Assembly (NCBI RefSeq): GCF_012911935.1
Contig: NZ_JAAXLA010000002.1
Location: forward strand, 1-64,000
Length of the DNA stretch: 64,000 bases
DNA from: Pseudonocardia acidicola
Lineage (GTDB): Bacteria > Actinomycetota > Actinomycetes > Mycobacteriales > Pseudonocardiaceae
Direction of reading: 5' to 3'
Shown here: piece by piece, positions 1-64,000 of the stretch
How positions within the stretch are numbered: position 1 is the stretch's first letter
How the letters are laid out: each line of letters opens with the position of its first letter
The notes under the pieces: generated by a model
What the model was told of the DNA's origin: nothing
Database searches by the model: none
Seen by the model: only the letters and a program-made list of their open reading frames with translations
Made by a program: the position numbers and the translations under genes

Positions 1-1078
1 GGGCGGTGGTCGTCGGCGGGGTCGTCGCCGGCGAGGCCGTCTCGGCCGGGGCCGCCGGCGAGGCCGTCTCGGCCGGGGTCGCCGGCGGGGCCGTCAGGGC
101 GGTCACCGGCGGGGTTGTCGGCGCGGCCGCGATACCGGTGCCGCCGGGCAGGCCGGTCGCCGGCGGCTGCGGGGCGGCCTGCGCACCCTGGACCGTGGCG
201 CTCTCCGCGATCGCGGCGGCCGCCGATTCCGCCTCCGGCGGCTGCGGGTCGCCCGGTTGCGGCAGCACCGGCGGGAGCGGTGCGACCGGGGCGCGGAACT
301 CGGTGTCCGCGGGACCCGACGGTTCGGCGGGGGCCGGGGGCACGTCCGGCAGCACACCGGGGGTCAGCGATCCGGGTTTCGCCGCCGGCCGGGTGGCGCC
401 GAGGTAGTCGTCGCCGCGGTAGCGGTAGAACGCCACCTGTACGGGCTTGCCGAACGTCGGGGCGTTGACCATCCGGCCGGCCCCGATGTACATGCCGACG
501 TGGTGAACCTTGGCCGGCGTGCCGTAGAAGACGAGGTCACCGGGCTGCAACGGGGCACCGGTGGGGACGTGCGGGCCTGCGTAGTACTGGGAGTGCGCGG
601 TCCGCGGAAGCCGGACACCGGCGATGCCGTAGGCGTACGTGGTCAGCCCGGAGCAGTCGAAGCCGGCGTCGCCGTTGGCCGGGCCGTCACCACCCCAGAC
701 GTAGGGCAGGCCGATCTGGGCCATGGCGCTGGCGACGGCGACGCGGGCCCGGTCGTCGGGCGCGTCGGTGGTGAAGGCGGCGGGCCGTGGTTCCGCCGCC
801 CTCACATCTGCCGGGGTCCCGGCGGCGGTGGCCACGGCAGGTGCCACCCGGTCGGCGGTGACAGCGAGGGAGTTCGCCGACGGCGCCGGGTCGGTCACGC
901 CGCCGGCCCCGGCATCCAGGGGCGCGACAGCGGGGACGGTGCCGACCGTGACCGCACCGAGCACGGCGGCGAGCACCCAGCCGGCAGCGGCCGTACGTCC
1001 CCCGCAAGGAAGCGGGCGGTGGGGGGCGATGGTCGTGGTTGCCCGAGAGGGTCGGCGCACTGGCACGATGTCGAGCAT
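1..1078 (-). CDS. NlpC/P60 family cell-wall endopeptidase (3' end beyond window)
   Basis: Likely secreted or membrane-anchored gamma-D-glutamyl-meso-diaminopimelate type endopeptidase that cuts peptidoglycan stem peptides. The N-terminus has a basic stretch and a hydrophobic segment at about residues 32-52 (signal or anchor). The NlpC/P60 domain spans about residues 118-215, with the catalytic Cys in FDCSGL at about residue 142 and the His in KVHHVGMYIG at about 190, followed by a YRGDDYLGATRPA end. A Pro/Ala/Thr-rich tail follows and runs off the left edge, so the protein is partial. The start at 1078 is inferred, since no good Shine-Dalgarno is visible. It is closely related to the gene at 7127-8737 in the domain core, including the phrase NAPTFGKPVQ. 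Family and fold are clear; substrate is inferred. Confidence 0.85.
   Translation of the reverse strand, partial: MLDIVPVRRPSRATTTIAPHRPLPCGGRTAAAGWVLAAVLGAVTVGTVPAVAPLDAGAGGVTDPAPSANSLAVTADRVAPAVATAAGTPADVRAAEPRPAAFTTDAPDDRARVAVASAMAQIGLPYVWGGDGPANGDAGFDCSGLTTYAYGIAGVRLPRTAHSQYYAGPHVPTGAPLQPGDLVFYGTPAKVHHVGMYIGAGRMVNAPTFGKPVQVAFYRYRGDDYLGATRPAAKPGSLTPGVLPDVPPAPAEPSGPADTEFRAPVAPLPPVLPQPGDPQPPEAESAAAAIAESATVQGAQAAPQPPATGLPGGTGIAAAPTTPPVTALTAPPATPAETASPAAPAETASPATTPPTTTA
24..104. repeat. 27-bp tandem repeat inside the NlpC/P60 tail
   Basis: Two nearly identical 27-bp units (24-50 and 51-77) and a degenerate third (78-104) encode a repeated PAETASPAA-like nonapeptide in the low-complexity tail. 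The unit is a multiple of three, so the repeat number can change without breaking the frame. It may continue beyond the left edge. Confidence 0.8.
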
Positions 1079-1124
1079 GTGGGGCCGAACGTTTCGCGGC
1101 CAGCCCACGGACTGGGGAGCGCGA

Positions 1125-1141
1125 ACCCCTCAACGAGGGGG
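1125..1141. promoter_or_regulatory. Operator-like inverted repeat ACCCCT-N5-AGGGGG
   Basis: The sequence ACCCCTCAACGAGGGGG lies 47-63 nt upstream of the NlpC/P60 start at 1078. The same half-sites with the same 5-nt spacing occur on the opposite strand at 4765-4781, upstream of the sensor kinase gene. No T-run follows, which argues against a terminator. It could be a binding site for the neighbouring response regulator; that is inference. Confidence 0.45.
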
Positions 1142-1217
1142 TCGTCCAGCGCCGGCACCAGCGCTGTGACGTGCGACGACATCATGCGGGAACATCGTCA
1201 TCGGTTCGATCGCCGGG

Positions 1218-2033
1218 TCAGCGGTAGCCACCGGCGACGCGGCGCCGCGACGTGGACCAGCACAGGGCGTGCCGCGCCGGTGGCCCGTCGGGGACCGCGT
1301 CCTCGGGGTGCACCAGGTGCACCGCCGTGGTGTCCACACCGGGCGCGGGCCGGACCAGCGACCGCACGGCCAGCCCCGCGTCGCCGGCGAGCACGGCGAG
1401 CCGGTCGACCACCGTGACGTCGACCTCGCGGGCGTCGCGTTCCAGCAGCGACACGAGCTCGGCGACTCGCGGCGAGGTGACCGCGACGCAGCCGAACCCG
1501 AGCGAGCCGTAGAACGCCTCGACCCGCGCCCGCGAGGCGGCGTCCACACCGGACACCACCCGCGGGCTCTCCGGGCCGCGGGCGGGCTCCGGGCTGTACC
1601 CGAGCGCGAAGTCGGTCCCGGCACGCAGCCCGGAGAGGAACTCCAGCGTCGGCAGCACGACCTCCTCGGTCGTGCCGGGGCGGGCCGTCGACTCCAGCAC
1701 GACGAGGGTGCCCGGGCGCAGGTACTCGGCGATCACGGCCGCCGCGATCTCCAGCGTGTTGTGTCCCGGGCCCGCATCGCGCGGGGCGGCGGGCACCGCC
1801 AGCACTGCGACGTCGAGCCCCGCGCAGCACACCGGATCGGTGGCGACCCGGAGGTCACCGGAACGCCGGCCGGCCGCGCGCTCGCGGTCCGCCGACGCGA
1901 GGTCCTCGATCCGCCCGCCCCAGGGATCGAACCGCACGGTGTCGTGCCCGGCCATGGCCGAGCGGCGGGCGGAGATCGCGCCGGCGCGGCCCTGGCCGAC
2001 CACGACCACGCGCGGCCGCGCCGCGGCGGTCAT
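1218..2033 (-). CDS. Truncated UDP-glucose/UDP-ManNAc 6-dehydrogenase-like protein
   Basis: The 271-residue product matches only the N-terminal NAD-binding half of nucleotide-sugar 6-dehydrogenases (usually about 420-450 aa). Visible are a Rossmann start VVVVGQGRAG, the LESTARPGTTEEVV stretch, the family motif LGYSPEP, and the YGSLGF region followed by a degenerate VSLLERDAREVD. In active enzymes that last region carries a Lys and Asn (KLLENTYR), both lost here. The catalytic Cys domain and the UDP-binding C-terminal domain are absent. Start 2033 is preceded by a G-rich ribosome site. It lies upstream of, and in the same direction as, the NlpC/P60 gene. Oxidation of a UDP-sugar is unlikely; it may be an NAD-binding relic or have a non-catalytic role. 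Confidence 0.6.
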   Translation of the reverse strand: MTAAARPRVVVVGQGRAGAISARRSAMAGHDTVRFDPWGGRIEDLASADRERAAGRRSGDLRVATDPVCCAGLDVAVLAVPAAPRDAGPGHNTLEIAAAVIAEYLRPGTLVVLESTARPGTTEEVVLPTLEFLSGLRAGTDFALGYSPEPARGPESPRVVSGVDAASRARVEAFYGSLGFGCVAVTSPRVAELVSLLERDAREVDVTVVDRLAVLAGDAGLAVRSLVRPAPGVDTTAVHLVHPEDAVPDGPPARHALCWSTSRRRVAGGYR

Positions 2034-2231
2034 GACGGGTCCCCCGCCCCGGCCGGGAGGGGACCGACCGGGACGGGGAGAGCGGGGGTGGATGGGGACA
2101 CGGGGAGCTCCTGGAAGTGGCGGGCCACCCGGGCACGGGCGGCGGATGTCCCCGTCGCCGGCCTGGCGCCGGTGCCGAGGAATTCCACGACCGAGAGTGC
2201 GGTCCGGCGGCACCGGCGGGCAATACGACCC

Positions 2232-2265
2232 TGGTGCTAGTACCCGGCCCCGGGTACTAGCACCA
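2232..2265. promoter_or_regulatory. Perfect 34-bp palindrome (16-bp arms, 2-nt centre)
   Basis: The left arm TGGTGCTAGTACCCGG (2232-2247) is exactly complementary to the right arm at 2250-2265, with CC between. It sits in the 275-bp gap between the divergent starts at 2033 (-) and 2309 (+), 43 nt before the latter. There is no T-tract. The symmetry and position fit an operator, perhaps for the NarL-type regulator encoded just downstream; that assignment is inference. Confidence 0.6.
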
Positions 2266-2308
2266 TCGGCCAGCTCCCCGGTGTCCCGCCCGCGCGGCAC
2301 GATCGAAC

Positions 2309-2620
2309 GTGTCACGACCGCCAGTACCGTCCGCGCCCGACCGGACGCCGGCACGGAACGGAACGCACAGCGTCGTCCTGACCGCCCCGCCGCCGGATCC
2401 GCGCCGGGCCCGCGCCACCCGCCTGGCGCGCCGCACCGCGCAGGCCGGGGCGCTGCTGACGGCGGCGTTCGGACTGCTCGTGCTGTGGCAACTGCTGTTC
2501 GCCCCGCAGCTCGACGTGTGGCCCGGGCCGGACTCGGCGCCGCCGCGACCGGCCCCGCTCAGCGTTCCGTCGGATGCAGGTGCTCTCGTGCCCACAGGGC
2601 CGCTTGCACCCGGTCGCTGA
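2309..2620 (+). CDS. Putative small single-pass membrane protein
   Basis: A GTG start gives a 103-residue product. It has an Arg-rich N-terminal third, one clear hydrophobic segment at about residues 46-66 (AGALLTAAFGLLVLWQLLF) and a Pro-rich tail. I do not recognise a family. The last 62 nt overlap tail-to-tail with the response-regulator gene on the other strand. A 34-bp palindrome lies just upstream, and the transmembrane segment looks selected rather than random. An opposing frame covers part of the same DNA, so this call is tentative. Confidence 0.4.
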   Translation: MSRPPVPSAPDRTPARNGTHSVVLTAPPPDPRRARATRLARRTAQAGALLTAAFGLLVLWQLLFAPQLDVWPGPDSAPPRPAPLSVPSDAGALVPTGPLAPGR

Positions 2621-3188
2621 CCCCGATGCCCTGGAAGGCGTTCGTCAGGTGCGCCTTGACGGTGCGCTCGGTGATGCCCAGCCGGCGGGCGATCTGCTTG
2701 TTCGCCAGCCCCTCGGCGACCAACGTGAGCACCTCGCTCTCCCGCTGGGTCAGCTCCCGCGACGCGGGCGCGCGGTGCCGGCGGTCGAGCAGCACGCGGC
2801 CCGCCCGCGGGTCCAGCGGGGCGCCGCCGGTGTGAGCCGCGCGGATCCCGTCGAGCAGCGCGTCCGGGTCGGTGTGCTTGAGCAGGTAGCCCTGCGCGCC
2901 GGCGTCGAGCGCGTCCATGATCCTCGACTCGTCGCCGTAGGAGGTCAGCACCACGACCCGCGCCGCCGGCAGCTCCGTGGTGATGCGGGCGGTGGCCCGC
3001 ACGCCGTCGACCACGGGCATCGCGAGGTCCATCAGGACGACGTCGGGGCGCAGCTCGCCGGCCAGCGCGCAGGCCTGCTCGCCGTCGCCGGCGGTGCCGA
3101 CGAGCTCGATGTCGTCGGCCGTGCCGAGCAGCTGCTCGAGGCCCTGGCGGACGATGGCGTGGTCGTCCACGACCAGCACTCTGATCAC
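2559..3188 (-). CDS. NarL/FixJ-family response regulator
   Basis: 209-residue DNA-binding response regulator. The receiver domain (about 1-120) shows the acidic pair Asp8-Asp9, phospho-acceptor Asp54 in VVLMDLAMP, Thr82/Ser83 and Lys104. A LuxR-type helix-turn-helix (about 146-205) begins with LTQRESEVLTLVAEG and contains the ITERTVKAHL recognition helix. The GTG start overlaps the TGA of the sensor kinase gene (GTGA), indicating translational coupling and partnership with the kinase at 3185-4546. It probably controls nearby envelope genes through the palindromic sites in this region. The phosphorelay role is established for the family; the targets are inferred. Confidence 0.95.
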   Translation of the reverse strand: MIRVLVVDDHAIVRQGLEQLLGTADDIELVGTAGDGEQACALAGELRPDVVLMDLAMPVVDGVRATARITTELPAARVVVLTSYGDESRIMDALDAGAQGYLLKHTDPDALLDGIRAAHTGGAPLDPRAGRVLLDRRHRAPASRELTQRESEVLTLVAEGLANKQIARRLGITERTVKAHLTNAFQGIGVSDRVQAALWAREHLHPTER

Positions 3189-4546
3189 CGGGCCGGCACC
3201 TCGAGCATCAGCGTCGTGCCGGCCCCGGGCGCGGACTCCACGATCAGCGCCGCGCCGACCTCGTGGGCCAGGTCGGCCAGGGCGCGCAGGCCCAGGTGCC
3301 CGGGGCGGGAGGGCAGGTGCTCCAGATCCATCCCGCGCCCGTCGTCGGTGATCCTCAGCACGGTGGCGCCGTCCTCGGCGGTCACCCGGATGTCCACTCG
3401 GGAGGCGGCGGCGTGGGCGACCACGTTCCGCAGGCCCTCCTGGGCGACCCGGTAGATCAACTCGGTCTCGGCGACGCCGAGCCGGTCCAGCGGCGCCGTG
3501 ATGGCCACCTCGGCCTCGATGCCGTGCGTGCCCGGCCCGGCGGCCAGGTCGGCCAGCGCGGCGGCCAGCCCCTCCTCGTAGAGGTTCGGCGGGTAGATCT
3601 CGACGAGCAGCGAGCGAAGCGACTGCACGGCCTGCCGCACCCGGTCCGCGGCCTCCCGGGACTGCCGGGCATCGGCCCCGCCGCGACGCGTGGCGGCCCC
3701 GAGCGAGAACGCCACGCCGGCGAGGTTCTGCACGACGCCGTCGTGCAGGTCGGCGGCGATCCGCCTGCGTTCGGCGTCGGTCGCCTCGATGGCCCGGCGC
3801 AGCAGCGCCTCGCGCTGTGCCTGGTTACGCCGCAACCGGCGGGCCATCGCGATCGCGATCGGGGCCTGGGCCAGTGACAGCAGCAGCAGTGCGCCGAGGC
3901 TGTACGGGGCGAACCGCAGCCAGATCCGCTGGCCGGCCCGGGTGACGCCGGCGTAGCGGTAGTAGGCCTCGAACAGCACCCTCTCCCCGTTGGGAGTGCG
4001 CACCGGCAGGTAGACCTCGAGCAACTCGGTGTCGCGGTTCTCGTAGCGGTTCTCCGGATCCGACAGGTTGCTCAGCTCGGCCTTGGTGGTGCCGGTGACG
4101 AAGGAGTCGAGCTCGTCGCCGCGCAGCCCGAACTGCTGACCGATGAGCCGCGGTTCGTCGGAGTACAGGACGCGCCCGGTCCGGTCCCAGATCTTGACCC
4201 GGACCAGCCAGTTGCGCAGCACCTCGCGGCGCACCAGGGTGTCCAGCGCCGCGATCGCGCCGGGATCCCCGGTCAGCAACTCGTCCTGCAGGGCCGGCTC
4301 GACGGCCACCCCGGCGACCACCCGGGTGGCACGCCGTGCGTCGTCGACGGCCTCCTGGATGCCCAGCAGCCGGCTCGCGTAGGCGGTCACGACCGCGACC
4401 ACCAGCAACGTCAGCAGCCCGGTCACCGCATAGCGGGTCACCAGCGAGCGGCCGGAGAGCCGCTCCACCTGGATCGAGGCCGATGACGGCCCGGACCCGC
4501 GGGCATCCGGCCCGGCCGGCCGGCCGGCGGGCGTCCTCACTGCCAC
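3185..4546 (-). CDS. NarL-type sensor histidine kinase (HisKA_3)
   Basis: Membrane sensor kinase of about 453 residues. A transmembrane segment at about residues 40-58 is followed by an extracytoplasmic sensor region to about 214 and a second membrane segment at about 215-234. Then come the HisKA_3 dimerisation helix with the phospho-acceptor His268 in ADLHDGVVQ and an HATPase_c domain with an N-box (EGLRNVVAHA) and DDGRGM G-box. I chose the GTG at 4546 because GGAG lies 7 nt before it; a GTG at 4612 would add 22 residues. Its stop overlaps the start of the response regulator. The stimulus is unknown; the neighbours suggest cell-envelope sensing. Confidence 0.92.
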   Translation of the reverse strand: MAVRTPAGRPAGPDARGSGPSSASIQVERLSGRSLVTRYAVTGLLTLLVVAVVTAYASRLLGIQEAVDDARRATRVVAGVAVEPALQDELLTGDPGAIAALDTLVRREVLRNWLVRVKIWDRTGRVLYSDEPRLIGQQFGLRGDELDSFVTGTTKAELSNLSDPENRYENRDTELLEVYLPVRTPNGERVLFEAYYRYAGVTRAGQRIWLRFAPYSLGALLLLSLAQAPIAIAMARRLRRNQAQREALLRRAIEATDAERRRIAADLHDGVVQNLAGVAFSLGAATRRGGADARQSREAADRVRQAVQSLRSLLVEIYPPNLYEEGLAAALADLAAGPGTHGIEAEVAITAPLDRLGVAETELIYRVAQEGLRNVVAHAAASRVDIRVTAEDGATVLRITDDGRGMDLEHLPSRPGHLGLRALADLAHEVGAALIVESAPGAGTTLMLEVPAR

Positions 4547-4764
4547 CACGGTTCTCCGGCGCTCGTCTCGCCGGTCAGCGGCCGGCGCGGGTCGGGGTGG
4601 TGTCCGCGGCACGGCGCCACGAGGCTCGGCAGGCCCACGATCAGCATCCGGCGTGCCGTCGCTGTCATGCTGCGCATGGCTCTCCCGGCGGCTGTCGACA
4701 CGCTGACCCGCCGAGTCTGATCGACAGGATCATGCCGTCGTGAGCCGCAAAGGAGGGGTTTGCG

Positions 4765-4781
4765 CCCCCTCAATCAGGGGT
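4765..4781. promoter_or_regulatory. Second copy of the ACCCCT-N5-AGGGGG inverted repeat
   Basis: Read on the minus strand the site is ACCCCTGATTGAGGGGG, matching the half-sites and spacing of 1125-1141. It lies in the gap between the sensor kinase start (4546) and the small membrane ORF end (4827). A second overlapping repeat (AGGGG, 6 nt, CCCCT at about 4755-4770) adds to it. It may be an autoregulatory site of the two-component system. Confidence 0.45.
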
Positions 4782-4826
4782 GCCCACGGCGCCGCGCCGA
4801 AGACTGCTGAGCGCGGGAGCGCCCGT

Positions 4827-4970
4827 TCAGAAGCTCAGCAGGCCGCTGATCCGCATGATACCGACCACGACCGTGCCGAACACCGCCACGATCAGCATGG
4901 CCAGCCCGAACAGCAGCGTGCACACCACGAACCCCACGGCTCCCGGGAGCCACGACCAGCTCTCAACCAC
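4827..4970 (-). CDS. Small hydrophobic membrane peptide (47 aa)
   Basis: A short gene with a strong ribosome site: GGAGGTGA lies 4 nt upstream of the GTG at 4970. The 47-residue product begins VVESWSWLPG and has a long hydrophobic stretch (about residues 10-38, including CTLLFGLAMLIVAVFGTVV), ending RISGLLSF. It is oriented with the sensor kinase and lies upstream of it. I do not recognise the family. Its size and position suggest an accessory of the membrane kinase or an envelope-stress peptide; that is inference. Confidence 0.55.
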   Translation of the reverse strand: MVESWSWLPGAVGFVVCTLLFGLAMLIVAVFGTVVVGIMRISGLLSF

Positions 4971-5036
4971 CGCGTCACCTCCACCGGCTGTCGGTCGCCG
5001 CAGGGGTTACCCATCGCGGGACCCGGGTCGACGGCG

Positions 5037-5239
5037 GTGGACCTACAGGTCCGCCCCCGTGTCCGGCTGCGCATCGTCGACAACGGCGTCGGGGTGCCTG
5101 CGGACGCGATCGCACGGGCCCCGACGGCCGTCTCGGCCTGCGACTGCTTGCCGACCGGGTCACCGATCTCGGCGGCGTGCTCACCGTGACCGCATCCGCG
5201 GACGGCACCGTCGCCGATGCCCGGCTGCCTGTGGGCTGA
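5037..5239 (+). pseudogene. Relic of a sensor histidine kinase ATPase domain
   Basis: One frame reads RLRIVDNGVGVPADAIAR, the N/G1-box end of an HATPase_c domain. After a frame change near 5120 another frame continues GLRLLADRVTDLGGVLTV and ends DARLPVG followed by TGA (5237-5239), as a NarL-type kinase C-terminus does. The upstream two thirds of the kinase is missing. It is therefore a frameshifted, 5'-truncated remnant, not the 3' end of the intact kinase nearby, which is on the other strand. Confidence 0.7.
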
Positions 5240-5645
5240 CCTGCGCCGCTGCGCCGACCCTGCAAACACGGGGCCGGGACTCCCTACCCGCGGCCACCTG
5301 GTCCCCCGCCGGGCCCGCACCATTCGTGCCGGGCGTTCCGCCGAGGCGATGCGCGCCTGCCGGGCGTGCCGGCGCGGGCTGCAGGACCTGGGTGTGCAGG
5401 CCGCCCCGCACACCCGCCGGCTCGCCGCGATGGCGATCGGCCGGCACGCCGAGCAGCAGATCAGCAGCTCCGGGTGACGCCCGCGGCCCGGGCCCCCATA
5501 AGTGGGGGGTGCCGATCCCCCGGCCTCGGGCTGTCCGGGCCGGCACGCCGCGGACACGCTCGACGAGCGTGCCGGGCTGCCCGGCGGCGGCACCGTCCGG
5601 GGCCGCGCCGCAGCGCGAGAGGATCATCGACGAGGGGATCGAGAC
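5240..5645. other. Gene-poor gap before the GH16 gene
   Basis: Apart from the inverted repeat at 5493-5508 this stretch shows no convincing gene. One short ATG frame at 5349-5477 (+) would encode 42 residues starting MRACRACRRG, but it lacks a properly spaced ribosome site. It may hold the promoter of the GH16 gene. Confidence 0.5.
5493..5508. promoter_or_regulatory. Inverted repeat CCCCCA-N4-TGGGGG upstream of GH16 gene
   Basis: CCCCCATAAGTGGGGG has perfect 6-bp arms and lies 138 nt before the GH16 start. It resembles the ACCCCT/AGGGGG sites at 1125 and 4765 but its spacing differs, so it may or may not be bound by the same protein. Confidence 0.3.
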
Positions 5646-7043
5646 ATGCTGGTCGGGCTGCAGGCCTGCAGGATCGCCGCCGCCGCCGTGATGTTGGCGA
5701 TGAGCGCCCTGTCTACGGATGACGCGGGATCCGCTGCTACCGGCGGCGCGCGCCCGCCCGCGGTCGGCTGCACCGTCACCCCGCAGGCCGCCGACTGCCT
5801 GCCCGGCACCGGACTCGGCGGTGCCGCCACGTCCGACGGCCAGATCACCGGCCCGGTCGCGAGCGCGCCGTCGTCCGAGGCCCCGGCGCCGCAGAGCACG
5901 TCGGCGGCGGCCGGATCGGCGTCGGCCGGATCGGCACCGACGGAATCGTCCGGTCCCGACTCGCCCGCGAACGCCGGTTCCGCCGGCTCGTCGAGCAGCA
6001 GCCCGCCGGTGACGCTCACCGGTGACGGCGGAACGTCCGCGGCGCAGATGCACGGCTGGGGTGCCCCGGCCCGCGTCGAGGAGTTCGACGAGGGCCTCGA
6101 GCAGTGGAACGTCTACGACGGCCCGGGCCACGCCGGCAACGGGCGGCGCAGCCCCGGCGCCGCCTCGGTCGGGAACGGTTACCTGACCATCACCGGCGAC
6201 CCGGACGGCACCACCGCGGGCATGGCTTGGAACTTCGGCTCCATGTACGGCCGCTGGGAAGGCCGGATCAAGGCCCCCGCCAGCGATCCGTCCTACAACG
6301 CGCTGCTGCTGCTGTGGCCCGACGCGGAGAACTTCCCCGTCGGCGGCGAGATCGACTTCATGGAGATGATGGACCCCACCCGCCAGAAGACCAACGCCTT
6401 CCTGCACTACGGCGCCGACAATTCCCAGATCGGCGGCGAAGTCGGCATCGACGCCACGCAATGGCACAACTGGGCCGTCGAATGGACCCCGACGAAGATC
6501 ACCACCTTCGTCGACGGCCAGGAATGGTGGTCCACCACCGACACCTCGGCATTTCCGCCCGGGCCGATGCACATGACCATTCAGCTCGACTGGTTCCCCA
6601 AGGGCGGCGCCGTCCAGCAGTCCCGGATGTACGTGGACTGGGTGCGGTTCTACCCGGTCGACGGCACCGGAGTCTCGCCGCTGGAGAACAACACCACCGC
6701 GAATCCGGTCGGTGCCGCGGGCGTCACCGGCACCCCGTCGGCGGTCCCGGCCCGGTCCACGACCGCCACCACGCGGACCACCGCCCCGCCGGCGCCGGCC
6801 GCGACGAGCACCACCACGACCCCGGCCGCGCCGGCCACCCCGACGGCTCCGGCCACGTCGGCCACCCCGACGGCTCCGGCCACGTCGGCCACCCCGACGA
6901 CCCGGGCCACGTCGACCCGCACGACGACCACGACCCCCACGACCACCGCGCCGCCCGAACCCCTCGCGGACCCGACCACCTCGATCGGCGCCGCATCGAC
7001 CACGCCCGAACCCGCGGCCCCCACCGCCGGGGCCGCCGGCTGA
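5646..7043 (+). CDS. Secreted GH16-family glycoside hydrolase
   Basis: 465-residue exported beta-glucanase-like enzyme. An N-terminal signal peptide (hydrophobic IAAAAVMLAMSAL at about 10-22) leads into a Ser/Ala-rich linker. The GH16 jelly roll spans about residues 138-340, with the catalytic motif GEIDFMEMMD (Glu-x-Asp-x-x-Glu type: nucleophile, helper Asp, acid/base) and the WHNWAVEWTP strand. A Thr/Pro/Ala-rich tail with 9-residue repeats follows. The start has GAGGGG 9 nt upstream. It may cut beta-1,3/1,4-glucan or another polysaccharide outside the cell; the substrate cannot be read from sequence. It is convergent with the NlpC/P60 gene. Confidence 0.88.
   Translation: MLVGLQACRIAAAAVMLAMSALSTDDAGSAATGGARPPAVGCTVTPQAADCLPGTGLGGAATSDGQITGPVASAPSSEAPAPQSTSAAAGSASAGSAPTESSGPDSPANAGSAGSSSSSPPVTLTGDGGTSAAQMHGWGAPARVEEFDEGLEQWNVYDGPGHAGNGRRSPGAASVGNGYLTITGDPDGTTAGMAWNFGSMYGRWEGRIKAPASDPSYNALLLLWPDAENFPVGGEIDFMEMMDPTRQKTNAFLHYGADNSQIGGEVGIDATQWHNWAVEWTPTKITTFVDGQEWWSTTDTSAFPPGPMHMTIQLDWFPKGGAVQQSRMYVDWVRFYPVDGTGVSPLENNTTANPVGAAGVTGTPSAVPARSTTATTRTTAPPAPAATSTTTTPAAPATPTAPATSATPTAPATSATPTTRATSTRTTTTTPTTTAPPEPLADPTTSIGAASTTPEPAAPTAGAAG
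6837..6890. repeat. Two exact 27-bp tandem repeats in the GH16 tail
   Basis: Units 6837-6863 and 6864-6890 are identical, with a partial third unit beginning at 6891. They encode TPTAPATSA-type repeats in the Thr/Pro linker, a common cell-wall-spanning or glycosylated tail. The unit length of 27 bp equals that in the NlpC/P60 tail at 24-104, though the sequences differ. Confidence 0.85.
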
Positions 7044-7077
7044 GCCGCCATCGGCACGCCGAGCGATGATCCGGACC

Positions 7078-7113
7078 CCGGCCCCACGTCGTCCCCCAGC
7101 GACGTGGGGCCGG
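7078..7113. terminator. Bidirectional hairpin terminator
   Basis: Perfect 14-bp arms (7078-7091 and 7100-7113, CCGGCCCCACGTCG and complement) with an 8-nt loop lie between the convergent GH16 (ends 7043) and NlpC/P60 (ends 7127) genes. There is no U-tract, as is usual in actinobacteria. Confidence 0.75.
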
Positions 7114-7126
7114 CTGCTGTCCGGGT

Positions 7127-8737
7127 TCAGGCCGCGGTGAGGACGACCCAGCTGCCGGGGCCGGTCGCGGCCAGCGCGACCAGCGCGCCACGCGGAGCAG
7201 CCGCCAGCAGCCGGGCCGCGGCGACGCTCGTCACGTCCACCGCGCGGTCCCGCACGGTGAACGTCCGCGTCGACCCGGCCGAGTAGCGGACCGTGATCGG
7301 TGCACCCACGAGCACGCCGTCGACCAGTGCGGGCGAGCCGAGCGTGATCACCGTGTGACCGCCGCTCGACCACACCCCACCGCCCCCGGCGGGGGCCTCC
7401 GGCAGCCCGGTGGCCCGTTGCGCGACCGGTGCGAGCTCGACCGTCCCGCCCGGCAGCGTCGCCGCGGTCGCCGTCGCCGGCACGGCGATCCGCGGAGCCG
7501 CGGTGCTGGCCGGCGGCGGGGCCACCGGAGCCGGCGTGCCCGAACGGGCGGCGACCGACGGCGCCGATCCTGCGGTAGTCGATGCGGGCGACGGCGTCCG
7601 GGCCGGTGGGGTCGTGGGAGCCGGTGGCCCAGCGGGCGCCGGCCCCGCGCGCCCCGGACCCGGTCCGGGCGTAGGCCCGCCGGGCACGGTCCCCGGGTCC
7701 GCAGCGGTGAACGGGCCGGCCGTGCCCGACGGCGCGGCGGGCTGCGCGCCGGGGCCGTTGCGGACCACGCCCGGCGACCCGTCGGCCGGAGGCCGGCCCG
7801 GTATGGGCACGACCAGCTGCACAGTGCTCGGCGTGTGCGCCGATTCCTCGTCGGCCGCAGCGATCGCGGCCGCCGCGGTGACCGCCTCCGGGGGCAGCGC
7901 GACACCCGGCTCCGGCAGTGGTCCCCGGGGCAGCGGGGCCGGCGGCGCGTCGAAGATCAACGGCGACGCCGCCGGGTCGGACGGCTGCGACGCCTGCGGC
8001 GCCTCCAGCAGCAGCCCCGCGAGCGGCACACCGGTGGCGGCCGGACGGGTCGCACCGAGGTAGTCGTCGCCGCGCCACCGGTAGTAGGCGGTCTGGACGG
8101 GCTTGCCGAACGTCGGCGCGTTCACCATCCGGCTGTCGCCGATGTACATGCCGACGTGGTGCACCTTCCCCGGAGAGCCGTAGAAGATCAGGTCACCGGG
8201 TTGCAACGGGGCGCCCGCCGTGACGTGCGGGCCACGGTTGTACTGGGTCTGCGCGGTGCGCGGGAGCGCGATCCCGGCGGCGGCGTAGCTGAACGTGGTG
8301 AGGCCCGAGCAGTCGAAGCCGCGGTCCCCGTTGGCCGGACCGTTGCCTCCCCACTGGTAGGGCAGCCCGATCTGCGCCATCGCGGTCTGCACCGCGACCT
8401 CGGCCCTGCCGTCGGGCACGCGGTTGGTGAACTCGGCCGGCCGCAGCTGCAGCGTCGAGGCCGGTTCGGCGTTCGGCGCCGAGGCCCGGGACCCGCCGGA
8501 CAGCAGCCCGCTGAGCACGCCGCCGGTGCGCGGCGTGTCGCCGGGGTGGCCGTGCGCAGCCGCAGTGGAGTCCGAGGCGGCGCGCACCGTGACCGTCGTG
8601 ACGGGGCTCGCGGACGGCGGGGTGCCGAACGTCATCACACCGAGCAACGCGGCCAGTGCCCACGTCGACGTGGTGAACCACCGGCGCCGGCCACCACCGG
8701 TCCGCAGGTCCGGCACCCGATCATCGCGCATCGTCAT
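7127..8737 (-). CDS. NlpC/P60 family cell-wall endopeptidase, long Pro-rich tail
   Basis: 536-residue exported peptidoglycan endopeptidase. The N-terminus MTMRDDRV precedes a hydrophobic segment (about residues 28-45, signal or anchor). The NlpC/P60 core at about 115-220 carries catalytic Cys143 in FDCSGL and His in VHHVGMYIG, and ends WRGDDYLGATRPA. A roughly 300-residue low-complexity Pro/Ala/Gly region follows. The last 80 residues contain ordered stretches (GGHTVITLGSPALVDGVLVG) that may form a small C-terminal domain. The start at 8737 has GGGAAGG 6 nt upstream. Paralogue of the gene at 1-1078; both flank the two-component/GH16 island. Confidence 0.88.
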   Translation of the reverse strand: MTMRDDRVPDLRTGGGRRRWFTTSTWALAALLGVMTFGTPPSASPVTTVTVRAASDSTAAAHGHPGDTPRTGGVLSGLLSGGSRASAPNAEPASTLQLRPAEFTNRVPDGRAEVAVQTAMAQIGLPYQWGGNGPANGDRGFDCSGLTTFSYAAAGIALPRTAQTQYNRGPHVTAGAPLQPGDLIFYGSPGKVHHVGMYIGDSRMVNAPTFGKPVQTAYYRWRGDDYLGATRPAATGVPLAGLLLEAPQASQPSDPAASPLIFDAPPAPLPRGPLPEPGVALPPEAVTAAAAIAAADEESAHTPSTVQLVVPIPGRPPADGSPGVVRNGPGAQPAAPSGTAGPFTAADPGTVPGGPTPGPGPGRAGPAPAGPPAPTTPPARTPSPASTTAGSAPSVAARSGTPAPVAPPPASTAAPRIAVPATATAATLPGGTVELAPVAQRATGLPEAPAGGGGVWSSGGHTVITLGSPALVDGVLVGAPITVRYSAGSTRTFTVRDRAVDVTSVAAARLLAAAPRGALVALAATGPGSWVVLTAA

Positions 8738-9096
8738 GTCGGGCCTTCCCGAATGGTCGACTGTGGATGGCCAACCGAGCATGCCGGGTGCGCCCGTAGC
8801 CGTCACCACGCACACGGGCGATATCTCAAGCGTTCGTGCGGAGCCGAACGGACTACACTCCGTGCAGGTCAGAAGGCCGACCCTCGTCGCGCGGCCGCCG
8901 CCGGACAGCAGCGATCCGAGCGGGATGAAGATCTGCGAGACGGGCTTCTCGATCGCTCCGGATCCTCCGGGCGATCGCGGTGCCGGTCCGGCCCACGGTC
9001 GTTCGGGGACGACCGGACCGAACCCCGGCAGGCCGGATCTCGCCGGCGTACCGAGAACGGACACGGTTCGCGGCCGCGACGTGCTTGGCTAGCGGC
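8738..9096. other. Divergent intergenic region, no gene seen
   Basis: It separates the NlpC/P60 (-) and enoyl-CoA hydratase (+) starts. A TACACT box at 8854-8859 on the + strand is a plausible -10 element for the hydratase gene, which would give a long leader. No supported ORF or clear operator was seen. Confidence 0.4.
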
Positions 9097-9861
9097 ATGG
9101 ACTTCGTCGACGTGGTCGATTCCGGTGGGGTGCGCACGCTGACCCTGAACGAGCCGAAGCGACGCAACGCGCTGTCGCTGGAGATGCGGGTGGAGTTGCG
9201 CGACGCCGTGCGCGCTGCGATGGACGACGCGCGCTGCCGGGTGGTGGTGCTGACCGGGGCGGGCGGGTTCTTCTGCGCCGGCGGGGACATCAGCTCGATG
9301 AGCGCGGACCCCGCAGCCGGCGAGTACCGGCTGCGGGTGCTCTCCGAGCTGGCCGAGGCGCTGGCGGGCGGCCCCAAGCCGGTGGTCGCCGCGGTCGAGG
9401 GCGGCGCGTTCGGCGCGGGGCTCTCGCTCGTCGCGCTCGCCGATCACGTCGTGGCTGCCGACGACGCCCGCTTCTGCGCCTCGTTCGGCACCATCGGCCT
9501 CGGCACCGACGGCGGCCTGTCCTGGTCGCTGCCGCGCCGGATCGGCCGGGGCCGCGCCACCGAGATGATCATGTTCGGCGAGGTGATGGAGGCGGCGCAG
9601 GCGCAGCGGATCGGCCTGGTGGAGCGACTGACGGCTCCCGGCACCGCGCTCGAGGCCGCACAGCACCGCGCGGCGTTGTTGGCGGCCCGGTCCCGGGATG
9701 CGCTGGCCGCGAACAAGGCCGCCCTCAGCGGTGCGCACGCCGACCTGACAGCCCTGCTGGCCACGGAGAAGGAGGCCCAGCTGACGCTACTGGCCGGGCC
9801 GGACTTCGCGGAGGGCCGGGCAGCGTTCTTCGAGAAGCGGAAGGCGGTCTTCCCGGCCTGA
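9097..9861 (+). CDS. Enoyl-CoA hydratase/isomerase family protein
   Basis: 254-residue crotonase-fold enzyme for beta-oxidation-type hydration or isomerisation of acyl-CoA. It shows the CoA/oxyanion-hole segments GFFCAGGDISSM (about 62-73) and EGGAFGAGLSLV (about 103-114), and a C-terminal DFAEGRAAFFEKRKAVF typical of the family. At the usual first catalytic Glu position the sequence reads FGTIGLGTDGG; Asp replaces the second Glu, so true hydratase activity is uncertain. It stands alone, convergent with the reductase-like gene at 9872. Confidence 0.88.
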   Translation: MDFVDVVDSGGVRTLTLNEPKRRNALSLEMRVELRDAVRAAMDDARCRVVVLTGAGGFFCAGGDISSMSADPAAGEYRLRVLSELAEALAGGPKPVVAAVEGGAFGAGLSLVALADHVVAADDARFCASFGTIGLGTDGGLSWSLPRRIGRGRATEMIMFGEVMEAAQAQRIGLVERLTAPGTALEAAQHRAALLAARSRDALAANKAALSGAHADLTALLATEKEAQLTLLAGPDFAEGRAAFFEKRKAVFPA

Positions 9862-9871
9862 CCCGGACTCG

Positions 9872-10414
9872 TCAGACGACGCGCAGCCAGAGGTTCGTCG
9901 CGCCCGGTGCGTGGGTCAGGCTGACGCGTTCGAGCTTGACGTTGGTCCCGCCCGGGTGGTCGAACAGCCGGACGCCGTCGCCGAGCATGACGGGCGCGAC
10001 GCACACGAGGATCTCGTCGAGCACGCCCGCATCGAGGCACTGCCGGGCGACCTCGGCGCCGAGAACGTTGACATATTTGTCACCGGCGGCGGCCTTGGCC
10101 GCGGCGACGCCGCTGTCGAGGTCGGCGACGAAGGTGACACCCGGCACCGGCGTCGCGGGGGCGTGGTGGGTGAGCACGAACTGCGGGCCGCTCCACCCGC
10201 CACCGAACGGCTTGCCCTCCTTGTCCGGGACGCCCTTGTGCGGATCGTCGCCGCGGAAGGTGCGGTTGCCGACGAGAAGCGCACCGATCTTGCCGATCAC
10301 CTCGTCGATGGGCGGGTTGGGCCCGAGGTGCTCGGTCAACCAGGACATGTCGCCACCGGGGCCTGCGATGAAGCCGTCCAGTGACATGGTGGCTGAGTAC
10401 AGGATCTTGGCCAT
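9872..10414 (-). CDS. Dihydrofolate reductase / RibD C-terminal domain protein
   Basis: 180-residue NADPH-dependent reductase-fold protein of the RibD_C/DHFR-like family. The start MAKILYSATMSLDGFIAGPG is the typical first strand of this family and VLGAEVARQCLDAGVLDEI the characteristic middle helix. Start 10414 follows GGAGGTAGGCC. Physiological substrates of this subfamily are generally unknown; riboflavin or folate roles should not be assumed. Confidence 0.85.
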   Translation of the reverse strand: MAKILYSATMSLDGFIAGPGGDMSWLTEHLGPNPPIDEVIGKIGALLVGNRTFRGDDPHKGVPDKEGKPFGGGWSGPQFVLTHHAPATPVPGVTFVADLDSGVAAAKAAAGDKYVNVLGAEVARQCLDAGVLDEILVCVAPVMLGDGVRLFDHPGGTNVKLERVSLTHAPGATNLWLRVV

Positions 10415-10566
10415 GGCCTACCTCCGTCGAGATCACTGTGGTTCTTGCCTGTTGAGACCCCGGATCGCGGCCGAACTCATCGGTGCCGGATTCGCGATCG
10501 CGAATCGATTCCCGACAGCCTTGCGGTGGCGCCCGTTTCGTCGGTTTTCGACCGTATGTTCGAGTC

Positions 10567-10860
10567 ATGGAAGCGGAACCGGCGGGATGGGCGGAGATAT
10601 CGCCCGGCCCCGAACTCGGTGCCGCGCTCGACGGCCTGGATCTCGCGACGGTGCCGAACGCCGAGGTGGTCGGGGTGCTGTTCGCGAGCTGGCAGATCTC
10701 GCACGCGAACGCCCGGTTCTTCGAGGCGATGGTGGAGGTCGGCCGCGCGGTGCCGGTCCCCGGCGGCGCGGCGAGGCGCGCTCCACCCGGCTCCGGACAC
10801 ATCCGGGATCGGTTGGAGCGCGCCCGGGTGGCACGCCGGCCGGTGGCAGGCCAATCGGGT
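10567..10860 (+). pseudogene. 5' fragment of a DUF222/HNH endonuclease-type gene
   Basis: Translation from the ATG gives PGPELGAALDGLDLATVPN and SHANARFFEAMVEVGRAVP, closely resembling the N-terminus of actinobacterial DUF222 proteins that end in an HNH nuclease domain. After about 60 residues the similarity stops and the frame runs into low-complexity Arg/Pro and then into the 3' end of the convergent dehydrogenase gene. The remaining 300-400 residues including HNH are gone. Confidence 0.6.
10775..10824. terminator. Hairpin with 11-bp arms
   Basis: GGCGCGCTCCA (10775-10785) pairs with its complement at 10814-10824 around a 28-nt loop. It sits 44 nt beyond the stop of the acyl-CoA dehydrogenase gene on the minus strand, so it may terminate that transcript. 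Confidence 0.45.
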
Positions 10861-10867
10861 GCGCACC

Positions 10868-12013
10868 TCAGGGCGCGAACTCCCGGCCCAGCAACTGCCG
10901 AGCCACCACCAGTTTCGCTATCTGTGCCGTCCCGTCGCCGATCTGCAGACCGATCACGTCGCGCAGCCGCTGGCCCTGCGGGTTGTCCGTCGACCAGGCG
11001 GCGTGACCGAAGGTGAGCAGGGCCTGGTGCACGACCTCCATGCCGAGCTTGGGCGCCCACCACTTGGCCATGTTGGCCTGCACGGTGTGGTCCAGGCCCT
11101 GGTCCTTGCGCCACAGCGCCTCGTAGCAGAGGTGCCGGGCCCCGGCGAGGTAGGTCGCCGACTCCACCAGCGGGAACGCCAGGCCCTGGTTCTTCCCGAT
11201 CGGGGCGCCGAACGCCTCCCGGGTCCGGGCGTAGTCGAACGCGTCGTCCAGTGCGGCCGCCGCGATGCCCAGGCACATCAGCCCGATGATCGCCCGGGAG
11301 TAGTCGAACCCGCGCATCACCGACACGAACCCGGCTCCGTCGGCGCCGATGAGATCGTCCCGGCCCACCCGCAGCCCGTCGAAGTACAGCGACGCGCGAC
11401 CGATCGACCGGCTGCCCAGGTCGTCGAGCGGGGTGCGGGACAGGCCCGGAGCGTCCAGCCGCACGAAGAACGCACTGATCCCGCGAGCACCAGCACCGCC
11501 GGTCCGCGCGAACACCACCGCGACGTCGGCGTACATGCCCAGCGTGATCGAGGTCTTCTCCCCCACCAGCCGCCAGCCGTCGCCGTCGGGCTCGGCGCGC
11601 AGCGTCAGGTGCGCGGCATCCGAGCCGGCGCCGGGCTCGGTCAGGCACAGCGCCGGCACCGTCTCCCCCGATGCGATCGGCGGCAGCCAGCGCGCGAGCT
11701 GCTCCTCGGTCGCGTTGGCGACCAGGATGTCGGCGATCAGGGCGCTGTTGAGCAGCAGGTAGCACACGTTGACGTCGGCGCGGGAGATCTCCTCGGCGGC
11801 CAGTCCGGTGGTCACGGCGTCGGCCCCCTGGCCGCCGAACCGCTCCGGGATCCGCAGCCCGGTCAACCCCATGCCGGCCAGTTGTCCCGGCAGCTCCGGG
11901 CGCATCACGCCGGCCCGGTCGTCGGACTGGTAATGCGGCGCGAGCGCCGTCGTAGCGAACCGTCGAAGCTCTTTGCGGAAAGACTCCTGGTCGTCGTCGA
12001 AGGCGAAATCCAC
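10868..12013 (-). CDS. Acyl-CoA dehydrogenase family protein with Asp at the catalytic-base position
   Basis: 381-residue FAD-dependent acyl-CoA dehydrogenase. The N-terminal helical domain, the beta-domain substrate/FAD motif LCLTEPGAGSDAAHL (about 122-136) and the C-terminal bundle are complete. The usual catalytic motif YEGT is GDGT here (Asp360). Asp in that position is known from cyclohexene-carboxyl-CoA type dehydrogenases that use an Asp base, so an alicyclic or otherwise unusual acyl-CoA is possible; that is inference. The start is GTG at 12013. It is divergent from the F420-type oxidoreductase gene across a 113-bp gap. Confidence 0.88.
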   Translation of the reverse strand: MDFAFDDDQESFRKELRRFATTALAPHYQSDDRAGVMRPELPGQLAGMGLTGLRIPERFGGQGADAVTTGLAAEEISRADVNVCYLLLNSALIADILVANATEEQLARWLPPIASGETVPALCLTEPGAGSDAAHLTLRAEPDGDGWRLVGEKTSITLGMYADVAVVFARTGGAGARGISAFFVRLDAPGLSRTPLDDLGSRSIGRASLYFDGLRVGRDDLIGADGAGFVSVMRGFDYSRAIIGLMCLGIAAAALDDAFDYARTREAFGAPIGKNQGLAFPLVESATYLAGARHLCYEALWRKDQGLDHTVQANMAKWWAPKLGMEVVHQALLTFGHAAWSTDNPQGQRLRDVIGLQIGDGTAQIAKLVVARQLLGREFAP

Positions 12014-12126
12014 GCCGCGTCCACCCCGCTCCGTTGCCGGTGAGTGCTTATGGTGCCTTCTGCGACGCTAGTGCCCGCCGACGGCGCCGCCCAGGGGTCG
12101 CGGCGGCGCACGGAAGTGGTGGGACA

Positions 12127-13059
12127 TTGGCCCTGCAAGTCGCCGACGCCGGGGTCGGCGTGATGCTGCCGAGCTTCGACCCGTTCCGGCTGGGCCCGCC
12201 GCCGCTGGTCCGCGGTGCGCGGCTCGCCGAGGAGCTGGGGTTCGACTCCGGCTGGGTCGGCGACCATCTGAGCTTCCACCCGCCGGTGCTCGACGCACTC
12301 TGCGCGCTCTCGGCCGCCGCGGCCGGCACCGAGCGGCTGCTCCTGGGGGCCGGCGTGCTGCTGCTGCCGCTGCGCAATCCGGTGTGGACGGCCAAGCAGG
12401 TCGCCACGGTCGCGACCCTGGCGCCCGGCCGGGTGCTGCTCGGCGCGGGCGTCGGGGGCGAGAACCCTGCGGAGTTCGAGGCGGCCGGGGTGCCGGTGAC
12501 CGAGCGCGGCGCCCGGCTCGACGAGTCGGTGCAGATCATCGCTGCGTTGCTGCGCGGCGACGCCGTCGACCATCCCGGTCCGCTGCTGCCCACCCGCTCG
12601 CCCGCTCTCGAGCCGGTGCCCGACCCGGTCCCACTGATCATCGGGGGACGCTCGGACGCCGGGCTGCGCCGCGCCGCCCGGGTCGCGGACGGGTGGCTGG
12701 GCGTGTGGACCTCGCCGGACCGGCTGCGCCGCGCCCACGAACGGCTGCGCGAATGCGCCGAGCAGTACGGCCGGCCGCCGTGCACACCGCTGATGATGGT
12801 GTTCACGCACGTCACCGCCGGTGCGCAGAGCCGGGAGTCGGCGCGGGAGGAGGCCGCACGGTTCGTCGCCGGGCAGTACGGGCTGCCGCTGGCGGCGGTG
12901 GAGCGCTGGAGTCTGATCGGCGGCGCCCACGAGGTCGCCGAGGGCCTCGCGGCGCTGCGGGCGGCCGGCGCGGCGGGTTTCGTGCTGTTCCCGGCCGCGG
13001 CCGATCCGCTGACCCAGTACGAGCGGCTCGCAACGGTCCGCGGGCATCTCGACGGGTAA
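12127..13059 (+). CDS. Luciferase-like (LLM) F420/flavin-dependent oxidoreductase
   Basis: About 310 residues of the TIM-barrel luciferase-like monooxygenase superfamily: GVMLPSFDP strand, EELGFDSGWVGDH (cofactor region), RLLLGAGVLLLPLRNP, LLGAGVGGENPAEFEAAGV and PLIIGGRSDAGLRRAARVADGWLG. These features fit F420-dependent oxidoreductases. The start is uncertain; I took the TTG at 12127, preceded by GGTGGG, because upstream residues are low complexity. Reaction and substrate are unknown. It may share a regulatory gap with the divergent dehydrogenase. Confidence 0.82.
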   Translation: MALQVADAGVGVMLPSFDPFRLGPPPLVRGARLAEELGFDSGWVGDHLSFHPPVLDALCALSAAAAGTERLLLGAGVLLLPLRNPVWTAKQVATVATLAPGRVLLGAGVGGENPAEFEAAGVPVTERGARLDESVQIIAALLRGDAVDHPGPLLPTRSPALEPVPDPVPLIIGGRSDAGLRRAARVADGWLGVWTSPDRLRRAHERLRECAEQYGRPPCTPLMMVFTHVTAGAQSRESAREEAARFVAGQYGLPLAAVERWSLIGGAHEVAEGLAALRAAGAAGFVLFPAAADPLTQYERLATVRGHLDG

Positions 13060-13085
13060 CCCGACCCCCGTTCCACCCGGTCCTG

Positions 13086-13240
13086 GGTTATCGAGGCCTG
13101 CTCCTCGCTCACCCCGACGTGGCCGAGCCGGCGATCGTGGCCATGCCTCGAGCTGGTCGACACGCTCCCCCGGACCCTCACCGGCAAGATCCAGAAGTTC
13201 GCGCTGCGCGAGTTGGCGGCTGCCACCGCTCGTGCGCGGC
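13086..13240 (+). pseudogene. Relic of an acyl-CoA ligase C-terminus
   Basis: One frame reads GLLLAHPDVAEPAIVAMP, the 'head' of the C-terminal subdomain of AMP-forming CoA ligases. Immediately afterwards a shifted frame reads LVDTLPRTLTGKIQKFALREL, the conserved final Lys motif. About 60 residues that should separate these motifs are missing and the frame changes, so this is a doubly damaged remnant. The adjacent intact ligase at 17354 carries the equivalent LPRTASGKIQKFKLRE. Confidence 0.7.
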
Positions 13241-13285
13241 ACATGGCGCTGGAGCACCACGTACCGCGCACAGGCGGCGCAGCCG

Positions 13286-13567
13286 CTACCCGGCGAAGGG
13301 GCCGATCACCGGCTTCCACTCGACGACCTGCTGGTCCACCACCACGCCCTCGGAGACGTAGGGGTCGCCGTCCAGCAGGGTCTTCAGCTCGTCCTGGCCC
13401 GCGGCCTCGACCACCAGCACGCCGCCGGTGCCGTCCACGAAGGGACCGGCCTCCTTCAGCTTGCCCTGACCGACGAGTTCCTTGAGGTAGGCGCCGTGCC
13501 CCGCACGGGCTCCGTCGATCACCGAGGTGTCGTCGGTGTAGCGCCAGATGACGGCATAGAACGACAT
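13286..13567 (-). CDS. YCII-related domain protein
   Basis: 93-residue ferredoxin-like YCII-domain protein beginning MSFYAVIWRYTDD and containing HGAYLKELVGQGKL, with the conserved Asp-rich GDPYVSEGVV stretch near the end (dehydrochlorinase/EthD-like fold). AAGGAGAT sits close upstream of the ATG. It is the last gene of a minus-strand set with the FmdB-type protein, whose 3' end it overlaps by 49 nt, and the lactonase. Catalytic role unknown; YCII proteins often occur in small-molecule catabolic clusters. Confidence 0.85.
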   Translation of the reverse strand: MSFYAVIWRYTDDTSVIDGARAGHGAYLKELVGQGKLKEAGPFVDGTGGVLVVEAAGQDELKTLLDGDPYVSEGVVVDQQVVEWKPVIGPFAG

Positions 13568-14031
13568 CCGATCTCCTTCTCTCGAACAACCTGGGGCGAG
13601 ACGGCGAGCGAGCTCGGGGCCTGCGCGGGCGCGGGAGCCGGGGTCGATGCGACGGGCCCGCCGGCGAACGTGGTGACCACCGACGCGTTGGGGTCCAGGG
13701 TCCCGGCCTTGATCGCCTTCTCCTGGTAGGCGATCTCCCGCTCGAGCGCCCGGTTGTCGCCGCGCGCCCGCGCGGTGAGCATCCGGGCGGCTGTCGGGGT
13801 CAGCGTGCAGGTTCCCGGGATGCCCGGCGCGTGCCCGCACGCCCCGCCACTGCCGGTCCGCGGCTCGACGGGCCTGGGCTCCGGCGCACCGGTGAGCAGC
13901 GCCCCGCCGAACTGCCGGCGGGCCGGTGCCCCGCACCGGCCGCACGCGGCCTCGGCCGGCACGGGACGCGCGACCCAGTGCTCGGTGCGCGCCCCGCAGC
14001 CGCGGCAGCGGTAGTCGACGAGGACACCCAT
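13519..14031 (-). CDS. FmdB-type zinc-ribbon protein
   Basis: 170 residues. The N-terminus has paired Cys motifs CRGCG (Cys9/Cys12) and CGRCG (about Cys30/Cys33) of a zinc ribbon like that in FmdB regulatory proteins. The middle contains ACGHAPGIPGTCTLT and a helical ALEREIAYQEKAIKAGT; the C-terminus is low complexity. Its start overlaps the lactonase stop by one base, so both are probably co-translated. It may serve as a zinc-binding scaffold or regulator of the neighbouring enzymes; no direct evidence. Confidence 0.75.
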   Translation of the reverse strand: MGVLVDYRCRGCGARTEHWVARPVPAEAACGRCGAPARRQFGGALLTGAPEPRPVEPRTGSGGACGHAPGIPGTCTLTPTAARMLTARARGDNRALEREIAYQEKAIKAGTLDPNASVVTTFAGGPVASTPAPAPAQAPSSLAVSPQVVREKEIGCRSMPSSGATPTTPR

Positions 14032-14813
14032 CAGTCGATGGCCTCGCCGAGGGCCTTCAGCTTCGCCCAGTCATCGGGGTCGTGCTGAATGATGATCGTG
14101 GCGTCGTTGGCGTGCGCGATCTGCTTGAGCCTGCGGATCGAGTGCACGGCGTCGAGCGTGCTGTAGTCCGACGGCATCGGCAGGTCGTCGGACAGCGCCT
14201 CCGGCACGTGCACGGTGTCGCCGGTGAGCATGATGTTCTGGTTCGGCAGCCGGACGAGCACGCTGCTGTTGCCGGGGGTGTGCCCGGGCAGGCTGAGGAT
14301 CTGGATGCTGCCGTCGCCGAACAGGTCGTGGTCGCCGGTGAGCGGGTTCCAGTTGAAGCCGCGGGCAGGCTCGATGTCGGCGGTGCGGAAGAACACCGAC
14401 GCCGCGGGCATCGGCCAGTAGGCGTAGGCCAGGTCCGGCGCCCCGATGTAGAACCGGGCGTTCGGGAAGAGCTTGATCGCGCCGGTGTGGTCGAAGTGCG
14501 AGTGCGTGATGATCACGTGGGTGATGTCGTCGGCCTTGAAGCCGACGGCCTCCAGCTGCTTGTCCACCCGCAGGTCGGAGGTGTACTCCAGGCCGAGGTG
14601 GGTGGCGAGTTCGCCGTAGGTGCCTTCCGGGTCGTCGACGGCCTCCGGGGCGATGCCGGTGTCGACCAGCACCAGCCCGCGGGGGTGCTGGATGACGTAG
14701 GTCGGGACCGGGATGTAGATGTTGCCGGTGCCGCCGACGACCAGCAGGCCGCGGTCCAGAGTGAACTTCGCGCCGTCGAGTGCCCACAGCTTCGTGGCTG
14801 TGCCGGTTGTCAT
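14031..14813 (-). CDS. Metallo-beta-lactamase-fold hydrolase, N-acyl homoserine lactonase-like
   Basis: 260-residue metallo-hydrolase. The metal site is plain: HSHFDHTG (HxHxDH), GHTPGN (third His), TGDT (bridging Asp) and a late His in QHDPDDW. The spacing and the tyrosine-bearing AYAYWPMP region resemble AHL/lactone lactonases more than beta-lactamases. The start at 14813 (MTTGTATK) follows GAGAGGAC. It leads a set with the FmdB and YCII genes. The promoter 160-200 nt upstream shares its layout with that of the luciferase-like gene at 15104-16312, suggesting that the two enzymes act together on a lactone-containing route. Confidence 0.88.
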   Translation of the reverse strand: MTTGTATKLWALDGAKFTLDRGLLVVGGTGNIYIPVPTYVIQHPRGLVLVDTGIAPEAVDDPEGTYGELATHLGLEYTSDLRVDKQLEAVGFKADDITHVIITHSHFDHTGAIKLFPNARFYIGAPDLAYAYWPMPAASVFFRTADIEPARGFNWNPLTGDHDLFGDGSIQILSLPGHTPGNSSVLVRLPNQNIMLTGDTVHVPEALSDDLPMPSDYSTLDAVHSIRRLKQIAHANDATIIIQHDPDDWAKLKALGEAID

Positions 14814-14974
14814 CGTGAGGCGTCCTCTCCCGTGGGCGACGACCCGGAGGACGACGGATGTCGGCCCAGCGTGATCCACTGTGGACCGACGGGGCGGGTC
14901 GTCCCGGGTGGCGTCGTACTGGCGTTCGTCCGATGGGCCGGGGCGGCCACCGGTGAGAAGCGGATCTTCCCGTC

Positions 14975-15020
14975 GGCGAACGCTAGTGGCGGAGCGCACA
15001 CCGGCACGTCCCATATTCAG
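14975..15020 (-). promoter_or_regulatory. Promoter/operator module A (lactonase operon)
   Basis: Read on the + strand it contains GGCGAACGCTAGTGG (14975-14989) and, 32 nt on, CGTCCCATATTCAG (15007-15020). On the minus strand this becomes an AATAT-GGACG upstream box, then CCACTAGCGT with a TAGCGT -10-like hexamer directed toward the lactonase gene. The same two boxes at identical spacing occur at 16430-16475. Confidence 0.6.
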
Positions 15021-15103
15021 ACACGACCATGAGTTGCCGGACGCGCGGTCGGGGTGGCCGGGCCGGCGGCACCGGCTCGGCCACCCGTCATCCCGGGCCG
15101 GGC

Positions 15104-16312
15104 CTACCCGGGAAACTCCGGCATGATCTTCTCGCCGAACAGCTGCAGGTTCCGCCTGACCTCATTGAAGGGCAGGAAGCCCTGGTCGGCCCACCAGACG
15201 AAGTACTCCGGGCTGCCGTTCTCCCACAGCTCGTGCATCTTCTCCTTCACCGCGCCCACGTCGCCGGCGTAGAGGTAGTGCGACTCCTCCATCCGCTCGA
15301 CCGTCTGCGGGACGGGGCCGGTCTCGCCTGCCTTGCGGAACACCTCGTAGAAACCGTGGTGGCCCCAGAACTCCCTCCAGCCCACGCCCGACACCCCGCG
15401 CCGCGCCTGGCGCATCGCCTCGTCCTTGTTGCGGCCGAAGTGGACCGACCGCAGCACGCCGGTGTTCTCACCGAGCGCCAGGTCGAGGCCGAGGTGCTGC
15501 TTCGCCTCGTCCTGGTAAGCCTCGACCATCTTGTGGTAATCCTCGGGAATGGAGGTCAGGATGATCGGGGTGATCCCCTCGCGGGCTGTCCACCGAATGG
15601 TGTTCTCACTCATCGAGAACGCCTGGAACATCTTCGGGTGCGGCTTCTGGTACGGCTTCGGAACGACGGAGATCTTGTGCAGCAGGCCGTCGTCACCCAT
15701 TTCGCCGTCGGCACCGAACCGCCGGGTGTAGTCACCGGCGGGCCATGGAGAGGCCGGGTACGGGTAGGGGAACTTGTAGAACTTCCCGTCGTAGCTGAAC
15801 GCCTCCTCCTTCCACGCCATCTTGAGGATCCGGTAGCACTCTTCGAACAGCTCGCGGTTCAGCTTGTCGCGCTCGCTCGCGTCGCTGGTCGCCGTCTGGA
15901 CCGGGAGCAGCTGGGTCAAGGCGTTGAACCAGCGCTCCTGGTACCCGCGCGCCATGCCGACGACCGTCCGACCCTGGGTCATCTGGTCCAGCCACGCCGT
16001 GTCGATGGCCAGCTTGACCGGGTTGTGGCTGGGCAGCACGTAGCCGACCGGGCCGACCTTGATGTTCTTGGTGTGGTGGGCGACGTCCAGGTACAGAGAG
16101 GACGGGCCCCCTTGCTCCATGCCCTCGGTGTGCAGGTGGTGCTCCGGGAAGCAGATGGCCTCGAAGCCGTAGTCGTCGGCCATCTTGGACAGTTCCCGGA
16201 CCTCGGTCAGCATCTGCTGCCATTTCTCGGTTTTGTGACCGATCGGCCGCAGTGCTTCGCGCTCCCTTTCCGAAGCCGGTAGCGCCGGCAGCATGAAAAA
16301 GATGAACTTCAC
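15104..16312 (-). CDS. Luciferase-like flavin monooxygenase (bacterial luciferase family)
   Basis: 402 residues with the luciferase-like alpha/beta barrel: KFIFFMLPALP, YGFEAICFPEHHLHTEGM (flavin/substrate side), LYLDVAHHTKNIKVGPVGYVLPSHNP, GRTVVGMARGYQ and an extended C-terminus. It is longer than F420-type members and closer to FMN-dependent two-component monooxygenases, which need a separate flavin reductase. The start is GTG at 16312 with GGAG upstream. It is divergent from a GntR regulator. Type II Baeyer-Villiger oxygenases belong to this superfamily, so ketone-to-lactone oxidation is a reasonable but unproved role next to a lactonase. Confidence 0.88.
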   Translation of the reverse strand: MKFIFFMLPALPASEREREALRPIGHKTEKWQQMLTEVRELSKMADDYGFEAICFPEHHLHTEGMEQGGPSSLYLDVAHHTKNIKVGPVGYVLPSHNPVKLAIDTAWLDQMTQGRTVVGMARGYQERWFNALTQLLPVQTATSDASERDKLNRELFEECYRILKMAWKEEAFSYDGKFYKFPYPYPASPWPAGDYTRRFGADGEMGDDGLLHKISVVPKPYQKPHPKMFQAFSMSENTIRWTAREGITPIILTSIPEDYHKMVEAYQDEAKQHLGLDLALGENTGVLRSVHFGRNKDEAMRQARRGVSGVGWREFWGHHGFYEVFRKAGETGPVPQTVERMEESHYLYAGDVGAVKEKMHELWENGSPEYFVWWADQGFLPFNEVRRNLQLFGEKIMPEFPG

Positions 16313-16429
16313 CGCTGAACTCCTCGCCCGAGCGTCGGCATGTTGATGTCGTGCTGCATTGGCCGATCACGTTCTCGTGATCGGCGGGCCCGGAATGCCA
16401 CGGAGGCGTGGCCGGGCGTTGTGGTGCAC

Positions 16430-16475
16430 GGCGAACGTTAGTGGGAGCAGGCCCGTCCGACCGTCCGATATTCGG
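16430..16475 (-). promoter_or_regulatory. Promoter/operator module B (luciferase-like gene)
   Basis: GGCGAACGTTAGTGG (16430-16444) and CGTCCGATATTCGG (16462-16475) match module A box for box with the same 32-nt offset. On the minus strand the TAACGT hexamer is a -10 candidate for the luciferase-like gene. CCGATATTCGG is itself a small palindrome (CCGA, TAT, TCGG) that could be the operator of the GntR protein whose gene starts 124 nt away. Confidence 0.6.
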
Positions 16476-16598
16476 CCACTGGGGCGCGCTGAGAATGGTG
16501 TCGCGTCAGGCTCGACGGGGGTCGGAGTGCGGGATACCCGGATATGATTCCGGCAGAGCCCGACGCCGGTCCGGATGGAGCAGGGAGGTGCACCCACC

Positions 16599-17345
16599 GT
16601 GACGAACGCCGCCACGAACGGCCGCCGGCGTAACCCGAAGATGTCCGAGGTGATCGCCCGGGAACTGGCCACGCACATCGTCGAGGCCGGCCTCGCGCCG
16701 GGCAGCGTGCTGCCCACCGAGCGGGAGATGATCGAGAGCTTCGCGGTCGGCCGGGCGACGATCCGGGAGGCGCTGCGCCTGCTGGAGACCCGCAACGTCA
16801 TCACGATCCGGCCGGGGCCCGGCGGCGGCCCCGTCGTGCGGCGACCGCGGCCCTGCGACCTGGGCGAGGCGCTCTCGCTCATCCTCCAGTTCGAGGACGC
16901 CTCCCTCGACGACGTCATGGAGGCCCGCCGCGCGCTGGAGCCGATGATCGCCCGGTTGGCCGCCGAGCGGATCTCCGACGCCGAGATCGAGGTGCTGGAC
17001 GAGACGGTGCGGCTGATCGAGGCCTCCCCGGAGGATCCCGAGGTCTTCCACGAGCAGAACCGCACGTTCCACTCGACGCTGTGCCGGGCCGCCCACAGCG
17101 TGGTGCTCGAGGTGTTCCTCGACTCGCTGGCCAGCGTGGCTGACGGCGTATCGGGCGGGGTCACGTACTCGCCGCGGCGCTACCTCGCGGCGGCCCGGAT
17201 GCACGCCACGATCGTCACCGCGTTGCGCGCGCGGGACGGCGCCGCCGCCGAGCAGGCCATGCGCGAGCACATGGACGAGACCCGGGCCTACTGGCACAAG
17301 AAGTACCGGGACCTGGCGTCGCGCCCGGTCGTCTGGCGGGGTTGA
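16599..17345 (+). CDS. GntR-family regulator, FadR/FCD subfamily
   Basis: 248-residue transcription factor. A winged helix at about 15-85 carries the GntR signature LAPGSVLPTEREMIESFAVG and GRATIREALRLLETRNVI. The all-helical FCD effector domain (about 95-230) has metal-type residues in EQNRTFHSTLCRAAH and RMHATIVTALRARD. I chose the GTG at 16599 because GGGAGGTG lies 8 nt upstream; an ATG at 16575 would add 8 residues. Such regulators usually respond to carboxylic acids or acyl-CoA. Its position suggests control of the divergent luciferase-like gene and, through module A, the lactonase operon. Confidence 0.92.
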   Translation: MTNAATNGRRRNPKMSEVIARELATHIVEAGLAPGSVLPTEREMIESFAVGRATIREALRLLETRNVITIRPGPGGGPVVRRPRPCDLGEALSLILQFEDASLDDVMEARRALEPMIARLAAERISDAEIEVLDETVRLIEASPEDPEVFHEQNRTFHSTLCRAAHSVVLEVFLDSLASVADGVSGGVTYSPRRYLAAARMHATIVTALRARDGAAAEQAMREHMDETRAYWHKKYRDLASRPVVWRG

Positions 17346-17353
17346 GCCCGCGG

Positions 17354-18973
17354 TCAGGTCGCGGCGAGGCGGGCCCGGATGTCCTCGCGCAGCTTGAACT
17401 TCTGGATCTTGCCGCTGGCCGTGCGCGGCAGCGCGTCGACGATCTCCAGCCGCTCGGGCAGCTTCTGGTTGGCGATCCGGTGCCCGCGCAGGAACCCCAC
17501 GAGGTCGGCGAGGGTCACCGCGCCGTCGCCCGGCACGACGTAGGCACAGATCCGCTCCACCATCACCGGGTCCGGCATGCCCACCACCGCGACGTCGGCG
17601 ACCGCGGGATGGGTGAACAGCAGGTCCTCGATCTCCTTGGCGGAGATGTTCTCCCCGCCGCGCACGATGATGTCCTTGCGCCGCCCGGTGATCGTCACGT
17701 AGCCCTCGGCGTCGAGAACGGCCAGGTCACCGGTGTGGAACCAGCCCTCGGCGTCGAACGCCTCATCGTTGAGCGCCGGATCCAGATAGCCGACGAACAG
17801 GTCCGGCCCGCGGACCAGCAGTTCACCGCCCGTACCCGGCGGAACCGGCGCGCCCTGCTCGTCGACGACCTGCGCCTGCGCCGCCCCGATCAGCCGGCCG
17901 TCGGTGGTGGCGCGGGCCTCCAGCGGGTCATCCGCGTTCCCGCTGGACAGCGTCGGGAACTCCGTCGAGCCGTAGATCCGGGTGGCCAGGCAGTCCAGTT
18001 CGCGCCCCGCGCGGCGGATCAGTTCCGGGGGCACGTCGGCGCCGCCGCAGCCGAACACCCGCAGCGCGCTCAGATCGTGCGCCGCCCGGTCGGGATGGTG
18101 GGTGATCCCGTGCAGGAACGGGGTCGCGCCGACGACGAAGCTGCAGCGATGGCGTTCCAGCAGATCCAGCGCGCGGCCGGGTTCCCACACGTCCTGCAGC
18201 ACGACCGCCGAGCCGAGCAGGAACGGCAGGTGCAGCCCGTAGAGCACCCCGGTGATGTGGGTGACCGGCGACGGCATGAACACCACATCGTCGCCGGTGA
18301 GCCCGAACAGCTCGACGATGCTGCGGTTCTCGTAGTCGAGGGTGTTGTGCGTGTGCAGCGCGCCCTTGGGGTCCGCGGTGGTGCCGGAGGTGTAGAGCAG
18401 CAGCACCACGTCGTTCGCGTCGCGCGCAACCGCCGGCAACGGGTCGGGTGGCGCGGCCGCGACGAACTCGTCGAATCGCAGCTCACCGGCTCCGGCCTGC
18501 CCGGCGACCACGACGACGTCGCGCAGATCCGGAAGCTCCCCGCGTAGCTCGGCGATCATCACCGGGTGGTCGAAGCCGCGGAACACCCCGGGCACCACGA
18601 CGATCCGGGCCCGGGACTGACGCAGGATGAAGCCGACCTCGCGGTGCCGGTAGATCGGGATGATCGGGTTGCTGACCGCGCCGAGCCGCAACGCGCCGTG
18701 GTGCACCGCGAACCCCTCGACCCAGTTGGGCAGCTGCCAGGCCACCACGTCGCCGGGGCCGATGCCGCGGGCCCGCAGCGCCCGCGCGGTCGCGTCGACC
18801 AGCGCGTCGAGCTCGCCGTAGGTCAGCGTCCGGTGCCGGTCGACGACGGCGAGCCGGCCGGGCTGGGTGCGGGCCCGCTCGGCGAGGTCGGTGTCGATCA
18901 GGTGGTCGCGCCAGCCGTGGGGACCGGTGGCGGCGACGACGATGTCCGGGCCGAGCCGGGTCGGGGCGATCAT
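17354..18973 (-). CDS. AMP-forming acyl-CoA ligase
   Basis: 539-residue member of the ANL superfamily that activates a carboxylic acid with ATP to the CoA thioester. The P-loop motif LLYTSGTTADPKG (about 181-193), the IYGSTEFPT acceptor region, GWFHTGDLAVLDAEGYVTITGRRKD and the catalytic-Lys motif LPRTASGKIQKFKL are all present, so it looks active. The substrate cannot be fixed from sequence; the context favours a branched or alicyclic acid. It is the last gene of an operon with two acyl-CoA dehydrogenases and a hydratase, its start overlapping the preceding stop by 4 nt (ATGA). Confidence 0.93.
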   Translation of the reverse strand: MIAPTRLGPDIVVAATGPHGWRDHLIDTDLAERARTQPGRLAVVDRHRTLTYGELDALVDATARALRARGIGPGDVVAWQLPNWVEGFAVHHGALRLGAVSNPIIPIYRHREVGFILRQSRARIVVVPGVFRGFDHPVMIAELRGELPDLRDVVVVAGQAGAGELRFDEFVAAAPPDPLPAVARDANDVVLLLYTSGTTADPKGALHTHNTLDYENRSIVELFGLTGDDVVFMPSPVTHITGVLYGLHLPFLLGSAVVLQDVWEPGRALDLLERHRCSFVVGATPFLHGITHHPDRAAHDLSALRVFGCGGADVPPELIRRAGRELDCLATRIYGSTEFPTLSSGNADDPLEARATTDGRLIGAAQAQVVDEQGAPVPPGTGGELLVRGPDLFVGYLDPALNDEAFDAEGWFHTGDLAVLDAEGYVTITGRRKDIIVRGGENISAKEIEDLLFTHPAVADVAVVGMPDPVMVERICAYVVPGDGAVTLADLVGFLRGHRIANQKLPERLEIVDALPRTASGKIQKFKLREDIRARLAAT

Positions 18974-20061
18974 GCCGACCGGCCCAGGCGGCGGGCGCCG
19001 AGCAGCGGGGTCAGCTCGCGCTCGTCGCCGTACCAGCTGCGCAGCGCCAGCGCCCGGCGCAGATAGTGGTGCAGGTCGTACTCGGTGGTGAAGCCGATGC
19101 CGCCGTGCACCTGCAGCCCGTCCTCGGCGACGGCGCGGGCGCTGCGCGCGGCGAACGCCTTGGCCGCCCAGCCGTGTGCCTCCAGCGCAGCCAGGTCACC
19201 TCGCGCCTCGGCCTCGGCGGCATCGTCGGCCGCGGCGGCGCACAGCGCATCCAGCGACAGCGACGCCTGTGCCATCCCGGCCAGCAGATGCTTGACGGCC
19301 TGGAACGCGCCGATCGGGCGGCCGAACTGCTCGCGCTGTCCGGCGTAGGCCACCGAGTCGGCGAGCACCCGGCGCGCGACGCCGGCCAGCTCGCATGCGG
19401 TGAACAGCCGCAGCCAGGCCCGGATCCGCACCAGCAGCGCGGCGGCCCCGGCGCCGGTGGCCAGCACCTCGCCGGGAGCGACGGCCCGGTCGGCGACGGT
19501 GACCCGGGCGTAGTGCGCGGCCGGATCGTCGCTGCGCAGCGAGGTGATCGTCAGGGCGGGGTCGCCCGCGGGCAGGGCGACGAGCACGGGGCCGCCGGGG
19601 CCCTCGGCGACCAGCACCAGCGCCTCGGCCTGCGCGGCGTGCCGGACCAGTTCGAGGGTCCCGGTGAGCCGGTCGCCCGTCAGCGAGAAACCGCCGATCT
19701 CACCGCGCCAGCCCAGCGTCACCCCGGGATCGGCTAGCGCTTGTGCGCGGAAATCGCCGTTCCGGCGACCATTTCCGCGCACGAGCCCAAGGCACGCGGG
19801 CAATACGAGCTGCTCGACCAGCGGGCCGGGCACCAGCCGTTCCCCCACCAGCTCGGCCAGGCCGCGCAGCTGCGCGAGCGGCACCCCCAGGCCGCCGTCG
19901 GCCTCGGGCCGCGACAGGTCGGCCCAGCCGAGCTCGCGGAGTTCGGTGAGCAAGCCCGGGTCCCGCCCGGCCAGCGCTTCGCGGTGCCGCTCGGGGGGCA
20001 GTCGGCGATCCAGAAATTCACGGATCGGTGTCACCAGGTCGTCGACAGCGTCCATGATCAC
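18970..20061 (-). CDS. Acyl-CoA dehydrogenase family protein, smaller subunit type
   Basis: 363 residues. The N-terminal helical part DPGLLTELRELGWADLSRPEADGG and the C-terminal bundle RREQFGRPIGAFQAVKHLLA-like region and LQVHGGIGFTTEYDLHHYLRRA fit acyl-CoA dehydrogenases. The typical beta-domain signature is weak and there is no YEGT base. Such proteins often pair with a second dehydrogenase as an alpha2beta2 enzyme, as known for steroid side-chain FadEs; the translationally coupled gene upstream (GTGA overlap at 20058-20061) is the obvious partner. A palindromic repeat has inserted in frame at 19739-19786 (about residues 92-108), adding an Arg/Gly-rich loop. Confidence 0.88.
   Translation of the reverse strand: MIMDAVDDLVTPIREFLDRRLPPERHREALAGRDPGLLTELRELGWADLSRPEADGGLGVPLAQLRGLAELVGERLVPGPLVEQLVLPACLGLVRGNGRRNGDFRAQALADPGVTLGWRGEIGGFSLTGDRLTGTLELVRHAAQAEALVLVAEGPGGPVLVALPAGDPALTITSLRSDDPAAHYARVTVADRAVAPGEVLATGAGAAALLVRIRAWLRLFTACELAGVARRVLADSVAYAGQREQFGRPIGAFQAVKHLLAGMAQASLSLDALCAAAADDAAEAEARGDLAALEAHGWAAKAFAARSARAVAEDGLQVHGGIGFTTEYDLHHYLRRALALRSWYGDERELTPLLGARRLGRSA
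19739..19786. repeat. Palindromic REP-like element inside a dehydrogenase gene
   Basis: Sixteen-base arms GCTTGTGCGCGGAAAT (19739-19754) and 19771-19786 pair with one mismatch, and inner TCGCC/GGCGA arms extend the stem. It encodes the odd stretch GNGRRNGDFRAQ on the minus strand, out of character with the rest of the protein. The GTGCGCGG core is shared with the intergenic hairpin at 59741-59784. Confidence 0.6.
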
Positions 20062-21209
20062 CCTCTGGGCAGCCCGAGCAGTCGCTCGGCGACGATGTTG
20101 CGCTGGATCTGGGCCGTCCCGCCGTAGATCGACGCGGCCCGGGAGTAGTAGTGGTCATGCACCCAGCGCCCGGCGTCCAGGCCCAGCGGGCTGGTGCCCG
20201 GGGCCACCCGGAACGGGCCGAGCAGCTCGGCGATGGCCGCACACACGGCCTGCTCGGTGTCGTTGAGCACGAGCTTGTCGATCGAGTCGAGCGGGTCCGC
20301 GCCGGTGTCCGCGGTCAACCGGTCGAGGGTGCGGCGGGTCTGCGCCTCCAGCACCCGCAGCGCCAGATCCGCCTTCCCGATCTCTTCGGCCACCCGCGGG
20401 TCGGCGCGGCGGGACTCCGGGATCGCGCGCAGCTGCGCGACGGCGTCGGCCAACATCCATTCGATCTCCACCCGGCGGCGCATCGTGTAGTTGCCGCGCT
20501 CGCGGGACAGCGTGTCCAGCGCGATCCGCCAGCCGCCGTTCTCCTCCCCCAGCAGGTTCGCCGCCGGCACCCGCACGCCGTCGAAGAACACCTCGCAGAA
20601 CTCGGGGTCGCCGGTCATCTGCACGATGGGGCGCACGGTGATCCCCGGCGAGGTCATGTCGACGAGCAGGTAGGAGATGCCGGCGTGCTTGGGGGCCGCC
20701 GCCGGATCGGTGCGGCACAGCAACGCGCACCAGTCGGCGTAGGCACCCCAGCTCGTCCACACCTTCTGCCCGTCGACCACGTAGTCCTCGCCGTCGCGCA
20801 CCGCGCGGGTGCGCAGCGACGCGAGGTCGGACCCGGACCCGGGCTCGGAGAAGCCCTGGCACCAGATCTCCTCGCCGGACAACAGCGGCGGCAGAAAGCG
20901 GGCACGCTGCTCGGGGGTGCCGAACGCGTTGATCGACGGCCCGACGACGTCGAGCCCGATCAACCCGATCGGCGCCGGCGCGTGCGCCCGGGCCAACTCC
21001 TCGGCGAACACGAACTGGTGACGCGGGCTCAGCCCCTGCCCGCCGGCCTCGCACGGCCAGGACAGGCCCATCCACCCGGCGTCGAACAGCGTGCGCTGCC
21101 AGTCGCGCAACACCGCGAACCGCTCCTCGAGATCCAGCGGGACGCCGGGGATGCCGGCCTCGGCGAGCCACTTGCGCGCTCGGGACCGGAACTGCTCGAT
21201 CTCGCTCAT
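20058..21209 (-). CDS. Acyl-CoA dehydrogenase family protein, larger subunit type
   Basis: 383-residue flavoprotein that would introduce an alpha,beta double bond into an acyl-CoA. Features include WPCEAGGQGLSPRHQFVFAEEL, the substrate/FAD motif WCQGFSEPGSGSDLASLRTRA, VDGQKVWTSWGAYADWC, and the C-terminal IYGGTAQIQRNIVAERLLG. The canonical Glu of YEGT is Gly here, as in many subunits of heteromeric or long-chain/sterol-type dehydrogenases whose base lies elsewhere. It starts 1 nt after the hydratase stop and overlaps the next dehydrogenase gene, implying one operon and probably one complex. Confidence 0.92.
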   Translation of the reverse strand: MSEIEQFRSRARKWLAEAGIPGVPLDLEERFAVLRDWQRTLFDAGWMGLSWPCEAGGQGLSPRHQFVFAEELARAHAPAPIGLIGLDVVGPSINAFGTPEQRARFLPPLLSGEEIWCQGFSEPGSGSDLASLRTRAVRDGEDYVVDGQKVWTSWGAYADWCALLCRTDPAAAPKHAGISYLLVDMTSPGITVRPIVQMTGDPEFCEVFFDGVRVPAANLLGEENGGWRIALDTLSRERGNYTMRRRVEIEWMLADAVAQLRAIPESRRADPRVAEEIGKADLALRVLEAQTRRTLDRLTADTGADPLDSIDKLVLNDTEQAVCAAIAELLGPFRVAPGTSPLGLDAGRWVHDHYYSRAASIYGGTAQIQRNIVAERLLGLPRG

Positions 21210-21210
21210 C

Positions 21211-21993
21211 TCAGCGCCCCGTGTACTGCGGCGGGCGCCGCTCGAAGAACGCGTTCACCGCCTCCTTGGCGTCGGCGTAGGCCGACAGCTCCCCGGACAG
21301 GCCCTGCTCGTACTCGTAGCCGCCCTTCAGATCCATGTACTCGATGGCGTTGAGCGACTGTTTGGCGAACCGCAGCGTCACCGGGCTGTGCCGCACGATC
21401 TTCGCGGCGACGGCGTAGGCCTCGTCGAGCAGCCTCTCGGGTGCAACCACGGTGAGCACGCCGCCGTAGCGGGCGAATTCCTCGGCGGGCAGCGGGTCGC
21501 CGGTGTAGTGCAGGTAGCGCACCAGGGCCTGCGGGACCAGGCGGGACAGGTGCTTCGCCCCGCCCATGACGCCCACGTTCACCTCCGGCAGCCCGAGCTT
21601 CGCACCCTCGGCGGCGACCACCAGGTCGCACGACGCCGCGATGGCGAGCCCGGTGCCGACCGCGACCCCGTGCACCGCGGCGATCACCGGCACCGGCGCG
21701 TCGTAGATCGCCCAGAAAGCCTCCCGGACGTGGCGCATCCGCTCCCCGGCGTTGCCGGGGTCCATGGTCTGGAACTCGGTGAGGTCGTTGCCGCCGCAGA
21801 AATGCCTGCCCTCGCCGGTGAGCACGATCGCCCGCGCGTCGGGCAGGTAGTCGGACAGGTGCGTGAAGAACTGCCGGATCTCCGCGTACATCTGCTGCGT
21901 CACCGCGTTGACCGGCGGCCGGTTCAGCCACACCGTGCCGACCGGGCCGTCACCCGCCCAGCGCAGGAACTGCAGATCACCCGCGTCGCCCAC
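21211..21993 (-). CDS. Enoyl-CoA hydratase/isomerase family protein, first gene of the catabolic operon
   Basis: 260-residue crotonase-fold protein. The oxyanion-hole segments RHFCGGNDLTEF and VHGVAVGTGLAIAASCD are plain, followed by KLGLPEVNVGVMGGAKHLSRLVP where the Glu of the usual catalytic pair is kept in LPEVNVG. I chose the GTG at 21993 because AGGAGGT lies 5 nt upstream. It leads the operon of two dehydrogenases and a CoA ligase, so it most likely hydrates the enoyl-CoA made by them. A minus-strand TAGCGT box at about 22029-22034 could serve as -10. Confidence 0.92.
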   Translation of the reverse strand: MGDAGDLQFLRWAGDGPVGTVWLNRPPVNAVTQQMYAEIRQFFTHLSDYLPDARAIVLTGEGRHFCGGNDLTEFQTMDPGNAGERMRHVREAFWAIYDAPVPVIAAVHGVAVGTGLAIAASCDLVVAAEGAKLGLPEVNVGVMGGAKHLSRLVPQALVRYLHYTGDPLPAEEFARYGGVLTVVAPERLLDEAYAVAAKIVRHSPVTLRFAKQSLNAIEYMDLKGGYEYEQGLSGELSAYADAKEAVNAFFERRPPQYTGR

Positions 21994-22080
21994 TGCCGAC
22001 CTCCTCGTCGTCACGGCACCGGTGTCGACGCTAGCCAGTCGCCGCCCGTTCGTGATGCCGCGTTCTGGGACACACGCTCC

Positions 22081-22093
22081 GGCACCTTGTGCC
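22081..22093. promoter_or_regulatory. Short inverted repeat GGCAC-CTT-GTGCC
   Basis: Perfect 5-bp arms, about 90 nt upstream of the catabolic operon start (21993) and 30 nt beyond the activator stop. Position suits an upstream activator site, possibly for the AcoR-like protein encoded next door. The repeat is short, so chance is possible. Confidence 0.3.
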
Positions 22094-22122
22094 ACGAACG
22101 GGCGCGCAGGTGCGCGGGTGGG

Positions 22123-23859
<1,737 letters not shown>

Positions 23860-23955
23860 CGTGACGATCGTGTCCGGCCTGGCCGCACCCCGGAGAAGGT
23901 GCGGTTCATGCGCAGAAATATGGCGTCGGTCACATCGCTCTGTCAAGCAAACGCG

Positions 23956-23966
23956 ACACGTCGTGT
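23956..23966. promoter_or_regulatory. Palindrome ACACG-T-CGTGT upstream of the activator
   Basis: Perfect 5-bp arms in the 148-bp gap between the amidohydrolase stop (24008) and the activator start (23859). It could be an autoregulatory operator. A nearby TGTCAAGC motif shows no clear partner. Confidence 0.3.
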
Positions 23967-24007
23967 TCCGGATGCCGCGACGGTGGACCGGTGCGCCGCG
24001 GGAGGCC

Positions 24008-25732
24008 CTACGCCGGGGCCGGCTGCGGGCCGCGCACCAGCCGGCCGGGCAGCGCCTCCGTCGGCTCGCCGTCGCGGTAGGTCTCCTGCCCGGCGACGAC
24101 GGTGTGCCGGTACCCGGTGGCCCGCTGCACCAGCCGCCGCCCGCCGGCCGGAAGGTCGAAGCGCATCTGTGGCCGGTGCAGCCGCAGCGCGTCGATGTCG
24201 ATCACGTTCAGGTCGGCGCGGTAGCCCGGCGCGAGCACCCCACGATCGTCCAGCCCGACGACGCGGGCGGTGTCGCGGGCCTGGCGTTGCACGACGAAGG
24301 GCAGGCCGAGGCGCTCGCCCGCGCGGTCGCGGGTCCAGTGCGCGAGCAGCGTGGTCGGGAAGCTGCCGTCGCAGATCGTGCCGACGTGCGCGCCGCCGTC
24401 GGACAGGCCGGGCACGGTGTGCGGGTGGGCGAGCATCTCGCGCACCGCGTCGAGGTTGCCGTCGACGTAGTTCGCGCTGGTCAGGTACAGCATCCCGCGG
24501 CCCCCGTCGGCGACCATCAGGTCGTAGGCGAACTCGACCGGGGACACCCCGGCCCGGGCGGCGCGCGCCGCGATCGACTCCGAGGCCGGCGGCTCGTAGT
24601 CCGGCGGGTCGCTGAGCTCGTACATCAGCTCGTACTTGTGGATCAGGTTGCCCCCGAGCCGGTTGCGGTCCTTCTCCCGGGTCTGCGCGGCGAGGATCTG
24701 CGCGCGCATCCCCGGCTCGGCCATCCGGGCGGCCTGCTCGGCCGGGGCGAGGTCGGCCAGCCGCCGCCACACCGGGTTGGTCAGATACGGGTGCAGCGTG
24801 TTCTGCAGTCCCAGCAGCATCCCCACCGGCCGGGCCGCGACCTGCGCCCGGATCGGCAGCCCGTCGGCGTGCGCGGCCTCGAGCAGGCCGAGCACCTCGC
24901 GGTGCCGCTCGGGTGCCAGCGGGAACTGCACCAGTGACACCGACAGCGGCCGGCCGGACTCGCGCGCCATCCGCCGCAGCAGCCCGAACTCCGCAGCCGG
25001 GTCGGGGAAGTCCGAGACCAGTTGCAGCACGCCGGTTCCGGTCTCGCCGATCGCAGCGGCGATCGCGGCCAGCTCGTCGGCCCCGACGTCGTAGGACGGG
25101 GTCAGCTCGCCGTCGACGCTCTTGTGGTTCAGCGTCCGCGAGGTGGTGAAGCCCAGCGCTCCCGCCTGCACGGCCTCCTTCGCGAGCCGCGCCATCAACG
25201 CGATCTCCTCGGGCGTGGCCTCGGCGTGCGCGGCGGCCCGCTCCCCCATCGCGTGCACCCGCAGCGCGGCGTGCGGGACCTGCGCGGCCAGGTCGACGTC
25301 GTGCGGGCGGCCCTCGAGCGCCGTCAGGTACTCCGGGAACGTCTGCCACTCCCAGCTGAGCCCCTCGTGCAGGGCGATTCCGGGGATGTCCTCGACGCCC
25401 TCCATCAGCTCGATGAGCCGGTCCCGGTGCCGGGGTACGGCCGGGGCGAACCCGACCCCGCAGTTGCCCATCACGACCGTGGTCACGCCGTGCCAGGACG
25501 AGGGCTGCAGCCGGGACTCCCAGGTCGCCTGGCCGTCATAGTGGGTGTGGATGTCGACGAACCCGGGCGCGACGACGACACCGTCGGCGTCGATCTCGCG
25601 CCTGCCCCGGCCGCTCACCCGGCCGACCTCGACGACCCGGTCGCCCTGGACGGCGACGTCGGCGGTGCGCGCCGGCGCCCCGGTGCCGTCCACCACGCTG
25701 CCTGCCCGGACCACCAGGTCGTGCTCGGCCAT
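24008..25732 (-). CDS. N-acyl-D-amino-acid deacylase-like amidohydrolase
   Basis: 574-residue metal-dependent amidohydrolase. The N-terminal beta-sandwich (LVVRAGSVVDGTGAP) is followed by the metal motif APGFVDIHTHYD (HxH), a barrel with NHKSVDGE and LQLVSD segments, and the late metal/catalytic region PGLSDGGAHVG. It closes with the small domain DRGVLAPGYRADLNVID. This is the D-aminoacylase subgroup (also annotated amidohydrolase family 3). The ribosome site GGAGGGGGACC precedes ATG 25732. The substrate may be an N-acyl amino acid or other amide; it sits as a single gene between the activator and a CoA-transferase. Confidence 0.9.
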   Translation of the reverse strand: MAEHDLVVRAGSVVDGTGAPARTADVAVQGDRVVEVGRVSGRGRREIDADGVVVAPGFVDIHTHYDGQATWESRLQPSSWHGVTTVVMGNCGVGFAPAVPRHRDRLIELMEGVEDIPGIALHEGLSWEWQTFPEYLTALEGRPHDVDLAAQVPHAALRVHAMGERAAAHAEATPEEIALMARLAKEAVQAGALGFTTSRTLNHKSVDGELTPSYDVGADELAAIAAAIGETGTGVLQLVSDFPDPAAEFGLLRRMARESGRPLSVSLVQFPLAPERHREVLGLLEAAHADGLPIRAQVAARPVGMLLGLQNTLHPYLTNPVWRRLADLAPAEQAARMAEPGMRAQILAAQTREKDRNRLGGNLIHKYELMYELSDPPDYEPPASESIAARAARAGVSPVEFAYDLMVADGGRGMLYLTSANYVDGNLDAVREMLAHPHTVPGLSDGGAHVGTICDGSFPTTLLAHWTRDRAGERLGLPFVVQRQARDTARVVGLDDRGVLAPGYRADLNVIDIDALRLHRPQMRFDLPAGGRRLVQRATGYRHTVVAGQETYRDGEPTEALPGRLVRGPQPAPA

Positions 25733-26000
25733 GCCGGTCCCCCTCCGTCGCGGTCCGCCGTCCCATCCTGACCCGGTCACCGGACATCCGACAATCCCGC
25801 GGTCCGGCGGGCGTGGCGGAAACTGTCGGCGCCCGCGCCATCGTGTGGTCGTGACCACATTCAGGATCCGGACCTGGGTGGCGGTGCTGCCGCGGGCGGC
25901 GGCGGGACGGCTGTCGGGGTTCCTGGCCGCGGCGGCGGTCGCCGGTCGAGGCCTGGGTACGGCCCGGTCGGCGTGACCCGCCGCGCCCGACGAGCCCCGA

Positions 26001-27248
26001 TCAGCCGTCGATACCGCGCACCACACCGCGTTCGTGCAGGCCCGCCACCTCCTCGGCGGACAGGCCGAGGCCGGCGAGCACGTCGTCAGTGTGCTCACCC
26101 AGCACCGGGGCCCGGGCCGGCGCCTGCGACGTGCCGTCCAGCGCAACCGGGATCCCGGGCGCGAGGTGCCGCCCCACGCCGGGCTGGTCGATGAGGTGCA
26201 TCATCGGGTTCTCGGCGATCACCGCCCGGCCGTCGCCCGCATCCGCGACCAGATCGGAGAACGTGTTGTAGGTCGACCAGAGCAGCGAGGTGCCCGTCAG
26301 TTCGGCCTTCACGTCGGCCAGGTCGGTCCGGGAGAACCACCGCGACAGCAGCCCGGCCAGCACCTCGCGGTACTCGAACCGGTCGTCCTCGGAGGAGAAG
26401 TCGACGCCGAGGCTCTTCTCCAGCGCGCCCACGACGTCCACCAGCCCGGTGGCGGTGAGCAGGTCGGCCCAGTGCCGCTTGGTCAGCGCGACGACCATGA
26501 CCCGGCCGCCGTCGCGGGTGGCGAAGTCCCGGGCGAACCCGCCGTAGAGGTAGTTGCCCAGCCGCTTGCGCACCACCCGGTTGACCTGCGCCTCGGCCAG
26601 GAATCCGAGGTTGCCCGCCGCGGCCAGCGCGACGTCGTAGAGCGCGACGCTCATCCGCTGCCCGCGGCCGGTGACCCGGCGCTGGCGGTCGGCGCCGAGG
26701 ATGCCGAGCGCCGAGTAGAGCCCGCACGCGATGTCCCAGGCCGGGAGCACGTGGTTGACCGGGTCGGCGTGGCCCTCGGGCCCGGTCACCATCGGGAAGC
26801 CGACGGCCGCGTTCACCGTGTAATCGACGGCCGGCGTGCCGTCGTGGTGACCCTCGATCTGCACGTGGATGAGGTCGGGGCGGTGCGCGACGAGCGCGTC
26901 GAAGCCGAGCCAGCCGCGGCCGACGGCGTTGGTCAGCACGATCCCGCCGTCCGGGCCGGACTCGGCGACCAGCCGGGTGACCAGCGCCTGCCCCTCGGAG
27001 GACCGGAAGTCGACCGACACCGACTTCTTGCCCTTGTTCAGCCCGGCCCAGTACAGGCTCGTCCCGGACGGGGCGAGCGGCCAGCGGTGGTGGTCGGGCG
27101 CGCCGCCGAGCGGATCGACGCGGATCACCTCGGCGCCGAGCTGGGCCAGTGTCATACCGCCGAGCGGGGCCGCGACGAACGACGACACCTCCACCACTCG
27201 CATGCCGGCCAGTGGCAAGGGCTGCGCGGGGACGGGCTCTTGGGACAC
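26001..27248 (-). CDS. Family III (CaiB/BaiF) CoA-transferase
   Basis: 415-residue CoA-transferase that exchanges CoA between acyl donors and an acid. It begins LPLAGMRVVEVSSFVAAPLGGMTLAQLGAEVIRVDPLGG, the family's CoA-binding start, and continues with YWAGLNKGKKSVSVDF and GRGQRMSVALYDVALAAA. The catalytic Asp usual in family III lies in AWDIACGLYSALGIL. GGAGGCGACC precedes the GTG at 27248. Partner acids are unknown; steroid and aromatic-acid catabolic clusters often carry such enzymes. Confidence 0.9.
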   Translation of the reverse strand: MSQEPVPAQPLPLAGMRVVEVSSFVAAPLGGMTLAQLGAEVIRVDPLGGAPDHHRWPLAPSGTSLYWAGLNKGKKSVSVDFRSSEGQALVTRLVAESGPDGGIVLTNAVGRGWLGFDALVAHRPDLIHVQIEGHHDGTPAVDYTVNAAVGFPMVTGPEGHADPVNHVLPAWDIACGLYSALGILGADRQRRVTGRGQRMSVALYDVALAAAGNLGFLAEAQVNRVVRKRLGNYLYGGFARDFATRDGGRVMVVALTKRHWADLLTATGLVDVVGALEKSLGVDFSSEDDRFEYREVLAGLLSRWFSRTDLADVKAELTGTSLLWSTYNTFSDLVADAGDGRAVIAENPMMHLIDQPGVGRHLAPGIPVALDGTSQAPARAPVLGEHTDDVLAGLGLSAEEVAGLHERGVVRGIDG

Positions 27249-27369
27249 GGTCGCCTCCGGTGGGGTCGGGCGGCGCGGACGGCCGTCGCGCTCGACCACG
27301 ACGGTACGACGCGGCCGCGCGGAACCCCGCCTTCCGGTACCGAACGGGTGCGACGCTACTGTCCGCGGG

Positions 27370-27948
27370 GTGTCTGCCCGATCTGTCCGTCTTCCGCTTC
27401 GCGGGATCGCCGCTCTCGCGCTGGCCCCTGCGCTGCTGATCGCCGCGTGCAGCGGCGGGGATCCCACCACCTCCGGTGGGCCGTCCGCGGCCGCGACCTC
27501 CGCGGGGCAGGCCGCACGATCGGCCGCGGCCGGCACCGGCGCGCTGCCCGAGGCGTGCTCGCTGGTCCCGCCGGCGCAGATCAGCGCCGCGAGCGGCCTG
27601 GAGTTCGCGCGACCGGCCGGCACCGGCGGTGCGGCGCGCACGGTGTGCGCGTTCGGCCCGGGCCCGGCGGGCGTCGGGCTGAGCGTGGGCGTCGAGCCGG
27701 CCGCGCGGTTCGAGGCCAAGGCGGATGCCTCCCGCAACTCGGTCGGCGTCGCGGGCACCGAGGTCCCCGGCCTCGGCGACCGCGCGCTGTTCTTCTACAG
27801 CGACGCGGACCTGCCCACCGGCGTCGGTGGCGTGCTGGTCAGCGCCGGCGGGACCACCCTCGACGTCACACTGCAGGGCGCCGGCGACGAGGCCCGGACC
27901 CGCGACGCCGCCGTCGCCGTCGCGAAGGTGGCGCTGAGCAGGCTCTGA
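27370..27948 (+). CDS. Putative DUF3558-type lipoprotein
   Basis: 192 residues with a lipoprotein signal peptide: a basic start, the hydrophobic GIAALALAPALLIAA and a lipobox LIAAC (Cys about 27). A Ser/Ala/Gly linker leads to a small domain with LPEACSLVPPAQISAASGLEF and TVCAFGPGP, whose Cys pair and layout match DUF3558 proteins of actinobacteria. GTG start at 27370. It is anchored outside the membrane; function unknown. Confidence 0.8.
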   Translation: MSARSVRLPLRGIAALALAPALLIAACSGGDPTTSGGPSAAATSAGQAARSAAAGTGALPEACSLVPPAQISAASGLEFARPAGTGGAARTVCAFGPGPAGVGLSVGVEPAARFEAKADASRNSVGVAGTEVPGLGDRALFFYSDADLPTGVGGVLVSAGGTTLDVTLQGAGDEARTRDAAVAVAKVALSRL

Positions 27949-27962
27949 GCCCGTCGGCTCAG
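27945..27962. terminator. Short stem shared by two convergent stop codons
   Basis: CTGAGCC (27945-27951) pairs with GGCTCAG (27956-27962); both stop codons, the TGA of the lipoprotein gene and that of the gene at 27959, lie inside the stem. It is probably a compact bidirectional terminator. Confidence 0.4.
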
Positions 27963-28309
27963 CTCGGCCCCGGCCAGTACGGCGGTGGTTCCTGGCCGCC
28001 GCGGCGGTCGACCGGCACCGGATCCTGCTGCGCGTAGCGGCCTGCGCCGGCGTCGGTGCGGGTCCCGTTCGGTATCTCCAGGAACCGGCGGGCGATCATC
28101 CGGCCGAGCACCAGGCCGCCGCACTCGGGGCAGGGCGGGGCGCCGTCGATCGTGTACGGCGACGGCACCGGAACGCCCTGCAGCGAGAAGAACTCGTACT
28201 GCCCCCCGTCGGCGTCCTCGTAGTGCACGACGTGGTGCTCCTCGCTCCATCGCGGATGTCCCGAGGGACAGACGAACTCGACGGTGTCGAGCGCGATCTC
28301 CCTGATCAT
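27959..28309 (-). CDS. Hypothetical protein with zinc-ribbon-like Cys pairs
   Basis: 116 residues. It has an N-terminal VEFVCPSGHPRWSEEHH and a central APPCPECGGLVLGRM, which gives a CPxCGG knuckle and a CPSGH motif, so a metal-binding role is plausible. The C-terminus is Pro/Arg-rich. I do not recognise a named family. It lies just before the HtrA-like gene's 3' end in the same direction. Confidence 0.7.
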   Translation of the reverse strand: MIREIALDTVEFVCPSGHPRWSEEHHVVHYEDADGGQYEFFSLQGVPVPSPYTIDGAPPCPECGGLVLGRMIARRFLEIPNGTRTDAGAGRYAQQDPVPVDRRGGQEPPPYWPGPS

Positions 28310-28327
28310 GGGCCCTTGACTCCCCGT

Positions 28328-29446
28328 TCAGGTGGCGGGCAGTTCACCGAGGACAACCGGGACGGTCATCGCCGCCCCGTCGCGCTGCACGGTGACGTTC
28401 ACCTTGTCGCCCGGGTTGTGCTGGGCGATCACCGTCTGCAACGTGATGGCATCCGTGATTGTCTGGTTGTCGATCGCGGTGATCACGTCACCGGGCCGCA
28501 GGCCGGCCTGGGCCGCCGGCCCGCCGGGCTGGACGGCGACGATGCCCGCGCCGACCGGCTTGCCGTCGGGATCGGTCACCGTCTGCACGCTGGCGCCGAG
28601 GGACGCGCGGTGGCTGTTGACGACCCGGCCTTCTGCGACGATCTGGTTGGCCAGGTCGACGGCGATGTCGCTGGGCAGTGCGAAACCGATGCCCGGCGCG
28701 GTACCGCCGAGTTCGGGATCGACCGCGGCCAGCGTCGGGATGCCGACGACCTCGCCGGCCAGGTCGACGAGCGCCCCGCCACTGTTGCCCGGGTTGATCG
28801 GCGCGCTGGTCTGCATGACCTGCCGCAGCACGGTGCCCGCCGAGTTGTCGCTCGGCGGCTCGGGCACGGTGCGGCCGGTCGCCGAGACGATGCCCTCGGT
28901 GACGCTGGAGGTCAGGCCGAGCGGGCTGCCCATGGCCATCACGATGTCGCCGACGGCCAGGCCGGACGAGCGTCCGTACCGGGCCGGCCGCAGGTTCGGG
29001 CCGCCCTGGATCTGGATGACGGCGACGTCGTCGGGCGGGTAGGAGGCGATCAGCCTGGCCGGCAGTTGCACGGTCCCGGTGGACAGCCGGACGTTGAACC
29101 GGGTCTCCCGGCCCACCACGTGCGCGTTGGTCAGGATGTGCCCGGCGCCGTCGAAGACGGTCCCGGAACCGCTCCCGGCGGCGCTCTGGATCTCCACCAC
29201 CGACGGCAGCACCGTGTTCACCACGTCCACGAAGTTCTTCTGTACCTGCGCGGCCGCACTCTGCGTGGCCGGGGTCTGATCCGGCGGGCTCGTGCTGCAC
29301 CCGGCGACCGCCCCGGCCACCACGGTCGCCCCCAGGACCGCATGCGCGATGGTTCGAACCCCGATCCGCACCGCCCACCTCCCCCGATCGAGGGCGACCG
29401 TCCCATTCGCGGAACTCGACGGGCCTGGTCCTGGCGGGTCGGACAT
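28328..29446 (-). CDS. HtrA/DegP-type serine protease, lipoprotein, with PDZ domain
   Basis: 372-residue envelope protease. A hydrophobic segment ends in the lipobox-like AGAVAGC with Cys50. The trypsin-like domain has the triad His109 (LTNAHVV), Asp140 (PPDDVAVI) and Ser222 (NPGNSGGAL). A C-terminal PDZ domain (about 275-360, VGAGIVAVQPGGPAAQAGLRPGDVI) binds substrate termini. Such proteases act in quality control or regulated proteolysis outside the membrane. The residues needed for catalysis are intact. It appears to be transcribed alone, with a promoter between 29447 and 29505. Confidence 0.92.
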   Translation of the reverse strand: MSDPPGPGPSSSANGTVALDRGRWAVRIGVRTIAHAVLGATVVAGAVAGCSTSPPDQTPATQSAAAQVQKNFVDVVNTVLPSVVEIQSAAGSGSGTVFDGAGHILTNAHVVGRETRFNVRLSTGTVQLPARLIASYPPDDVAVIQIQGGPNLRPARYGRSSGLAVGDIVMAMGSPLGLTSSVTEGIVSATGRTVPEPPSDNSAGTVLRQVMQTSAPINPGNSGGALVDLAGEVVGIPTLAAVDPELGGTAPGIGFALPSDIAVDLANQIVAEGRVVNSHRASLGASVQTVTDPDGKPVGAGIVAVQPGGPAAQAGLRPGDVITAIDNQTITDAITLQTVIAQHNPGDKVNVTVQRDGAAMTVPVVLGELPAT

Positions 29447-29505
29447 GCGGCGATGTGTTCACCCCCGGGATGCAACGAGGCTCGTCCGGGCAGGCACCGT
29501 CGCCC

Positions 29506-30378
29506 TCAGCCGCGCACGGCGGGCGCCTCCTCCAGGAAGTCGATCACGCGCCGGGTGAACACGTCGTTGTCGTCGCCGGCCACCATGTGTCCGGTCGCGG
29601 AGACGTCGACGTGCCGGGAGCCCGGGATCAGCGCCAGCAGTTCACGCACCCCGTCGGCGCTGACGATGTCGGACTGCGCGCCGCGCACCAGCATCGTGGG
29701 CACCCGCACCCGGGCCGCCGCCGCGCGGGCCCGCGCGTGGGAGGCCTCCCGGTTCGGCTCCTCACCGACCCGCAGGAACGCCGGGTCCCAGTGCCAGTAC
29801 CAGCGCCCGTCCTCGCGGAGCCGCACGTTCTTGCGCAGCCCGTCGGGGCTGGTGGGCCGGGTGCGGTGCGGGTTGTAGGCGCGCACCGCCTCGGCGACCT
29901 CCTCGAGGGAGCCGAAGCCGTCCGGGTTGGCGCGCATGAACGCCATGATCCGGGCAACGCCCTCCTCCTCGACCTTCGGCACGATGTCGACCAGGACGAG
30001 CGCGCGGGCGAGGTCGCCGCGCTCGCCCTGCCCGATCAGCGAGGTCATCCCGCCCATGGACGCGCCGACGAGCACCGGACGCTCCCCGAGTGCCGCGACC
30101 ACCGCGGCGAGGTCGGCGACCAGCGCGTCCACCGAGTAGTCGCCGTCCGGGGCCCAGTCGCTGTCGCCGTGCCCACGGGCGTCGAGCGCGATCGCGGTCC
30201 ATCCCTGCGCGGCGAGCGACGCTGCGGTGCGGAACCACGAGTGCCGGGTCTGGCCGCCGCCGTGCAGCAGCAGCACGGTGCCCCCGGTGCGCTCACCCGC
30301 CGCGGGCCAGCGGTCGCCGACGAGCTTGCCCGCGGTCCCGTCGAAGACGACCGTGTCACCCGCCGGCGGCACCGTCAT
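29506..30378 (-). CDS. Alpha/beta-fold hydrolase
   Basis: 290 residues with the core fold: [14 protein letters not shown] (oxyanion hole), [12 protein letters not shown], nucleophile elbow VGASMGGMT (Ser), an acid in the [12 protein letters not shown] region, and the final His in [12 protein letters not shown]. The catalytic set is complete, consistent with an esterase, epoxide hydrolase or C-C bond hydrolase. Its ATG overlaps the TGA of the enoyl-CoA hydratase gene by 4 nt, so the two are co-translated and probably act in one pathway. Confidence 0.9.
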
Positions 30379-31178
30379 GCGGTCGGCCCGGAGAACGTGG
30401 GGGCGCGCTTCTCGCGGTGCGCCGCGATGCCCTCCTGCACGTCCGGCAGCCCGAAGCCGTAGAACTCCAGGGCCAGCGACGCGTCGAAGGACGGGCCGGC
30501 CGCGCGGTACCAGTTGTTCAGCGCGTACTTCGTCCAACTGATCGCGCTGGGTGCGCCGGCGACGAGCTTGCGGGCGACTTCCATGGCCTTGTCGTGCACC
30601 TCGGAGTCGTCGACGCACATCGAGACGAGCCCGATCCGCTCGGCCTCCTCGCCGGTGAGCGCGTCGCAGGTGAGCAGGTAGTACTTGGCCTTGGCCATCC
30701 CGCACAGCAGCGGCCAGTTGATCACAGCGTGGTCGCCGGCGGCCACGCCGAGGCGGGTGTGCCCGTCGACGATCTTGGCGTTGCGGCCGGCGATGGAGAT
30801 GTCGGCGAGCAGCGCGACGGCGAGCCCTGCCCCGACGGCGGGACCGTGGATCGCCGACACGATCGGCTTCGAACAGTTGATCACGTTGTAGACCAGGTCA
30901 CGGGCCTCGCGCAGGGCGCGGGTGCGCACCGCGGGGTCGTTCGCCATCTCGGTGACCAGGTCGAACGAGCCACCCGCGGAGAACGCCTTGCCCGCGCCCT
31001 GGATGACGACGACGCGCACCGACTCGTCGCGGTCGATGACCGGCCAGACGTCGGCCAGCTGCTCGTGCTCGGCGGGCCCGACGGCGTTGAGGTTCGGGCC
31101 GTCGAGGACGATCCTCAGGATCCCGTCCTCCGGGCGCTCGAAGCGCAGCGCGGAGAACCTGGCGTAAGCATCCGACAT
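30375..31178 (-). CDS. Enoyl-CoA hydratase/isomerase family protein
   Basis: 267-residue crotonase-fold enzyme beginning [11 protein letters not shown]. Oxyanion-hole segments are [16 protein letters not shown] and [21 protein letters not shown]. The typical Glu pair is not obvious ([15 protein letters not shown]), so isomerase, lyase or dehalogenase-like chemistry is possible. It is coupled to the alpha/beta hydrolase at 29506-30378 by an ATGA overlap. Confidence 0.9.
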
Positions 31179-31290
31179 GCGTCGCACCCTAATCGCTGAC
31201 CTCGTTGACCGATTGCCCGTCGGGCGCGGCAGTGGGGTGCTGCCCGTCACGTGCCCCGGCGGGACCGCCCGGGGGTGAGAGGGTGGGGAC

Positions 31291-31965
31291 ATGAGCGACG
31301 GTCAGGCGCACTGGAGCGCGGTCGACGACTACATCACCGATCTGCTCGTCGGGGCCGATCCCGCCCTCGACGCCACGCTGGAGGCGAACGCGCAGGCCGG
31401 GCTGCCGGCGATCGACGTCTCCCCCGCGCAGGGCAAGCTGCTGCACCTGCTGGCCAGGGCCATCGACGCGCGCCGCGTCCTGGAGATCGGCACCCTCGGC
31501 GGCTACAGCACGATCTGGCTGGCCCGGGCGCTCCCGGTGGACGGGAAGCTGATCACCCTCGAGTACTCGGCGAAGCACGCGGACGTGGCCGCCGCGAACA
31601 TCGCGCGGGCCGGACTGGACAAGGTCGTCGAGATCCGCCGGGGCCGGGCGCTCGACACCCTGCCCGGCGTGGCCGAGGACATCGACGCCCCGTTCGACCT
31701 GGTCTTCGTCGACGCCGACAAGCCCTCGAACGCCGAGTACTTCGAGTGGGCGCTGCGGCTGGCCCGGCCCGGCGGCGTGATCATCGTGGACAACGTGATC
31801 CGGGGCGGCCGGGTGATCGACGCCGACAGCGACGACGCCGCGGTACAGGGCACCCGCCGGTTCAACGAGCGGCTGGCGGCCGAGCGCCGGGTCAGCGCGA
31901 CCGAGATCCAGACCGTCGGCAGCAAGGGCCACGACGGGTTCGCGCTCGCCGTGGTGACCGGATGA
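31291..31965 (+). CDS. SAM-dependent O-methyltransferase (COMT/family 3 type)
   Basis: 224 residues with motif [21 protein letters not shown], metal-site [17 protein letters not shown] and [12 protein letters not shown]. These mark the cation-dependent catechol/caffeoyl-CoA O-methyltransferase-like group. It probably methylates a catechol-type hydroxyl. Its stop overlaps the start of the CaiB-type CoA-transferase gene by 4 nt (ATGA), so they form a two-gene operon. Confidence 0.92.
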
Positions 31966-33191
31966 GCGAACCGCAGGCGCCGGGCGGACCGCTGGCCGGT
32001 GTCACCGTCGTCGCCCTGGAGCAGGCGGTCTCCGCGCCACTGTGCACGCGCACCCTGGCCGACCTCGGCGCCCGGGTGATCAAGGTGGAGAACCCGCGCG
32101 GCGGTGATATCGCGCGCGACTACGACGACGTCGTGAACGGCCTGGCCGCGCACTTCGTCTGGGTCAACCGGGCCAAGGAGTCGGTGACCCTGAACCTCAA
32201 GGAGCCCGCCGGGCTCGACGTCCTGCACCGGCTGCTCGCCGAGGCCGACGTCCTCGTCTCCAACCTCGCGCCCGGCGCCACCGCGAGGCTGGGCATCGCA
32301 GCTGCCGACGTCGAGGCCCGGCATCCGCACCTCGTGGCGCTGGAGATCTCCGGCTACGGGACGGGCGGCCCGTTGTCGGACAGGCGCGCCTACGACCTGC
32401 TGGTGCAGGCCGAGTCGGGCGCCTGCTCGATCACCGGCCGGCCCGGAGCCCCGGCCAAGCCCGGCCCGCCGATGGCCGACGCGTGCACCGGGCTCTACGC
32501 CGCCATCTCGATCCTGGCCACCCTGCACGACCGCGGGCGGACGGGGCGCGGCAGCACCGTCGCCGTCAGCATGTTCGACACCATGACCGAACTCATGGGC
32601 TACGCGCTCAACCACACCCGGCACACCGGGGTCGATCAGGAGCCGGTCGGGATGGGCTCCCCCGCGGTCTCCCCCTACGGCGCCTACCGCACCGCCGACG
32701 CACAGACCGTCGTGCTCGGCACCACCAACGACCAGGAATGGCAGCGGCTGGCGGGCGGGATGATGGGGCGCCCCGACCTCGCCGCCGACGAACGCTTCCT
32801 GCGCAACCCGGACCGGGTCGTGCACCGCGATCTCCTCGACGCCCAGGTCGCGGCGTGGTGCGCACGCCATGATCTCGCCGAGGTGCAGGCCGCCGCGAAC
32901 GCGGCCGGAATCGGCAACGCCCGCTACAACACGCCCAGCGACGTCGTCACGCACCCGCATCTGACCGCCCGGGACCGCTGGCGCGAGATCGACTCCCCGG
33001 TGGGGAAGCTGCCCGCGCTGCTCCCGCCGCCGATCATCGCCGGGCACGAACCGGTGATGGGCGCGGTTCCGGGCCTGGGAGAGCACACCGACGCGGTGCT
33101 CGCCGGCGTGGGCCTGAGCGAGCAGGAGATCGCCGAGCTGCGGGCCTGCGGGGCGATCGGCCCTGCGTACGTCCCGGCCGATCAGCGGTGA
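31962..33191 (+). CDS. Family III (CaiB/BaiF) CoA-transferase
   Basis: 409 residues. It starts GPLAGVTVVALEQAVSAPL and continues TRTLADLGARVIKVENPRGGD, NRAKESVTLNLKEPAGL and MADACTGLYAAISILATLHDR, where the family's catalytic Asp is found (ADACTG). The C-terminal GRGSTVAVSMFDTMTEL is also typical. It shares an operon with the methyltransferase. Paralogue of the gene at 26001-27248 but clearly divergent. Substrate unknown. Confidence 0.92.
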   Translation: MSEPQAPGGPLAGVTVVALEQAVSAPLCTRTLADLGARVIKVENPRGGDIARDYDDVVNGLAAHFVWVNRAKESVTLNLKEPAGLDVLHRLLAEADVLVSNLAPGATARLGIAAADVEARHPHLVALEISGYGTGGPLSDRRAYDLLVQAESGACSITGRPGAPAKPGPPMADACTGLYAAISILATLHDRGRTGRGSTVAVSMFDTMTELMGYALNHTRHTGVDQEPVGMGSPAVSPYGAYRTADAQTVVLGTTNDQEWQRLAGGMMGRPDLAADERFLRNPDRVVHRDLLDAQVAAWCARHDLAEVQAAANAAGIGNARYNTPSDVVTHPHLTARDRWREIDSPVGKLPALLPPPIIAGHEPVMGAVPGLGEHTDAVLAGVGLSEQEIAELRACGAIGPAYVPADQR

Positions 33192-33271
33192 CCCACCTGC
33201 TGCCGCGACCCGCCGGCTGCACCGCAGAGCGTTCGTGCGGTCACGCAAGGTCGTGTGACGACCGTGATACA

Positions 33272-33307
33272 GGTAGAATTATTAGCAGTGCAAAGTAACC
33301 TTCTACC
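33272..33307 (+). promoter_or_regulatory. AT-rich promoter/operator before the FUSC gene
   Basis: Outer arms GGTAGAA (33272-33278) and TTCTACC (33301-33307) flank an unusually AT-rich 22-nt core. TAGAAT at 33274-33279 fits a -10 box. An inverted repeat covering the start point suggests repression, as by a MarR/TetR-type factor sensing exporter substrates; no such regulator is adjacent. Confidence 0.5.
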
Positions 33308-33323
33308 GCGCCGGGGGGACACC

Positions 33324-35987
33324 GTGCAGAGTGCTGTCGGCCCATCTCCCGACCCCGGTCTGCGGCGCAGCGGTCTGCGTGACCGGCTCATCGCGTCCGA
33401 TCCCGGCGGCAACCGGTTCCGGATGGCGCTGGGCGCCCTGCTCAGCGTGGGCAGCGCGCTCGCCCTGGAGTTCGCTTTCGTCCGGCTGTTCGCCCCCAGC
33501 CAGTCGGCCTTGGTCCCGATGCTCATCGGCGCCGTCGTCGCGATGATGGGCTCGAACGGCTTGACCGCACCGACCGTCGGCGAGCGGCTGCGGACCGGGG
33601 TGTTCCTCCCGGTCGCGTTCGGCCTCGGGATGTTCCTCGCCGTCCTGGTCGGCGGCCACCAGCACCTGGAGCTCGGGCTGTTCGTGGGGGTGATATTCGT
33701 CGCGGCCTACGTGCGGCGGTTCGGCCCGGCGTTCTTCCACTACGGCTTCCTGGGCTGGATGGGCTACTTCTTCGGCCTGTTCCTGCACCCGACGTTCGCC
33801 ACGTTCCCCTTCATGCTCCTCGCCGCGGTCGTCGCGACGGCGTGGACCCTGTTGCTCTCGGTGACCGTGCTGCGCCGACGACCGGCGCGCGTGATGCGCC
33901 ACGCGCTACGGGCGTTCGCCGGACGCACCGACGCCGTGGGCCGGGCCGCCGCCGACCTGCTCGCCACCGCGCCCGACGACGTGGAGGCCCTCCCCCGCCG
34001 ACGCGCCCGGCTGCGGTCGCTGCAGCTGCGGCTCGCCGAGACCGCACTGATCGTCGAAGGCTGGCTGGGCGACCCGGCGGCGCTGCCCCGTGGGCGGTCC
34101 GCAGCGGCGTCGCGGCGCCGGCTCATCGATTCCCAGGCCGCCGTCGACGCCTTCGCCGTCGCCGCCGACGCCCTGGTCGGCGCGGACGCCGCGCTCGTCG
34201 AGGCCGCCCGCCGGGTCGCCGCACGACTGGGCCGTGGCGACCACGACGGCGCCGCAGCCCAGGCACGCGCCCTCCTCGACCTGGCCCGCCGAGCCGCCGC
34301 CACCGACACGCCCGGCTGGTGGCCGGCCCAGCGGCTGGCAACGATGGCGATCGACATCGTCGAGCTCGCGCGGCCGTGGTGCGACCAGCCCGCCGCCGGC
34401 ACCGCGGGCGCCGGCGGCGCGGAACCCGAGCCGTTCACCCCGGCCGTCACCCTCGTGATGGGTGGCATGCTCCCCGGCTCGGTGGCCACCGCGGCGGACG
34501 TCTCGGCGCGCTCCCACCGGCTGAACCCGCTGCGCGGCCTGGACCTCACCACCCGGCAGGCCGTGCAGATGGCGGTGGCGGGCGGGCTGGCGATCCTGCT
34601 CGGCGAGATGGTGTCCCCGACCCGCTACTACTGGGCGGTGCTGGCCGCGTTCCTCGCCTTCACCGGCACCAGCACCCGCTCGGAGACCGTCGCCAAGGCG
34701 TTCAACCGGGTGCTGGGCACCCTGATCGGGCTGGCCGCGGCGATACTGCTGGCCGACCTGACCGCCGGCAACACCCCTGCCATCCTCGCCGTGATCCTGG
34801 TCAGCGTCTTCGCCGCGTTCTACCTGTTCACCGTGAACTACGCGCTCATGGTCTTCTTCGTCACGATCATGGTTGCGGAGATGTACGACGTGCTGCACCA
34901 GTTCAGCGACCAGCTTCTGCTGTTGCGGCTCACCGAGACCGCGGTCGGCGCCGCGGTCGGCATCGTCGTGGCGCTGATCCTGGTGCCCACGAGCACCCGG
35001 GACACCGCGCGGGCCGCCCGCACCGCCGTGCTCGGCGCACTGGCGGAGCTGCTGGGCGCCACCGCGCGCCGGATCCGTCCCGAAACCCGCCGGGGACCCG
35101 AGCCCGACGCCACCCCGTCCGATCTCGGGGAGCTAGCCCGCACCCTCGACGACCGGTTACGCCAGCTCGCGCTCGTGGCCAGGCCGCTGACCTGGCCGGT
35201 GGTCCTGGGCAACGATCCGGGCCGGATACGCGACCGGCTCCGGCTCTACGAGGACTGCGGCATCTCCGCGCGTTCCCTGACGATGTGGCTACGCCGCCAT
35301 TCCGAGCCCGCGCCGCCCGAGCTGGCCGACGCCGCCCAGGCGCTGGGTGACGCGGCGGGCCGGCTCGCCGAGGTCGGGACGTACCGGCCCGACCGGGAGG
35401 TGCACGAGCATCTGGCCCGCGCCGACAGCATGTTGCTGCAGGCCACCCGGCCCGGTGCCGCCGCCGCCGTCCATCCCGCCACCCGGCCGCTGGTGCGCCT
35501 GCACGAACTGCTGCACGAGGTCTCTGCCGCCGTCCCGGCGGACGCGCTCCCGGTCGCGCCCCGGGCCGTCGCGCCCCGACCGGCCGACGCCCGGCTCGGC
35601 GGGACCGTCCGGACCGCGGACGGCGAGCCGGTGACGGCCGGCTCCGTGACCGTCATCGACGGCAGCGGCCAGCAGGCCGCTCACGCCGAGCTGGCACCCG
35701 ACGGCACCTTCCGGGTGCCCGGAAGGCTGGCCGGGCCGCACGTCCTGGTGGCCAGCGCGCCCGGATACACGTCGGCCGCCGTCCGGCTGCAGCTGGGCGG
35801 GAACACGCCGCGCCGGGTCGACCTGGTGGTCCATCCCGCGCCCCGGCTTGCCGCTCCGCGCCGGCCGATGCGCTCCGGTCAGTGCAGCAGCCCGGCCGCG
35901 CACGGGCCGGGCGAACGGGGGTCGAGCGCTGATCAGGCCCCCTCCCCGGCGGCGCACCCGCAGACTAGCGTCGCCATCGACCCCTAG
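33324..35987 (+). CDS. FUSC-family transporter fused to a carboxypeptidase-regulatory-like domain
   Basis: 887-residue membrane protein. Two hydrophobic blocks (about residues 40-180 and 415-560), each with several membrane helices, are separated by a soluble helical region. The second block includes YYWAVLAAFLAFTGTSTRSE, the FUSC signature. Aromatic-acid exporters (AaeB type) belong to this fold. At the C-terminus (about 735-830) GGTVRTADGEPVTAGSVTV and TFRVPGRLAGPHVLVASAPGY form a CarboxypepD_reg beta-sandwich, which may sit outside the bilayer. I chose the GTG at 33324 because GGGGGGACACC precedes it and the promoter signals lie upstream. Exporting toxic acids would suit the catabolic neighbourhood. 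Confidence 0.88.
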   Translation: MQSAVGPSPDPGLRRSGLRDRLIASDPGGNRFRMALGALLSVGSALALEFAFVRLFAPSQSALVPMLIGAVVAMMGSNGLTAPTVGERLRTGVFLPVAFGLGMFLAVLVGGHQHLELGLFVGVIFVAAYVRRFGPAFFHYGFLGWMGYFFGLFLHPTFATFPFMLLAAVVATAWTLLLSVTVLRRRPARVMRHALRAFAGRTDAVGRAAADLLATAPDDVEALPRRRARLRSLQLRLAETALIVEGWLGDPAALPRGRSAAASRRRLIDSQAAVDAFAVAADALVGADAALVEAARRVAARLGRGDHDGAAAQARALLDLARRAAATDTPGWWPAQRLATMAIDIVELARPWCDQPAAGTAGAGGAEPEPFTPAVTLVMGGMLPGSVATAADVSARSHRLNPLRGLDLTTRQAVQMAVAGGLAILLGEMVSPTRYYWAVLAAFLAFTGTSTRSETVAKAFNRVLGTLIGLAAAILLADLTAGNTPAILAVILVSVFAAFYLFTVNYALMVFFVTIMVAEMYDVLHQFSDQLLLLRLTETAVGAAVGIVVALILVPTSTRDTARAARTAVLGALAELLGATARRIRPETRRGPEPDATPSDLGELARTLDDRLRQLALVARPLTWPVVLGNDPGRIRDRLRLYEDCGISARSLTMWLRRHSEPAPPELADAAQALGDAAGRLAEVGTYRPDREVHEHLARADSMLLQATRPGAAAAVHPATRPLVRLHELLHEVSAAVPADALPVAPRAVAPRPADARLGGTVRTADGEPVTAGSVTVIDGSGQQAAHAELAPDGTFRVPGRLAGPHVLVASAPGYTSAAVRLQLGGNTPRRVDLVVHPAPRLAAPRRPMRSGQCSSPAAHGPGERGSSADQAPSPAAHPQTSVAIDP

Positions 35988-36011
35988 GCCCGACGAGAGT
36001 GAGACGACGAC

Positions 36012-37169
36012 GTGGATCCCGCTGACCTGGCCGACGTGCTGTCCTCGGTGCGCGAGTTCATCCGCTCCGAGGTCGTGCCGCTCGAGGAGCAGATCGACGC
36101 CCAGAACGAGATCCCCGCATCGCTGGTCGAGCAGTGCAAGGCGATGGGCCTGTACGGCTTCACCATCCCCGAGGAGTACGGCGGGCTGGGCCTGAGCACC
36201 ACCGAGGAGGTCCAGCTCGTCTTCGAGCTCGGCTGGACCACCCCGGCACTGCGGTCGCTGTTCGGCACCAACAACGGCATCGCCGGGCACGTGCTGCTCG
36301 AGGGCGCCACCGACGAGCAGAAGAAGGCCTGGCTGCCCCGGCTGGCCTCCGGCGAGGTCACCGCGTCGTTCGGGCTCACCGAGGCCGACGCCGGCTCCGA
36401 CCCGTCCACGCTGACCACCACGGCCCGCCGCGACGGCTCGGACTGGGTGATCAACGGCGCCAAGCGCTACATCACGAACGCCCCGGTCGCCGACGTGATC
36501 ATGGTGTTCGCCCGGACCAACCCCGACGCCCCGGGCAACCGGGGTATCTCCACCTTCCTGGTCCCCACCGACACCCCCGGGCTCTCGGTCGGGCCCAAGG
36601 ACCACAAGATGGGCCAGTTCGGCGCCTGGACCGCCGACGTCTACCTCGACGACGTCCGCGTCCCCACGGATGCCGTGATCGGCGGCGAGGCGGGCATCGA
36701 CAACGGCTTCCTCACCGCCGCCAAGTGTCTGGCCCACGGCCGGGTGCACATCGCCGCGCTGTGCGTCGGCATGGCGAACCGGCTGGTCTCCGAATCGGTG
36801 AGCTTCGCCCAGACCCGGCAGGCCGGCGGCACGCCGATCGCGACGTTCCAGCTGGTCCAGGGCCTGATCGCGGACTCGGTGACCGACTACTACGCCGGGC
36901 GCGCGCTGGTGCTGGAGACCGCACGGGCCTTCGACGCGGGCACCGACAAGGTGGCCGGCCCCTCGGCGGCCAAGTACTTCTGCTCGGAGATGGTCGGCCG
37001 GGTCGCCGACCGCGCGGTCCAGGTCCACGGCGGCGCGGGCTACATGCGCGGGGTGGCCGTGGAGCGGTTCTACCGCGACGCCCGGTTGTTCCGGATCTAC
37101 GAGGGCACCAGCCAGATCCAGCAGGTGATCATCGCGCGGCATGCGCTGGGCAAGGCCGCGCGCGGCTGA
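36012..37169 (+). CDS. Acyl-CoA dehydrogenase, canonical catalytic Glu
   Basis: 385-residue FAD-dependent acyl-CoA dehydrogenase. All landmarks are present: YGFTIPEEYGGLGL, FGLTEADAGSDPSTLTTTA, DDVRVPTDAVIGG, QVHGGAGYMRG and catalytic Glu364 in RIYEGTSQIQ. It should be active on a short or branched acyl-CoA. It begins 24 nt after the FUSC stop and may be co-transcribed. Of the dehydrogenases in this window it is the one with a fully standard active site. Confidence 0.93.
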   Translation: MDPADLADVLSSVREFIRSEVVPLEEQIDAQNEIPASLVEQCKAMGLYGFTIPEEYGGLGLSTTEEVQLVFELGWTTPALRSLFGTNNGIAGHVLLEGATDEQKKAWLPRLASGEVTASFGLTEADAGSDPSTLTTTARRDGSDWVINGAKRYITNAPVADVIMVFARTNPDAPGNRGISTFLVPTDTPGLSVGPKDHKMGQFGAWTADVYLDDVRVPTDAVIGGEAGIDNGFLTAAKCLAHGRVHIAALCVGMANRLVSESVSFAQTRQAGGTPIATFQLVQGLIADSVTDYYAGRALVLETARAFDAGTDKVAGPSAAKYFCSEMVGRVADRAVQVHGGAGYMRGVAVERFYRDARLFRIYEGTSQIQQVIIARHALGKAARG

Positions 37170-37203
37170 CGTCGGCCGCACCCGAGCCGGGCAGGATGGG
37201 GCG

Positions 37204-37725
37204 GTGACCGCGACGAGCACCGACCTCCGGATACGGACCGCCACCACCACCGACTGGCCGGCGATCTGGCCGATCTGGCACCGCGTGGTCAGCGCCGGCG
37301 AGACCTACACCTGGCACCCCGCGACAACGGAGCCTGCCGCGCGCGCCGCGTGGATGGCGCCGCCGCCGGCCGCGGTGTTCGTCGCCGAGCGCCTCGTCCC
37401 CGCCGCCGGGGCGCGCATCGTGGCCACGGCGCAGCTCAAGCCCGTGCAGCCCGGCCTCGGCGACCACGTCGCCAACGCCGGGTTCATGGTCGACCCGGAC
37501 CAGGCCGGCGGCGGGATCGGGCGGCGGCTGGCCGGGCACGTGCTCGACGAGGCGCGCCGGCGCGGCTACACGGCGATGCAGTTCAACGCCGTGGTCGAAG
37601 CGAACATCCGCGCCGTCGGGCTGTGGCGCTCGCTGGGCTTCGAGGTGATCGGCACGGTGCCGCGGGCGTTCCGGCATCCGAGCGCCGGGCTGGTGGGGCT
37701 GCACATCATGCACCGGGAGCTGTAG
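37204..37725 (+). CDS. GNAT-family N-acetyltransferase
   Basis: 173-residue acetyl-CoA-dependent acyltransferase. It has the beta4-alpha3 acetyl-CoA loop in FMVDPDQAGGGIGRRLAGHVLDEAR (Q/R-x-x-G-x-G/A type) and the C-terminal EANIRAVGLWRSLGFEVIGTVP typical of the fold. GTG start at 37204. The acceptor (amino acid, antibiotic or protein) is unknown. It ends in the strong hairpin at 37741. Confidence 0.9.
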   Translation: MTATSTDLRIRTATTTDWPAIWPIWHRVVSAGETYTWHPATTEPAARAAWMAPPPAAVFVAERLVPAAGARIVATAQLKPVQPGLGDHVANAGFMVDPDQAGGGIGRRLAGHVLDEARRRGYTAMQFNAVVEANIRAVGLWRSLGFEVIGTVPRAFRHPSAGLVGLHIMHREL

Positions 37726-37740
37726 ACACGGCCCGCACAC

Positions 37741-37783
37741 CCACGACGCCGGGTCCGCGCGGTGCGCGGACCCGGCGTCGTGG
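37741..37783. terminator. Strong bidirectional hairpin (20-bp perfect arms)
   Basis: Arms 37741-37760 and 37764-37783 are exactly complementary with a 3-nt loop, between the convergent GNAT gene and ctaF. This separates the accessory catabolic region from the respiratory/core block. Confidence 0.85.
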
Positions 37784-37790
37784 TTCGTGC

Positions 37791-38189
37791 TCAGTGGTCG
37801 GCGGGCCGGATGTGGTACTCGAAGACCAGGCCACCGACGGTGATCAGCAGGATCACCCCGGCGATGACGATCAGCCAGATGTACCAGAACGCCAGGCCGA
37901 GCCCGACGAGCGCGGCGGACGCGGCCACCGCGATCGGCCAGTAGCTTCCCGGCGAGAAGAAGCCGATCTCGCCCGCACCGTCGGACACCTCGGCGTCCGG
38001 GTTGTCCTCGGGGCGGGACTCCAGCCGCCGGGACACGAACCGGAAGTAGGTGCCGACGATCAGCGACAGACCACCGGTGAGGAACAGCGCGGCCATGCCG
38101 ACCGGCTCCTTGGCCAGGACGCTGTAGACGATCGCGGCGAGGAAGAAGAACGCGGTGCAGATCTCGAAGATCCGGGATTCGACCTTCAT
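37791..38189 (-). CDS. ctaF: Cytochrome c oxidase polypeptide IV
   Basis: 132-residue membrane protein of the actinobacterial aa3 oxidase. It has four hydrophobic stretches: FEICTAFFFLAAIVYSVLA, GMAALFLTGGLSLIVGTYF, WPIAVAASAALVGLGLAFWYIW and IVIAGVILLITVGGLVFE. The final one is followed by YHIRPADH, close to other actinobacterial subunit IV sequences. It follows ctaC by 24 nt in the same direction, as in Mycobacterium (Rv2199c). It stabilises the bcc-aa3 supercomplex rather than catalysing. Confidence 0.93.
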   Translation of the reverse strand: MKVESRIFEICTAFFFLAAIVYSVLAKEPVGMAALFLTGGLSLIVGTYFRFVSRRLESRPEDNPDAEVSDGAGEIGFFSPGSYWPIAVAASAALVGLGLAFWYIWLIVIAGVILLITVGGLVFEYHIRPADH

Positions 38190-38213
38190 CGGGGAATGCT
38201 CCTCTGCGCCCGG

Positions 38214-39173
38214 TCAGCCGCTGGTCGGCAGCGTGGCCGCCCGCTGGGTACGGTTGGTGGCGAACGGGTAGGTGGTGATCGCCTCCGGCGCGCACCACTG
38301 ACCACAGTTCAGCGCGGCCAGGGCCTCGCCCGCGGTGTAGGGCGCACCGGTCTGCGGGTTGTTCTGGCTGCGCAGCGCGATGTAGCGGTCGTAGAGGGCC
38401 GGCTGCAGCGCGCGCACCTCGAAGTTCATCGCCGCGTGGTAGGCGCCGCACAGCTCGGCGCAGCGGCCGACGAAGGCACCCTCACGGTCGATCTTGGCGA
38501 TCTGGAACACGTTGTCCGTGTCGTTCTTCTCCGGCATCGGGAAGACGTCACGCTTGAACAGGAACTCCGGCACCCAGAAGCTGTGGATGACGTCCCTGGA
38601 CGTGAGCGTGAACTGGATCCGCCGATCCGTCGGCAGCACCAGGATCGGGATCGTCGCGCTGGTGCCCAGGGTCTCGACCGGCCGCCCGTTCGGGGTGCGG
38701 GTGCCGGTGTAGTCGAACTGCCAGTTCCACTGGAACGCGGTGACCGCGACCCGCACGTCGGGGTTCGGGGTCTTCGACGTCACGTAGTTCTGCACGTTCA
38801 CCGTGAAGCCGAACAGCACGGCCACGATGATCGTCGGAACGACCGTGAAGACGATCTCGACCGGCAGGTTGTACTGGGTCTGGCGGGGCGGCGTGTCGTC
38901 GTCGCCCTTGCGCTTGCGGTGGAAGATCACCGCCCAGAACATCGCGCCCCAGGTGATGACACCCACGATGAGTGCCGCAATCGCCGACCAGGTCCACAGA
39001 TGCCGCATCTGCTCGGCCTCGGGCGTGACGCCCTCCGGCCAGCCGAAGCGGATGGCCTCCTGCACCGAGCAACCGGTGGTCAGCGGGATGACCAGTGCGG
39101 ACAACCCGACCAGCTTGACCGCCCGCCTGACACCGGTGCGGCCGCGGTCTCCCCCGCGCTGTGCTCGGCCCAC
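38214..39173 (-). CDS. ctaC: Cytochrome c oxidase subunit II
   Basis: 319-residue oxidase subunit that carries the CuA site and passes electrons to subunit I. A lipoprotein-like signal ends LTTGC; two membrane helices follow (about 60-85 and 103-125). The soluble cupredoxin domain includes AFQWNWQFDY, DVIHSFWVPEFLFKRDVFP and the CuA motif GRCAELCGAYHAAM with its two Cys, His and Met. I chose the GTG at 39173 because GGGAGG lies 9 nt upstream; an ATG at 39197 would add 8 residues. It forms an operon with ctaF. The rest of the oxidase is not in this window. Confidence 0.95.
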   Translation of the reverse strand: MGRAQRGGDRGRTGVRRAVKLVGLSALVIPLTTGCSVQEAIRFGWPEGVTPEAEQMRHLWTWSAIAALIVGVITWGAMFWAVIFHRKRKGDDDTPPRQTQYNLPVEIVFTVVPTIIVAVLFGFTVNVQNYVTSKTPNPDVRVAVTAFQWNWQFDYTGTRTPNGRPVETLGTSATIPILVLPTDRRIQFTLTSRDVIHSFWVPEFLFKRDVFPMPEKNDTDNVFQIAKIDREGAFVGRCAELCGAYHAAMNFEVRALQPALYDRYIALRSQNNPQTGAPYTAGEALAALNCGQWCAPEAITTYPFATNRTQRAATLPTSG

Positions 39174-39369
39174 TGCTCGCCGCCTCCCTGCCCTCATGCC
39201 CGTGTTGGTGCACCTGACACGGCCCGTTCAAACATGCTCTGACCAGGCCACGGTCGCCGAACGCGCATTCACGTTCTTCGACCCGGCGTAGAGCCTAGCC
39301 GAGCTGATCGCCCAATCGCCCGTCGGGTGTGGCACGTCCGGGTGGGGGGCCTCGGCATACTGGCTCGCT

Positions 39370-41319
39370 GTGTGCGGACTGCTGGGACTGCTGACCGCCG
39401 GGGCCGACGCGGCCTACCGGATCGAGCCGACGGCGCGTGCCCTGCGCTGCCAACGCCACCGCGGGCCCGACGAGAGCGGCACCTGGAACGACGCCGACGT
39501 GGTGTTCGGTTTCAACCGGTTGTCGATCATCGACGTGGAGCACTCCCACCAGCCGCTGCAGTACGCGGACGGGCGCTACACCATCGCCTTCAACGGCGAG
39601 ATCTACAACTACCTGGAACTGCGCGCGGAGCTCACCGCCCGCCACGGGGCGACGTTCGCCACGGACGGCGACACCGAGGCGATCGTGGCGGCCTACCACT
39701 ACTGGGGCCCCCAGGCCGTGCGCCGGCTGCGCGGGATGTTCGCCTTCCTCATCTGGGACCGCCAGGAGCGGGTGCTGTTCGGAGCCCGCGACCCGTTCGG
39801 CATCAAGCCGCTGTTCATGGCCACCGGCCCCGCGGGCGTCGCGTTCGCCAGTGAGAAGAAGAGCCTGCTGTCGATGGCCGGCGCGCTGGGCATGTCCGGC
39901 GGCGTCGGCGGCGACCTCGACGCCGCGGCGCTGCAGCACTACCTGCTGCTGCAGTACGTCCCCGAGCCGGCGACGCTGCACCGCGCGGTCCGCCGGGTCG
40001 AGTCCGGCACGTACTTCACCGTGCGCCCGGGCGGCGAGGTGGAGCACGAGCGCTACTTCTTCCCCACCTTCGACGTCCGCGGCTCGGGCACACCCGCGGG
40101 CCCGCACGGGGAGGCCGCGCTGCACGGACGGATCGCCGACGTGCTGCGCGACTCGGTCGCCAAGCACATGCGCGCGGACGTGACGGTCGGCGCCTTCCTC
40201 TCCGGGGGCATCGACTCCACCGCGATCGCCGCACTGGCCAAGGAACACAACCCGGACCTGATCACCTTCACCACCGGGTTCGAACGCGAGGGCTACTCCG
40301 AGGTCGACGTGGCCGCCGAGTCGGCCGCCGCGATCGGGGTGCGCCACGTCGTCCGCACCGTCAAGCCCGACGAGATGATGGAGGCACTGCCGCTCATCGT
40401 CTGGTACCTCGACGACCCGGTGGCCGACCCGGCGCTCGTCCCGCTGTGGTTCATCGCCCGGGAGGCCCGCCAGCACGTCAAGGTCGTGCTGTCCGGGGAG
40501 GGCGCCGACGAGCTGTTCGGCGGCTACACCATCTACCGCGAGCCGCTGTCGCTCGCGCCGTTCGAGAAGGTGCCGGGCGCGCTGCGGCCGCTGCTCGGCA
40601 AGGCCTCGCGACGGCTTCCCGAGGGCATGCGCGGCAAGGACCTGCTGCGCCGGGGCGCGCTGCCGCTGGAGGAGCGCTACTACGGCAACGCCCGGATCTT
40701 CCGCGACGGCGAGCTGGCGGGGCTGTTGCGGCAGTACGACCCGCGGCGCTCCTACACCGACATCACCGCGCCGCACTACGCCGACTCCGTCGACTGGGAC
40801 CCGGTGGCCCGGATGCAGCACGTCGACCTGTTCACCTGGCTGCGCGGCGACATCCTGGTGAAGGCCGACAAGATGACGATGGCCAACTCGCTCGAGCTGC
40901 GGGTGCCCTTCCTCGATCCCGCGGTGTTCGAGGTCGCGTCCGGACTGCCGCTGGAGCAGAAGATCTCGGGCCGCTCCGACGGCTCCGGGACCACCAAGTA
41001 CGCGCTGCGCCGGGCGCTCGAGGGGATCGTGCCCTCGCACGTGCTGCACCGCCGCAAGCTCGGCTTCCCGGTGCCGATCCGGCTCTGGCTGCGCGACGAG
41101 ATGTACGCCTGGGCCCGCGGCATCATCCGCGACTCGCAGGCCGACCATCTCGTCGACCTCGCCGCGGTGCAGCGGATGCTCGACGCGCACCGCACCGGCC
41201 CGATCGACCACAGCCGCCGGATCTGGACGCTGCTGGTGTTCCTGATCTGGCACGGCATCTTCGTCGAGCGGCGGATCCGGCCGGAGGTCCCGGAGCCGGC
41301 GTACCCCGTCCGGCTCTGA
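39370..41319 (+). CDS. asnB: Glutamine-hydrolysing asparagine synthetase
   Basis: 649-residue AsnB-type amidotransferase. Cys2 exposed in MCGLLG decides the GTG start. The N-terminal glutaminase continues with RGPDESGTW, FNGEIYNYLELR and ARDPFGIKPLF. The synthetase domain has the PP-loop FLSGGIDSTAIAAL and LSGEGADELFGGY, and ends RRIWTLLVFLIWHGIF. Divergent from ctaC as in Mycobacterium (Rv2201), where it affects asparagine or peptidoglycan amidation. A CATACT box at 39356-39361 suggests a nearly leaderless transcript. Confidence 0.96.
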   Translation: MCGLLGLLTAGADAAYRIEPTARALRCQRHRGPDESGTWNDADVVFGFNRLSIIDVEHSHQPLQYADGRYTIAFNGEIYNYLELRAELTARHGATFATDGDTEAIVAAYHYWGPQAVRRLRGMFAFLIWDRQERVLFGARDPFGIKPLFMATGPAGVAFASEKKSLLSMAGALGMSGGVGGDLDAAALQHYLLLQYVPEPATLHRAVRRVESGTYFTVRPGGEVEHERYFFPTFDVRGSGTPAGPHGEAALHGRIADVLRDSVAKHMRADVTVGAFLSGGIDSTAIAALAKEHNPDLITFTTGFEREGYSEVDVAAESAAAIGVRHVVRTVKPDEMMEALPLIVWYLDDPVADPALVPLWFIAREARQHVKVVLSGEGADELFGGYTIYREPLSLAPFEKVPGALRPLLGKASRRLPEGMRGKDLLRRGALPLEERYYGNARIFRDGELAGLLRQYDPRRSYTDITAPHYADSVDWDPVARMQHVDLFTWLRGDILVKADKMTMANSLELRVPFLDPAVFEVASGLPLEQKISGRSDGSGTTKYALRRALEGIVPSHVLHRRKLGFPVPIRLWLRDEMYAWARGIIRDSQADHLVDLAAVQRMLDAHRTGPIDHSRRIWTLLVFLIWHGIFVERRIRPEVPEPAYPVRL

Positions 41320-41320
41320 G

Positions 41321-41614
41321 CTGCGCCGACAGCTGAACCTGGACCCGGAGCACTACGACGCGCAGCGCATTCGCGCGCGACGCGACCTGCCGGGCCCGCG
41401 GGATGCGCCGGGCCGGCACCGCGGTCGCCGGCTCGGCATGCTCGTGGAGCTCGCGAACCTGGCGCTGGTGCGCGACCGGCACCCTGCGCTGCGCCCGATC
41501 GACGCCGACTCCAACCCGTACAACGCCGACTCCACCCCGTACATGGTCTCGATCGACGAGGCCATGGGGTTCCTCCCGCTGGACCGGCCCGGGGAATGGG
41601 AGCTTGACGTGTGA
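41321..41614 (+). pseudogene. C-terminal relic of a GNAT acetyltransferase
   Basis: Starting right after the asnB stop, the frame reads LRRQLNLDPEHYDAQRIRAR, then GRRLGMLVELANLALVRDRH, then SIDEAMGFLPLDRPGEWELDV and TGA at 41612. This is the C-terminal half of an actinobacterial GNAT enzyme (acetyl-CoA loop, asparagine helix and the EAMGF strand). No start codon or N-terminal half exists. It is a remnant truncated at the asnB boundary. Confidence 0.65.
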
Positions 41615-41636
41615 CGACTTTTCTTGCGACGGCCGC

Positions 41637-41665
41637 TTGACTCAATTTGCAGTCGCAGGTACAAC
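41637..41665 (+). promoter_or_regulatory. Promoter of hsp20-merR operon (TTGACT, 17 nt, TACAAC)
   Basis: A good -35 (TTGACT, 41637-41642), exactly 17-nt spacing and a -10-like TACAAC (41660-41665) lie 55 nt before the Hsp20 start. CTTGACTCAA overlapping the -35 resembles half of an HspR (HAIR) site, CTTGAGT-N7-ACTCAAG, so heat-shock repression is possible. Confidence 0.65.
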
Positions 41666-41719
41666 TTTCATCGTCAGAGCACTGCCAGGTTGGCAGCACC
41701 CGAGAAAGGAGACATCGCG

Positions 41720-42160
41720 ATGCTGCTCAACTACGAGCCCCTCGCCACCGACGCGTTCCGTCTGTTCGACCGGTTGGCCGACTCCGCCGCCCGGCCCTCG
41801 CGGACCGGCATGCCGATGGACGTCTGCCGGCTCGACGACCACTTCGTCGCCTCCTTCGACCTGCCGGGAGTCGACCCGGGCTCGATCGACGTCACCGTCG
41901 AGGGCAACACGTTGACCGTCCGCGCCGAGCGCAGCGCCCCGCACGACGCAGCCGCCTGGCTGGTCAGCGAGCGCCCGCGCGGCACGTTCAGCCGGCAGTT
42001 GATGCTGGGCCGCAGCCTGGACACCGACCAGTTGGCTGCGACCTACCGCGACGGCGTCCTGACCGTCACGATCCCGGTCGCCGAGCGGGCCAAGCCCCGG
42101 CGCATCGCGATCGCCCACGACGCGGAGCCGCAGGCGCTGACGGCGAACGCGGGCGGCTGA
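41720..42160 (+). CDS. Hsp20/alpha-crystallin small heat-shock protein
   Basis: 146-residue holdase chaperone. The alpha-crystallin domain (about 38-135) includes DHFVASFDLPGVDPGSIDV, ERPRGTFSRQLMLGRSLD and the DGVLTVTIPVAERAKPRRIAI end, matching class A/HSP18-like proteins. AAAGGAG precedes the ATG at 41720. It is co-directional with the MerR gene. The pair interrupts the asnB to adenosine-kinase order known in mycobacteria, so it was probably inserted. Confidence 0.93.
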   Translation: MLLNYEPLATDAFRLFDRLADSAARPSRTGMPMDVCRLDDHFVASFDLPGVDPGSIDVTVEGNTLTVRAERSAPHDAAAWLVSERPRGTFSRQLMLGRSLDTDQLAATYRDGVLTVTIPVAERAKPRRIAIAHDAEPQALTANAGG

Positions 42161-42245
42161 GATCCGCCGTTCGACACAACACGTTTGACGGACCGTTCGG
42201 GAGGCACCTGACCGGTCACGGCACCACATCGCACGCAGGAGACGG

Positions 42246-42647
42246 ATGAACCTGAGCAGGCTGGACGACGAGGATTACCCGGCCGTCACGATGGGACAGG
42301 CTGCGGAACTGCTCGGCGTCCAGCCTGCATTCCTGCGCAGCCTGGACGCCGGCGGAGTGCTCAGCCCGCACCGCACCGCCGGCGGGCACCGGCGCTACTC
42401 CCGGCGCCAGCTGACCATCGCCGCCCGGCTGCGGACGCTGTTCGACGAGGGCCACACGCTGGTCTCCGCGCACCGGATCGTGCTGCTCGAGGACGAGTTG
42501 GCCGGGGCCGGACGCGAGCTGAAGGAGACGCGCAGCGATCTCGACGAGCGCACCGACGAGCTGGCACAGGCCCGCAGCGACCTGCGCGACGCGCGCGCCC
42601 ACATCACGGACCTGACCCGCAAGCTCGACGACCGCACGGACGGCTAG
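42246..42647 (+). CDS. MerR-family regulator with C-terminal coiled coil
   Basis: 133 residues. A MerR winged helix (about 12-80) has VTMGQAAELLGVQPAFLRSLD and TAGGHRRYSRRQLTIAARLRTL. From about 85 the sequence becomes a long coiled coil (ELAGAGRELKETRSDLDERT). There are no Cys for metal sensing. It resembles HspR-like/MerR genes that follow hsp20 in actinobacteria, so it likely controls the small heat-shock gene. GGAGACGG precedes the ATG. Confidence 0.88.
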   Translation: MNLSRLDDEDYPAVTMGQAAELLGVQPAFLRSLDAGGVLSPHRTAGGHRRYSRRQLTIAARLRTLFDEGHTLVSAHRIVLLEDELAGAGRELKETRSDLDERTDELAQARSDLRDARAHITDLTRKLDDRTDG

Positions 42648-42692
42648 CTCGCCCTCGGGCGCGGGGCGCCCGGCGAGGAGGGCGGCGGGGCC

Positions 42693-42754
42693 CCGAGAAG
42701 GACGACTCGCCCTACGGAAAACGCCGACTCTCGCTCCCGAGAAGGGCGACTCGC
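42693..42754. repeat. Intergenic repeat, GCGAGTCG family
   Basis: CCGAGAAGGACGACTCGC (42693-42710) recurs with one difference at 42737-42754. The GCGAGTCG core also appears in the hairpin at 52073-52119 and the repeat at 60742-60785. Confidence 0.55.
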
Positions 42755-42758
42755 GGGG

Positions 42759-43742
<984 letters not shown>

Positions 43743-43853
43743 TCACCCTACCTCCCGATGCAGCGGACCCCCGGGCCCAGAGCGCGTACGCCAGGGGGAC
43801 CGGGGGTCCGGGAACGACCGGCAACCGCCGGCGGGCCGGCGGGTCGGTGTCGA

Positions 43854-44222
43854 TCAGTTGAACGAGTCGCCGCAGGCGCAGGAGCCACCGGCGTTCGGGT
43901 TGTCGATCGTGAAGCCCTGCTTCTCGATCGTGTCCACGAAGTCGATGACGGCACCCTGCAGGTAGGGAGCGCTCATCCGGTCGACCCCGACCTTGAGACC
44001 GTGGAACTCGCGGAACAGGTCGCCGTCCAGCGACCTGTCGTCGAAGAACAGCTGGTAGCGCAGGCCGGCACAGCCGCCCGGCTGCACCGCGATGCGCAGG
44101 TGCATGTCGTCGCGGCCTTCCTGGTCCAGCAGCGCACGGGCCTTGATCGCGGCAGCGTCGGTCAGCTCGACGCCGTGCGTCTCGGTGGCCGCGTCGCTCT
44201 GGACGGTGTTCTCGACGGTCAT
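43854..44222 (-). CDS. HesB/IscA-type Fe-S cluster insertion protein (ErpA-like)
   Basis: 122-residue A-type carrier that hands Fe-S clusters to target enzymes. The three cluster Cys are in QPGGCAGLRYQ and the CACG motif of NAGGSCACGDSF near the C-terminus, exact spacing for the family. GGGAGAG precedes ATG 44222. The mycobacterial counterpart is Rv2204c. LipA downstream is a radical-SAM Fe-S enzyme needing such clusters, though it is 20 kb away. Confidence 0.93.
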   Translation of the reverse strand: MTVENTVQSDAATETHGVELTDAAAIKARALLDQEGRDDMHLRIAVQPGGCAGLRYQLFFDDRSLDGDLFREFHGLKVGVDRMSAPYLQGAVIDFVDTIEKQGFTIDNPNAGGSCACGDSFN

Positions 44223-44417
44223 GACTCTCCCAACAACGCGCGGGGCAATGCTGTTCCTTGTGCCGTGGATCCGTTCCCGGCGCCCCGGTCGTTCCCGGCG
44301 CTGCCCGCAGTTCCACGTGCCGACCCCATAGTAGGCCTTCTCCACGACACCGCTGCCGGCGTCGGCGAGCCCGCCCGGAGCACCGGGGTGATCCGCACCA
44401 CCCCCCGGGTGATCCGG

Positions 44418-45560
44418 TCAGCGGCTCCAGCGGGCGGCGACCCGCTCGGCGAGCGCGGCCAGTGTGCCCGCCGGGTCGGCCATCGAGGCCTCGACGCCGC
44501 CCACCTCGTCCGACACCGAATACGCCGCGTCCACCCCGACCGAGGCGGCCTCCCGCCGGCCCACCGACACCTGGCCGGCCAGCACCAGGCACGGGACCCC
44601 ACGGTCGGCTGCGGCCCGGGCCACCGCGGTGATCAGCTTCCCGCGCAGCGACTGCCAGTCGAAGCTGCCCTCGCCGGTGACGGCGAGTCCCGAGGACGCC
44701 GCCACCCCGTCCAGCGCGGCGTCCAGCCCCACCAGGTCCCGGACCAGCCCGGCCCCGGACACCCGGCGCGCGCCGCAGGCCAGCAGCGCCGCCCCGAGTC
44801 CACCGGCCGCCCCGGCGCCGGGTTCGTCGCGCACGTCCCTGCCCTCGGAACCGCCCAGTGCCGTGGCCAGCACGTCGGCGAACACGGCGAGCGCGGCGTC
44901 GAGCACGGCCACCGCGGCGTCGTCGGCGCCCTTCTGCGGCCCGAACACCGCGGCGGCGCCGTGCCGGCCGAGCAACGGGTTGTCCACGTCGGCGGCGGCC
45001 ACCAGCCGCACCCCGTTCAGCTTCGGCCGGCCGTCCAGCCGGGCACACCGGGCCAGCACCGCCCCGCCGTCCGGGACCGGCGCACCGGTGGCGTCGACCG
45101 GCTCGGCCCCGAGGGCGGCCAGCATGCCGGCGCCGCCGTCGGTGGTCGCCGACCCGCCGAGGCCGACGACGATCTCGGTCGCCCCGGCGTCGCGGGCCGC
45201 GGCGATCAGCTCACCGACCCCGCGGCTGGTGACCCGGCCGGCGGTGTCGGGCGTGCGCAGCTCCTGCGGCACCAGGTGCAGCCCGCACGCGGCCGCCGAC
45301 TCCAGGTACGCGGTGCCCCCGACCTGCAGCCATTCGGCCGCCACGGGGGCGCTGAACGGGCCGGTGACGGTCCGCTCGTGCCGGGTCCCGCCCAGAGCGG
45401 TGTGCAGTACATCGACGAAGCCGGTGCCGCCGTCGGCCAGCGGGAGCAGCCGAAGATCGTCATCGGGCGCCGCGCGGCGCCACCCGTCGGCGATGGCGGC
45501 GGCCGCCGCCGTCGCGCTCAGCGTTCCGCCGAAGGAATCCGGAGCGACCACCACCCGCAC
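44418..45560 (-). CDS. Glycerate kinase (GlxK/GarK family)
   Basis: 380-residue glycerate 2- or 3-kinase. It starts VRVVVAPDSFGGTLSA, continues LLPLADGGTGFVDVL, LGGSATTDGGAGMLAALG and GAAGGLGAALLACGARRVSG, and contains AVTGEGSFDWQSLRGK. All of these are strong signatures. Normal family members have APDSFKGSL; Lys is replaced by Gly in the first loop here, as seen in some actinobacterial members. Its GTG at 45560 is divergent from the DUF3043 gene, 33 bp away. Confidence 0.9.
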   Translation of the reverse strand: MRVVVAPDSFGGTLSATAAAAAIADGWRRAAPDDDLRLLPLADGGTGFVDVLHTALGGTRHERTVTGPFSAPVAAEWLQVGGTAYLESAAACGLHLVPQELRTPDTAGRVTSRGVGELIAAARDAGATEIVVGLGGSATTDGGAGMLAALGAEPVDATGAPVPDGGAVLARCARLDGRPKLNGVRLVAAADVDNPLLGRHGAAAVFGPQKGADDAAVAVLDAALAVFADVLATALGGSEGRDVRDEPGAGAAGGLGAALLACGARRVSGAGLVRDLVGLDAALDGVAASSGLAVTGEGSFDWQSLRGKLITAVARAAADRGVPCLVLAGQVSVGRREAASVGVDAAYSVSDEVGGVEASMADPAGTLAALAERVAARWSR

Positions 45561-45593
45561 GCGTCGCAGGCTACCGCCCGTAGGCTGGGGTTT

Positions 45594-46244
45594 GTGAGGT
45601 TCCTGCGCCGCTCCGACCAGACCGCCGACACCGGCGCCGAAGGGTCCGCTCCGGAGCAGAACTCCGGGCAGGACACCGGACCGGCCGTCAACGGCACCCG
45701 CACGCAGGGCAAGGGCCGCCCGACGCCCAGGCGCCGCGACGCCGAGAACAAGCGCCGCGGCCCGGCCCCGGCCCCGCCGCGGACCCAGCGCGAGGCGGCC
45801 CGCCTCGCCCGAGCCAACCGCCCCAGCCGGGACGAGCGCCGGCAGCAGGCCGCCGAGCGCCGGCAGCGGATGGCCGCAGGCGACGACAAGGTGCTCCTGC
45901 CGCGCGACCGCGGTCCGGTCAAGGCCTACATCCGCGACATCGTGGACTCCCGGCCGCACCTCATGGGCCTGTTCATGCCGCTCGCCGGTGTGGTGGTGCT
46001 CTCGGTGCTGCTGCCGATCCCGGCCGTACAGCAGTACCTGAGCCTGTTCAGCCTGGTCGCACTGCTCGCGATGATCGTGGACGGCGTGTTCCTCGGCACG
46101 CAGGTCACCCGCAAGGCCCGGGCGAAGTTCCCGAACGAGCAGATCAGCGGCCTGAGCACCGGGTGGTACGCGTTCACCCGGGCCAGCCAGCTGCGCAAGC
46201 TACGGATCCCCAAGCCGCGGGTCGAGCGCGGCGCGAACGTCTAG
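45594..46244 (+). CDS. DUF3043 membrane protein
   Basis: 216 residues. A charged, low-complexity N-terminal half (many Arg/Glu/Gln) leads to the conserved GPVKAYIRDIVDSRPHLMGLF, two hydrophobic segments (LAGVVVLSVLLPIP and LFSLVALLAMIVDGVF) and the C-terminal TRKARAKFPNEQISGLSTGWYAF. This is the DUF3043 pattern (Rv2206-like). Function unknown; conserved next to cobalamin genes in many actinobacteria. GTG start. Confidence 0.92.
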   Translation: MRFLRRSDQTADTGAEGSAPEQNSGQDTGPAVNGTRTQGKGRPTPRRRDAENKRRGPAPAPPRTQREAARLARANRPSRDERRQQAAERRQRMAAGDDKVLLPRDRGPVKAYIRDIVDSRPHLMGLFMPLAGVVVLSVLLPIPAVQQYLSLFSLVALLAMIVDGVFLGTQVTRKARAKFPNEQISGLSTGWYAFTRASQLRKLRIPKPRVERGANV

Positions 46245-46272
46245 CCCCTCCGTCCGCAGTCCCGGAGGGGCT
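46243..46272. terminator. Hairpin terminator after DUF3043 gene
   Basis: AGCCCCTCCG (46243-46252) pairs with CGGAGGGGCT (46263-46272), loop 10 nt, overlapping the TAG stop of DUF3043 and facing the convergent gene at 46292. Confidence 0.7.
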
Positions 46273-46291
46273 TGATCAACGCGGTCTGGGG

Positions 46292-46591
46292 TCAGCAGAC
46301 CACGGTCTTGTCGTAGTGCCCGAAGTGGTGCTCGGTGTGCGTGAAGCTCTGGCCGGGAGCCGGCGTGTGGCAGGCGCTGTGCTGCCAGGAGACGCTGCCC
46401 AGGACCTCGACGCGCATGGTCTTGCCGCAGTTGTTCGTCACGGTCTCCCACCAGCCCCCACCGAACCTGTCGTCGGAGCCCCCGGTGCGCCCGATGCAGG
46501 CGGGGGCGGTGCCGCCCACCGAGGCCGGGGCGGCAGCCGTCGCCGGGGCGGCGAGGGCCGGGCCGGCCGCCACCGGCGGCGACAGGGCCAC
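46292..46591 (-). CDS. Putative small secreted Cys-containing protein
   Basis: The C-terminal 70 residues look like a real folded domain: PACIGRTGGSDDRFGGGWW, ETVTNNCGKTMRVEVLGSV and a Cys/His-rich end HFGHYDKTVVC, with four Cys that could form two disulfides. The N-terminal part is Ala/Pro-rich and may be a signal peptide. The start is uncertain; GTG 46591 gives 99 residues but has no ribosome site. I do not recognise the family. It overlaps the upstream region of a relic on the other strand. Confidence 0.5.
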   Translation of the reverse strand: MALSPPVAAGPALAAPATAAAPASVGGTAPACIGRTGGSDDRFGGGWWETVTNNCGKTMRVEVLGSVSWQHSACHTPAPGQSFTHTEHHFGHYDKTVVC

Positions 46592-46607
46592 CGGGAAGAT
46601 CAGGTCG

Positions 46608-46973
46608 ATGTGGGACGTCCCGGCTGCTCCGTCGCCGCCCGTGCGCGTCGGCACGCTGGCAGCGGCGGTGGCACTGTCGGCGGTAGCCCTGGCCGGCCAG
46701 GCGTTCGCCGCGCCGGGGTCGCCCCGATCGGTGCCGGTTCTCCCGACCATCACGATGTCTGGTGCGTCCAGGCCGCCATCAACCAGTGGGCGAGCCGGAC
46801 GGTGCTGGCGGAAGGCGGCAATGCCGGCCCCACACCCGTGACCGGGTGAAGCGGTTCCGAGCCGGCACGGATCGACGCAGGCCGGAATCGTCGGCCAGAA
46901 GACCGGCGACGACATCTGGATCTTCGACGACAGGTCGAGCTACTGCTACGGCTTCGTCCCGGCCAACAGCTGA
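46608..46973 (+). pseudogene. Relic of a secreted peptidoglycan-binding-like protein
   Basis: Frame one from ATG 46608 gives MWDVPAAPSPPVRVGTLAAA and a signal peptide ending AGQAFA. A second frame continues HHDVWCVQAAINQWASRTVL, like the VWCVQ start of PG-binding domains, and ends at a stop near 46850. A third frame reads GIVGQKTGDDIWIFDDRSSY, then CYGFVPANS and TGA 46971. Two frameshifts have broken one coherent secreted protein. Confidence 0.6.
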
Positions 46974-47060
46974 ACAGCAGCTCCGATCGGATCGCAGCGA
47001 CGTGTCGAGACGCGCTGTGTCGGGCGCAGTACCCGGTACGGCGCGTCTCGAGGTTCGGGC

Positions 47061-47258
47061 TCAGCCCTCCTGCAGGCTCATCGGGCCGTACACCTCGTCG
47101 TCGCCGTCGAGCAGCACCACGGCGTCGACGCCGTCGATCCGCAGCTCCTCCCAGGCATCGCCGAACCACTGCTCGGCCTGGCCCTGGTCGTCGAAGGTCT
47201 CGTCGGGGCCGTCGACGGGTTCACCCGCCGCGTCCAGGTACCGCCACCGGAATGCCAC
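47061..47258 (-). CDS. Conserved small acidic protein
   Basis: 65 residues starting MAFRWRYLDAAGEPVDGPDE and containing AEQWFGDAWEELRIDGVDAV and VLLDGDDEVYGPMSL. It is strongly acidic and appears to be a compact beta protein widespread in actinobacteria beside cobU, as I remember. Function unknown. It is divergent from cobU with a gap of only 14 bp, so the two share a promoter region. Confidence 0.8.
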   Translation of the reverse strand: MAFRWRYLDAAGEPVDGPDETFDDQGQAEQWFGDAWEELRIDGVDAVVLLDGDDEVYGPMSLQEG

Positions 47259-47272
47259 GGCGAGAGGCTAGC

Positions 47273-47824
47273 GTGACGGGAGTGATCGCCGCCCGTCGCA
47301 CGCTCGTGCTGGGTGGGGCCCGGTCCGGCAAGTCCGCGTACGCCGAGGACCTGCTGTCCGCCGACGCCCCTGTCCGCTACGCCGCCACCGCCCGGCGCCG
47401 CGACGACGACGGGGAGTGGACCGGCCGGATCGCGGCGCACCGGGCGCGTCGCCCACCGGCGTGGGTGACCGTCGAGGAGCCCGATCTCGTCACGCTGCTG
47501 GCCGGCACCGGCCCGGGCGACGCCCCGTTGCTGGTCGACGACCTCGTCACCTGGCTGACCGCGGTGCTCGACGACGCCGGTGCCTGGGGGTGCCCCGAGG
47601 TGCCGCCCGCGGTCGGCGCCCAGGTGTCCGCACTGGTCGACGCGGTCGCCGGCTGCACCGGGCGGGTGGTGCTGGTCTCGGCGGAGGTCGGGCTCGGGGT
47701 GATCCCGGCGACCCGCGCCGGACGGCTGTTCCGTGACGAGCTGGGCCTGGTCAACGCCGCGCTGGCCCGGGTGTGCGACGAGGTGCTGCTGCTCGTGGCC
47801 GGCCTGCCGGTGCGGCTGAAGTAG
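47273..47824 (+). CDS. cobU: Adenosylcobinamide kinase/guanylyltransferase
   Basis: 183-residue bifunctional CobU, which phosphorylates adenosylcobinamide and transfers GMP to it. It has the P-loop TLVLGGARSGKSAYAE, the ATARRRDDDGEWTGRIAAHRARRP segment with the GMP-accepting His, and VSAEVGLGVIPATRAGRLFRDELG. GTG start at 47273. First gene of cobU-cobT-cobS, the nucleotide-loop assembly pathway of cobalamin. No cobalamin riboswitch fits in the 14-bp gap upstream. Confidence 0.93.
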   Translation: MTGVIAARRTLVLGGARSGKSAYAEDLLSADAPVRYAATARRRDDDGEWTGRIAAHRARRPPAWVTVEEPDLVTLLAGTGPGDAPLLVDDLVTWLTAVLDDAGAWGCPEVPPAVGAQVSALVDAVAGCTGRVVLVSAEVGLGVIPATRAGRLFRDELGLVNAALARVCDEVLLLVAGLPVRLK

Positions 47825-47844
47825 CGGCGCGATAGGAAGGCGTC

Positions 47845-48918
47845 GTGGACGCCCCAGCCCTCCCCGCCGTCACCGCCCCCGACGCCGAGTCCCGGCGGGC
47901 CGCCGTCGCCCGGCACGCCGAGCTCGCGGTCCCGACCGGCGGCCTCGGCCTGCTCGCCGAGCTCGGCTGCTGGCTGGCCGCGTGCCAGGGCATCTGCCCG
48001 CCGCGGCCACCGGCCCGGCCGCGGGTCGTGGTGATCGCCGCTGACCACGGCATCGCCGAGGCCGGTGTGTCCGCCTACCCGCCCGGGGTGACGGCCCGGC
48101 AGGTCGCCGCGGCCCGCGAACAGACCCTGCCCGCGTCGGTGCTCGCCCCGGTGGCCGGCGCGTCGGTGCGGGTCGTCGACGTCGGCCTCGACCACGGCTC
48201 GGACAACACGGCGGACGGCACCGCCGCGGCCGCCCGCTACCGCGTGCGCAGCGGCTCCGGGTGGATCGATCGCGCCGACGCGCTCACCGGGGACGAGACG
48301 ACCGCCGCGTTCGCCATCGGGCGCACGCTGGCCGACGAGGAGGTCGACGCGGGCGCCGACCTGCTCGTCCCGGCCTCCCTCGGCGTCGGGGCCACCACCC
48401 CGGCGTCGGTCCTGGTGGCGGCGCTGACCGGGACCGAGCCGGTCGCCGTGGTCGGCCGGGGCAGCGGCATCGACGACGACACCTGGATGCGCAAGGCCGC
48501 CGCGATCCGCGACGGGCTGCGCCGCGCGCGCCCGTTCACCCGCGACCCGCTGGCGCTGCTCCGGGTGGCCGGCGGCGCCGACCTCGCCGTGCTCACCGGA
48601 TTCCTGGTGCAGGCCGCGCTGCGCAAGACCCCGGTCCTCCTCGACGGGCTCGTCGCCGGCGCCGCGGCGCTCGTCGCCGAGGAGCTGGCGCCCGGTGCGC
48701 GGGAATGGTGGCTGGCCGCGCAACGCTCCCCCGAGCCGGCGATGGCGCTCGTGCTCGACCAGCTGCAGCTGACCCCGCTGCTCGACCTGCAGGTCCGCCT
48801 CGGTGACGGCAGCGGCGCGCTGGCCGTGGTGCCGCTGCTGCAGATGTCGGCCCGGTTGCTCGCCGAGACCGCGACCGCCGCGGACACTGGGATCGCCCCG
48901 GCGAAGCCCGGGGCCTGA
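47845..48918 (+). CDS. cobT: Nicotinate-nucleotide:dimethylbenzimidazole phosphoribosyltransferase
   Basis: 357-residue CobT that makes alpha-ribazole phosphate from DMB and nicotinate mononucleotide. Family marks are VVVIAADHGIAEAGVSAYPPG near residue 60, VVDVGLDHGSDN, LVPASLGVGATTPAS, DLAVLTGFLVQAALRKTPVLLDG and a late Asp/Glu-rich catalytic helix. It follows cobU by 20 nt and cobS starts 1 nt after its stop, so all three are co-expressed. Confidence 0.95.
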   Translation: MDAPALPAVTAPDAESRRAAVARHAELAVPTGGLGLLAELGCWLAACQGICPPRPPARPRVVVIAADHGIAEAGVSAYPPGVTARQVAAAREQTLPASVLAPVAGASVRVVDVGLDHGSDNTADGTAAAARYRVRSGSGWIDRADALTGDETTAAFAIGRTLADEEVDAGADLLVPASLGVGATTPASVLVAALTGTEPVAVVGRGSGIDDDTWMRKAAAIRDGLRRARPFTRDPLALLRVAGGADLAVLTGFLVQAALRKTPVLLDGLVAGAAALVAEELAPGAREWWLAAQRSPEPAMALVLDQLQLTPLLDLQVRLGDGSGALAVVPLLQMSARLLAETATAADTGIAPAKPGA

Positions 48919-48919
48919 G

Positions 48920-49687
48920 GTGCGGGGTCTGGCGCTGGCCGTCAGCTGGCTGACCGTGCTGCCGGTCCGCGCCGGACCCGCCGACGGCGCCGCGCTGGAC
49001 CCCCGGGTGGCCGCGGCGGCGATCCGGTGGGCGCCGCTGGTCGGCGCGCTGCTCGGCGCCGCGGCCGCGGCGGTGCTGCTCGGGCTGACCGCGCTGGGTG
49101 TGCCGGCCCTGGCCGGGGGCCTGCTCACGATCGGGTTTCTGGCCCTGGCCACCCGCGGCATGCACCTCGACGGGCTGGCCGACACCGCCGATGGGCTGGG
49201 CTGCTACGGCCCGCCGGAGCGGGCACTGGCGGTCATGCGCGACGGTGGCGCCGGCCCGTTCGCGGTCGTCACACTGCTGGTGACGCTCGGCGCGCAGGCC
49301 GCGGCGCTCGCGGCATTGGCCACCCGGCCCGCCGCCGGTCTGGTCGCCACGACCGTGCTCGCCACCGCGGCCGGCCGGGCCGGGTTCGGCTGGTGCGCGC
49401 GGCGCGGGGTACCGGCCGCGCGCCCGGGCGGGCTGGGCTCGACGGTGGCCGGTTCCCAGCCGTGCTGGGTCGCGCCACTGTGGTGGGCGGCCCTGGCCGG
49501 TGCCGCGGTCCTCACGGTGCCGGGGCGGCCGTGGCAGGGGCCGCTCGCGGTGCTGCTGGCGGCCACCGTGGTCGTCGCGCTGTCGGCGCACACCCGCCGC
49601 CGGTTCGGCGGGGTGACCGGCGACGTGCTGGGCGCGGCCTCGGAACTGGGCGTGACCGTCGTGCTCGTCGCGCTCAGCGCGGGCTGA
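48920..49687 (+). CDS. cobS: Adenosylcobinamide-GDP ribazoletransferase (cobalamin synthase)
   Basis: 255-residue polytopic membrane enzyme that joins adenosylcobinamide-GDP and alpha-ribazole in the last step of cobalamin assembly. Key motifs are RGMHLDGLADTADGLGC (Asp-rich active site) and RRFGGVTGDVLGAASELG. Multiple hydrophobic helices fit the family. GTG start at 48920; the end is convergent with ilvE, 12 bp away. Confidence 0.94.
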   Translation: MRGLALAVSWLTVLPVRAGPADGAALDPRVAAAAIRWAPLVGALLGAAAAAVLLGLTALGVPALAGGLLTIGFLALATRGMHLDGLADTADGLGCYGPPERALAVMRDGGAGPFAVVTLLVTLGAQAAALAALATRPAAGLVATTVLATAAGRAGFGWCARRGVPAARPGGLGSTVAGSQPCWVAPLWWAALAGAAVLTVPGRPWQGPLAVLLAATVVVALSAHTRRRFGGVTGDVLGAASELGVTVVLVALSAG

Positions 49688-49699
49688 GCCCGAACGTCG

Positions 49700-50812
49700 T
49701 CAGGCGCCGGCCGGGGCCAGGGTGCGCATCCAGGAGTGTGTGTCCGGCGCGGTGCCGCGCTGGATCTCGGTGAGCAGGCTGCGCAGCCGGGTGGTGACCG
49801 GGCCGGGCTCACCGTCGGCCACGGTGACCTCGCCGTCGTTGTGCTTGACCCGCCCGACCGGGGTGATCACGGCGGCGGTGCCGCACGCGAAGACCTCGCT
49901 GATCCGCCCGTCCGCGGCGCCCTCCAGCCACTCCTGCGCCGCGATCTTGCGCTCGGTGACCTGGCAGCCCAGCTCCTTGGCCAGCACCAGCAGCGAGTCG
50001 CGGGTGATGCCGGGCAGGATCGAGCCGGACAGTTCCGGCGTGACGACCTCCACGTCGTCGCCGGAGCCAAAGACGTAGAACAGGTTCATCCCGCCCATCT
50101 CCTCGACCCACCTGCGCTCCGCGGCGTCGAGGTAGGCGACCTGGGCGCAGCCGTGCTCGGCGGCCTGGGCCTGCGGGAGCAGCGACGCTGCATAGTTCCC
50201 GCCGCACTTCGCCGCGCCGGTCCCGCCGATCGCGGCGCGGGTGTAGTCGGTGCACAGCCACACGTCGACCGGCTTGACCCCACCGGGGAAGTACGCCCCG
50301 GCCGGGGACGCGATCAGCGCGTAGAGGTACTCCGAGGCGGGACGCACGCCCAGCCCCACCTCAGTGGCGATCATGAAGGGCCGCAGGTACATCGACTCCT
50401 CGCCGCCGGCCGGCGGCATCCAGGCCCGGTCGACCTCGATCAGCTCGGAGAGCGAGGCGAGGAACAGGTCGTCGGGCAGCGGCGCCATGCCGAGCCGGAT
50501 GGCCGAGGAACGGAAGCGGGCCGCGTTGGCCTCCGGCCGGAACGAGGCGATGGAGCCGTCCGGCTGCTGGTAGGCCTTGAGCCCCTCGAAGATCTCCTGG
50601 CCGTAGTGCAGCACCATCGAGGCCGGGTCGAGGGTCAGCGGCCCGTAGGGCACGACCGCCGGGTCGTGCCAGCCCTCCCCCTGCGTCCAGCGGATGGTCA
50701 CCATGTGGTCGGTGAAGTACCGGCCGAAGCCCGGGGCGGCAACGATCTCCGCGCGCCGGGCCTCCGGCACCGGTGCGGGGTTGAGGGTCCGGGCGAAGTG
50801 CGGCGCGCTCAT
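49700..50812 (-). CDS. ilvE: Branched-chain amino-acid aminotransferase
   Basis: 370-residue PLP fold-type IV aminotransferase for the last step of Leu, Ile and Val synthesis and the first of their breakdown. The start [14 protein letters not shown] is typical; PLP-binding Lys202 is in [26 protein letters not shown] and [14 protein letters not shown] also match. Single gene, syntenic with Rv2210c. Transaminated branched keto acids would feed the acyl-CoA enzymes of this genome; that link is inference. Confidence 0.95.
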
Positions 50813-50913
50813 AGCGCAGACGGTAACCCGTCCGGCAAGACCGATGGTCGCAAGTCCGACCTCCGGCGCGATTCTCGGCCGTCAGGTGGCGGACCTCACG
50901 GACGACGGCGAGG

Positions 50914-52026
50914 TCAGCGCACGTGCGAGGCCACGAACGGCGGCCGGACCACCGTGGCGTCGAGGCTGCGGCCGCGGACGTCGATGGTCACCGTGTCGTC
51001 CGGCCCGACGCCGGCCGCGGAGTCGATCAGCGCCAGCGCGATGCCGGTCTTGAGCGTCGGGGAGAACGTGCCCGACGTGGTCACACCGATCCTCTGCCCG
51101 TCGCGCAGCACGTCCATCCCGGGCCGGGGTACGCCGCGGCCGGTGGCGCGCAGCCCGCGCAGCCGCCGCACCGGGCCGGCCGCCTTCTCCGCGACCAGCG
51201 CGTCGCGGCCCCAGAACGCGGGCTTCGACCAGCCGACCGCCCAGCCGCTGCCCGCCTGCACCGGGCTGATCTCGGGCGAGAGGTCCTGGCCGTGCAGCGG
51301 GTAGCCCATCTCGGTGCGCAGGGTGTCGCGCGCACCCAGGCCGGCCGGGCGCCCGCCCAGCGCGGCCGCCCCGGTCAGCAGCGCGTCCCAGACCGCGGCC
51401 GCCTCCGCGGCGGGCACCAGCAGCTCGTAGCCGTGCTCGCCGGTGTACCCGGTCCGGCAGACGCGGATCCGGCCGGCGTCGGCGAAGGCCATGTAGTCCA
51501 GGTCGGCCAGGCTCGCCGAGCCCGCGATGCCGAGCACCGTACTCACCAGCTCGGCCGAGCGCGGGCCCTGCACGGCGAGGACGGCGATGTCGCGGTGCCG
51601 GTCGGTGATGGTGATCCCGGCCGGGGCGGCGGCGCGCAGCCGGTCGGCGACCTCGGCGGCGTTCGCCGCGTTGGGCACCGCGAGCACCTCGTCCGGGCCC
51701 ACCAGGTAGACGATCAGGTCGTCGACGACGCCGCCGGACTCGGTGCAGGCCAGCGTGTACTGCGCGTGCCCGGGCGAGATCTTCCCGAGGTCGGCGGTGA
51801 GGCACGAGTTGACGAACTCGGCGGCCCCCGGGCCGGTGATCGACAGCTTGCCGAGGTGGCTGACGTCGAAGATCCCGACGGTCTCGCGCACGGCGGTGTG
51901 CTCGGCGACCGTCCCGTCGGGGTAGGACAGCGGCATCGACCAGCCGCCGAACGCTCCCATGGTCGCGCCGAGCGCGACGTGCCGGTCGTGCAGCGGGCTG
52001 GCCAGCAGGTCCGCGGGTTCGCTCAC
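50914..52026 (-). CDS. gcvT: Aminomethyltransferase (glycine cleavage T protein)
   Basis: 370-residue folate-dependent Gcv[55 protein letters not shown] and [19 protein letters not shown] mark the family. It transfers the aminomethyl group from the lipoylated H protein to tetrahydrofolate, releasing ammonia. It uses lipoyl-H protein, made by the lipB-lipA pair found later in the window. GTG start at 52026. There is no glycine riboswitch upstream; the region there holds a repeat. Confidence 0.95.
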
Positions 52027-52072
52027 GGCGGCACCGTACCCGCGTCGCCGAGAAGTGCCGACACACCAACCA

Positions 52073-52119
52073 GAACCTGCCGACTCGCGGGGAACCCCAT
52101 CCCGCGAGTCGGCAGGTTC
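52073..52119. repeat. Intergenic hairpin of the GCGAGTCGGC family
   Basis: GAACCTGCCGACTCGCGGG (52073-52091) is perfectly repeated inverted at 52101-52119 around a 9-nt loop; a further GCGAGTCGGC follows at 52127-52136. It probably serves as terminator of the permease gene that ends at 52158 and as a mobile or recurrent repeat family. Confidence 0.7.
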
Positions 52120-52157
52120 GGGTGTGCGAGTCGGCAGGATCGGGTGGGGCGGCCCGG

Positions 52158-53441
52158 TCAGCCGGGGGTCGCGCCGCGGGCTGCCGCCCAGCGGCCCAGC
52201 AGGGTGCACAGCAGCCAGCCCGCCACCAGTGCGATCGCGGTGACGAGCACCGACGCCAACGGCAGCAGCACCGCGAGCCCGATGCACAGCAGCAACCCGA
52301 GCACCGAGGTCCAGGCCGGCCACCGGCGGAGCACCGTGGGCAGCCGCAACGCCGCGAGGTTGACCACCGCGTAGTGGACGAGCACCGAGCACGCGGACAG
52401 CGCGATCGCGGCCGCCGGGCCGGCCAGCACCGCGACCACGATCGCGAGCACCCCGCCGACCAGGTCGGCACGCCACGGCGTGCCCTTCGGGCCGATCGCC
52501 GCCAGCACGTGCGGCAACTCGTGGCGCCGCGCCATCGCCAGCCCGGTCCGGCCGGCCCCTGCCAGCGCCGACAGCAGCGCCGACCCGGCCGCCACCGCCG
52601 CTCCGACCCGCACCAGCACGCCGAGGGCCGGCGCCTGCCCGGTGTCGACGAGTGCGACCAGCGGGGACCGCTCGGTGACCAACCGGTCGGTGCCGAGCCC
52701 GACCAGCAGCGCCCCGGCGACCGCGAGGTAGACGACCAGGGTGATGCCCAGCGCGATCATGACCGCCCGGCGCAGAGTCCGCGCCGGGTCGCGCACGTCC
52801 CGGCCGAGCGTGGCGATGCGGGCGTAGCCGGCGAACGCGAAGAAGACCAGCCCGGCCGCGGTGAACACCCCCAGCGCGCCCGGCATCGGCTCGTTCGCCA
52901 TCACCGGCTCCGTGCTCGCCGAGGCCGACCAGGAGTTCGCCCCCCCGGGGCCGAACAGCCCGACGACGACCACCACCAGGAGCACCGCGAGCGTGCCGCC
53001 GGCCAGCAACCACGCCGACCGCACGGTCTGGCGCACCCCGGCGATGTTCAGCGCCGTGACGACGACGATCACGACGGTCGCGGTGACCACCGGATGTGCC
53101 GGCAGCACGTAGCTGCCGAACACCCCGGCGGCCGCCGCGGCGGACGCGATCTTCCCGACGAGGAACGCGACGCCGGCGAGTCGTCCGGCCGCCGGCGAGA
53201 GCCGTTCCCGGGCGTAGCCGTACCCGCCACCGCTCGCCGGGTGGGCCACGGCGAGATCGGCCGTCGACGCGGCGTTGCACAACGCGACGACCCCGGCCAG
53301 GACGACCGCGGCCGGCAGCCAGGGCCCGGCCGCCGCGGCAGCCGGGGAGAACACCGCGAACACCCCGGCGCCGAGCATGGCCGCGAGGCCGAGAGCGACC
53401 GCGTCGGCGGTCCCCAGGCGTCCGGACAGGGGCGGGGGCAC
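52158..53441 (-). CDS. APC-superfamily amino-acid permease
   Basis: About 427 residues, roughly twelve hydrophobic helices. The first is [19 protein letters not shown], containing the G-x-G-like unwound substrate segment of APC transporters; [17 protein letters not shown] and [19 protein letters not shown] are also typical. The fold suggests amino acid or amine uptake with H+ or Na+. The start is uncertain: GTG 53441 (GAGG upstream) or ATG 53519, 26 codons longer. It lies between gcvT and pepA, interrupting the core order, and is divergent from pepA. Confidence 0.85.
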
Positions 53442-53521
53442 GACGCCCAGCCTCGCATCCGGGGCTGCCTGAAAGGGGGGCCCGCCGGTGTCATTAGCAT
53501 TTCGAAGCGGTCTCGTCATCA

Positions 53522-53539
53522 CTGCACACCGCTGTGCAG
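53522..53539. promoter_or_regulatory. Inverted repeat CTGCACA-CCGC-TGTGCAG
   Basis: Perfect 7-bp arms, 29 nt before the pepA start and just upstream of the permease start region. This is an operator candidate for either divergent gene. Confidence 0.45.
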
Positions 53540-53568
53540 CCGTCTGAACCCGTCTTCCGAGGAGCCCC

Positions 53569-55077
53569 GTGTCCACCGAGCTGCGCATCCGGAACGAATC
53601 GGCCGCGACCGCGGAGGCCGATGCGGTCGTCGTGGGTCTGATCCCGGCGGGATCGGACGGGAACGGGCCGACGCTCGCCCCCGGCGCCGAGGAGGTGGAC
53701 GCGGCGTTCGGCGGCAAGCTGGCCGAGGAGTTCGCGCTGGCCGGGGCCTCGGGCAAGGCCGACGAGGTCGTGCGGCTGCCGAGCCGGGGCGCGGTCGCCG
53801 CACCGGTCGTGGTGGGCGTCGGGCTGGGCAAGCCCGACGCCGACGGGAAGCCCGAGCCGGAGCAGGTGCGCCGGGCCTCCGGTGCGGCCGCCCGGGCGCT
53901 GGCCGGCACCGGCACCGCGGTCAGCACGCTCGGCCGCATCGACCTGCCCGCGGCGGCCGAGGGTTCTTCGCTGGGGGCCTACACGTTCACCGCCTACAAG
54001 GGCTCGAACGGCAACGGCTCGGGCGCCAAGAACCCGGTCGAGCGGGTGGACCTGCTGACCACTGCGGACGACGGCGAGGAGACGCTGCGCCGCTGCGCGG
54101 CCGTCGCCGACGCCGTGCGCACCGCCCGCGACCTGATCAACACCCCGCCCAACGACCTCTACCCCGAGACGTTCGCCGCCCGGGCCCGCGAGCTCGGCGA
54201 GGCGGCCGGCCTCGAGGTCGAGGTGCTCGACGACGCCGCGCTGGCCGAGGGCGGCTACGGCGGCGTGCTCGGCGTGGGCAGCGGGTCCTCCCGCAAGCCG
54301 CGGCTGGTCCGGCTGCGCTGGTCCGGCGGCGATGCGCCGCGGGCGAAGGTGGCGCTGGTCGGCAAGGGCATCACGTTCGACACCGGCGGGATCTCGATCA
54401 AGCCGGCGGCGAACATGGACCACATGACCTCGGATATGTCCGGGGCCGCCGCGGTGATCGCGACGACGGTGTTGGCCGCGCAGCTGGGCCTGCCGGTCGC
54501 GGTGACCGCGACGGTGCCGATGGCCGAGAACATGCCCTCGGACACCGCCTATCGCCCGGGTGACGTGCTGCGCATGTACGGCGGCAAGACCGTCGAGGTG
54601 CTCAACACCGACGCCGAGGGCCGGCTGATCCTGGCCGACGCGATCGTCCGCGCGGGCGAGGACGACCCCGACTACCTCATCGAGACCTCCACCCTGACGG
54701 GCGCACAGATGGTCGCGCTGGGCACCCGCACCGCCGGGATCATGGGCAGCGACGAGTTCCGGGACCGGGTCGCGCGCCACGCGCAGGCGACCGGCGAGGG
54801 CGGCTGGCCGATGCCGCTGCCCGACCACCTGCGACCCGACCTGGACTCGCGGATCGCCGACATCGCCAACGTCACCGGCCACCGCTTCGGCGGCATGCTG
54901 GCGGCCGGGGTCTTCCTGCGCGAGTTCGTTCCGGAGAACCTGCCCTGGGCGCACATCGATGTGGCCGGTCCGGCGTTCAACAGCGGCGGGCCGTGGGGCT
55001 ACACCGGCAAGGGCGGCACCGGCGTGCCGGTACGCACCATCTTCGCGGTGCTCTCCGACATCGCCGAGAACGGCTGA
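53569..55077 (+). CDS. pepA: Leucyl aminopeptidase (M17)
   Basis: 502-residue zinc aminopeptidase removing N-terminal residues from peptides. The N-terminal macro-like domain (about 1-160) precedes the M17 catalytic domain. It has [18 protein letters not shown] (first Lys/Asp metal site), [26 protein letters not shown] and the signature [15 protein letters not shown] with the catalytic Arg. All metal-binding Asp/Glu/Lys are visible. GAGGAG precedes GTG 53569. The mycobacterial homologue Rv2213 (pepB) is syntenic. Confidence 0.95.
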
Positions 55078-55098
55078 TCACGGTTCCGGGTCTACCTA

Positions 55099-55128
55099 CC
55101 GGGCAGTAACCAAGGGCATACTGCCCGG
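55099..55128. promoter_or_regulatory. Gapped 10-bp inverted repeat before the SDR gene
   Basis: CCGGGCAGTA (55099-55108) and TACTGCCCGG (55119-55128) are exact complements with 10 nt between, ending 1 nt before the ATG at 55130. This is a strong operator candidate; a TetR-type repressor is the usual class for such sites. No regulator is adjacent. Confidence 0.65.
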
Positions 55129-55129
55129 C

Positions 55130-55966
55130 ATGCCTCGCCGCTCCCACACCGTGCCCGCCCACGCTCCCCGCTCCGCCGTCGTCACCGGGGGTGGACGCGG
55201 GATCGGCGAGGCGATCGGGACCGAGCTCGTCCGGCGCGGCTACCGGGTGCTGGTGACCGACGTCGACGCCGCCGCGGCGGCCGCCACCGCCACCCGGATC
55301 GGGGCGGCGGCCGGGGTCGGCTACGACGTCACCGACGAGCACGCCGCCCACGACGTCGCGGCCCGCGCCCGCGAGCTGGCTCCGCTGGGCGCGTGGGTGA
55401 ACAACGCCGGCGTCGGCTTCGACGGGGCGCTGTCCGAGCTGTCGTCCGAGCACGTCCGGGCGCTGGTCGAGGTCAACCTGATGGGCGTCGTGTGGGGCTG
55501 CCGCGCCGCGGTCGCCGCGTTCCGCGAGCAGACCGCCGCGGGGACGCCCGGCGGGGACATCGGCATCACCGCGTCGCTGAGCGCGCTGGGCCCGGTCCCG
55601 GGGCTGTCGCTCTACGCCGCGACCAAGGCCGCGGTGTTGTCGCTCGCCGCCGCGCAGGCCTGCGAGTTGCGCGCCGAGCGGATCGGGGTGCACGCGATCT
55701 GCCCCGACGGGGTGAACACCGAGCTGCTGCGGTCGATGGCCGACGACGGCCAGGCCAAGGCCCTGGTGCGCAGCGGCGTGCTGGTCACGCCCGCGCAGGT
55801 CGCCCGGGCCCTGGCCGACATGTTCGGCACCCGCCGCGTGTACCGGACGCTGCCCGGATGGCGTGGGGCGCTGATGCGCTCGACCGCGCTGGCACCCGGC
55901 CCGATGCTGCGGCTCGAGCCGGTCATGCGGGCGATCGGCCGCCGCCGGGCCCGCACGCTGCACTGA
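55130..55966 (+). CDS. SDR-family NAD(P)-dependent oxidoreductase
   Basis: 278-residue classical short-chain dehydrogenase: AVVTGGGRGIGEAIG (cofactor), VNNAGVGFDG and the catalytic YAATKAAVL (Tyr/Lys). The Ser of the triad lies in ITASLSALGP. The C-terminal RTLPGWRGALMRS is extended as in mycobacterial EphD-type proteins (Rv2214c), where an SDR domain is fused to a hydrolase; here only the SDR part exists at the syntenic place. Substrate unknown. Possibly repressed through the inverted repeat next to its start. Confidence 0.92.
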   Translation: MPRRSHTVPAHAPRSAVVTGGGRGIGEAIGTELVRRGYRVLVTDVDAAAAAATATRIGAAAGVGYDVTDEHAAHDVAARARELAPLGAWVNNAGVGFDGALSELSSEHVRALVEVNLMGVVWGCRAAVAAFREQTAAGTPGGDIGITASLSALGPVPGLSLYAATKAAVLSLAAAQACELRAERIGVHAICPDGVNTELLRSMADDGQAKALVRSGVLVTPAQVARALADMFGTRRVYRTLPGWRGALMRSTALAPGPMLRLEPVMRAIGRRRARTLH

Positions 55967-55987
55967 CCGCACCCCGGTCGTGTGCCG

Positions 55988-56335
55988 TCAGGCGCCCAGG
56001 TCACGGCGGCGCTCCCGCTCGCGCAGCACCTTCTGCCGGGCGTCGTGGTCGCGCATGCGCTGGGGGTAGCCGACGAGTTGCACGTCGTAGACCGGGATCT
56101 TCAGCGACCGGGCCAGCTTCTTCGCGCGGTCCGGACCGGACACCCGCCGGCGCGTCCACTCGCCGTCCTTGGCCACGAGCACCATCGTCGTGTCGGTCAC
56201 GGTGGTACGCGGTTCCACAAAGGCCTCGACGCCCTCTCGGGCCGTCGCCCACGACCGCAGGTGTTCCTCGTCACCGCCGCCGACCCGGCGCAACCTGCCC
56301 GGTCCGTCCCCCCGGAACCTGCCGAACAGGCCCAT
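55988..56335 (-). CDS. Conserved hypothetical protein, oxidoreductase-associated
   Basis: 115 residues starting MGLFGRFRGDGPGRLRRVGG and containing REGVEAFVEPRTTVTDTTMV, VLVAKDGEWTRRRVSGPD and a basic C-terminal helix RQKVLRERERRRDLGA. It is common in actinobacteria next to lpdA as I recall; no function known. GGGAGGTGG precedes the ATG 56335. Divergent from lpdA. Confidence 0.82.
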   Translation of the reverse strand: MGLFGRFRGDGPGRLRRVGGGDEEHLRSWATAREGVEAFVEPRTTVTDTTMVLVAKDGEWTRRRVSGPDRAKKLARSLKIPVYDVQLVGYPQRMRDHDARQKVLRERERRRDLGA

Positions 56336-56510
56336 CGCGCCACCTCCCGTCCGGTGCCGCTGGTCACGGCACGCCCGTCGATGGTTCCAACGTCGCGGGC
56401 GTCCGTTTTTCTCCCGATCGGCCCAGCCCGACGCCGAACCGCGCAGGGTGACAAGATGGGCGCCGCGACTTGCTCGACGTCGCCCAGCGAGCAGAAGAAG
56501 GAGTCCTGAC

Positions 56511-57893
56511 GTGCCCGAGCACAACGCCGACCTGGTGATCCTCGGTGGTGGGTCGGGGGGTTACGCCTGTGCCCTGCGGGCGGCCGAGCTGGGGATGTCC
56601 GTGGTCCTGGTGGAGAAGGACAAGCTCGGCGGGACGTGCCTGCACCGCGGCTGCATCCCGACCAAGGCCCTGCTGCACGCCGCGGAGGTGGCCGACGCCG
56701 CCCGCGAGGGCGACCAGATCGGGGTCAAGAGCTCGGTCGCGGGCATCGACATGGCCGGGGTCAACGCCTACAAGGACGGCGTCGTCGGCAAGCTCTACAA
56801 GGGACTGCAGGGGCTGGTGACGTCCCGCAAGATCGAGCTGGTGAACGGCGCGGGGACCTTCGTGGCGCCGAATGCGGTCGAGGTCGACGGCGAGCGCTAC
56901 GTCGGCGCGAACGTGGTGCTGGCCACCGGCTCCTACGCCCGCAGCCTGCCCGACCTGGAGATCGGCGGCCGGATCATCACCTCCGACCAGGCGCTGACCC
57001 TCGACGAGGTCCCGGACCGGGTCGTGGTGCTCGGCGGCGGCGTGATCGGCGTCGAGTTCGCGTCGGTGTGGAAGTCCTTCGGCGCCGAGGTCACCGTGGT
57101 CGAGGCGCTGCCCCGGCTGGTGCCGAACGAGGACGAGTTCGCGTCCAAGCAGCTCGAGCGCGCCTTCCGCCGCCGCAAGATCGGATTCAAGACCGGGGTG
57201 AAGTTCACCGGGGCCAAGCAGACCGACAACGGTGTGACCGTGTCGCTGGAGACCGGCGAGGACATCGAGGCCGACCTGCTGCTCGTCGCCGTCGGCCGCG
57301 GCCCGAACACCGCCGGCCACGGCTACGACGAGGCCGGCGTCACCATGGAACGCGGCTTCGTGATCACCGACGAGCGGCTGCGCACCAACCTGCCCGGTGT
57401 CTACGCCGTCGGTGACATCGTGCCCGGCCTGCAGCTCGCCCACCGTGGTTTCGCCCAGGGCATCTTCGTCGCCGAGGACATCGCCGGACTGAACCCGCCG
57501 GTCATCGACGAGGCCGGCATCCCCCGGGTCACCTACTGCGAGCCCGAGGTCGCCTCGGTCGGGCTGACCGAGACCCAGGCCCGCGAGCGGCACGGCGAGA
57601 TCCAGACCCTGACCTACGACCTGGGCGGCAACGGCAAGTCCCAGATCCTGCGCACCTCCGGCGCGATCAAGCTGATCAAGGCCGGTGCCCCGGGGACAGA
57701 GGGTCCGGTGGTGGGCATTCACATGGTCGGCGCCCGGGTGGGCGAGCTCATCGGCGAAGCCCAGCTGGTCTACAACTGGGATGCACAAGCCGAGGACGTC
57801 GCCGCCCTCATCCACGCCCACCCGACCCAGAACGAGGCCTTCGGCGAGGCACACCTCGCGTTGGCCGGCAAACCGCTGCACACCCACGGTTGA
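56511..57893 (+). CDS. lpdA: Dihydrolipoyl dehydrogenase (E3)
   Basis: 460-residue FAD/NAD disulfide oxidoreductase that reoxidises lipoyl groups of pyruvate or 2-oxoglutarate dehydrogenase and glycine cleavage. The N-terminal GGGSGGYACALRAAELG FAD loop, redox Cys43/Cys48 in GTCLHRGCIPTK, NAD motif GGGVIGVEFASVW and C-terminal HAHPTQNEAF with the active-site His-Glu pair are intact. GAAGGAG precedes the GTG. It lies 59 nt before sucB, so E3 and E2 are co-expressed. Confidence 0.96.
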   Translation: MPEHNADLVILGGGSGGYACALRAAELGMSVVLVEKDKLGGTCLHRGCIPTKALLHAAEVADAAREGDQIGVKSSVAGIDMAGVNAYKDGVVGKLYKGLQGLVTSRKIELVNGAGTFVAPNAVEVDGERYVGANVVLATGSYARSLPDLEIGGRIITSDQALTLDEVPDRVVVLGGGVIGVEFASVWKSFGAEVTVVEALPRLVPNEDEFASKQLERAFRRRKIGFKTGVKFTGAKQTDNGVTVSLETGEDIEADLLLVAVGRGPNTAGHGYDEAGVTMERGFVITDERLRTNLPGVYAVGDIVPGLQLAHRGFAQGIFVAEDIAGLNPPVIDEAGIPRVTYCEPEVASVGLTETQARERHGEIQTLTYDLGGNGKSQILRTSGAIKLIKAGAPGTEGPVVGIHMVGARVGELIGEAQLVYNWDAQAEDVAALIHAHPTQNEAFGEAHLALAGKPLHTHG

Positions 57894-57952
57894 CGGCCGG
57901 CCGACCGCCGCCTGAACCTGGCTCACCGTAGAAAGAGGAGCTCCGACCCGTC

Positions 57953-59737
57953 ATGGCCTTCTCCGTCCAGATGCCCGCGCTCGGTGAGAGCGTCACCGAG
58001 GGAACCGTCACCCGCTGGCTCAAGCAGGAGGGTGACAGGGTCGAGGTCGACGAGCCGCTGCTCGAGGTCTCGACCGACAAGGTCGACACCGAGATCCCGT
58101 CCCCGGCCGCCGGTGTGCTGCAGCGCATCGTCGCCGGTGAGGACGAGACGGTCGAGGTCGGCGGCGAACTCGCGGTGATCGGCGAGGGTGACGAGGGCGC
58201 CGGTTCCGGCGGCGGGGGTGGCGCCGAGCCCGCGCAGGCCGAGGCCGAGCCCGCGCCCGCCGAGGAGCCCACCTCCCGGGCCGAGGAGCCGCAGGAGGCC
58301 CCGCGGGCCGAGGCCGCGCCGGCCGCCCCCTCGTCCTCGGGGGCCGGCACCCCGGTGACGATGCCGGAGCTCGGCGAGAGTGTCACCGAGGGCACCGTCA
58401 CCCGCTGGCTCAAGCAGGTCGGCGACACCGTCGCGGTCGACGAGCCGCTGCTCGAGGTGTCCACCGACAAGGTCGACACCGAGATCCCGTCGCCGGTCGC
58501 CGGCACCGTCCTGGAGATCACCGTCGCCGAGGACGAGACCGTCGAGGTCGGCGCGCAGCTCGCCGTCGTCGGTGACGCAGCCGCGGCGCCCGCCCCGGCT
58601 GCGGCGCCCAAGCCCGAGCCGAAGACGGAGCCCGCGCCCGTGGACCAGGCCCGGGAGCAGCCGGCCGCGAAGCAGGCCGAGCCCGCCGCGCCGGCTGCGG
58701 AGAAGGTCCGCGCCAACGGCAAGGCCGAAACCGCGCCGGAGCCGGCCACGGAGGCCGGGGGCGAGTCCCGTGGCGCCCCGTACGTGACCCCGCTGGTGCG
58801 CAAGCTCGCCGCCGAGCACGACATCGACCTCGACACGATCGAGGGCACCGGCGTCGGCGGCCGCATCCGCAAGCAGGACGTGCTGGCCGCGGCCGAGGCC
58901 GCGCAGCAGAAAACAGCCGCGCCGGCCGCCGAGCCGCAGCGGACCGCCCCGGCCGCGGCCGCGGCGCCGTCGAGGACCCCGGCGGCCCGGCCGACCGCAC
59001 CCGCCGACGGCCCGCAACCGGGCACCACGGTCAAGATGCCGCGGCTGCGGCAGGTGATCGCCCAGCGGATGACCGACTCCCTGCGGGTCTCCGCCCAGCT
59101 CACCACCGTGCAGGAGGTCGACGTCACCCGGGTGGCGAAGCTGCGGGCCCGGGCGAAGGCCGAGTTCGAGGCCCGCGAGGGCGTCAAGCTCACCTACCTG
59201 CCGTTCTTCGCGAAGGCGACCGTCGAGGCGCTCAAGGCGTTCCCGCAGCTCAACGCGTCGATCAACGACGAGACCAAGGAAGTGACCTACCACGGCGCCG
59301 TGCACCTGGCGATCGCGGTGGACACCCCCCGCGGGCTGCTCGTCCCGGTGATCCACAACGCCGACGAGCTGAACATCGCCGGCCTGGCCAGGCGGATCGC
59401 CGACCTGGCCGCCCGGACCCGGGCCAACAAGATCGCCCCCGACGAGCTGTCCGGTGGCACCTTCACGATCACCAACATCGGCAGCGCGGGCGCCCTGTTC
59501 GACACGCCGATCATCAACCAGCCGCAGGTCGGCATCCTCGGCACCGGCGCGATCACCAAGCAGCCCGTGGTGGTGCCGGGCCCGGACGGCGAGGACACCA
59601 TCGCGATCCGCTCGGTGTGCTTCCTGCCGCTGACCTACGACCACCGGCTCGTCGACGGCGCGGACGCCGGTCGCTTCGTGAGCGCGGTCAAGGCGCGCCT
59701 CGAGGAGGGCGCGTTCGAGTCCGAGCTCGGGATGTGA
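57953..59737 (+). CDS. sucB: Dihydrolipoamide acyltransferase (E2 of 2-oxoacid dehydrogenase)
   Basis: 594-residue E2 core. Two lipoyl domains carry [12 protein letters not shown] with lipoyl-Lys43 and Lys173. A Pro/Ala linker and the E3-binding domain [20 protein letters not shown] (about 275-310) follow. The catalytic domain ends with [13 protein letters not shown] (His564). In mycobacteria the equivalent gene is dlaT (Rv2215), the E2 of pyruvate dehydrogenase and peroxidase complex; sucB is the common automatic name. AGAGGAG precedes the ATG. LipB and LipA, which supply lipoate, follow downstream. Confidence 0.95.
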
Positions 59738-59740
59738 CCC

Positions 59741-59784
59741 TCGTGCGCGGCGAGTGGTGCGCAGGCACCACTCGCCGCGCACGA
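59741..59784. terminator. Perfect 20-bp-arm hairpin after sucB, REP-like
   Basis: TCGTGCGCGGCGAGTGGTGC (59741-59760) is exactly complementary to 59765-59784, loop GCAG, starting 3 nt after the sucB stop. It is probably the sucB terminator. Its GTGCGCGG ends match the palindrome inside the dehydrogenase gene at 19739-19786, so it may also be a repeat family member. Confidence 0.75.
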
Positions 59785-59839
59785 ACGACTTCGCAGGCCC
59801 GGGTCGCGCACCCCGCCGGGGTCCGGAAGGATCTCGGGT

Positions 59840-60727
59840 GTGCGCGTCGTCGTCGCCGGATCGTCCGGCCTGATCGGAACCGCCCTGGTCGCCCAGCTCC
59901 GGGAGGCCGGGCATGACGTCCTGCGACTGGTCCGGCGCAGGCCGGCCGCGCCCGACGAGCGCGGCTGGGATCCCCCGGCCGGTGGCGTCGACGACGGCAC
60001 CTTCGACGGCGTCGACGCCGTCGTCAACCTCAACGGGGTCGGCATCGGCGACCGCCCGTGGAGCGGGTCGCGCAAGCAGCTGATCCGCGACAGCCGCAAC
60101 GTGCCCACCGAGGTGCTCGCCACAGCGGTCGCCGAGCACGGCGTCCCGGCCATGATCAGCGGCTCGGCCGTCGGGTACTACGGCGACACCGATGGGCGCG
60201 CGGTCGACGAGAGCGCCCCGTCGGGCACCGGATTCCTGGCCGAGGTCTGCCGCGACTGGGAGGCCGCCACCGGCCGGGCCCGCGACGCGGGGGCCCGCGT
60301 CGTGCTGCTGCGCACCGGGCTGGTGCTCTCCCGCGCCGGTGGCCTGCTCGGCCGGCTGCGGCCGCTGTTCAAGGGCTTCCTCGGCGGGCGTCTCGGTGAC
60401 GGCCGGCAGTACATGCCGTGGATCTCCCTGGACGACGAGGTCGGCGCGATCCGGTTCGCGATCGAGAACGACGCGCTGACCGGCCCGGTGAACCTGACCG
60501 GGCCGACCCCGGTGACCAACGCGGAGTTCACCTCGGCGCTCGCGTCCGCGCTGGGGCGCCCGACGGCGTTCCCGGTGCCGGCCTTCGCGATCCGCGCCGC
60601 GCTCGGCGAGATGGGCCAGGAACTGCTGCTCAACGGCCAGCGGGCGATACCGGCCAAGCTGCTCCACGCCGGCTTCCAGTTCCGCCACCAGGCCCTGGGC
60701 GAGGCGCTCGCGGCGGCCACCGAATGA
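59840..60727 (+). CDS. TIGR01777/DUF1731 NAD-dependent epimerase
   Basis: 295-residue extended SDR-like epimerase: [23 protein letters not shown] cofactor loop, [32 protein letters not shown] (Tyr in YYG) and the DUF1731 C-terminal domain with [21 protein letters not shown] and [11 protein letters not shown]. Syntenic with Rv2216. Substrate unknown. GTG start at 59840. Confidence 0.93.
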
Positions 60728-60741
60728 CCGGCGCCCCCTGA

Positions 60742-60785
60742 CCCGCGAGTCGGCGTTTTCGGGAGGGTGAGTCGGCGGATCCGGG
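60742..60785. repeat. Intergenic repeat, GAGTCGGCG type
   Basis: GCGAGTCGGCGTTTTCGGGA and GTGAGTCGGCGGATCCGGGA lie in tandem here in the epimerase-lipB gap, related to the GCGAGTCGGC hairpin at 52073-52119. Confidence 0.55.
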
Positions 60786-60850
60786 AGGCCGGCCCGGCGT
60801 GGCGAAGCGCTCCTCCCGCATCACCCGCAGCCGGGCGTAGCGTGGCCGTC

Positions 60851-61627
60851 ATGTCGAGTGCTGCGTCGAACTCCGGCCGTCCCACCACCCGCTCCTGCCG
60901 CCGCAGCACCGAGCCACTGCGCGTCGACGTCATCGACTCGATCGACTACCTCGCGGCGTGGGACCTGCAGCGCGAGCACGCGCAGGCCCGCCGCGACGGC
61001 ACCGGGCCGGACGTGCTGATGCTGCTGGAACACCCGTCGGTGTACACCGCGGGAAAGCGCACCCGGCCCGAGGACCGGCCGACCGACGGCTCCCCGGTCA
61101 TCGACGTCGACCGCGGCGGCCGGATCACCTGGCACGGGCCGGGTCAGATCGTCGGCTATCCGATCATCGCGCTGGATGAGCCGCTCGACGTCGTCGACTA
61201 CGTGCGCCGGCTCGAGGAGGCCCTGATCGCGGTGTGCGCCGGGCTGGGTGTGAGCGCCGCCGGGCGGGTCGAGGGACGCAGCGGCGTGTGGCTGCCGGCG
61301 GGCGGCGGGCGCCCGGAACGCAAGCTCGGCGCGATCGGGGTGCGGGTACAGGGCGGCGTCACGCTGCACGGCTTCGCCCTGAACTGCGACCCCGACCTCG
61401 CCGAGTTCGACCGGATCGTGCCCTGCGGCATCACCGACGCCGGGGTGAGTTCACTGTCGGTGGAGCTCGGGCGGCGGGTCACCGTGGCCGAGATGCGCGA
61501 CACGGTCGCCGCGGCGGTCATCGCCGCGCTCGACGGTGCGCTGCCGGTGACCGAGCACCCGGTGCCGAAGCAGGCCGCCCCGGACGTGGCGGGGCTCGAC
61601 CTGCAACTGCACCCGTCGCTGCACTGA
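60851..61627 (+). CDS. lipB: Lipoyl(octanoyl) transferase
   Basis: 258-residue LipB that moves octanoyl from acyl carrier protein to lipoyl-domain lysines. Landmarks are [36 protein letters not shown], the active-site Lys158 in [11 protein letters not shown] and Cys192 in [14 protein letters not shown]. The acyl-enzyme pair is complete. It precedes lipA after two inserted genes; the target E2 lies upstream. Start ATG 60851; further ATGs upstream are less likely. Confidence 0.95.
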
Positions 61628-61640
61628 GGCGAGACCTCAG
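61624..61640. terminator. Short stem over two convergent stop codons
   Basis: CTGAGG (61624-61629) pairs with CCTCAG (61635-61640) across 5 nt; the lipB TGA and the next gene's stop lie within it, as at 27945-27962. Confidence 0.35.
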
Positions 61641-62572
61641 CGCAGCTGCGGGACGACCTCGGCGGCGATCAGCTCGATCTGGTCGATGTCGTTGAGGTCG
61701 AGAAGCTGGAGGTAGACCCGGGTCACGCCGGTGCGCTCGCGCCAGGTGCCGAGCCGGTCCACGACCTCCGCGGGCGTACCGGCCAGGCCGTTCTCCCGCA
61801 GGTCGTCGACCTCCCGGCCGATGGCCAGCGCGCGGTTGGCGACCTCGGTGTCGTCGCGCCCGACGCAGACGGTCTGCGCGACGGAGCGGATCAGCTGGGA
61901 CGGGTCCCGGCCGATCTTTTTGCAGGCCTGGTCGACCCGCTCGAACTGCGCGGCCACGGCGTCGACCGGCGAGAACGGGACGTTGAACTCGTCGGCGTAG
62001 TGGGCAGCGAGCTGCGGGGTGCGACGCTTGCCCTGACCACCGATGATCACCGGCGGGCGCGGCTGCTGCACCGGCTTGGGCAGCGCCGGCGAGTCGGCGA
62101 CGCGGTAGTACCGGCCGTCGAAGTCGAACCGGTCGCCCGGCAACGTCGCCCACAGCCCGGTGATGATCGCGAGCTGCTCGGAGAGCCGGTCGAAGCGCTC
62201 GGCCAGCGGCGGGAACGGGATCCCGTAGGCGGTGTGCTCGGCCTCGAACCAGCCGGTGCCCAGGCCCAGCTCGATGCGGCCGCCGGACATCTGGTCGACG
62301 TTCGCGACCGCGACCGCGAGCGGCCCGGGAAGCCGGAACGTGGCCGAGGTGACCAGGGTGCCGAGCCGGATCCGCCGGGTCTCGCGGGCCAGTGCGGCCA
62401 AGGTCACCCAGGCGTCGGTGGGGCCGGGCTCGCCGCTGGCGCTGCCCATGGCGAGGTAGTGGTCGGAGCGGAAGAACGCGTCGTAACCGGCGTCCTCGGT
62501 CGCACGGGCGACCCGGAGCAGGTCGTCGTAGAAGGCGCCCTGCTGGGGCTCGGTGAAGATCCGAAAGTCCAC
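61637..62572 (-). CDS. Luciferase-like F420-dependent oxidoreductase
   Basis: 311 residues, LLM TIM barrel with DFRIFTEPQQGAFYDDLLRV, AGYDAFFRSDHYLAMGSASG, RIRLGTLVTSATFRLPGPLA, LGLGTGWFEAEHTAYGIPFP and PPVIIGGQGKRRTPQLAA. This layout is the TIGR03560-like F420 group. GTG start at 62572. It sits between lipB and lipA in the opposite direction, an insertion relative to mycobacteria. Reaction unknown. Confidence 0.92.
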   Translation of the reverse strand: MDFRIFTEPQQGAFYDDLLRVARATEDAGYDAFFRSDHYLAMGSASGEPGPTDAWVTLAALARETRRIRLGTLVTSATFRLPGPLAVAVANVDQMSGGRIELGLGTGWFEAEHTAYGIPFPPLAERFDRLSEQLAIITGLWATLPGDRFDFDGRYYRVADSPALPKPVQQPRPPVIIGGQGKRRTPQLAAHYADEFNVPFSPVDAVAAQFERVDQACKKIGRDPSQLIRSVAQTVCVGRDDTEVANRALAIGREVDDLRENGLAGTPAEVVDRLGTWRERTGVTRVYLQLLDLNDIDQIELIAAEVVPQLR

Positions 62573-62638
62573 GGCTGCCAAGGCTAGCCCCGGTGATCGG
62601 TTGGCGCCGCCGCGGCGCAACGGGTAAGACCGACGCTC

Positions 62639-63580
62639 GTGAGTTGCTGGAGCCTCGAGCACATCCCGGACCAGAGCGGGCGCACGGTCCTCGTCACCGG
62701 CGCCACCTCGGGCCTCGGGCTCGCGTCGGCGATCGCGCTGGCCGGGTGCGGCGCCCGGGTGCTGCTCACCGCCCGCGACCGCGAGCGCGGCAAGGCGGCG
62801 CTGACCCGGGTGCGCAAGGAGGGCGGGCCGGGCGCCGAGCTCATCGAGCTCGACCTGGCCGATCTGGACTCGGTCCGCAACGCGGCCGCCGACGTGCGGG
62901 AGCGCACCGGGAACGCGCTGCACGTGCTGATGAACAACGCCGGCGTGATGGGCACCCCGCCGCGATTCACCGTCGACGGGTTCGAACTGCAGATCGGCAC
63001 CAACCACCTCGGCCACGCCGCGCTGACCTGGCTGCTGATGCCGGCGTTGCGCGCGGCCGGCACTCCGCAGCGGGCGGCCCGGGTGGTGACGCTGTCGAGC
63101 CTGGCGCACCGTGGCGGTGGCCTGGACGTCGACGATCTGCACTTCGCCCGCCGCCGCTACCTACCCTCGACGGCGTACAGCGCGTCGAAGCTGGCGAACC
63201 TGCTGTTCGCCACCGAGCTCGACCGCCGGCTGCGCGCCGAGGGCGCCGACGTGATCTCCGTCGCCGCACATCCGGGGCTGGCCGACACCGACCTGCTCGG
63301 CAACTCGATGCGGTTGCGCAGCAGGCTGCTCGGCGCGCTGAGCGGCCCGATCAACAAACTGATCACCCAGCCGGTGCGGGCGGGGATGTTGCCGCAGCTC
63401 TACGCGGCCACCGCCGCGCAGGTCCGCGGGGGCGACTACATCGGGCCCGACCGGCTCGGCGAGACCCGCGGGCACCCCGGGGCCGCCCAGCCGAGCGCCG
63501 CCGCGGCGGACGTGGTGCTGGCCCGGCGGCTGTGGGAGCGCACGGCAGCTGCCACGTCGGTGCAACCCGATCCGAAGTGA
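62639..63580 (+). CDS. SDR-family oxidoreductase (retinol-dehydrogenase-like)
   Basis: 313-residue SDR: VLVTGATSGLGLASAIALAG, NNAGVMGTPPRFTVDGFELQ, THE active-site YSASKLANLLFATEL with Tyr/Lys and a Ser in VVTLSSLAHRG. The NxxG GTNHLGHAALTW stretch fits RDH/WWOX-like SDRs. GTG start at 62639. Precedes lipA by 24 nt and may be co-transcribed, but no functional link is known. Confidence 0.92.
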   Translation: MSCWSLEHIPDQSGRTVLVTGATSGLGLASAIALAGCGARVLLTARDRERGKAALTRVRKEGGPGAELIELDLADLDSVRNAAADVRERTGNALHVLMNNAGVMGTPPRFTVDGFELQIGTNHLGHAALTWLLMPALRAAGTPQRAARVVTLSSLAHRGGGLDVDDLHFARRRYLPSTAYSASKLANLLFATELDRRLRAEGADVISVAAHPGLADTDLLGNSMRLRSRLLGALSGPINKLITQPVRAGMLPQLYAATAAQVRGGDYIGPDRLGETRGHPGAAQPSAAAADVVLARRLWERTAAATSVQPDPK

Positions 63581-63604
63581 GACGCCCGGCGTAGTCTTCT
63601 CGCC

Positions 63605-64000
63605 GTGACCATCGCACCCGAAGGCCGCAAGTTGCTGCGTCTCGAGGTCCGCAACAGCGAGACCCCGATCGAGCGCAAGCCGTCGTGGATCCGCACCCGG
63701 GCGCGGACCGGCCCGCAGTACACCGAGCTGAAGTCGCTGGTGCGCTCCGGCGGCCTGCACACGGTGTGCGAGGAGGCGGGCTGCCCGAACATCTACGAGT
63801 GCTGGGAAGACCGCGAGGCCACCTTCCTGATCGGCGGCGAGCAGTGCACCCGCCGCTGCGACTTCTGCCAGATCGACACCGGCAAGCCGGCCGAGCTGGA
63901 CCGCGACGAGCCGCGCCGGGTCGCCGAGTCGGTGCGCACCATGGGCCTGCGCTACTCCACGGTCACCGGGGTGGCCCGCGACGACCTGCCCGACGGGGGG
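63605..64000 (+). CDS. lipA: Lipoyl synthase, N-terminal part (cut by window edge)
   Basis: 131 residues visible of a radical-SAM enzyme that inserts two sulfurs into octanoyl-lysine. The auxiliary Fe-S motif [12 protein letters not shown] (CxxxxCxxxxxC) and the radical-SAM CTRRCDFC (CxxxCxxC) are both complete. The frame runs open to the right edge. Together with lipB it completes lipoate assembly for the E2 and glycine cleavage proteins in this window. Confidence 0.96.

Follow-up and report, generated by a model that had tools for sequence, protein, structure and literature searches.

The window, that is, the whole stretch of 64,000 nucleotides that was analysed, comes from a soil actinobacterium of the genus Pseudonocardia and contains a gene for a luciferase-like flavin monooxygenase (LLM; positions 15104–16312, reverse strand; PF00296, 107 bits). 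It is followed on the same strand by a gene for a lactonase-like hydrolase of the metallo-beta-lactamase fold (14031–14813; PF00753, 97 bits), directly behind which lies the gene for an FmdB-like zinc-ribbon protein (13519–14031, reverse strand), and by a gene for a YCII-domain protein (13286–13570, reverse strand; PF03795, 52.7 bits measured on the longer frame 13286–13945). A gene for a GntR/FCD regulator (16575–17345, forward strand; PF07729 and PF00392) is divergently oriented to the LLM gene and is, as judged by synteny, a conserved neighbour. A regulator with GAF, AAA and Fis domains, here called EBP, is encoded at 22123–23946 on the reverse strand (PF01590, AAA lid, HTH_8; recognition helix ARSTLYRK). 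A preliminary description had named the lactonase group lactonase-FmdB-YCII. The label lactonase held at the superfamily level only, and the label FmdB is not backed by the curated cut-offs, as the protein scored below those of both Pfam (PF09723, 29 bits versus 34.4) and NCBIfam (TIGR02605, 29.1 versus 31.3).

In a PDB sequence search, residues 44–363 of the LLM matched 3,6-diketocamphane 1,6-monooxygenase (E 1.8e-15), which we take to be an FMN-dependent type II Baeyer-Villiger monooxygenase. The similarity is remote, and this was the only one of nine PDB matches that covered most of the LLM. For the lactonase, N-acylhomoserine lactonases were the best matches in the same type of search, and 4-pyridoxolactonase was found lower down. 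The metallo-beta-lactamase fold is common to the window lactonase, the N-acylhomoserine lactonases AttM and AiiA, and 4-pyridoxolactonase, but the window protein lies far below the curated equivalog cut-offs, none of which was reached (AttM, 167 of 390 bits; AiiA, 102.8 of 375; pyridoxolactonase, 95.6 of 325). The genomic context suggests that its substrate is a catabolic lactone rather than a quorum-quenching target. Probably, lactone-type rings are made by the LLM and opened by the lactonase; on this view, the luciferase-like gene, so far uncharacterised, and the "lactonase" would form one proposed two-step pathway.

It had been claimed that the lactonase gene and the LLM gene are preceded by the same pair of boxes with equal spacing. 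It was verified that both pairs are exact, at 14975–14989 and 15007–15020 for the lactonase and at 16430–16444 and 16462–16475 for the LLM, with a distance of 32 nt from start to start and a gap of 17 nt at both promoters. Read towards the genes, the lactonase module is TGTCTGAATATGGGACG-N20-CTAGCGTTCGCC, and the LLM module is TGGCCGAATATCGGACG-N20-CTAACGTTCGCC. Neither box is enriched singly in the window when up to three mismatches are allowed (7 matches versus 4.9 expected for the first box, 9 versus 13.1 for the second). As a spaced pair, searched with 22 specified bases, fixed spacing and up to three mismatches, they occur at two places only in the own genome of 7.16 Mb, namely at the two promoters; the backwards control yielded no match, and the pair was absent from all 59 other genomes searched. 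An ungapped alignment of 51 nt of the two promoters contains 36 identities, a value that was reached by none of 2000 Markov shuffles. This overall identity alone is unremarkable, because among the 1035 upstream pairs of the window 3 others are equally alike, and therefore it was dropped as a proof. The modules exceed chance because the identity is concentrated in two blocks and, decisively, because they are conserved at related loci.

The inner box turned out to be part of a 17-bp dyad, idealised as TGTCCGA-NNN-TCGGACA, and the outer box contains a −10 hexamer of the form TANNNT, which begins 21–22 nt past the dyad. At the lactonase promoter, the putative operator is located at 15007–15023 (reverse strand, 11 of 14 positions of the idealised dyad) and the hexamer TAGCGT at 14980–14985 (reverse strand), with a predicted transcription start at about 14973. 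At the LLM promoter, the operator is located at 16462–16478 (reverse strand, 17 bp, 12 of 14 positions) and the hexamer TAACGT at 16435–16440 (reverse strand), with a predicted start at about 16428. The −10-like hexamers of the preliminary description are supported, and each starts 21 nt after the dyad. The AATAT-GGACG box was ruled out as a −35 element, as it belongs to the dyad, whose end lies 21 nt ahead of the −10. The window contains five places that match the idealised dyad in at least 11 of 14 positions, and a TANNNT follows 20–23 nt on at the two promoters only.

This geometry is shared by sites in other genomes. After near-duplicates had been removed from 57 sites, 45 distinct ones remained. 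In these, (T/C)ANNNT starts at offset 21 after the dyad in 10 and at offset 22 in 13, versus at most 4 of the 45 sites at any other offset between 0 and 44. Six of these 23 sites belong to LLM clusters; the full TANNNT is present at offset 21–22 in 9 of the 45 sites, and 22 have no −10 there. A looser scan for NGTC...GACN dyads with at least five of seven paired arm positions (270 observed versus 132 expected) blurred the −10 peak and was too permissive. At the promoters checked, no hexamer 15–19 nt before the −10 matched TTGACA in more than three of six positions, and a standard promoter search found nothing at these promoters. Because the distance between dyad and hexamer is fixed, the dyad is placed at about −42. 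The operator would thus occupy the position typical of a class II activator, centred at about −41.5/−42 as calculated from the predicted start, at a promoter devoid of a −35 hexamer.

To characterize the conservation of the module, related clusters of the genus Pseudonocardia were compared. The LLM-GntR-EBP neighbourhood was found in nine clusters of seven other genomes, and an additional cluster (G072) has no recognised LLM. All ten contain a related module upstream of the LLM gene or of its place, with a site of the type TGT(T/C)GCA-N3-TCGGACA about 21 nt before a CTAG; operator and −10 positions are kept, and the flanking sequence has diverged. The boxes are hence conserved at orthologous loci, and the proposal of a small dedicated regulon that couples the monooxygenase with the lactonase is supported at the sequence level. 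LLM orthology rests on the genus, because an order-wide search for close LLM orthologs (E 1e-120) matched only the own genome among 397, a sample with few members of the genus. A relaxed scan for TCGGACA-N21-CTAGCGTTC matched 10 of 62 genus genomes, with two matches in the backwards control; three one-mismatch matches (G061, G067 and G077) were treated as probable chance. A separate genome scan yielded eight matches and again two in the backwards control, and its match with three mismatches (G000:C55) was treated as chance. The window dyads themselves scored 12.0 and 10.7 with the ortholog matrix, which is the background range for 64 kb. No counterparts of the window's lactonase and zinc-ribbon genes were detected in the related clusters at E 1e-15. 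In G063, a different metallo-beta-lactamase gene lies behind the YCII gene.

In clusters with a close GntR ortholog the EBP is also present in ten of ten cases, and therefore the two candidate binders are inseparable there. EBP matches at other loci, of which 20 plus 30 were included in the comparisons, were informative. With a dyad matrix built from seven cluster sites, matches with scores of at least 15.9 were found 170–318 nt upstream of the EBP match at 17 of 20 loci, the EBPs of which are 38–49% identical. A combined matrix of dyad and −10 surpassed all 60 shuffles at only 9 of these 20 loci. It was weak because most promoters there are without CTAGCGTTC, and it was set aside in favour of the dyad-only matrix. 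Upstream of the window EBP itself no site was recognisable.

The dyad sequence covaries with the recognition helix of the EBP across the order. At loci with the helix ARST, TGT(A/C/T)GC-N4-(T/C)(C/G)GGAC(A/G) was present in 19 of 21 cases, where chance would give about one site in the 21 loci together; GTCTCANNNTGAGAC was present in none of them. At loci with the helix SRAT, GTCTCANNNTGAGAC was present in 15 of 18 cases and the ARST-class pattern in none, and at loci with the helix ARSS, TGTCC(C/T)A-N3-T(C/G)GGACA was found in three of five. The class operator was hence missing at two ARST, three SRAT and two ARSS loci. This comparison drew on 48 EBP loci from the genus and the order, several of them close relatives, and the patterns were written after the loci had been viewed; L128, which is the window's own EBP, and L129, which equals L123, were left out of it and of the general dyad scan. 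The window dyads do not fit the strict ARST-class pattern, though the core helix of the window EBP is also ARSTLYRK; the core helix thus does not account for the divergence of the window sites.

Proteins of this kind are often listed in databases as sigma-54 activators, even for species without sigma-54. A search for the sigma-54 domain PF04552 gave no match in the own genome, an assembly of 165 contigs with 99.8% completeness; the domain was found in 1 of 62 genomes of the genus and in 4 of 14 control genomes. The Actinobacteria are reported to be without sigma-54 (PMC3162934). The GAFTGA motif was absent from all 30 EBPs checked, including the window EBP (a split copy in G068 was left out), and Walker A was present. 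In the window EBP, LRHAD occupies the place of the expected acidic Walker B pair, and a C-terminal Fis-type helix-turn-helix is present (HTH_8, E 1.5e-12, residues 561–596). Because no sigma-54 gene was found and the GAFTGA loop is absent, the window EBP is unlikely to be a classical sigma-54 activator.

Taken together, we consider it likely, with a probability of roughly 80%, that a sigma-54-independent EBP binds the dyads and co-activates the promoters of the LLM gene and the lactonase operon. Each two-box module would be one complete activator-dependent promoter. A GAF-AAA-Fis regulator would bind the 17-bp dyad; the likeliest candidate is the product of the gene at 22123–23946, 6 kb away. 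The outer box would supply a −10 of the sigma-70 type (TAGCGT or TAACGT). The dyad at about −42 would stand in for the −35 element, and the regulator may bring in RNA polymerase in the manner of a class II activator; for action with sigma-70, the one argument is the TANNNT at fixed distance. The GAF domain might sense a small molecule, upon which the LLM and the putative operon of lactonase, zinc-ribbon and YCII genes would be switched on together. The LLM would then probably insert oxygen beside a carbonyl in a flavin-dependent reaction of the Baeyer-Villiger type, and the lactonase would open the product. Module, conservation, geometry, covariation of operator and helix and the missing sigma-54 domain are seen in the sequences; binding, activation, inducer, operon structure and the reactions of the enzymes are predictions.

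The preliminary description had proposed the GntR/FCD protein as the binder, and the module could be the operator-promoter of a dedicated GntR regulon. In the related clusters, as in the window, the gntR gene divergently adjoins the LLM gene, and two residues of its recognition region differ from the ten orthologs (FAVGRAT versus FDVGRST), as the window operators differ from theirs. However, at the 20 EBP loci at which the dyad was found 17 times, no GntR homologue was detected at E 1e-12, and at 19 loci of GntR paralogues (34–45% identical; loci of only 3.7 kb, two pairs of which overlap) the dyad was at background, with a best score of 14.4. The dyad follows the helix of the EBP, and nearer to gntR the related clusters contain a separate conserved element, TGC(A/G)CATGATGATGATA-like, which may be the better candidate for a GntR site. 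The assignment to GntR is thus probably wrong, and a GntR regulon is regarded as quite unlikely. Slightly less improbable, yet still unlikely, is a role of the dyad-bound EBP as a repressor, in which it would keep RNA polymerase out until an inducer relieves the block. Since the dyad lies across the expected −35 region, a bound protein could also occlude the polymerase, and TyrR, an EBP relative without GAFTGA, is described as usually repressing sigma-70 promoters (PMC1173090). Against repression, the distance of 21–22 nt recurs in 23 of 45 sites and no −35 consensus was found at the promoters checked, both of which fit an activator taking over the contact normally made at −35.

Two explanations would do without a dedicated regulator of this type. 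The two boxes could be read as promoter elements, −35 and −10, of an ECF-type sigma factor: both blocks are short and conserved, their spacing is fixed, and GGAC and CGTT resemble ECF-type elements. The blocks are 20–21 nt apart, beyond the usual spacing of ECF elements, and the upstream one is a dyad of 17 bp. Furthermore, in the SRAT class the dyad sequence differs, yet 14 of 48 site directions have a TANNNT at a distance of 20–23 nt, versus 3 at all other offsets together; this explanation is very unlikely. It is hardly credible that the resemblance reflects only a recent promoter duplication or chance and has no regulatory meaning. The three equally similar upstream pairs in the window would be in accord with it, and a copied promoter is a plausible history for lactonase and zinc-ribbon genes unmatched in the related clusters. 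However, the related promoters were kept at operator and −10 while their surroundings diverged, and operators of this kind are also seen at further promoters.

Activation by the EBP can be compared with known systems. TyrR, DhaR and HupR are likewise homologs of sigma-54 activators that have lost or altered the GAFTGA motif and depend on sigma-70, and the window EBP shares the loss of the motif. The present group differs in that 61 of 62 genomes of the genus show no sigma-54, that the window EBP carries a GAF domain, that it would act from a single dyad at about −42, and that the operator follows the recognition helix. The monooxygenase operon prmABCD of Rhodococcus sp. BCP1 and Mycobacterium has a divergent "Fis family" regulator gene beside it. 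The start of prmA was determined by primer extension, and a conserved palindrome covering its proposed −35 box was compared with E. coli Fis sites (PMC4428276). A gene for MimR is described alongside mimABCD (PMC8394569). In open-licence papers searched with topic words, no characterised member of this GAF-AAA-Fis group was found, and no paper on the operator, the letters of which were searched for the TGTCTCA class only.

A wider reading is favoured with some reserve. In the Mycobacteriales, a whole family of former sigma-54 activators with GAF, degenerate AAA and Fis domains may consist of ordinary class II activators of sigma-70-type promoters that bind 17-bp dyads of the form TGTC-N9-GACA, the inner bases of which would be read by the second Fis helix (ARST, ARSS and SRAT classes). 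One branch would be a dedicated switch for Baeyer-Villiger oxidation and lactone opening, in which a luciferase-like enzyme replaces the flavoprotein type I enzyme in the window. The predicted operator, the promoter geometry and the helix-to-operator code make the mode of action of these proteins testable. With them, regulons could be predicted and sensors designed for the metabolism of alkanes, ketones and lactones in Rhodococcus, Mycobacterium and Pseudonocardia. Elsewhere, the same operators lie in front of lactonase-type genes in clusters that encode Baeyer-Villiger monooxygenases. A frame with a Baeyer-Villiger fingerprint was present in 11 of the 20 EBP loci. Family operators were found 190–220 nt before metallo-beta-lactamase matches (L116, L117 and L118), before FMO-like genes (L108 and L122) and before long frames with an FMO-like part (L119 and L123), and in L110 one immediately precedes a frame's SMP-30/gluconolactonase domain.

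Two promoters in the window, upstream of the lactonase gene (14031-14813) and of the gene for the luciferase-like monooxygenase (LLM, 15104-16312), carry the same pair of boxes. The positions (14975-14989 with 15007-15020, and 16430-16444 with 16462-16475) and the identical start-to-start spacing of 32 nt were borne out, and the two-box observation of the preliminary description is confirmed. Oriented toward the respective gene, the module on the lactonase side reads TGTCTGAATATGGGACG-N20-CTAGCGTTCGCC and the one on the LLM side TGGCCGAATATCGGACG-N20-CTAACGTTCGCC. The single boxes (up to 3 mismatches each) showed no excess over expectation in the window; within the 7.16 Mb of the own genome the spaced pair was limited to the two reported sites, and the 59 other genomes searched did not have it. 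The repeat between the two promoters spans 51 nt with 71% identity. None of 2000 shuffles reached their overall identity, but 3 other of the 1035 upstream pairs within the window did, so that this identity alone is unexceptional. A second luciferase-like monooxygenase gene on the opposite strand (12034-13059; PF00296, 184 bits) is without the module. One 910-aa frame at 33255-35987 encodes a membrane protein of the FUSC type that also has a carboxypeptidase-regulatory-like domain (PF13515, PF13620).

Close LLM orthologs were found in Pseudonocardia only, at 5 loci, and an order-wide search (E 1e-120) matched 1 of 397 sampled genomes, the own genome. The related clusters were the surroundings of 10 orthologs (72-76% identity, from 8 genomes) of the GntR/FCD gene at 16575-17345, which adjoins the LLM gene. 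The LLM, GntR and a GAF-AAA-Fis "enhancer-binding protein" (EBP, 22123-23946 in the window) occurred together in 9 clusters from 7 genomes; in the tenth (genome G072) GntR, EBP and YCII were present and an LLM was not recognised. Upstream of the LLM gene or its place, all ten clusters have a TGT(T/C)GCA-N3-TCGGACA-type site, followed after 21 nt by CTAGCGT or a close variant. Because this site and the -10 element were kept while the flanking intergenic sequence had diverged, the module is a conserved regulatory element; conservation at orthologous loci, on which the preliminary description had let its proposal depend, was thus found in 10 of 10 related clusters. The proposed small regulon of monooxygenase and lactonase is supported by this conservation and by operators of the same family that precede metallo-beta-lactamase and FMO-like genes elsewhere. 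In G072 the LLM promoter and operator (locus L059, ~5981-6675) are kept without a recognised LLM, and YCII follows ~400 nt further. In three LLM-cluster promoters (L048 13655 in G063a, L053 3723 in G068b, L062 4848 in G082), CTAGGTTCG replaces CTAGCGTTCG and is one base shorter, within an otherwise conserved -10 block. A TGC(A/G)CATGATGATGATA-like element close upstream of gntR, conserved in the related clusters and absent from the window, is a candidate GntR operator or gntR promoter.

Two regulators were candidates for binding the inner element, a 17-bp dyad: GntR/FCD, which had been proposed as the binder, and the EBP, which had not been mentioned. They are never apart in the 10 clusters, which therefore cannot separate them, and the comparison was extended to 20 loci of other EBPs from the genus, which share 38-49% identity with that of the window. 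In 17 of these loci (L107 to L123), an operator matrix trained on 7 sites (6 from LLM clusters, 1 from genome G066) had a match that lay upstream of the EBP match by 170-318 nt and scored 15.9 to 27.5. As reversed EBP loci scored up to 18.1 and shuffled ones up to 23.5 (95th percentile, 17.0), the weight of this result lies in the recurring place upstream of the EBP and not in the score alone. None of the 20 loci had a GntR homologue at E 1e-12, and 19 GntR-paralogue loci (3.7 kb each, two pairs overlapping) yielded a best score of at most 14.4. The assignment to GntR/FCD is thus probably wrong. A very small chance is still given to GntR because of the situation in the window itself. Its two operators diverge from those of the orthologs and scored 12.0 and 10.7 with the ortholog matrix, which is background level. 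They share GAATAT and a terminal ACG, have a spacer 1 nt shorter than in the orthologs, and agree with the idealised dyad (TGTCCGA-NNN-TCGGACA) in 11 and 12 of its 14 positions, a fit that the sites of the orthologs equal or exceed. The core EBP helix is unchanged although the operators differ, GntR differs at two residues, and an operator site was not seen upstream of the window EBP.

The three EBP loci without a matrix site (L124, L125 and L126) have a perfect dyad GGTCTCA-NNN-TGAGACC instead, and their recognition helix reads SRATIYRK versus ARSTLYRK. As both dyad and helix were different, EBP loci were gathered order-wide; 27 of 397 genomes matched, and among the matches listed 30 loci were taken. 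The tally comprised 48 loci after the window's own and one duplicate had been left out; the operator patterns were composed after the loci had been seen, and some loci are close relatives. A first type, TGT(A/C/T)GC-N4-(T/C)(C/G)GGAC(A/G), was present in 19 of 21 loci with the helix ARST and in 0 of 18 with SRAT, and GTCTCANNNTGAGAC in 15 of the 18 SRAT loci and in none of the 21 ARST loci. By chance, 1.05 sites of the first type would be expected over all ARST loci, and 0.00 GTCTCANNNTGAGAC sites over the SRAT loci. TGTCC(C/T)A-N3-T(C/G)GGACA was found in 3 of 5 loci with ARSS and additionally in one ARST locus (L134), and GTCTCANNNTGAGAC in 2 of 4 loci with another or an unassigned helix. 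Without the predicted binding of the EBP to the dyad, so exclusive a pairing would be difficult to account for.

The distance between dyad and -10 hexamer is also constrained. At 45 distinct first-type sites, (T/C)ANNNT starts 21 nt after the dyad in 10 and 22 nt in 13 (6 of these 23 are LLM-cluster sites), and at every other offset from 0 to 44 in at most 4. With the first T required, 2 sites remain at 21 nt, 7 at 22 nt and 4 at offset 36. In the GTCTCANNNTGAGAC class, 14 of 48 site directions have TANNNT at a distance of 20-23 nt, and the remaining offsets up to 49 together account for 3. Five places in the window match the idealised dyad at 11 or more of 14 positions, and of these only the two reported dyads are followed by TANNNT at 20-23 nt, in each case at 21. 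A TTGACA-like hexamer 15-19 nt before the -10 never exceeded 3 of 6 matches in two window and four related promoters, and a consensus scan detected no sigma-70 promoter in 14800-16600. With the hexamer set at -12 to -7, the predicted dyad centre is near -42. A dyad at this place without a -35 hexamer is the layout of class II activator promoters, from which we infer that the regulator at the dyad would activate; repression from the same site is a live rival. Paired family operators, 38-41 nt start to start, lie between divergent genes in L109 (7484-7538), L110 (8878-8935) and L122 (8813-8868), in L110 between the EBP and a gluconolactonase-type gene.

Sigma-54-dependent action of the EBP is unlikely: a domain search did not find a sigma-54 DNA-binding domain in the own genome, and GAFTGA was absent from all 30 EBPs checked. 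The domain was detected in 1 of 62 genus genomes, and in 4 of 14 control genomes by the same search. This one case (G064, contig C2, 472531-472953) is a clear domain of 94 bits, unusual for the phylum, and is either contamination or a rare acquisition. The Walker A motif is kept, the acidic residues expected from the canonical Walker B motif are replaced, and residues 381-440, the expected place of the loop, are not covered by the best PDB alignment. One study reports that sigma-54 is missing from Actinobacteria and that the GAFTGA-less relatives TyrR, DhaR and HupR are sigma-70 dependent (PMC3162934). By its layout, the promoter of the propane monooxygenase genes in Rhodococcus BCP1 may be a further case: a palindrome covers its proposed -35 box, its start site is mapped, and a "Fis family" gene is divergent from it (PMC4428276). 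The element is best described as a predicted operator with a -10 promoter, belonging to a family of EBP-type activators that would act independently of sigma-54 and whose operator code appears linked to the recognition helix. The parts of this system are of known kinds, and their combination was not found in open-licence literature searched mainly by topic words.

The genomic context suggests oxygenation plus lactone or ester opening as the recurring theme of the regulated genes, of which the window would be a luciferase-like version. The only long PDB match of the LLM is 3,6-diketocamphane 1,6-monooxygenase; for the lactonase the similarity is to N-acylhomoserine lactonases and to 4-pyridoxolactonase, with scores far under their curated cut-offs. 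In L117 (619-5312), L118 (5970-10665) and L116 (9210-13931) a cassette recurs in the order operator, metallo-beta-lactamase gene, Baeyer-Villiger-fingerprint frame, operator, EBP, the first operator lying ~190-220 nt before the same-strand metallo-beta-lactamase match. Frames with this fingerprint, which we take to mark Baeyer-Villiger monooxygenases, occur in 11 of the 20 EBP loci. Family operators also precede FMO-like genes in L108 and L122, and long frames in L119 (6187-9015, 942 aa) and L123 (10983-13496, 837 aa). In these long frames 310-340 residues precede the FMO-like part, and this extension gave no Pfam match at E 0.001 (in L119 within the scanned part, 7000-8790). In L110 the operator precedes the SMP-30/gluconolactonase domain of a frame; because it falls within the 5' portion of the longest version of that frame, translation presumably begins further on. 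Genome G066 has a promoter of the LLM type in front of another luciferase-like gene, which is followed by a metallo-beta-lactamase and a cupin gene, and in the LLM clusters of G063 and G082 an alpha/beta hydrolase gene lies between LLM and YCII.
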